IMG/VR virus record: IMGVR_UViG_3300022929_000230
Location: 1 to 22,818 of that record
Source: a virus
DNA length: 22,818 bases
Reading direction: 5' to 3' (one strand)
Below are positions 1 to 22,818 of the stretch, piece by piece (within the stretch, counting starts at the first letter, position 1; every line of letters begins with the position of its first letter). The notes under the pieces were generated by a model. It saw nothing but the letters and a program-made list of their open reading frames with translations, made no database searches and was not told the DNA's origin. Both the position numbers and the translations under genes were made by a program.

Positions 1-1
1 A

Positions 2-490
2 GAACAAACACCACAAGAGATTGCTAAGTCTCTATGTGACCAACACATAGTCAAGATGCCACTTGAAGAAGCACAGATGTTATGTACTTCACTATGGCAT
101 CATGCACCTGACTATGCAGAGGAGCATGGGTTATACAAACCTGTGCATCAGAAACACCCTTGCACATTATGGGCGATGGAGTGTCGTATGAACTATATGT
201 GGGCAACTAATTTGTATTATGCTATGTTACAAGAATATACAAAAAGATATCACAAAGTTCATGGTGCAAGTAAACATTGTGATGCTATAGTTCTTGGTAC
301 GGAGTTTATACCCAACACCACTAACTTTATTACACCACACCCACAATGTTTTAGTGGGCATGATGACTTGAAGACAGATGAGTTCTTTCCTATTGAGGCA
401 TATAGGAAATTTTACATAGTTGACAAATCTAGGTTTGCTAGATACAACTATACCCAAAAACCACAATGGATGAAAGGAGATGTGGCATGA
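2..490 (+). CDS. Pyr_excise-like phage protein (possible pyrimidine-dimer glycosylase), 5' partial
   Basis: The reading frame is open to the left edge, so the gene starts before the window; the first in-window ATG is at 56 but the conserved block begins upstream of it (residues reading SLCDQHIVKMPLEEAQML). That block, the later HPC-x2-W segment and the EYTKRYxKxHG stretch resemble the pattern of the phage Pyr_excise family (pyrimidine dimer DNA glycosylase), in which a Lys/Glu-rich helix is followed by an NHPxxxMW motif. If correct it would start repair of UV-damaged phage DNA, sensible for a sunlit-ocean virus. The N-terminal catalytic region is not visible, so activity cannot be judged. The stop codon overlaps the next start in an ATGA junction at 487-490. 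Family assignment comes from remembered motifs and is moderate at best. Confidence 0.5.
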   Translation, partial: EQTPQEIAKSLCDQHIVKMPLEEAQMLCTSLWHHAPDYAEEHGLYKPVHQKHPCTLWAMECRMNYMWATNLYYAMLQEYTKRYHKVHGASKHCDAIVLGTEFIPNTTNFITPHPQCFSGHDDLKTDEFFPIEAYRKFYIVDKSRFARYNYTQKPQWMKGDVA

Positions 491-1047
491 ATGTAGAAGA
501 GTTAATAACCAAGTTAGCTAAAGAAAGAGATATGTGGAAAGAAAAAGCTATGAACATGGTTGATAAGAGTACCTTCAATGAGGTTAGAGATAGACTTGCT
601 GAAGTTAACAAACAGCCAACTGTAAAGGCAGAGGCATATGATATTGCATGGCAGAAGGTAGAAGAAATACAAAAAAAATATGATGCCTTACGTGAGACAT
701 ATGCTATACTCTTTGATACACATCAGGTAGAAGTTGATAAAGATAAAATATGGAAAGAAAGGTATGATGCAGAGGTAATCAATGCAGAATTTTGGAAGAA
801 CACTTACTATGAAAATGTAGGCATCAAAGGTAAAGTTTATGTGTTTAGTGATATACCTAATGACTGTGATGGTCAAAGATTTACTGATGACTTAAAGAAA
901 TACCTCAACAAGGAGTCTTACAAAATGCGTGTTAGAGGTCAGTACTTAAAAGATGAAGTCAAAGTAACTGAGGGTTGGAAAAAGTATGAGTATGGTCAAC
1001 CTATAGAACAATCTAAATGTCTTAGAGTTTATATTGACAAAAAGTAA
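487..1047 (+). CDS. hypothetical protein with coiled-coil N-terminal half
   Basis: I do not recognise this 186-aa protein. A longer frame opens at 466, but I chose ATG 487 because it forms an ATGA overlap with the previous stop and has an AAAGGAGA Shine-Dalgarno a few bases upstream (about 474-481). Residues about 3-100 are rich in Lys, Glu and Ala with heptad-like spacing, consistent with a coiled coil. The C-terminal third (from about GKVYVFSDIP) looks globular, with a short beta-rich stretch and many Tyr and Lys. No signal peptide, membrane segment or catalytic motif is visible. It sits early in the replication operon and its 3' end overlaps the following TTG-initiated gene by 14 nt. Confidence 0.8.
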   Translation: MNVEELITKLAKERDMWKEKAMNMVDKSTFNEVRDRLAEVNKQPTVKAEAYDIAWQKVEEIQKKYDALRETYAILFDTHQVEVDKDKIWKERYDAEVINAEFWKNTYYENVGIKGKVYVFSDIPNDCDGQRFTDDLKKYLNKESYKMRVRGQYLKDEVKVTEGWKKYEYGQPIEQSKCLRVYIDKK

Positions 1048-1321
1048 TTTAGACATATGGCGAACTAATCCTAATATGTTAGTTCCCTATTATCTTATGC
1101 ACTCATACATCTACTATCATCTTGGCGATTCCATCATCAGCGACTATGAATATGATGATATGTGTGTACAACTAAAGGAAAAGTGGAAGGATATAAAACA
1201 TTATCACAAGAATTTGGTAGACATTTCAGCACTTGGAGCTGGAACTGGTTATCAAATTAAATATAACAAACGTATAGAATATGCAGCGAAATTGCTGTAT
1301 GAACAACATAAAGGAGCTTAA
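1034..1321 (+). CDS. small protein resembling NAD-dependent DNA ligase domain Ia (NMN-binding)
   Basis: This 95-aa protein carries a segment (residues 25-42, YIYYHLGDSIISDYEYDD) that lines up without gaps with the N-terminal domain Ia of bacterial LigA, whose E. coli form reads YLYHVMDAPEIPDAEYDRL. Of the LigA residues that contact the NMN half of NAD (Tyr22, His23, Asp32, Tyr35, Asp36), four have counterparts (Tyr27, Asp37, Tyr40, Asp41), while His23 is a Tyr here. There is no adenylation, OB or BRCT domain, so it cannot be a complete ligase. It could bind NAD/NMN or act with a host enzyme; the function is unknown. The start is TTG 1034, overlapping the previous gene; ATG 1076 is the alternative but lacks a visible ribosome site and falls only ten residues before the motif. 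Confidence 0.7.
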   Translation: MTKSNLDIWRTNPNMLVPYYLMHSYIYYHLGDSIISDYEYDDMCVQLKEKWKDIKHYHKNLVDISALGAGTGYQIKYNKRIEYAAKLLYEQHKGA

Positions 1322-1323
1322 AT

Positions 1324-2226
1324 ATGAAGAGCAAAAAGTTATCAACTTTAATTGATGAGTATTATTCTTCTTTTGATTTCAAGAGTTTACGAGAAGAAAC
1401 TAAAGTACAATATCAGTATTTTCTTGGAGTAGTTTTAGACACAAAAATTGAAGATGCTAAAAATTTAGGCAGTATCAACTTTTCTGATATTACTACCAAG
1501 ATGGCTAAACTTGCATATGAAGAGTGGTGTGAGCGAGGTATACACCTTGCTAATCATGTCATGTCTGTGGCGAGAGTGGTGTATAATTATGGTATACATA
1601 TGGAGCATTGCACAGTCAATCCATTCTCAAGTATAAAGAGAAGAACACCTATAGCTAGAAAGGTGGTGTGGACACAAGCAGATGTGAAAGCATATCTAGA
1701 TGTAGCATATTCTGATTTTTATACCAGAAGTTTGGGATTAATTGTGCAAATGGCATATGAATGGTGTCAGAGATTGGGTGATATGCGTGTTATAAAATGG
1801 GAAAATTTAAATTTAGAAGAGAAGAGGATGCATATACAACAGTCCAAAAGAAGAGCAGAAGTATTTTTGCCTATATCTGATGGATTATCTCAAATGTTAA
1901 CTCAGCAGAAAGAAGATTTTGGTTTTCAAGAGTATGTAGCACCTCGCCCTCGCCCTAGGAGAGGTCTGTATGTGCCTTACACAATCACCAAGCTACCTGT
2001 AGAGGGTAGAAAGATTATGGACTCTGCAGGACTCTCTAAGGAGCTTAGATTGTCTGATTTAAGAAGGACAGGTACAACTGAAATGGTAGATGCTGGAGTT
2101 TCAATGGGAAATATTATGTCTGTCACAGGACATACTAACCCACAAAGTGTCAAGCCTTACATGAAAAATACTTTTGCTTCAGCTAATTTAGCATTAAGTA
2201 CAAGAAAAAATTTGACACATTGTTAA
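1324..2226 (+). CDS. int: tyrosine recombinase / phage integrase
   Basis: A 300-aa tyrosine recombinase that would insert the phage genome into, or excise it from, the host chromosome. Residues about 5-110 form a helical SAM-like DNA-binding N-terminal domain. The catalytic domain shows Arg150 (in QRLGDM, box I), Lys175 (QSKRRAE beta-hairpin), Arg247 (LSDLRRT, box II), His270 (VTGHTN) and the nucleophile Tyr279 (KPYMKN). The box II histidine of the usual HxLR motif is Ser244. Length and motif spacing are normal for the family, so the enzyme looks intact. It starts 2 nt after the previous stop, inside the replication arm, as in several marine podoviruses with integrases. No excisionase, repressor or clear attachment core was found beside it, so whether the phage is truly temperate is open. 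Confidence 0.93.
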   Translation: MKSKKLSTLIDEYYSSFDFKSLREETKVQYQYFLGVVLDTKIEDAKNLGSINFSDITTKMAKLAYEEWCERGIHLANHVMSVARVVYNYGIHMEHCTVNPFSSIKRRTPIARKVVWTQADVKAYLDVAYSDFYTRSLGLIVQMAYEWCQRLGDMRVIKWENLNLEEKRMHIQQSKRRAEVFLPISDGLSQMLTQQKEDFGFQEYVAPRPRPRRGLYVPYTITKLPVEGRKIMDSAGLSKELRLSDLRRTGTTEMVDAGVSMGNIMSVTGHTNPQSVKPYMKNTFASANLALSTRKNLTHC

Positions 2227-2284
2227 TCTCATGTTACAAGACATTTACATTGTCCGAGCCTATATATACTAAGGAACATATATA

Positions 2285-3058
2285 ATGTATAATATACTAG
2301 AATTTGTTAAAGATTTAAACATTCCTATAGATGAGACACGTAGATTAAATTGTCCAGCGTGTAATTCATACAAAACATTTACTGCAACAAATAATATGGG
2401 TTCATTAGTATGGAATTGTTATAAAATTTCCTGTAGTTTAAGTGGGAGTACTCGTATTAGGCTATCTATAGATGATATTAAGTCTGTAAGTGCAAAAAAA
2501 GAATTGTCTACAACTAATACATTTGAGATGCCTGAATACGTAGTGCCACATGACAATAGGAAAAATCTCCTATCTTTCTGTAATAGGTGGAAACTAGATG
2601 CAGATAAAATGAATTTGCAATATGATGTGAAAGATGACAGAGTTGTTTTTCCCATAGAACATAAAGGAAATTTAATTGATGCAACTGGTAGAGCATTGGG
2701 TAAACGTCTACCTAAGTGGAAAAGATATGGGAATAACCCCTTGCCATATATTTATGGTTGTGGTAAGGTCGCAGTAGTTGTTGAGGACTGTGTAAGTGCT
2801 TGTGTTATAGATAGCAATGTACACACGGGGGTGGCTATACTTGGAACTTCTTTGTCAGAAGAACATAAGCACTACCTCTCACAGTTCTCAACTGCTATAA
2901 TTGCATTAGACCCTGATGCATTACCTAAAATACTACAATTTGCAAAGGAGTTACGTGGGTATGTAAACAATGTCCGTGTGCTAAGATTGCAAGATGATTT
3001 AAAGTATAGAAATGAAGATGATATTAATAACTTGTACAAACTAACCCCAAAGGAGTAA
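2285..3058 (+). CDS. DNA primase (zinc-binding plus TOPRIM domain)
   Basis: A 257-aa primase of the T7 gp4 N-terminal type, making RNA primers for lagging-strand synthesis. Near the N-terminus Cys23-x2-Cys26 and Cys45-x4-Cys50 form a probable zinc site that reads the template. The TOPRIM domain follows, with Glu167 (VVVEDCVSA) and Asp209/Asp211 (ALDPDA) as the metal-binding acidic residues. The second zinc half has four rather than two residues between the cysteines, a small departure from the T7 form. The helicase half of gp4 is absent and is encoded by the next gene, 5 nt downstream, so primase and helicase are separate polypeptides here. The start ATG has an AAGGA element at about 2271-2275. 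A 58-nt gap separates it from the integrase, the second-largest non-coding gap on this arm being only 35 nt. Confidence 0.9.
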   Translation: MYNILEFVKDLNIPIDETRRLNCPACNSYKTFTATNNMGSLVWNCYKISCSLSGSTRIRLSIDDIKSVSAKKELSTTNTFEMPEYVVPHDNRKNLLSFCNRWKLDADKMNLQYDVKDDRVVFPIEHKGNLIDATGRALGKRLPKWKRYGNNPLPYIYGCGKVAVVVEDCVSACVIDSNVHTGVAILGTSLSEEHKHYLSQFSTAIIALDPDALPKILQFAKELRGYVNNVRVLRLQDDLKYRNEDDINNLYKLTPKE

Positions 3059-3063
3059 TACAT

Positions 3064-4290
3064 ATGGAAAATTCACTATTAAGAAGTTTAATGGACAGAG
3101 AGTTCTACAAAGAACATCGTGGAGCTAGATGTCCAGACAGATTGTTTAGCAAAGATGCTAGAAAGATAAAGCAGACTATAGACCTAGCTATGGACAGATA
3201 TGAGCGAACAGTCACACCTGATGAGATTGAGGCTTTGTTTATATCAAGTAATCCGTCTATGTCTACTGCACAGAAACAAGCATATATTGCATTGTTTAAA
3301 TCTGTAAAGAATGAACAGCCGTTAGGTTCTGATGTAGCACAAGAGGTTCTCTCAAAGCTCTTCCAACAAGTTGTTGGGGAAGATATTGCTAATCTAGGTT
3401 TTGATTATGTCAATGGGCAACAGACGAGCCTAGAACCATTACGTATGTTACTAGAACAATATAATGATGACTTTACACCAGACTTAAATGTTGAATGGGA
3501 TGATTTGGAGATTGATACATTGTTAGCTAAAAATGATTTGGAAGCACGTTGGAATTTTAACATACCTGCTTTAACAAGACAACTTGAGGGCATCAATGCG
3601 GGTCACTTAATTGAGGTAGGTGCTAGACCTAATACAGGTAAAACATCTTTTCATGCTAGTATGATTGCCTCACCCGGGGGTTTCGCACATCAAGGTGCTA
3701 ACTGCATTGTCTTGTGTAATGAGGAAGGCTCTCATAGAGTTGGTGCTAGGTACTTAACTGCTTCAACGGGCATGACAATGAAACAAATCAAAGCTAATCC
3801 AAGTAGGGCAAGAGATTTGTATGCACCTGTCAAGGATAAGATAAAGATAAAGGATGCCACGGGTCGTGACATGTCATGGGTTGAAAGTGTTTGTAAATCA
3901 TATAAACCTGATGTTGTTTTACTTGATATGGGAGATAAGTTTGCTAGAAGTGGTGGCTTTGCTAGACCAGATGAGGCACTCAAGGCAAATGCTATACATG
4001 CACGTATGATTGCAAAACAGCATGAGTGTGCTGTCTTTTATATGTCTCAGCTATCTGCTGATGCAGAGGGTAAAATACTACTGAATCAGTCAATGATGGA
4101 AGGATCACGTACGGGTAAAGCTGCAGAGGCAGACTTGATGATATTAATTGCTAAGAATCCACCAAAGCAAGAAGATGGAGATGAAGAGGATTTACAAAGA
4201 CATTTAAATATTGTTAAGAATAAGTTGTCAGGTTGGCATGGTGTTATTACTTGTCAGCTTAATTATCAAGTTGGTAGGTATGAGGCATGA
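3064..4290 (+). CDS. replicative DNA helicase, DnaB/RecA-like
   Basis: A 408-aa ring-type helicase that unwinds DNA at the phage fork. The N-terminal ~170 residues are helical and probably bind the primase or mediate assembly. The RecA core starts near residue 175: Walker A is GARPNTGKT (Lys193, Thr194) and Walker B is VVLLDMGD (Asp288). A sensor-like MSQLS segment and a C-terminal KNKLSGWHG stretch match the DnaB/T7 gp4 helicase pattern (H3 and nearby motifs). It directly follows the primase, preceded by an AAAGGAG ribosome site, and ends in an ATGA overlap with the endonuclease VII gene. The order primase, helicase, nuclease, polymerase supports a role in replication rather than recombination, although RecA-type ATPases of other function cannot be wholly excluded. 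Confidence 0.92.
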   Translation: MENSLLRSLMDREFYKEHRGARCPDRLFSKDARKIKQTIDLAMDRYERTVTPDEIEALFISSNPSMSTAQKQAYIALFKSVKNEQPLGSDVAQEVLSKLFQQVVGEDIANLGFDYVNGQQTSLEPLRMLLEQYNDDFTPDLNVEWDDLEIDTLLAKNDLEARWNFNIPALTRQLEGINAGHLIEVGARPNTGKTSFHASMIASPGGFAHQGANCIVLCNEEGSHRVGARYLTASTGMTMKQIKANPSRARDLYAPVKDKIKIKDATGRDMSWVESVCKSYKPDVVLLDMGDKFARSGGFARPDEALKANAIHARMIAKQHECAVFYMSQLSADAEGKILLNQSMMEGSRTGKAAEADLMILIAKNPPKQEDGDEEDLQRHLNIVKNKLSGWHGVITCQLNYQVGRYEA

Positions 4291-4730
4291 ATGATTATCC
4301 AGACTTATTTGGTTACGTCAAACCTAAAAAAGAAGTATACAAAACGTATGTATGCATCAAATGTGATGTAGAACAGCCTATTACTAATTTTTATATAGTA
4401 ACTTCGGGTGAGGTAAAAAGAACCTGTCAGTCTTGTATGAAAGGACATTTCGCCACACTAAAAAAATTACGTAAGGAAAATGTATATCCTAATGATGACT
4501 ATTGCTGTCCTATCTGTGAAAGAGACATAAAGGAGATAGGTAAGTATGGTCAAATCAAACTATCTAAATGGGTATTAGACCATTGCCATGAGACACTAAC
4601 ATTTAGAGGTTGGATATGTCATCACTGTAATACTGGGTTGGGTGGTTTTTCTGATGACTTGACAAAAGTAAAAAGAGCAGTTATATATCTAAAGAAACAT
4701 AAGGAGAAATTAGATGAAATTAACACTTGA
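4287..4730 (+). CDS. recombination endonuclease VII-type HNH nuclease
   Basis: This 147-aa protein matches the endonuclease VII family, which resolves Holliday junctions and branched DNA before packaging. Zinc ligands are Cys74, Cys77, Cys111 and Cys114. The beta-beta-alpha metal site shows Asp98-His99 (VLDHCHE) and Asn115, corresponding by position to Asp40, His41 and Asn62 of T4 endonuclease VII. An additional N-terminal Cys23-x2-Cys26 and Cys47-x2-Cys50 set suggests a second zinc ribbon not present in T4. The gene overlaps the helicase stop (ATGA) and its own end overlaps the polymerase start by 17 nt. It could alternatively behave as a nicking or homing HNH enzyme, but the tight packing argues for a resident replication gene. 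Confidence 0.9.
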   Translation: MNDYPDLFGYVKPKKEVYKTYVCIKCDVEQPITNFYIVTSGEVKRTCQSCMKGHFATLKKLRKENVYPNDDYCCPICERDIKEIGKYGQIKLSKWVLDHCHETLTFRGWICHHCNTGLGGFSDDLTKVKRAVIYLKKHKEKLDEINT

Positions 4731-6726
4731 TGTAGAAAATACAGTTACTACTAGAGATGGTAAGTTACACCTAGACCCTTTTGAAACAGAGAATGAATTA
4801 GTAATGGTTGGTTGTTTGACGGATAAAGGCGAGGAATATTTATTTAGGGATAACTTTGAAGGTGTCCAAGAATTATTAGACCAAGCAACTATATTAATTG
4901 GTCACAACATAGTACATGATTTAATGTGGATATGGGAATGTGGATTCAAGTATGATGGTCCGGTATTTGACACAATGCTAGGTGAATATGTACTCCAATG
5001 TGGAGTCAAGAAAGCTTTATCCCTAGAAGCATGTGCTGAAAGATATGAATTAGCTACCAAGAAACAAGATACATTAAAAGAGTACTTTAAGAAAGGTTAT
5101 TCTGTGGCAGACATACCACCACAAGAACTTTCAGAGTATTTGTCAGCAGATTTACATGCTACACAACAACTGTCAGATGAAATATACAAAAAATTAAATA
5201 CAGTTGAGTATGCTGAACTAATGGATACAGTTATACTCACTAATAGAGTTGCCTTAACATTAGCAAAGATATATCAAAAGGGATTTGCAGTTGATCTAAA
5301 CAAGTTAGATGAGGTTAAGATAGAATTTGAGACTGAAAAACAAAACATAGAAAAACGTCTAAGGTTGCAAGTAAAGCAATTGATGGGTGACACACCTATA
5401 AATCTAAATAGTCCAGAGCAAATGTCTTGGGTCATCTATAGTAGAAAGCCTAGAGACAAAACAACTTGGACACATAACTTTGATTCATACATGAAGACAT
5501 CAGCGTATAAAGAAATAGTTAGTGAAAAATCTGACATCATCTACAAAACAGTAGCTGTAAAATGTAAAGATTGTTTTGGATTAGGAACTATGAGAAAGGT
5601 AAGAAAAGATGGAAAACCTTATGTTAAGCAGCCCAAGTGTAATACTTGCACTGGTACTGGCTACACTTTTACTAATAGCACAAAAATAGCAGGTTTGAAA
5701 TTTTCTGCACCATCTGCTAAATGGGTTAGTGCAAATGGGTTTAGTGTTAATAAAAAATATCTAGATGTCTTACAGGATACTGCTAAGAAATTAAATATGT
5801 CAGAGGCACTAAGTTTCTTGACAGATTTACAAAGACTATCTGCACTAGACACATACCTATCTTCTTTTGTGCAAGGTATAAAAACTTACGTAAAACCTGA
5901 TGGTAAATTACACGTAAGACTTCTACAACACAGAACATCTACAGGTAGATTCAGTGGTGCAGACCCTAACATGCAGAACATGCCACGAGGGGGAACATTC
6001 CCCGTAAAGAAAGTGTTTGTGTCACGTTGGGATAACGGAAAGATAATGGAGGCAGATTTTGCACAATTGGAGTTTAGAGCTGCGGCATATTTATCACAAG
6101 ATAAAGTCGCTATTAATGAGGTATCAACTGGTTTTGATGTACATGCGTATACGTCTAAAGTTATCACTGATGCTGGTCAGCCGACAAGTAGGCAAGAGGC
6201 TAAAGCACATACGTTTGCACCGTTATATGGTGCGACTGGGTTTGGTAGAAGCAAAGCAGAAGCCGCCTACTATGAACACTTTACAGAGAAGTACAAAGGA
6301 ATCAAAGCTTGGCATACCCGATTGGCTAAAGAAGCTCTAGCTACAGGAAAAATAACAACACCTTCAGGTAGGCAGTTTTCATTCCCGGATGTTCACAGAT
6401 TAATATCCGGCAAGATAACTAATTTTACACAGATAAAAAATTATCCAGTGCAATCATTTGCCACTGCTGATATAGTACCTTTGATATTAATGTATATTGA
6501 GAGGAAGTTAGAACCTTATCAATCGTGTGTAGTAAACAGTGTACATGATTCTATAGTAGTAGATGTGCACCCAAATGAAGAAAAGGAAGTATTAGATGTA
6601 ATTGAAATAACTAATCAGAATATGATATCTTTAATAGAAAAAGAGTTTAAAATAGAATTTAATGTGCCTTTATTATTAGAGGCAAAAATAGGTACTAATT
6701 GGCTTGACACTAAAGATGTTGCATGA
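4714..6726 (+). CDS. DNA polymerase family A with DnaJ-type zinc-finger insert
   Basis: A 670-aa phage replicative DNA polymerase. The 3'-5' proofreading domain is intact: Asp6/Glu8 (ExoI, LDVEN), Asn65-x3-Asp69 (ExoII) and Tyr142-x3-Asp146 (ExoIII). At residues 284-317 sits a zinc finger with Cys284, Cys287, Cys309 and Cys312 in two CxxCxGxG-like units, like the central domain of DnaJ; this insert is a known mark of HMO-2011-type phages. The polymerase domain follows: TGRFSGADPNMQN near residue 410, motif A with Asp448 (EADFAQLEFR), motif B with Arg493, Lys497, Phe501 and Tyr505, and motif C His611-Asp612-Ser613. Phe501 matches E. coli Phe762. Ser613 replaces the usual Glu of HDE. The start at 4714 has an AAGGAG site at 4701-4706. 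Confidence 0.96.
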   Translation: MKLTLDVENTVTTRDGKLHLDPFETENELVMVGCLTDKGEEYLFRDNFEGVQELLDQATILIGHNIVHDLMWIWECGFKYDGPVFDTMLGEYVLQCGVKKALSLEACAERYELATKKQDTLKEYFKKGYSVADIPPQELSEYLSADLHATQQLSDEIYKKLNTVEYAELMDTVILTNRVALTLAKIYQKGFAVDLNKLDEVKIEFETEKQNIEKRLRLQVKQLMGDTPINLNSPEQMSWVIYSRKPRDKTTWTHNFDSYMKTSAYKEIVSEKSDIIYKTVAVKCKDCFGLGTMRKVRKDGKPYVKQPKCNTCTGTGYTFTNSTKIAGLKFSAPSAKWVSANGFSVNKKYLDVLQDTAKKLNMSEALSFLTDLQRLSALDTYLSSFVQGIKTYVKPDGKLHVRLLQHRTSTGRFSGADPNMQNMPRGGTFPVKKVFVSRWDNGKIMEADFAQLEFRAAAYLSQDKVAINEVSTGFDVHAYTSKVITDAGQPTSRQEAKAHTFAPLYGATGFGRSKAEAAYYEHFTEKYKGIKAWHTRLAKEALATGKITTPSGRQFSFPDVHRLISGKITNFTQIKNYPVQSFATADIVPLILMYIERKLEPYQSCVVNSVHDSIVVDVHPNEEKEVLDVIEITNQNMISLIEKEFKIEFNVPLLLEAKIGTNWLDTKDVA

Positions 6727-6761
6727 TATAACTAGGCACTTATTGAAAGGAGAAAAAATAA

Positions 6762-7685
6762 ATGAATGATTTAATCAATATAAATACAGATAGCTATGCA
6801 GACTTAGCTAAAGCTATGGGAATAGCTACAGAAGTTGCTGCAAAGCCAAAGAAGTCTGGCAACTTAAACAGACTAAGAATATGGCACACACCTATAATGG
6901 GTCAAGCTGATATAAATGGTAAGATGGCTAATGTTGAAGTCATTGAGGGTGGAGCATATAGATTAGAGGTTGTAGAAGAAAATGGTTCTACCTTCTACTA
7001 TTCAAAGAATATAAGCATTCGCCCATTCATGCAAAGGTTTATGCTAAGAAGGTACATAGCGAATCTTAATGCAAAAGCTGGCGAACCCAAGGGCATGTTC
7101 CATAGAACTATAATGTCTGATAATCTTAATACTGATTTGAAAGACAATACAGGTAGGTTCAACTGTGGTAAACCGTCTGGTTACATAGAAGACTTCAAAG
7201 CATTAGCACCTGACATGCAAGACTTAATAAGACAAATTAAACGTGTTCGTGTTATCTTTGGTGTGGTTACTTTAGATGAGCCTACTGACGAGAAGGGTCA
7301 ACCTACAGAAATAGGTGATGTACCTTTCATTTGGGAGATAGATAATAAGGATGCTTTCAAAACTTTAGGTGAGCAGTTTAATGAGTATGTTAAGAAATCT
7401 AGATTGCCTATACAGCATATGATACATCTTAATGGTACTAAAGCAAACGAGTTACCTAACGGAAGTAGTTTTTATACACCTATCGCCCAAGTTGACTTCT
7501 CTGAAGCATTTGATGTTACAGCAGAAGACCAAAAGTTATTTGGAGACTTTGTTGATTGGATAAAGAACTTCAATGACTACATCTGTAAGGAGTGGGAAGA
7601 AAAAGTAGAATCTAGGCAGAACCCTGTTTCAAAAGAAGAGATGGAAACTGTAGAGTCTTTTATTGATATTGAGGGTACTAACTAA
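6762..7685 (+). CDS. conserved phage protein, candidate ssDNA-binding protein
   Basis: I do not recognise a named family in this 307-aa protein. It opens with a strong ribosome site (AAAGGAG at about 6744-6751) after a 35-nt gap, which suggests high expression. Residues about 30-85 look beta-rich with many basic and aromatic residues, and the C-terminal tail is strongly acidic (SKEEMETVESF onward), a layout shared by phage ssDNA-binding proteins such as T7 gp2.5. No other gene in this replication arm could supply that role, and it lies between the polymerase and a RecB-like nuclease. The functional suggestion is inference from tail chemistry and position only. Its stop codon overlaps the next start as TAATG. 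Confidence 0.75.
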   Translation: MNDLININTDSYADLAKAMGIATEVAAKPKKSGNLNRLRIWHTPIMGQADINGKMANVEVIEGGAYRLEVVEENGSTFYYSKNISIRPFMQRFMLRRYIANLNAKAGEPKGMFHRTIMSDNLNTDLKDNTGRFNCGKPSGYIEDFKALAPDMQDLIRQIKRVRVIFGVVTLDEPTDEKGQPTEIGDVPFIWEIDNKDAFKTLGEQFNEYVKKSRLPIQHMIHLNGTKANELPNGSSFYTPIAQVDFSEAFDVTAEDQKLFGDFVDWIKNFNDYICKEWEEKVESRQNPVSKEEMETVESFIDIEGTN

Positions 7686-8536
7686 TGAATCATATCGCTG
7701 AACTGAAGTTGCATCAATATATGACTGATGCAGTCAATGGTAAATCTGTTATGTCAGATGAGATTATAAATCAAGTAGCCAATGATGTAAAAGATGCATT
7801 GCAACGTCAGTTTGGTGGTAAGGTCAAAAGAAAAGATTTTACTTTACGTATGTCTAATGTTGGTAGACCCACTTGCCAACTTTGGTACGAGAAAAATAAA
7901 CCTGAGACTGCCTTACCTAAATCAAATAATTTTATGATGAATATGATGTTAGGAGATATAGTTGAGGCAGTCTTCAAGGGTTTATTGAAAGCTTCTAAGG
8001 TAGATTATGAAGAGTCTGATACTGTTACACTCAAGTGTAAAGGTGCAGAGGTGTCAGGTTCTTATGATTTAGTGATTGATGGAGCAGTTGATGATGTTAA
8101 ATCAGCATCTGATTGGTCTTATAAAAATAAGTTTGAATCTTATGACACATTAAGTAGTGGTGATGGGTTCGGATACATAGGGCAACTTGCTGGTTACGCA
8201 AAAGCTTCAGGTAAGAAAGTTGGTGGTTGGTGGGTTGTAAACAAAGCCAATGGTCACTTTAAATATGTGCCTGCTAATGGACTTAATCTAGATGACGAGA
8301 TAAAAAAGATTGAAGACACAATAGCTACTGTTAATACAAATAAGTTTGAGAGATGTTTTGAGCCAGAGGAAGAAACATTTAGAGGCAAGCCTACTGGCAA
8401 TACGGTGTTAAACACTAACTGTAAGTTCTGTGACTACAGATATGATTGTTGGGATTTAACGGACAAACCTGCTGTTATGTCTAAGGCACAGACACCTAAA
8501 ATTGTCTCATATATAAAATTAGGAAAGGAGAAATAG
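7685..8536 (+). CDS. PD-(D/E)XK nuclease with Cas4/AddB-type Fe-S cysteines
   Basis: A 283-aa exonuclease of the RecB/Cas4 superfamily, probably trimming DNA ends during phage recombination or degrading host DNA. The nuclease core shows Asp128 (SYDLVID), then Asp137-Val-Lys139 (the D-x-K of the PD-(D/E)XK fold) and a downstream QLAGYAK helix (QxxxY motif). Four cysteines are placed as in Cas4 and AddB: one before the core (Cys64) and three after it (Cys246-x2-Cys249-x5-Cys255), which would hold a 4Fe-4S cluster tying the two ends of the domain together. No CRISPR array or cas gene is near, so it is a phage replication/recombination enzyme rather than an adaptation protein. Polarity and substrate cannot be read from sequence. 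Confidence 0.87.
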   Translation: MNHIAELKLHQYMTDAVNGKSVMSDEIINQVANDVKDALQRQFGGKVKRKDFTLRMSNVGRPTCQLWYEKNKPETALPKSNNFMMNMMLGDIVEAVFKGLLKASKVDYEESDTVTLKCKGAEVSGSYDLVIDGAVDDVKSASDWSYKNKFESYDTLSSGDGFGYIGQLAGYAKASGKKVGGWWVVNKANGHFKYVPANGLNLDDEIKKIEDTIATVNTNKFERCFEPEEETFRGKPTGNTVLNTNCKFCDYRYDCWDLTDKPAVMSKAQTPKIVSYIKLGKEK

Positions 8537-8537
8537 C

Positions 8538-8756
8538 ATGAGTAAATCATTAGATGAGTTAAAATCTGATATTGATGAAATGGAGAAACAACTAGCAGAA
8601 GCAAAAAAGCAGTATCGTGAAATGCGTACAGCGGGTTTGCGTGATGCTATTGAAGCTAGGAAAGTAGCAGATGAAGCTGTAAAGGAAGAGTTAAAAAACT
8701 TAGGTTACCAAACTTCTTACAATCCTTTTACAGGGATAACATGGCGAAACTTCTAA
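8538..8756 (+). CDS. small coiled-coil protein
   Basis: This 72-aa protein is not recognised. Residues about 3-52 are a near-continuous charged helix (many Glu, Lys and Ala; EMEKQLAEAKKQYREM) typical of a two-stranded coiled coil, followed by a short Gly/Pro/aromatic C-terminus (NPFTGITWRNF). An AAAGGAG ribosome site precedes the ATG. It follows the Cas4-like nuclease after one base and is immediately followed, in the same reading frame, by the endonuclease I gene; only a single TAA at 8754-8756 separates the two. It may be a partner or accessory subunit of a neighbouring nuclease, but nothing in the sequence proves that. Confidence 0.75.
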   Translation: MSKSLDELKSDIDEMEKQLAEAKKQYREMRTAGLRDAIEARKVADEAVKEELKNLGYQTSYNPFTGITWRNF

Positions 8757-9209
8757 GTGCCTCCTCATAAAATTAGAAGAGAGGCACTAAAGTATGGGTA
8801 TAGGAGTGGTTTAGAACATACCATCTCTTTATATCTTAAAAAGTTGAAACATAAATTTGATTATGAATCAATCAAAATAGAGTGGGAAGATTTAACATAT
8901 CGCACCTATACCCCAGACTTTATATTGAATAATGGTATAATTATAGAAACTAAAGGAAGATTTTTAGCGGCAGATAGAAAGAAACATCTTTGTATAAAAA
9001 AGCAACATCCCCATTTAGATATAAGATTTGTATTTACAAATAGCAGAAATAAACTTAGTAAAGGAGCTAAGTCTAGCTATGCAGAATGGTGTATAAAACA
9101 TAATTTTAGATATTATGACAGAATTATACCTGAAGATTGGCTAAAAGAAAAAGGTAAAAATAAACACTTGAACTTTATTAAATTTTCAGGTAAAAAAATA
9201 AGGAGATAA
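8757..9209 (+). CDS. T7 endonuclease I-like Holliday-junction resolvase
   Basis: A 150-aa protein closely following phage T7 endonuclease I (gp3, 149 aa), which cuts four-way junctions and branched replication intermediates. The family signature is clear: YRSGLE with Glu20, YTPDF with Asp54, and IETKG with Glu64 and Lys66, corresponding to T7 Glu20, Asp55, Glu65 and Lys67. Further matches are DRKKHL, KQHPHLDIRFVF and the SSYAEWCxKH helix. The GTG at 8757 is used as start because it places the catalytic Glu at the same position as in T7; it comes directly after the TAA of the preceding gene and has no strong ribosome site, so translation is probably coupled. The basic C-terminus (KFSGKKIRR) also resembles T7. 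The enzyme works as a domain-swapped dimer in T7. Confidence 0.93.
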   Translation: MPPHKIRREALKYGYRSGLEHTISLYLKKLKHKFDYESIKIEWEDLTYRTYTPDFILNNGIIIETKGRFLAADRKKHLCIKKQHPHLDIRFVFTNSRNKLSKGAKSSYAEWCIKHNFRYYDRIIPEDWLKEKGKNKHLNFIKFSGKKIRR

Positions 9210-9212
9210 TAT

Positions 9213-9536
9213 ATGTTAGAGAAAAGAAATCCAAATTCATGTTTTATAGAACTGAACCCTGTATGCGAGAAAAGTTATTGGACTGGAGAGTTAGAGGTTA
9301 ATATTATAGCCTCTGAAAAAAGTGACCTAGACAAAGAGAGTAGAGAAAGTCTATTACACTTATCCCAATTAGTTGCATCTACTATAGCTCTCATGGAGCG
9401 AGACCCTAATCTAACATTAAAATTAGAAAATTTCTTAAATGAAGAGGATGACGAAATAAGAAGACAGAACAAAGCTAACGTAACAAAAAAAATTGATGGT
9501 AATATAATATCACTAAGCTTTGAAAGGAACAAATAA
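9213..9536 (+). CDS. hypothetical protein
   Basis: An unrecognised 107-aa protein. The N-terminal half has a W-x-GELEVNII strand-like segment and the middle (residues about 38-62) a leucine-rich helix (ESLLHLSQLVASTIALM) that is amphipathic rather than membrane-spanning. The C-terminal part is charged. An AAGGAG ribosome site precedes the ATG, and the stop overlaps the next gene as TAATG at 9534-9538. Its position between the resolvase and the DUF3310 gene places it in the nucleotide and DNA metabolism block. No function is assigned. Confidence 0.78.
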   Translation: MLEKRNPNSCFIELNPVCEKSYWTGELEVNIIASEKSDLDKESRESLLHLSQLVASTIALMERDPNLTLKLENFLNEEDDEIRRQNKANVTKKIDGNIISLSFERNK

Positions 9537-9796
9537 TGTTAAGACATATGGAGTATATGAAAATGAAAGAAAAAGAACAAGAGGACATGGTTAATAGTCC
9601 TGCTCATTATAACAAAGCAGGTATTGAAACTATAGATGCACTTGAGGCTATGTTAACAAATGGCTTTGATTATTATTTACAAGGAAATGTGTTTAAATAT
9701 TTATGGCGATATAGATACAAGAATGGTGTAGAAGACTTAAAAAAAGCACAATGGTATCTCAATAAACTTATAGAGGTCTACGATGGTAAGAGTTAA
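9536..9796 (+). CDS. DUF3310 family protein (nucleotide-kinase-like annotation in phages)
   Basis: This 86-aa protein shows the full DUF3310 signature: VNSPAHYN near residue 19, GIETIDALEAM, then YLQGNVFKYLWRYRYKNG and LKKAQWYLNKL. Members are widespread in phages and are often labelled nucleotide kinase, though the biochemical role is not firmly established. The location just upstream of the ribonucleotide reductase and near mazG fits nucleotide-pool work. ATG 9536 forms a TAATG overlap and has an AAAGGAA site upstream; ATG 9545 or 9551 are alternatives with little effect on the domain. The gene's last bases overlap the next small ORF. Confidence 0.88.
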   Translation: MLRHMEYMKMKEKEQEDMVNSPAHYNKAGIETIDALEAMLTNGFDYYLQGNVFKYLWRYRYKNGVEDLKKAQWYLNKLIEVYDGKS

Positions 9797-9950
9797 AATG
9801 ATACTCTTATTATCTGTAGATGAAGAGGAATACCCAATTCCTTCAGATGGTAAGGTAGGCGAAGAAATAGAAGACTACTTTACGGACATGATTCACGAAG
9901 TAGATGGATTGAAAGTAAAATCAATAAAAACAATAACAGAGGAGACATAA
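9783..9950 (+). CDS. small hypothetical protein (55 aa)
   Basis: A short frame fills the space between the DUF3310 gene and the reductase. It begins at ATG 9783 inside the DUF3310 gene (or ATG 9798) and ends with TAA immediately before the reductase ATG. The product begins MVRVKMILLLSVDEEEYPIP, giving a likely beta-strand followed by an acidic region and a C-terminal LKVKSIKTITEET strand. It fills the gap exactly, in the same overlapping style as its neighbours, and an AGAGGAG element near its end (about 9938-9944) serves the reductase gene. No family is recognised. Confidence 0.62.
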   Translation: MVRVKMILLLSVDEEEYPIPSDGKVGEEIEDYFTDMIHEVDGLKVKSIKTITEET

Positions 9951-11864
9951 ATGTTAAAAAATTACTTACCCACAGATTATCAAAACTTTATTGCCCTATC
10001 TCGCTATGCTAGATGGAAAGATGATGAGCAAAGAAGAGAGAATTGGGGTGAAACAGTAGATAGATACTTTGATTATATGAGTAGTCATATGAAAGATAAT
10101 TATAATTATATTATAACCAAAGCTCTTAAAGAAAAGCTTACTAATCAAATAATGAGTTTAGGTGTCATGCCTAGCATGAGAGCTTTAATGACTGCAGGAC
10201 CTGCCTTAGACAGGTGTCATGTGGGTGGTTATAACTGTAGTTACATACCTGTAGATAGTCCACGTAGTTTTGACGAGTGCATGTATATACTTATGTGTGG
10301 TACAGGTGTAGGATTCTCTGTTGAACGTGAAAACATAGACAAGTTACCTGTGGTTAATGAGCATTTTGAGGACAGCACTACTATCATATCTGTTGCTGAC
10401 AGCAGACCCGGTTGGGCTAAAGCATTGAGAGAACTTATTGCTATGTTATATGTAGGACAAGTTCCAAAATGGGATGTCTCACAAGTAAGACCTGCAGGTG
10501 CTAGACTAAAGACATTTGGTGGTAGAGCATCAGGACCTGCACCTTTAGTTGAATTATTTCAGTTCTGCATCCAAAAGTTCAAAGGAGCTAAAGGCAGAAG
10601 ACTATTCCCTATTGAATGCCACGACATCATGTGCAAGATTGGCGAGGTTGTAGTTGTAGGTGGTGTAAGACGTTCTGCTCTTATCTCTTTATCTAACTTG
10701 GGCGATGACCAAATGAGACATGCTAAGTCAGGTCAATGGTGGGAGAATGAAGGGCAAAGAGCATTAGCTAATAACTCTGTAGCATTTAAAGGTAAGCCTG
10801 AGATGGGTACATTCATGCGAGAGTGGACATCTTTATATGAATCTAAGTCAGGTGAACGTGGCATCTTCAATCGTAGAGCAGCCAAAGAGAAGGCATCTGA
10901 GAATGGTAGACGTGATATTGACCACGAGTTTGGATGCAATCCTTGTAGCGAGATTATACTTAGACCTTATCAGTTCTGTAATCTTACTGAGGTTGTGTGT
11001 AGAGCTACAGATGACTTAACATCCTTAACAGAGAAGGTACGTATGGCTACTATACTAGGTACATTTCAATCTACTCTTACTAACTTTAAGTATCTACGTA
11101 AGATATGGAAAGATAATACAGAGGAAGAGAGATTGTTAGGAGTTTCCCTAACAGGTATCTTGGATACAAATATATGGACAGAAGAAGTACTCACTATGTT
11201 AAGAGAGGTAGCAGTGGAAACTAATAAGAAATTGTCTAAAGACTTAGACATACCACAGTCAACTGCTATCACTTGTGTAAAACCAAGTGGTACAGTTAGT
11301 CAATTAGTTGACAGTGCATCAGGCATTCATGCTAGACACAATGACTATTACATTAGAACTGTACGTGGTGATAACAAAGACCCACTAACACAGTTTATGA
11401 AAGAAAGTGGTATACCAAGTGAGCCTTGTGTTATGAAACCTGATAGCACTACTGTGTTCAGCTTTCCTATGAAGTCACCTGAAGGTGCTGTCACTAGAAC
11501 ACAGATGTCTGCTATTGAACAGCTAGAGTATTGGCTCATGTTCCAAAGACATTGGTGTGAGCACAAGCCTTCTGTTACTGTGTCTGTCAAAGAAGATGAA
11601 TGGATGGATGTAGGAGCATGGGTATACAAGAACTTTGATGAAGTATCAGGTATATCTTTCTTACCATTCAGTGACCATACATATGCTCAAGCACCTTATC
11701 AAGACGTAGAAAGGGAAGAATATTTAGAATTAAAAAATATAATGCCTAAGTCTATTGATTGGTCTAAGTTAGCAGATTTTGAAAAGGAAGATACAACTAG
11801 TGGTGGAAGAGAGTTAGCTTGCACAGCAGGTGCTTGTGAAGTAGTTGACTTGACATCTAATTAA
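9951..11864 (+). CDS. class II (adenosylcobalamin-dependent) ribonucleotide reductase, monomeric type
   Basis: A 637-aa reductase that converts ribonucleoside triphosphates to deoxy forms for phage DNA synthesis, using adenosylcobalamin rather than an iron subunit. The NPCSE motif (Asn330, Cys332, Glu334) gives the thiyl-radical site, Cys343 is the partner cysteine eleven residues on, and Cys96 (YNCSY) is the other redox cysteine; the spacing matches the Lactobacillus leichmannii enzyme (Cys408, Cys419, Cys119). The C-terminal pair Cys624-x4-Cys629 (ACTAGACE) re-reduces the active site. CGTGVGFSVE and KPSGTVSQLVDSASG are further family landmarks. No beta subunit or activase is nearby, as expected for class II. 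The host must supply B12, or scavenge it. Start at 9951 directly follows the previous stop with a GGAG site. Confidence 0.95.
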   Translation: MLKNYLPTDYQNFIALSRYARWKDDEQRRENWGETVDRYFDYMSSHMKDNYNYIITKALKEKLTNQIMSLGVMPSMRALMTAGPALDRCHVGGYNCSYIPVDSPRSFDECMYILMCGTGVGFSVERENIDKLPVVNEHFEDSTTIISVADSRPGWAKALRELIAMLYVGQVPKWDVSQVRPAGARLKTFGGRASGPAPLVELFQFCIQKFKGAKGRRLFPIECHDIMCKIGEVVVVGGVRRSALISLSNLGDDQMRHAKSGQWWENEGQRALANNSVAFKGKPEMGTFMREWTSLYESKSGERGIFNRRAAKEKASENGRRDIDHEFGCNPCSEIILRPYQFCNLTEVVCRATDDLTSLTEKVRMATILGTFQSTLTNFKYLRKIWKDNTEEERLLGVSLTGILDTNIWTEEVLTMLREVAVETNKKLSKDLDIPQSTAITCVKPSGTVSQLVDSASGIHARHNDYYIRTVRGDNKDPLTQFMKESGIPSEPCVMKPDSTTVFSFPMKSPEGAVTRTQMSAIEQLEYWLMFQRHWCEHKPSVTVSVKEDEWMDVGAWVYKNFDEVSGISFLPFSDHTYAQAPYQDVEREEYLELKNIMPKSIDWSKLADFEKEDTTSGGRELACTAGACEVVDLTSN

Positions 11865-12025
11865 TGTTAGAATCATCAGAGTTATTATGGTGGCAATGGT
11901 GGTTACTTATCGCCATTTCCATCAACACAACTATAAACTTAATAGTGTTCTTTAAAGGTAGAAAACTACATATTAGGGAATTTTTACATCTTAAACCAAA
12001 ACCAAAGAAGAGGAATACAGAGTGA
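11864..12025 (+). CDS. small single-pass membrane protein (53 aa)
   Basis: A short frame starts in a TAATG overlap with the reductase stop and ends in a GTGA overlap with the next gene, so it fills the gap exactly. The product has a short acidic N-terminus (MLESSE), a tryptophan-rich hydrophobic stretch from about residue 7 to 31 (LLWWQWWLLIAISI and onward to LIVFF) and a strongly basic C-terminus (KPKPKKRN). This predicts one membrane helix with the basic tail in the cytoplasm. It might be a small host-envelope or lysis-related protein, but there is no motif to decide. The coupling at both ends makes it a credible gene despite its size. Confidence 0.65.
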   Translation: MLESSELLWWQWWLLIAISINTTINLIVFFKGRKLHIREFLHLKPKPKKRNTE

Positions 12026-12258
12026 GAGACATGATATTAAATGCAATCAAAACTAAAATGATTGGGCAGATGAATGCTCATATAGCTAATGCAGAGGTTA
12101 TGCTAACCAACCCTGTTGGTGCAAGAGACAGGGCAACTGTAATAGATACTATTGAGAAAGAACTGTCTGCTTTAGAACATCTTGATGGAAGACTTAACGT
12201 ACTAACTAAATACTTTGAAAGAACTGAAGTGCCTAAAGATAAAAAGGAAAAGAAATAA
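12022..12258 (+). CDS. conserved hypothetical phage protein
   Basis: A 78-aa helical protein starting with GTG 12022 (GTGA overlap; an AGAGGA site lies at about 12008-12013), or ATG 12031. The pattern IKTKMIGQMNAHIANAEVML then a Val/Gly turn (NPVGARD) and a second helix (IDTIEKELSALEHLDGRL, LTKYF) is one I associate with short conserved proteins of marine phages, without a known function. Two helices separated by a turn suggest a helical hairpin. The C-terminus is Lys/Glu-rich. Its place between the reductase and the RMF-like/mazG genes gives no firm clue to its role. Confidence 0.78.
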   Translation: MRDMILNAIKTKMIGQMNAHIANAEVMLTNPVGARDRATVIDTIEKELSALEHLDGRLNVLTKYFERTEVPKDKKEKK

Positions 12259-12285
12259 ATATAACTTCTAAGAGGAGATTATGAC

Positions 12286-12537
12286 ATGCAGAAAAAAAAT
12301 AGGAAATATAAAACTAGACAAGAAAGAGGTTTGGGGAAATATGATGCACCTTTGAGCTTACAATTTAATCAAGGGTTCAATGCCTTCAAAAGGAAAAAAT
12401 TAATAAATCCTTTTAGTGATATGACTATGCAATCACGAGAATGGCAAAGAGGATTTAATTCTGCTTATTACATACAACTAGAAAGGGTTAAAAATGCTGA
12501 AGTTAGAAGAAGAGGCGAAAAGATTTATGGAGGATAA
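12286..12537 (+). CDS. ribosome modulation factor (RMF)-like small protein
   Basis: An 83-aa basic protein. Residues 26-63 (FNQGFNAF then NPF and REWQRGFNSAY) resemble E. coli RMF, whose core has a RGYQAG helix, a CPY turn and a SQWLGGWREA helix: two short helices around a loop with an aromatic-Gly-aromatic pattern in each. RMF makes ribosomes dimerise and rest; a phage copy could redirect or protect host translation, or the fold may serve another use, as in RMF-related CrpP. The lysine/arginine-rich N-terminus (residues 1-18) fits RNA binding. An AGAGGAG ribosome site (about 12271-12277) precedes ATG 12286. The relation is by pattern only. Confidence 0.7.
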   Translation: MQKKNRKYKTRQERGLGKYDAPLSLQFNQGFNAFKRKKLINPFSDMTMQSREWQRGFNSAYYIQLERVKNAEVRRRGEKIYGG

Positions 12538-12868
12538 ATTGATAATAGCAGAGGTTATGACTGCTGAGTTCTATGAAATGAAAGCTGCACAAACAGCTAT
12601 ATTTCCAAAAGAAAAAGCCTTAGAGTATTTAGCTCTAGGCTTGACAAGTGAGGCTGGGGAAGTTGCAGGCAAAGTTAAAAAACTTATACGTGACGGTAAG
12701 GGCGATAAGAAAGCAATTGCATCAGAGATAGGTGATGTACTTTGGTATTGTGCTATGTTAGCAAGAGAAACTGAAGTTCCTTTGAATGATATTATGAAAG
12801 AGAATTTAAAGAAGTTACATAGTAGAAAAGAACGTGGAACATTAAAAGGGTCAGGTGACGATAGATAA
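12494..12868 (+). CDS. mazG: MazG-like nucleotide pyrophosphohydrolase
   Basis: A 124-aa all-alpha NTP pyrophosphohydrolase of the MazG type, which removes pyrophosphate from unwanted nucleotides or from alarmone-like signals. The metal site is visible as SEAGEVAGKVKK (ExxE) followed by SEIGDVLWYCAML (ExxD), with the expected spacing. Start 12494 has an AAAGGG site six bases upstream but overlaps the RMF-like gene by 44 nt; ATG 12527 (MEDKLI) is a reasonable alternative that keeps the whole domain, as family members commonly start shortly before the TAxYP-like segment. It is the last gene of the plus-strand arm, and its TAA directly abuts the stop of the convergent virion gene. Many marine phages carry mazG. 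Confidence 0.92.
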   Translation: MLKLEEEAKRFMEDKLIIAEVMTAEFYEMKAAQTAIFPKEKALEYLALGLTSEAGEVAGKVKKLIRDGKGDKKAIASEIGDVLWYCAMLARETEVPLNDIMKENLKKLHSRKERGTLKGSGDDR

Positions 12869-15800
12869 TTATTCTGCTATTACACCATAATCTACAGCAA
12901 ATTGTAGTAACATCGTGTAGTCATCATTTCCAATTTCTACATTAGGGAATTGCTTTTTAAAAGCAGTTAATATTATATTTCTGTCATTTTCAGAAATCTT
13001 AAAAAATCTAGCTTTTTCTTTTCTAATTACATCTTGGGGTGTATCATAATCTTTTTCATCTAGTGCTTCAGCTACTGCCTCACTACGTATTGAATTTAAC
13101 TCTATTCTTAAAAACTTTTCTTTTTCATAGTCATTTGCTAAGTTTATATATTCAGGACTGTTAATAAAATTATTTAAATGGTGTTCCATAGCCAATGCAA
13201 CATTTTGTCTAGCCTCTCTGTTAGCTATATTATCTTGCACTTTTACTGGTGCTACCTCAAAATAATCTAAACGGAATCTGTCTAACTCTTGTTGAACATC
13301 ATTCTTTTCTTCCATAGGAGTTAATCCAGTTATCTGCCTAAACATAGGCATTGTGTTTCTAATGCCTGTACTTTTGTACGGTGTAGTTTGAGGTGGTCTT
13401 TCTAAGAAACCTTCTCCATCCGAGTGTGCTTCCATTGGGAATGATCTTGTAGCTTGTTTTAACATGTAGGGTAAAAACTCTACATCTGTATTATCCGTCA
13501 ACATACGTGTGTCTGGATCAACCATTTGAACTGCATCTTTAATCATACCTGCACCAACAGTATATGTACTAAAATAGTTACCCACGAATTTAGCTAGTCC
13601 TTGTTGGAATTTATTGCTGTCTAAAGCTGTTTCTTCTGTTGCTAGTTTCACAATCTCATCTACAAATTGTAAGCCTGTACCTGCCCTAGATAAACCACCA
13701 GATAATGCCTCTACAAATTCTCTAGTTTTTATCTTTCCTGTAACCTTATCATTGTCATGCAATCTATAACCAAATGCTTTCTCTAACTCACCATTAGGTC
13801 TTCCTATTTGATATAACGCATCTGCTACAAAAGCATATGCCATAAAAGGTCCTAGAGATGCTCTAGCATCAAATGTACCATGACCAAATGGATTCTTATA
13901 TTCATAAGCACCTGTAGTCTCATCTCCTAAGTTATCTCGCATTCCAAAAAATGCACCTAACATTGCTAAACCAGTTACTTGTTTTCCAAATCTTTCAGCA
14001 GTAGCAGATTTGTTTAAAACACCACCTATATCCAGCATACCTATAATAGGAGCGTGTTCGTACACAAATCTAAATTGATTAACTATATATCTTGGAAAGG
14101 GAACAAAAGCAGAACCTAGCTGACTTGACGATGCTTGTATAAATGTATCAGCAGCACTGTTGAAAACACCTGCTTTGCCTCTAAACTTACCTGTTTGATA
14201 TGTAAAATCCAAAGCTTTTTCCATAGCTCCCGCTAACGCTTTATCATCCATCATTCTAAAGTTACCACTAGAAACTAAATCACTTAAACCATTTATACCC
14301 TTTTTCTTAAATACATCAGCGGCATCTGTCTTAATAAGTTTATCTATCTCACGAGAGAATATAGCAGATTTAAATACATTATCACTTAAAGTATTAAACT
14401 TATTTAAAAATCTAGCAGTTTTTAACATGTTGCCTGAATCTGCTCCAACAGAAGTTCCTATATCTCCTAACTCTCTAAATAATTGTTTAGCTACATCTGA
14501 ATTACCTAATTTTGGGTCTTTGAATACTTTAGTTAATATGGCAGTATCAATGCCTTGCAAACCAAACACCATATCTTTTAGCATTAAAGATTGACCTCCA
14601 GCCCTCAACTGAGCAATGCCCTCTTTAACTGCAAATTCAGCACCTTTCATTAACTCTTTATCAGAGCTACCTACAGCCAGTCTGTAAGAACCTTTGACAT
14701 AATTAAATGCTCCAGCGCCTAAATTATCTAAAGCATACACATAGTTACGCATATAACCATTTGTAGTGTTTCTAACTGTAGTAGCGGCTTGAATAGTCAT
14801 CATACCAATACGTGTTTTATTTAACGCTCTAAAAAAATCACCCGCTTTGTTTAAAACTAAACCCCTGTCTGCTCTTTGAGTGACAACATTTCGTGCTGCT
14901 TCTGTGGTTTCACCTAGCGTAACAAGAGCCTTATCTAAATCTGTTAGCTCTTCAAATAACTTTTTTCTCTCTTTTCTAGATAGAACACTACCAGTTTGTA
15001 AAGTTCTACCAGCTTGAGACATTTCGGCAGCATATAATGCACCAAACTCTGTAGCACTAAGATTGTGTGCTTTTAGAACACCTAAAAATGAATCTGTGCT
15101 TATTATACCACTTGATATACCTCTAGCTATACGAGATGTTATTCTTTCTTCTAAATCTTCTTTACTGCCTTTAGCAACTCTTGTTAGCTTACCATCCTTC
15201 ATAACCTCTCTTGCAGGTATCATGTCCATAACTTCTGATGCCGCAGAGCCTATGTTTCTTACAATTTTTTCATCTAAACTTAGTAAAGTACCCTTTTCTA
15301 CAGCTTCATCTATTTTTAATCTTTTACCTACGTTCATGTTAAAACTACCAAGAGTTTCATCTAGTGATTTTTTTAAAATTGTAGAGTAGGCTTGAGCTAC
15401 TTTACTTTTAAAGTCTTTACTTTTACCAAACTTTTTACTACTGATTGTTTTATAAACATGACTAATAGCATTACTACGTTTTTTAACTTCTTTTGCTGTG
15501 AACTGACCTGCAATATTACTAGTAAAAGCTTTACGTGAACCTGTTACACCACCAATAATACCACCGGGAAGACCAGAAATTGCACCACCTAATGCTACTG
15601 TACCTAAATCTATCTCTTCTTTGTCTTCATCAGTAAGTACACGGGTCTGTTCTTGAGCAGCTACTGTTCCAGCACCACCAAGTGCATCAACTGTTGCACC
15701 ACCAATAGCAGTTTTATAACCACCACCTATAAATGCTTGTTTAGCAGTTGCCAACTTGCCCATTTTCTCAGTGCCTTTTTGTAAAGCTTTCTTGGTCATC

Positions 15801-16264
15801 TTACCACCACTAGCTTTAGCACCATTCTTTATTATCTCTTTGATACCAAACTTTATACCTTGTTGAGCTGCTAATGTTCCAGCTTTACCTGCACCAAAAG
15901 AAAACATAGACGCATACGTAGATGGAGCAGTAAATACACCACCTAAATAATCCGTCACAGTTTCTGATGTAAAGTCTGTATCTTGATTCTCAAATGTAGA
16001 CATGAGTCTACCCATGCGAGCTAGACCCTCGTCATCACCTTGTTGCTCATATTCTTGTGCTAAATACATATCACGCACAGCAGATACCTCATTCACATTT
16101 TGATAACGGAAATGCTCTAAATATCTGTCATATATATCTTCTGCATTATCTGATTGATAGTCTTCTCTATCATACAAAAATTGTTTTGCATCATAGATGA
16201 AGTCAACATCATTGATAAGGTTTTCTCTATTTAATTCTTCTTTGGAGAACTGTGTGTAGGACAT
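12869..16264 (-). CDS. large internal virion (DNA ejection) protein, probable
   Basis: This 1131-aa protein is the last gene of the virion arm. I recognise no enzymatic motif, including no transglycosylase or peptidase signature. Its size, terminal position and Ala/Gly-rich hydrophobic stretches (roughly residues 100-260, such as ALGGAISGLPGGIIGGV) resemble the large inner-core or ejection proteins of podoviruses, which leave the capsid with the DNA and insert into the cell envelope. Long helical regions (residues about 260-700) and further hydrophobic patches (VTGLAMLGAFFGM) agree. The C-terminus is charged and helical. The start ATG has only a weak ribosome site (GGGT) and lies 8 nt after the preceding stop. 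Role by position and composition, not by a named family. Confidence 0.8.
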   Translation of the reverse strand: MSYTQFSKEELNRENLINDVDFIYDAKQFLYDREDYQSDNAEDIYDRYLEHFRYQNVNEVSAVRDMYLAQEYEQQGDDEGLARMGRLMSTFENQDTDFTSETVTDYLGGVFTAPSTYASMFSFGAGKAGTLAAQQGIKFGIKEIIKNGAKASGGKMTKKALQKGTEKMGKLATAKQAFIGGGYKTAIGGATVDALGGAGTVAAQEQTRVLTDEDKEEIDLGTVALGGAISGLPGGIIGGVTGSRKAFTSNIAGQFTAKEVKKRSNAISHVYKTISSKKFGKSKDFKSKVAQAYSTILKKSLDETLGSFNMNVGKRLKIDEAVEKGTLLSLDEKIVRNIGSAASEVMDMIPAREVMKDGKLTRVAKGSKEDLEERITSRIARGISSGIISTDSFLGVLKAHNLSATEFGALYAAEMSQAGRTLQTGSVLSRKERKKLFEELTDLDKALVTLGETTEAARNVVTQRADRGLVLNKAGDFFRALNKTRIGMMTIQAATTVRNTTNGYMRNYVYALDNLGAGAFNYVKGSYRLAVGSSDKELMKGAEFAVKEGIAQLRAGGQSLMLKDMVFGLQGIDTAILTKVFKDPKLGNSDVAKQLFRELGDIGTSVGADSGNMLKTARFLNKFNTLSDNVFKSAIFSREIDKLIKTDAADVFKKKGINGLSDLVSSGNFRMMDDKALAGAMEKALDFTYQTGKFRGKAGVFNSAADTFIQASSSQLGSAFVPFPRYIVNQFRFVYEHAPIIGMLDIGGVLNKSATAERFGKQVTGLAMLGAFFGMRDNLGDETTGAYEYKNPFGHGTFDARASLGPFMAYAFVADALYQIGRPNGELEKAFGYRLHDNDKVTGKIKTREFVEALSGGLSRAGTGLQFVDEIVKLATEETALDSNKFQQGLAKFVGNYFSTYTVGAGMIKDAVQMVDPDTRMLTDNTDVEFLPYMLKQATRSFPMEAHSDGEGFLERPPQTTPYKSTGIRNTMPMFRQITGLTPMEEKNDVQQELDRFRLDYFEVAPVKVQDNIANREARQNVALAMEHHLNNFINSPEYINLANDYEKEKFLRIELNSIRSEAVAEALDEKDYDTPQDVIRKEKARFFKISENDRNIILTAFKKQFPNVEIGNDDYTMLLQFAVDYGVIAE

Positions 16265-16272
16265 GTAGTTAA

Positions 16273-17691
16273 TTACCCAGCTATTTGCTTATTAAATTCT
16301 TTTGTTGCTATATCAATAGTAGCACCCGGATTATCCTTTATAAATTGTTTAACAAACGCTTGTTCTAATTCTATTTTTCTTTTAACTCTAGTTTTGCTAT
16401 TTAAACTTTTAACATTAGGTAAGTTTTTAACTTCCCCTACTATTTGACTAGGAGATAGAGTGCTTATATCTTTAACTTTATTTTCTTCTATTATCTGTTT
16501 AGGGTCAAGCTGTTTAGTGTCTTTAGGATTTAATATTTTTCTTGTCTCTGCGTCTAAAAATTCAGAGTCCTCAACTATTTGAATAGTATATTTACCATTT
16601 ATAGTTACTCCTATTAATTGTTTATTAGTAGCAATAGCTTCATTTATCTTTAAGAAGTTAGAGTTCCCATCTTCTAAATCACCATTATATGTAGCTTCTT
16701 CAACAAACTTTAAATAATATCTAGTTGCTCTATCTAGTACTTTAAGCTGACTTGCTTCAGCATCTGCACCAACGTACACACCAAATTTATTTCTCTTCTG
16801 CTTAATATTATAAATACCAACTAAGGATTCATTTATTTTATTACTTGCACTTGTTGTAGCATTGAAATCCATGCCCTTTTTACTTTTTAAACCTCTAATA
16901 ATACCTTCAGTTACATCCATCATAGATTTAATGTCAGCTTCTTTTTCTTTGGTTAAAGTGCCATCTCTCTCTGCATTTTTTAATATAGTAATAAGCCTTG
17001 CTTTCTCCTCTATTGGGTTTTCTTTCATTCCTAATATGAGAGGGTCAATTTTACCTTTTACCGCAGGAGGCAATTCAATTGTTTGTTCATTTACATCTAT
17101 ACCCCTCGCTTTAATAAGAGCCTCTGCTCTAGTGGTAATTTCACTACTAGCGTCTTGGGCAGGTCCTAAAAAATTAGACTTCATAAATCCCACAGGTGCA
17201 GATTTTCCTAGCTCCGATATGTCAGGCATAGACACAGGTGGAACAGTACTCTTTGTCAAAGCACTCAATGTTATAGGAGTTGCATTTCCTGTTTCATCAG
17301 CTAGTAAGGCTTTGATTGGGTCTTTTCCATAAAACCTAAAAGCTTTATTGTAATCTTGAGCTACTTCAAATGCACCATCTAAACCCTTTAAGTTTATTAA
17401 TGTTTGAGCTGCTTGCAAAGCTTGAGGATGTTGAACACCTTGATCTCCACCTAAATTAGAAGCAATATTTTCTACCAATTTCTTATTTTCTTTATACATC
17501 TTGTCAAATTCTTTTTTGCTTTCTACAGCACCTTTATATGTTTCAATAACTAAATTATCAATATTATCTTGGGTACGTTTCATGTCTTCTTGTATGCCTA
17601 CATCTACAGACTTTGCAAAACCTCCAACTAAACCTTCAGCAAATTGTTTATTTAATCCTAGTGCCTTTCCTAAACTACCTAAAAATGCCAT
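16273..17691 (-). CDS. probable internal virion protein
   Basis: A 472-aa protein of unrecognised family. It starts in a TAATG overlap with the upstream gene. The N-terminus (MAFLGSLGKALGL, then LVGGFAKSV) is a glycine-rich amphipathic helix of a kind seen at the ends of phage ejection proteins, followed by a long charged helical region (residues about 35-80, many Lys, Glu and Asn) and an Ala-rich helix. The middle is mixed alpha/beta and the C-terminal third is again charged and helical. It lies directly upstream of the 1131-aa gene, so the two may form the internal core together. No enzymatic signature is seen. Confidence 0.75.
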   Translation of the reverse strand: MAFLGSLGKALGLNKQFAEGLVGGFAKSVDVGIQEDMKRTQDNIDNLVIETYKGAVESKKEFDKMYKENKKLVENIASNLGGDQGVQHPQALQAAQTLINLKGLDGAFEVAQDYNKAFRFYGKDPIKALLADETGNATPITLSALTKSTVPPVSMPDISELGKSAPVGFMKSNFLGPAQDASSEITTRAEALIKARGIDVNEQTIELPPAVKGKIDPLILGMKENPIEEKARLITILKNAERDGTLTKEKEADIKSMMDVTEGIIRGLKSKKGMDFNATTSASNKINESLVGIYNIKQKRNKFGVYVGADAEASQLKVLDRATRYYLKFVEEATYNGDLEDGNSNFLKINEAIATNKQLIGVTINGKYTIQIVEDSEFLDAETRKILNPKDTKQLDPKQIIEENKVKDISTLSPSQIVGEVKNLPNVKSLNSKTRVKRKIELEQAFVKQFIKDNPGATIDIATKEFNKQIAG

Positions 17692-18215
17692 TAAGCTCTC
17701 CTTGCCATTAAGCCTTTGGGTTCTTCCGTAGGCATTTCTTCTTCATTCATAGGTTCTTCTGTAGGCATTGCCTCATCTTGCGACACTGGCATGTCTTCAT
17801 CAGAGCCTTTTTCAGACTTTAAATCTTGTACTATTTTATCAAGCATTGCGGGTCTATTGGGTTTACCACCTTCCATACCTGTAACATATTCAACATCAGC
17901 AGAATCTCCTATAAGCATCATAGTTTCAACTAAAATAGGTATCATAAGCATACCTACATCCACTGTGTGCAAACCCTCCATGACACTAGCCAATTGTATT
18001 GTATTAGCAAGTGTAGTAAGTGGTATTTGCATTTTCATAATATCTAACAACTGCTCTTTAAATTCAGGATTAGACATTCTCTCTATATAATAATCAGAGG
18101 CTTCCTCTACAGTTGCATATGTAGGAGGTGTTTGCCAAGGTCTAGCACCAAGTTCGTGTGTCATTGACATTCCCGGAATAGGTCTGTCAAAGGATGTATC
18201 ATCAAGCTGTTTCAT
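17691..18215 (-). CDS. conserved virion-arm protein with acidic repeat tail
   Basis: A 174-aa protein. I chose ATG 18215 over the upstream in-frame GTG 18224, because the only ribosome site (GAGGTG) lies at a proper distance from the ATG and touches the GTG. The N-terminal PIPGMSMTHELGARPWQ-x-PP segment followed by a TVEEA helix is a pattern I associate with marine phage structural operons. The middle (residues about 60-105) is a hydrophobic helical pair (LASVMEGLHTVDVGMLMIPI). The tail is acidic and contains two copies of EMPTEEP/AMPTEEP about eleven residues apart, before a basic RRA end. It overlaps both neighbours. It may be an assembly or scaffold-like accessory protein; function is unproven. 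Confidence 0.78.
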   Translation of the reverse strand: MKQLDDTSFDRPIPGMSMTHELGARPWQTPPTYATVEEASDYYIERMSNPEFKEQLLDIMKMQIPLTTLANTIQLASVMEGLHTVDVGMLMIPILVETMMLIGDSADVEYVTGMEGGKPNRPAMLDKIVQDLKSEKGSDEDMPVSQDEAMPTEEPMNEEEMPTEEPKGLMARRA

Positions 18216-18423
18216 TCGTGCCACCTCTCTTAGGGTTCTTACCTCTAATATATAATTGTATTTCTCTAGCAGTCAATGCTGGTTGTTTAGATTGAGGTTC
18301 AATTTGCCTAAAATTACTTTTTCTATTCATCATACCATTACCTCTAGGTTTAGTAGGTTGACTAGATGGTGTTCCTAATTTCTCAAAAGAAGTTAATATT
18401 CCCGGAGCTGGTTGAGTTTCCAT
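18202..18423 (-). CDS. small hypothetical protein, proline/basic-rich
   Basis: A 73-aa product starting at ATG 18423, three bases after the stop of the 637-aa gene, with an AAAGGA site upstream; a TTG at 18429 would add two residues. The protein is rich in Pro, Gln, Arg and Lys (TPSSQPTKPRGNG) and appears mostly unstructured, apart from a short helix at LTAREIQLYIRG near the C-terminus. It overlaps the next gene by 14 nt. Overlaps on both sides and the ribosome site support its reality; no family is recognised. Confidence 0.65.
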   Translation of the reverse strand: METQPAPGILTSFEKLGTPSSQPTKPRGNGMMNRKSNFRQIEPQSKQPALTAREIQLYIRGKNPKRGGTNETA

Positions 18424-18425
18424 TA

Positions 18426-20339
18426 TCAAAACAATCCTTTCATTATAGAAGCCTTACCTAATGTACCTATCAAACCACCAATAGCTGTACCTGCTGCAGA
18501 ACTGGAGGACATTTGATTAGCTCTATCCATTGCATCTGCTTCTAGTTGAGCTATAGCCATCTTGTTAATTCTTTCTAGTTGATTATCTGCACTAGTCCAT
18601 GCCCATTCCATAGTATCAGCATAGTAAGACCATAAGTTATCATATGCTTCTTTAGATACATCTAAGACAGCATTTGCATTTAATTCATTGGCTCTGTTAA
18701 CAGCAGCTGTATCTGCAGTAGCTATCTCTCTTCTCCATACTGCATTATTTTGTGCTATAGCCAATTGGTTAGTGGCATTATATTGGTCACGTTGGTTGTT
18801 CATCTCTGCGTTAAATCTCTCAACTGTGTTCACCTGACCTGCATTAAATTGAGATTGTGCATTAGATTGTGTAGCATTAAACTGTGCGGCTTGCGTAGCT
18901 AAGTTAGCAAAAAACTGATCCACTTGATTTTGTGAAGTAGCATTGAATTGTCTACTAGCATTCTCAGCAGCTTGGTCTGTAAATAGTGATTGCACTCTTT
19001 GTTGTGCTTTAAATAAATCTGTCTGCTGTTGATTTGATAAGTTAGCCATGTCTTGTTGTAAAAAGCTTTGAGCATTTTGAACTGCGGCTTGTTGTCTGTT
19101 ATTTAAATTAGACATATCTAAGTTAGCTAATGCAGAAGCTTCAGCCATTACCATAGCTTGTCTATTACTTAAATTATTTAAGTTCATAGTATTTACAGCC
19201 CGACTGTTTTCCATAGCTATGTTTTGTTCTGCTGTAAAATTCATATTAGCTATATCACCAATTCTAGCAGCGTTCTGCACTCTAGCTTGGAAGTTTTGGT
19301 CAAACTCTTGACCCATAAATGTTGCTCTTTGTTGAGCCGCAAGCATAGCACGTTGTTGTCTGTTTGTCAAGTTTTGTGCTTCAAAACTAGCTATTGTTTG
19401 AGCATCAGCCTGTGCTATAGGCAATGCAGATTCTAAGGCAGCTTGAACCATTGCTTGACCTGCCATACTAGATGCACCCAACCCTCTCGCTGCCATTTGA
19501 GCTTGAACACCTCTTAATGCTCCAGCCGCCCATGCAGGTGGGTTATTCATGTCAAAGTCAGCAGTAAGCTGTGCTAGTTGTCCTTGTACTGTTGCTTTCT
19601 CTGTTGGGGTAGCTGTGGCGGCTTGAATCTGTTCAGTAAACTTAGCTGCCTTCTCTGCATCTGCTACACCACTAATTAATTCACCATCCTGTATTTCCCT
19701 TTGTACAGGATTAGTCATTAGAGTAGCATTACCTTGTGCAGCAGTAACATTACCTACACTAGTTGCTGTTTGTTGAGCCGCTAAGACTTGAGAACGTGGG
19801 TCATTTAATGTCATTTGAGCCGCATTAGTTGCAGCCAAAGCACTATCTACATTGTCTGCCATCTTGTCTGCTGTTGTCTGAGCAGCTTGCAGTGATTGAG
19901 GTTGAGTAGTAGTAGTTGTTGAAGCCATTGCTGTTGGAACACCTACCGTTCCAGCAACTTGACCTAAACTAGTATCTATTTCTTGGTCAGCAGTTACTTG
20001 CGTACCCACAGGTATTGTTACAGCACCTTGAGGTAGAGATGGGTCTTGCAGCATCTTTGCTGATACATCCCCTATGGTATCTTCAGGTGCATAGTTAGAT
20101 GTTGTAGGAACTGTCGCTTGGCTTAACTGTCTAGGTTGAGCTTGCCCACCTGTTTGCATTTTAACTACAGCACCTCCTCTAGCCATCTCTTGTGCCTTAC
20201 TTCTATACACAATCATCTCACGTTCTTTGTCAGGGTTCTGCTTCAAGTAGTCATCAAACTTTTCCATACTACCTGCATAACCCATACGTGTGGCTATCTT
20301 CTGTAATCCTTGTGGCTTAAAGCCTTTAAACATTGCCAT
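18426..20339 (-). CDS. long Asn/Gln/Ala-rich virion protein with 11-residue repeats
   Basis: A 637-aa probable virion protein. Residues 1-60 are a charged globular head; 60-240 are Thr/Gln/Ala-rich and low complexity (a run of TTTTTQPQ near 140); 301-564 consist of 24 uninterrupted 11-residue units, often starting Asn-Ala or Asn-Leu; a Trp/Tyr-rich helix follows (NLWSYYADTMEWAW) and the C-terminus is a Gly-rich hydrophobic segment (GTAIGGLIGTLGKA). Eleven-residue periodicity indicates a very long, slightly right-handed helix or coiled coil. There is no cysteine or enzymatic motif. Position just upstream of the large internal virion proteins suggests an ejection-channel or inner-core component, or a tail rod; this is inference. 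Its start overlaps the upstream stop by one base. Confidence 0.82.
   Translation of the reverse strand: MAMFKGFKPQGLQKIATRMGYAGSMEKFDDYLKQNPDKEREMIVYRSKAQEMARGGAVVKMQTGGQAQPRQLSQATVPTTSNYAPEDTIGDVSAKMLQDPSLPQGAVTIPVGTQVTADQEIDTSLGQVAGTVGVPTAMASTTTTTQPQSLQAAQTTADKMADNVDSALAATNAAQMTLNDPRSQVLAAQQTATSVGNVTAAQGNATLMTNPVQREIQDGELISGVADAEKAAKFTEQIQAATATPTEKATVQGQLAQLTADFDMNNPPAWAAGALRGVQAQMAARGLGASSMAGQAMVQAALESALPIAQADAQTIASFEAQNLTNRQQRAMLAAQQRATFMGQEFDQNFQARVQNAARIGDIANMNFTAEQNIAMENSRAVNTMNLNNLSNRQAMVMAEASALANLDMSNLNNRQQAAVQNAQSFLQQDMANLSNQQQTDLFKAQQRVQSLFTDQAAENASRQFNATSQNQVDQFFANLATQAAQFNATQSNAQSQFNAGQVNTVERFNAEMNNQRDQYNATNQLAIAQNNAVWRREIATADTAAVNRANELNANAVLDVSKEAYDNLWSYYADTMEWAWTSADNQLERINKMAIAQLEADAMDRANQMSSSSAAGTAIGGLIGTLGKASIMKGLF
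18648..19439 (-). repeat. 24 tandem degenerate 33-bp units encoding 11-residue (hendecad) repeats
   Basis: Within the 637-aa gene, residues 301-564 divide into 24 consecutive 11-residue units with no insertion or deletion. Examples in register are NLTNRQQRAML, NLNNRQQAAVQ, NAQSFLQQDMA, NATSQNQVDQF, NATQSNAQSQF, NAGQVNTVERF and NAEMNNQRDQY. Position 1 is Asn in 15 of 24 units, position 2 is usually Ala or Leu, and position 11 is often Phe, Tyr or another non-polar residue in the later units. In the middle an alternating 22-residue super-repeat (NLxNRQQ) is visible. The DNA copies have diverged, so the period is conserved by protein selection. Confidence 0.88.
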
Positions 20340-20569
20340 TATTTAATACTCAACACTTTATCTAACTTATCTTCTAATCTATGCAGAGCTTCCATAACTC
20401 TACTTAGGTCTTGCCTAACATCTGCTTTTGTGGCATAGTCTTCTCTAGTTTTATTCAATAATATCTGTATACGTTTAACCTCTTGAAACATTTTATTAAA
20501 TGCCCAACCAAAAGGAACAACAACCATTGTTAAGATAATGTTCCAAAATAACATTGCATCTATTTCCAT
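20339..20569 (-). CDS. small membrane protein with coiled-coil tail (holin/spanin-like layout)
   Basis: A 76-aa protein with a hydrophobic helix near the N-terminus (about residues 5-24, MLFWNIILTMVVVPFGWAF) and then a charged helix with heptad spacing (DLSRVMEALHRLEDKLDKVL). One membrane span followed by a coiled coil is common among small phage lysis or envelope proteins, including some holins and i-spanins, but no family signature settles it. No endolysin is present in the window to pair it with. The gene starts directly after the upstream stop and ends overlapping the 637-aa gene by one base. Confidence 0.75.
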   Translation of the reverse strand: MEIDAMLFWNIILTMVVVPFGWAFNKMFQEVKRIQILLNKTREDYATKADVRQDLSRVMEALHRLEDKLDKVLSIK

Positions 20570-20797
20570 TTAATTAGCTTTTTCTTCCTTATGCTCTTCT
20601 TCACCCTTAACAGATTGTATCAATGAGTTTGTAAAAGCATTCTGAGCTACAGTTACTTGGTCAAGTTGAAATCTTAAACTTGCACCTTTAGACTGTAAGT
20701 CTTTTATCTGATTAATAAAATAGTTTTGGTCTTGAGATAAATCTTCTTGATTATACTCTTTACCATCAATAGTGATTACATTGTTCTGTTCAGTCAT
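20570..20797 (-). CDS. small conserved phage protein (DUF6447-like)
   Basis: A 75-aa protein starting at ATG 20797 in a TAATG overlap with the upstream gene. The frame is open 37 codons further upstream, but that stretch is an out-of-frame reading of the neighbouring gene and is excluded. The pattern ITIDGKEY, an acidic LSQDQ turn, then a long helix (FINQIKDLQSKGASLRFQLDQ) resembles the short DUF6447-type proteins found in phage structural operons: a beta hairpin plus a coiled-coil helix. Role unknown; possibly a virion or assembly accessory. The C-terminus is highly charged (GEEEHKEEK). Confidence 0.72.
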   Translation of the reverse strand: MTEQNNVITIDGKEYNQEDLSQDQNYFINQIKDLQSKGASLRFQLDQVTVAQNAFTNSLIQSVKGEEEHKEEKAN

Positions 20798-21108
20798 TAC
20801 CAAGTTACTCCACTTGCTGTTGTTGGGTTTGCTTTTGCAGCTATCTGAGCAGCTATACCATCTTCTATTGATGTGACTTGCTCTGCACCAAGTGCATCTT
20901 TTGCCCATCCAATAGCTTGTGTCTCTGTGATATCTGCGTATGGTACTGGTGTACCTACAAGTGTTACACCGACTGTGCCATAAGCTGACCCTGTGTTACC
21001 ATCTGCGTCTTCATCAGATGCTCTCCAGTGCAAGATAGTCACAATATCTGTGTTATCTCCCTGCACCAAGTCTCTTTCCATATTTGCAATTGTCCAAGTT
21101 ACTGCCAT
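20797..21108 (-). CDS. conserved virion-associated protein (DUF7936-like)
   Basis: A 103-aa protein beginning MAVTWTIANMERD with the HWRASD segment, then a Gly/Thr-rich beta region (TVGVTLVGTPVPYADI) and an Ala-rich helical C-terminus. The opening motif (VTWxIxxMER and HWR) is shared by small proteins encoded near tail-fibre genes in marine phages and cyanophages. An AGGAG ribosome site lies eight bases before the ATG. It follows the tail fibre by 16 nt and probably contributes to fibre or tail assembly; no biochemical function is visible. Overlaps the next gene by one base. Confidence 0.75.
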   Translation of the reverse strand: MAVTWTIANMERDLVQGDNTDIVTILHWRASDEDADGNTGSAYGTVGVTLVGTPVPYADITETQAIGWAKDALGAEQVTSIEDGIAAQIAAKANPTTASGVTW

Positions 21109-21124
21109 TTTATTCTCCTGTTAG

Positions 21125-22666
21125 TTAAATTGCAGATATTATAAATGCTAGTAATTGATTATACCTAACACCTAATCTAGTCTTTTCTGTTGCACCCTCT
21201 GGTGCTTCTTCTTCTGTTTCGTATGTTTCACCATCAAGTTCCCACCAAGTGTTAGATGTAAACATTGCATAGTCACTTGCGTCTAAACCCTCTGCCGTAA
21301 AAGCATCCTGTAAATCTTGTGCTATAATACCAAAGTGAGTTCTTGCATTATCACCTTTTTCTGCGACTGAATCTATCCATCTAAACTTTCTCATAAGACC
21401 TTTAGCAACGACAGCTACTCTTTGTTCTGCTTCACTTAGTTCTTCTATGTCTTGCTTTTCATTTCTATCTGAAGTTTGGATTGTTCCATTGGTTGCGTAG
21501 ATGTCATCCCAACGTACACTTGAATATCCCAAGTCAACAGCATTATCTCTATTAGAATCAGTAGTTAAATCAAAAGCCATCATAGAATTATTACCAGCAT
21601 CAAACTTTAAGGCTGTATCATTTGCTCCTACAACTAATCTTGAAGCATGAACAGCAATACTTCCCACAGTAGAGCCGTCACTATTGAACACCAAAATATC
21701 GCCATCCGAGTTTAGACGATTGAGAGCCATACAATCATTTCCATCTCTAGCTACTGCAATATTACCAACGTTTTGTAAGTTAATTCCTGTTCCTGAACCA
21801 CTATTATTGAAAACACTGTTATCAGTAGTACCCACCAACAAGTTACCACTGCTGTCTATACGCATACGTTCTGTGCCATTTTTAGTAATACGAAATGACC
21901 CATTACCTGCATCACTACTAAGGGTATAGTAATGGCTATTAATGCTACTCTCTATTCTCAAAGCATCATTTACACTATCAGAAGCTGCTTTAATATGTAA
22001 TTTCCCAGCAGGACTACTAGTACCAATACCAACATTGCCACTGCTAGTGACGTAAACTTTAGGGTCATTATTTACTCTTAGATTTAGTGAATCATCATTA
22101 TGGTTATATGAAATACCACCCCTTGTTAAATCAGCACCAGAAGTTCCATCTGCAAAAAATATTGCTCCATTATCAGTAGTTCCAGAGTAAATAGTCATTC
22201 CTTCGCCACCTGAACCACTCCCAACAACAAAATTATTTGCATTAGAATTAAATGATGATGGCGAAGTGGTTCCAATACCAACATTGCCACTGCTATCTAT
22301 TCGCATACGTTCTGTGCCACCATTCGTATGAAAAGTAAAAGCATTTGATGCGTGTTGATAATTTATTTGACCAGTTGTGGTGCTATCAGTGTCAGCAAAA
22401 AATATAGCACTGTTAGATGAGTTATCTGCGTATATGGTAATACCCTCTGAACCACTACCAGTACCAACTACAAGATTGTTTGCACCACCATTAAATGAAG
22501 ATGGACTACTAGTACCAATACCCACATTTTCAGAACTATCTATAGTAATAGCTGTTGCATTTGCATTGTCATCTATACCTTGTGAAGTAAATGCACCTGT
22601 TACATCAAGAGTACCACTGAGGTTTGCATCAGTGACTATCTTGGATATGTCTTTTGCTCTTGTCAT
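21125..22666 (-). CDS. tail fibre with C-terminal self-cleaving S74 chaperone domain
   Basis: A 513-aa receptor-binding tail fibre. A short N-terminal attachment region (DISKIVTDANLSGTLDVTG) is followed by repeated SSGNVGIGTSSP and ERMRIDSSGN blocks (GIGT at about residues 51, 130 and 216, with a degenerate VGTTD copy near 283), the usual trimeric beta-stalk pattern. The C-terminus from residue 398 is an intramolecular chaperone of the peptidase S74 family: Ser399 and Lys404 (TSDRNEK) match the catalytic Ser-x4-Lys, and FGIIAQDLQ is the conserved helix. In this family the chaperone trimerises the fibre and then cuts itself off before the Ser, here releasing about 115 residues. An AGGGGA ribosome site precedes the ATG. 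First large gene of this arm inside the window. Confidence 0.93.
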   Translation of the reverse strand: MTRAKDISKIVTDANLSGTLDVTGAFTSQGIDDNANATAITIDSSENVGIGTSSPSSFNGGANNLVVGTGSGSEGITIYADNSSNSAIFFADTDSTTTGQINYQHASNAFTFHTNGGTERMRIDSSGNVGIGTTSPSSFNSNANNFVVGSGSGGEGMTIYSGTTDNGAIFFADGTSGADLTRGGISYNHNDDSLNLRVNNDPKVYVTSSGNVGIGTSSPAGKLHIKAASDSVNDALRIESSINSHYYTLSSDAGNGSFRITKNGTERMRIDSSGNLLVGTTDNSVFNNSGSGTGINLQNVGNIAVARDGNDCMALNRLNSDGDILVFNSDGSTVGSIAVHASRLVVGANDTALKFDAGNNSMMAFDLTTDSNRDNAVDLGYSSVRWDDIYATNGTIQTSDRNEKQDIEELSEAEQRVAVVAKGLMRKFRWIDSVAEKGDNARTHFGIIAQDLQDAFTAEGLDASDYAMFTSNTWWELDGETYETEEEAPEGATEKTRLGVRYNQLLAFIISAI

Positions 22667-22669
22667 GTA

Positions 22670-22816
22670 TTATTCCCCTGTGAAGGTATCGGCACTCGCT
22701 ATTGCTGCATCTATAACTGTGAAATCAGCATCACCCCAATCATCATAGTTATCTTTCTGATACTTTAGATATCCTACACTACGACTAACTCTTGCTTTCT
22801 TTTCCTCAAGTGTCAT
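22670..22816 (-). CDS. small protein upstream of the tail fibre (48 aa, possibly partial)
   Basis: A short frame on the minus strand begins at ATG 22816, two bases from the right edge, and ends at 22670. The product starts MTLEEKKARVSRSVGYLKYQ, continues with a DNYDDWGDADF segment and closes with an Ala-rich helix (IDAAIASADTF). The pattern (helix, acidic-aromatic turn, Ala-rich helix) resembles short accessory proteins found beside marine phage tail genes. Because the frame reaches the window edge, the ATG might be internal to a longer protein. Its end carries the ribosome site for the tail fibre, three bases upstream of the fibre ATG. Confidence 0.6.
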   Translation of the reverse strand: MTLEEKKARVSRSVGYLKYQKDNYDDWGDADFTVIDAAIASADTFTGE

Positions 22817-22818
22817 GT

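Follow-up and report, generated by a model that had tools for sequence, protein, structure and literature searches.

A strictly phased helical repeat protein of HMO-2011-type phages, probably part of their DNA-injection machinery

The locus and its repeat gene

HMO-2011-type phages are among the commonest phage groups of the ocean. The stretch of DNA analysed here, referred to as the window, is a 22.8-kb virus record (IMGVR_UViG_3300022929_000230, 22,818 nucleotides). A gene starting with ATG on its minus strand, for which the first-pass annotation had given no strand, encodes the 637-aa protein that is the subject of this work (Table 1). The nearest named homologue is ADW08438.1 of HMO-2011 (69% identity), in agreement with the kinship initially proposed. 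Other relatives were found in roseophages, pelagiphages, Rhizobium and Sinorhizobium phages, Vibrio phage CHOED, Aeromonas phages and Pseudoalteromonas phage Slicky01; searches of Pfam, PHROGs and the PDB retrieved no significant relative of the window protein. The Asn/Gln richness (N+Q = 29%) and the Gly-rich hydrophobic C-terminus described in the first-pass annotation are both present. Most indels of the family fall in the linker, where lengths are not multiples of 11.

Table 1. Features of the repeat protein, its gene and the genes downstream of it, and tandem repeats of the longest relative (window positions, except in the last line)
Feature	Positions	Strand	Details
Whole repeat-protein gene	18426..20339	-	637 aa; homologue of HMO-2011 gene phage1322_25 (ADW08438.1)
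Residues 1-55, small helical N-terminal domain	20175..20339	-	AlphaFold2 pLDDT about 87-95 for residues 11-50
Residues 56-225, variable low-confidence linker	19665..20174	-	Family alignment and AlphaFold2
Residues 249-322, most conserved domain	19374..19595	-	Motif PxWA...RGLGASS...SALPIAQ; contains N anchor P307
Residues 301-564, 24 hendecads of the first-pass annotation	18648..19439	-	
Residues 323-454, N-side, six 22-residue repeats	18978..19373	-	NL-S/T/D/N-N-x-Q-Q...; predicted helix-turn units
Residues 455-465, middle motif between the two repeat types	18945..18977	-	DQAAENASRQF; anchor A461
Residues 466-564, C-side, true 11-residue repeats	18648..18944	-	NA...QF; predicted continuous helix
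Residues 608-637, Gly/Ser-rich hydrophobic C-terminus	18429..18518	-	SSSSAAGTAIGGLIGTLGKASIMKGLF
Small downstream gene	18202..18429	-	75 aa; overlaps the repeat-gene stop
Downstream gene	17691..18224	-	177 aa; about 164-185 aa at this place in relatives
Downstream gene	16273..17691	-	472 aa; at the place of T7 gp15 / P22 gp20
Downstream gene	12869..16264	-	1131 aa; at the place of T7 gp16 / P22 gp16
Tandem repeats of L258	1671-2071 and 4375-5169		

Three proteins from contigs of metagenome-assembled genomes (MAGs; L418, L419 and L420) have only the LPIA domain (RGLxNSSM...SALPIAQQDAQ) in common with the repeat protein, and continue after it with other helical, partly 11-residue repeats. Since that domain alone is shared, the family would lie within a wider superfamily of uncharacterised proteins.

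Elsewhere in the window, the plus-strand replication genes and the minus-strand late genes abut directly at 12868/12869, with no spacer. A 300-aa ORF (1324-2226) resembles a tyrosine recombinase (putative) in an otherwise lytic-looking phage, and the NVGIGTSSP motif recurs in a 513-aa tail-fibre protein (21125-22666) with an S74 domain at its C-terminus.

The repeat and its phase in the window protein

The first-pass annotation described 24 consecutive hendecads without insertion or deletion in residues 301-564, with Asn first in 15 of them, and recounting from the sequence gave the same figures. Self-identity of the window protein was 0.18-0.22 at lags 11, 22, 33 and 44 and mostly 0.05-0.14 at the remaining short lags, a result matched by none of 5000 shuffles. 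The boundaries could be refined: the repeat phase begins near residue 323 and runs past 564, the C-side phase extending to about R590, and W535 and R590 lay exactly 55 residues apart in all 272 relatives having both anchors.

The hydrophobic residues do not form a single alpha-helical face, and the polar and hydrophobic stripes on the helical wheel are mixed. The 11/3 harmonic carried 0.3% of the hydrophobicity power, which rules out a single amphipathic hendecad helix. The averaged wheel hinted at a two-faced barrel helix with an amide-lined lumen; because the second harmonic gave p 0.16 in a permutation test and the averaging blended two repeat types, we do not claim such a helix.

Conservation of the phase among relatives

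As a measure of phase that is independent of gap placement within the repeat, we took the distance between two anchors near its ends, P307 (the P of LPIA) and W535 (the W of NxxWRR). This distance was 8 mod 11 in all 277 relatives, among which 15 distinct lengths occurred, the shortest 118 and the longest 778 residues (10 to 70 units), and the rule held in all 46 clusters at 70% identity and in all 15 at 50% identity. The chance of 15 lengths agreeing is ~3e-15 if they are independent, and the true figure is less extreme because the lengths are related by descent. Twelve loci fetched later from MAG contigs, some of them copies of one phage, were likewise all 8 mod 11, and two of these showed combinations of N- and C-side unit numbers unseen before (N16 and N4). 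Contigs L405-L408 occurred under the same names and lengths in both a Flavobacteriales and a Neomarinimicrobiota MAG; as they are phage contigs, this binning is uninformative on the host.

The control segments behaved otherwise. From the start codon to P307 there were 41 different lengths and in the C-terminal tail 45, and in both cases all eleven mod-11 classes were occupied. Among 81 close relatives no indel was found between residues 225 and 601, in contrast to the linker at 57-80, where they abound. Proline was absent from 47,809 repeat residues, as compared with 5.7% of the linker, and cysteine was absent from the same residues. With every one of the 277 and 12 sequences in phase and the controls unquantised, the strong selection on the 11-residue phase postulated in the first-pass annotation is upheld; homologues that break the phase were looked for and did not occur.

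Two repeat types, N-side and C-side

A third anchor, A461 in DQAAENASRQFNA, divides the repeat region into an N-side and a C-side. The N-side length was 0 mod 11 in all 277 relatives and 0 mod 22 in 276 of them, as well as a multiple of 22 in the 12 later loci; the C-side was 8 mod 11 in 277 of 277, with both odd and even unit numbers. As A461 sits inside the repeat, its mod-11 agreement could have been helped by the repeat itself, which leaves the total distance unaffected, and the parity of the N-side is the more telling result. Across the family the N-side ranges from 3 to 64 units and the C-side from 4 to 17.

In sequence, too, the N-side has a period of 22. In the clades with 24 and 34 N-side units, N-side identity was 0.26-0.37 at even multiples of 11 and 0.12-0.18 at odd ones; in pelagiphage-group relatives with 30-40 units odd and even lags were nearly equal. 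In the HMO/freshwater clade, 99% of repeats have S, T, D or N at position 3 of the 22-mer, positions 2 and 10 are hydrophobic in 95% and 100%, and Gln occupies positions 6 and 7 in 88% and 82%. The position 3 preference was 94% in the group with six or eight N-side units and 70% in the pelagiphage group, as against 36% at the same position of the C-side. Judged from these residue frequencies, the 22-mer has the pattern expected of a helix N-cap with a capping box. Given the lag identities, 22-residue doublets describe the N-side half better than hendecads do.

The 110-residue step

With 91 relatives placed on a tree by their flanking domains alone, parsimony required at least 19 changes in N-side unit number. 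Fifteen of the 19 are multiples of 10 units (110 residues), with a probability of about 6e-8 under equal likelihood of every multiple of 22, the changes being inferred and the ancestral states uncertain. The pelagiphage group, which has members lacking 330-bp arrays, forms a ladder of 10, 20, 30 and 40 units, and only three of its four changes fit the step (p 0.03). One later relative (L409) has 16 units, so that 110 is a preference and not a law.

Some members of the freshwater clade carry 330-bp tandem DNA repeats, which would make 110-residue steps easy. The longest relative, L258, has a 330-bp repeat present 2.4 times in the helical part (78% matches) and a 24-bp repeat present 12.7 times in the linker. 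These arrays, together with an amino-acid identity of 0.52 at lag 110 in the longest relatives, raise the question of whether the quantised lengths are a mere trace of recombinational duplication between DNA repeats, with no structural constraint behind them. We consider this improbable. The window gene, L170 and L174 have no such arrays and yet are in phase, small out-of-phase indels of the repeat are absent in close relatives, and the linker DNA of the same genes varies freely. In the window gene, moreover, no tandem array was detected and the 22-mers average 40% nucleotide identity; slippage therefore does not keep its phase.

Predicted structure

The window protein was modelled as a monomer with AlphaFold2 from 91 sequences, alignment rows from annotated records being left out (mean pLDDT 70, pTM 0.33). 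The model is all-helical wherever it is confident, as the first-pass annotation had anticipated, with a small N-terminal domain and a low-confidence linker; for residues 301-564 neither a compact fold nor disorder was predicted. Residues 291-431 form shorter helices, with breaks at 342-347, 386-392 and 432-435 that coincide with the starts of the 22-residue units, followed by one helix at 436-633 (198 residues, about 30 nm, pLDDT mostly about 85-90).

A relative with 34 N-side units (L243) was also modelled with AlphaFold2 (pLDDT 68, pTM 0.42). Its N-side is predicted as mostly 13-16-residue helices starting at 139, 161, 183, 205, 227, 249, 271, 293, 315 and 337, exactly 22 apart, with pLDDT 82-87 over 141-280, and this helix-turn chain is followed by a long helix at 459-547. 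The model agrees with the N/C split derived from lengths alone. Two of its repeats with a different turn, at 180 and 290, are separated by 110 residues; a putative superhelix of five 22-residue units per turn would explain the 110-residue step. As monomer models of repeats based on few effective sequences, both call for caution, and the number of breaks in the N-side is not the same in the two.

The hendecad observation was right and is stronger than first stated, and the reading of the 264 residues as one continuous rod of about 40 nm holds in part. Residues 436-633 stand as a confidently predicted helix of about 30 nm, but the N-side is broken in both models. Foldseek found no PDB match for the window model. 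The best fold matches of the L243 model were designed helical repeats (7udl and others), which are artificial, at E 0.02, a weak value that is not significant. Mutual-information couplings (126 sequences, effective number 29) were scattered and uninformative on hairpins.

The gene block

In HMO-2011 and other annotated relatives the repeat gene is followed on the same strand by usually one or more small genes, then by one encoding 365-811 aa and one encoding 817-1893 aa, and this block is kept in phages of several host genera. The ejection proteins of T7 and P22 are encoded in the same order (PMC8954989). The succession of a smaller protein, one of about 500 aa and one of about 800-1900 aa was thus found here also, the first protein being larger than gp14 or gp7. 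The Slicky01 protein at the place of the 1131-aa gene matches virion structural protein families; for the 472-aa protein, Pfam and PHROG searches gave no match. Within the structural block of the pelagiphages HTVC115P and HTVC033P (L084 7444-7893; L088 3088-5202) a lysine-acyltransferase, 2OG-Fe(II) oxygenases and a ferrochelatase are annotated.

A Gly-rich hydrophobic segment ends the protein in many relatives. Others carry a C-terminal S74 domain (chaperone of endosialidase), usually a tail-fibre feature, as seen at L089 (4609-7020) and at the end of the L187 ORF, which is S74-like. The homologue of roseophage CRP-738, which has this domain, matched phrog_4287, annotated as DNA ejection protein (E 2e-13). 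The match is real, but it spans the Gly-rich segment and S74 of that one relative only, and we rejected it as an identity for the family. Neither Pfam profiles nor hhalign linked the protein by sequence to any of the named ejection families, and a literature search found no virion proteomics or structure of the repeat protein.

From gene position together with architecture we infer a role in DNA ejection; the names virion protein and ejection tube, used in the first-pass annotation, are likewise readings of gene order. The protein would be a structural protein of short-tailed phages, most likely the first of the internal or ejection block, acting as a measured alpha-helical device, a view to which we give about an even chance.

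A trimeric tail needle or tail fibre, similar to P22 gp26, would also be a long coiled coil, external to the capsid, that varies by whole repeats. The repeat gene does come after the tail-fibre genes, P22 needle genes directly precede the ejection genes, and two sequenced relatives terminate in S74, a domain that in other proteins brings trimeric fibres to maturity. We nevertheless regard a needle or fibre as unlikely, as hhalign with P22 gp26 gave no match (E 0.83), most relatives end in the Gly-rich hydrophobic segment with no knob, and the N-side is predicted as helix-turn units. A scaffold or assembly chaperone absent from the finished virion appears very improbable: all-helical, Gln/Ala-rich scaffolds exist, but the P22 scaffold gene sits between portal and coat, far from the place of the repeat gene.

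Comparison with known systems

T7 gp14 (PF24072) and P22 gp7 (PF25688) are, as here, products of the first genes of their blocks (gp14/15/16 and gp7/20/16) with Gln/Ala-rich helices, and T7 gp14 refolds into helical hairpins (PMC11784390). Both differ from the repeat protein in being about 200 aa long and in lacking the 11-residue repeat. PF24072 gave no profile match (hhalign E 0.29). P22 gp7 has in common with our protein a GLGS-type motif and the Gly-rich hydrophobic C-terminus; PF25688, however, was matched neither by the window protein at E 0.1 nor by 11 members at E 0.01, and homology was rejected because hhalign with a seven-sequence alignment gave E 0.18-0.5, with reversed controls as good.

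The H pilot protein of phiX174 (PF04687) forms a decameric DNA tube, a conduit through the cell wall, built with hendecads and with an inner wall mainly of Asn, Gln and Arg (PMC7354561). The hendecads and these residues recall the repeat protein. Unlike it, H has three hendecads followed by heptads, belongs to a single-stranded DNA phage and shows another hendecad core pattern; as the core positions do not correspond, identity of the two patterns was discarded. No profile match to PF04687 was obtained (hhalign E 0.15 over 17 columns).

Siphophage tape measure proteins are similarly long and helical, and several show periodicities of 11 or 18 residues, that of TP901-1 consisting of 25 repeats of 11 (PMC5099701). 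The 11-residue periodicity of a long helical protein was found here too, the repeat length is quantised and Foldseek gave a weak match to a tape measure protein (E 0.014), so that a tape-measure-like protein setting the length of a conduit deserves consideration. It is nonetheless quite unlikely. HMO-2011-type and RCA phages are podoviruses (PMC6918029), with no long tail to measure; Asn/Gln, not Trp/Phe, mark the repeat; Pfam and other profile searches gave no match to a tape-measure family; and unit number showed no convincing correlation with the lengths of neighbouring proteins (Spearman p 0.08 at best, n=10). Together, by analogy the repeat protein would work most like a repeat-built ejection protein, and by sequence it falls outside all the named families.

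A model for the repeat protein and its significance

The sequences establish an N-side of 22-residue units and a C-side of 11-residue units in which length changes by whole units only. The N-side would be a chain of 16-residue helices with short turns, an alpha-solenoid, and the C-side one long hendecad helix bundling with its own copies and ending in the Gly-rich hydrophobic tail, as predicted. The protein may be packed in the capsid near the portal and leave ahead of or with the DNA, its hydrophobic end would enter a host membrane, and part of the conduit may be lined or braced by the Asn/Gln-rich helices. Gain or loss of a non-integral number of units would rotate the two ends of the helix relative to each other, so that only whole-unit changes survive. 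This ejection model draws on monomer predictions of low pTM (0.33 and 0.42) and on a hydrophobic pattern that singles out no bundle type.

A more speculative and, in our estimation, unlikely extension is that of a shape-changing spring, in which the N-side units have two states, a helix plus turn forming a compact solenoid in the capsid and two hendecads forming an extended rod or tube after ejection. It would explain why the helix-turn repeat is exactly 2 x 11, why it shares its phase with the C-side and why the turns are free of proline.

In summary, the protein is probably a precisely measured helical device, so far undescribed, that forms part of the DNA-injection machinery. Both DNA conduits and length-setting proteins can contain hendecads, as the phiX174 H tube and the tape measures demonstrate. 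Furthermore, the strict-phase family constitutes a natural length series, whose short and long members could show the effect of repeat length in DNA delivery, and the middle anchor, the 22/11 split and the 110-residue step provide precise predictions for cryo-EM.
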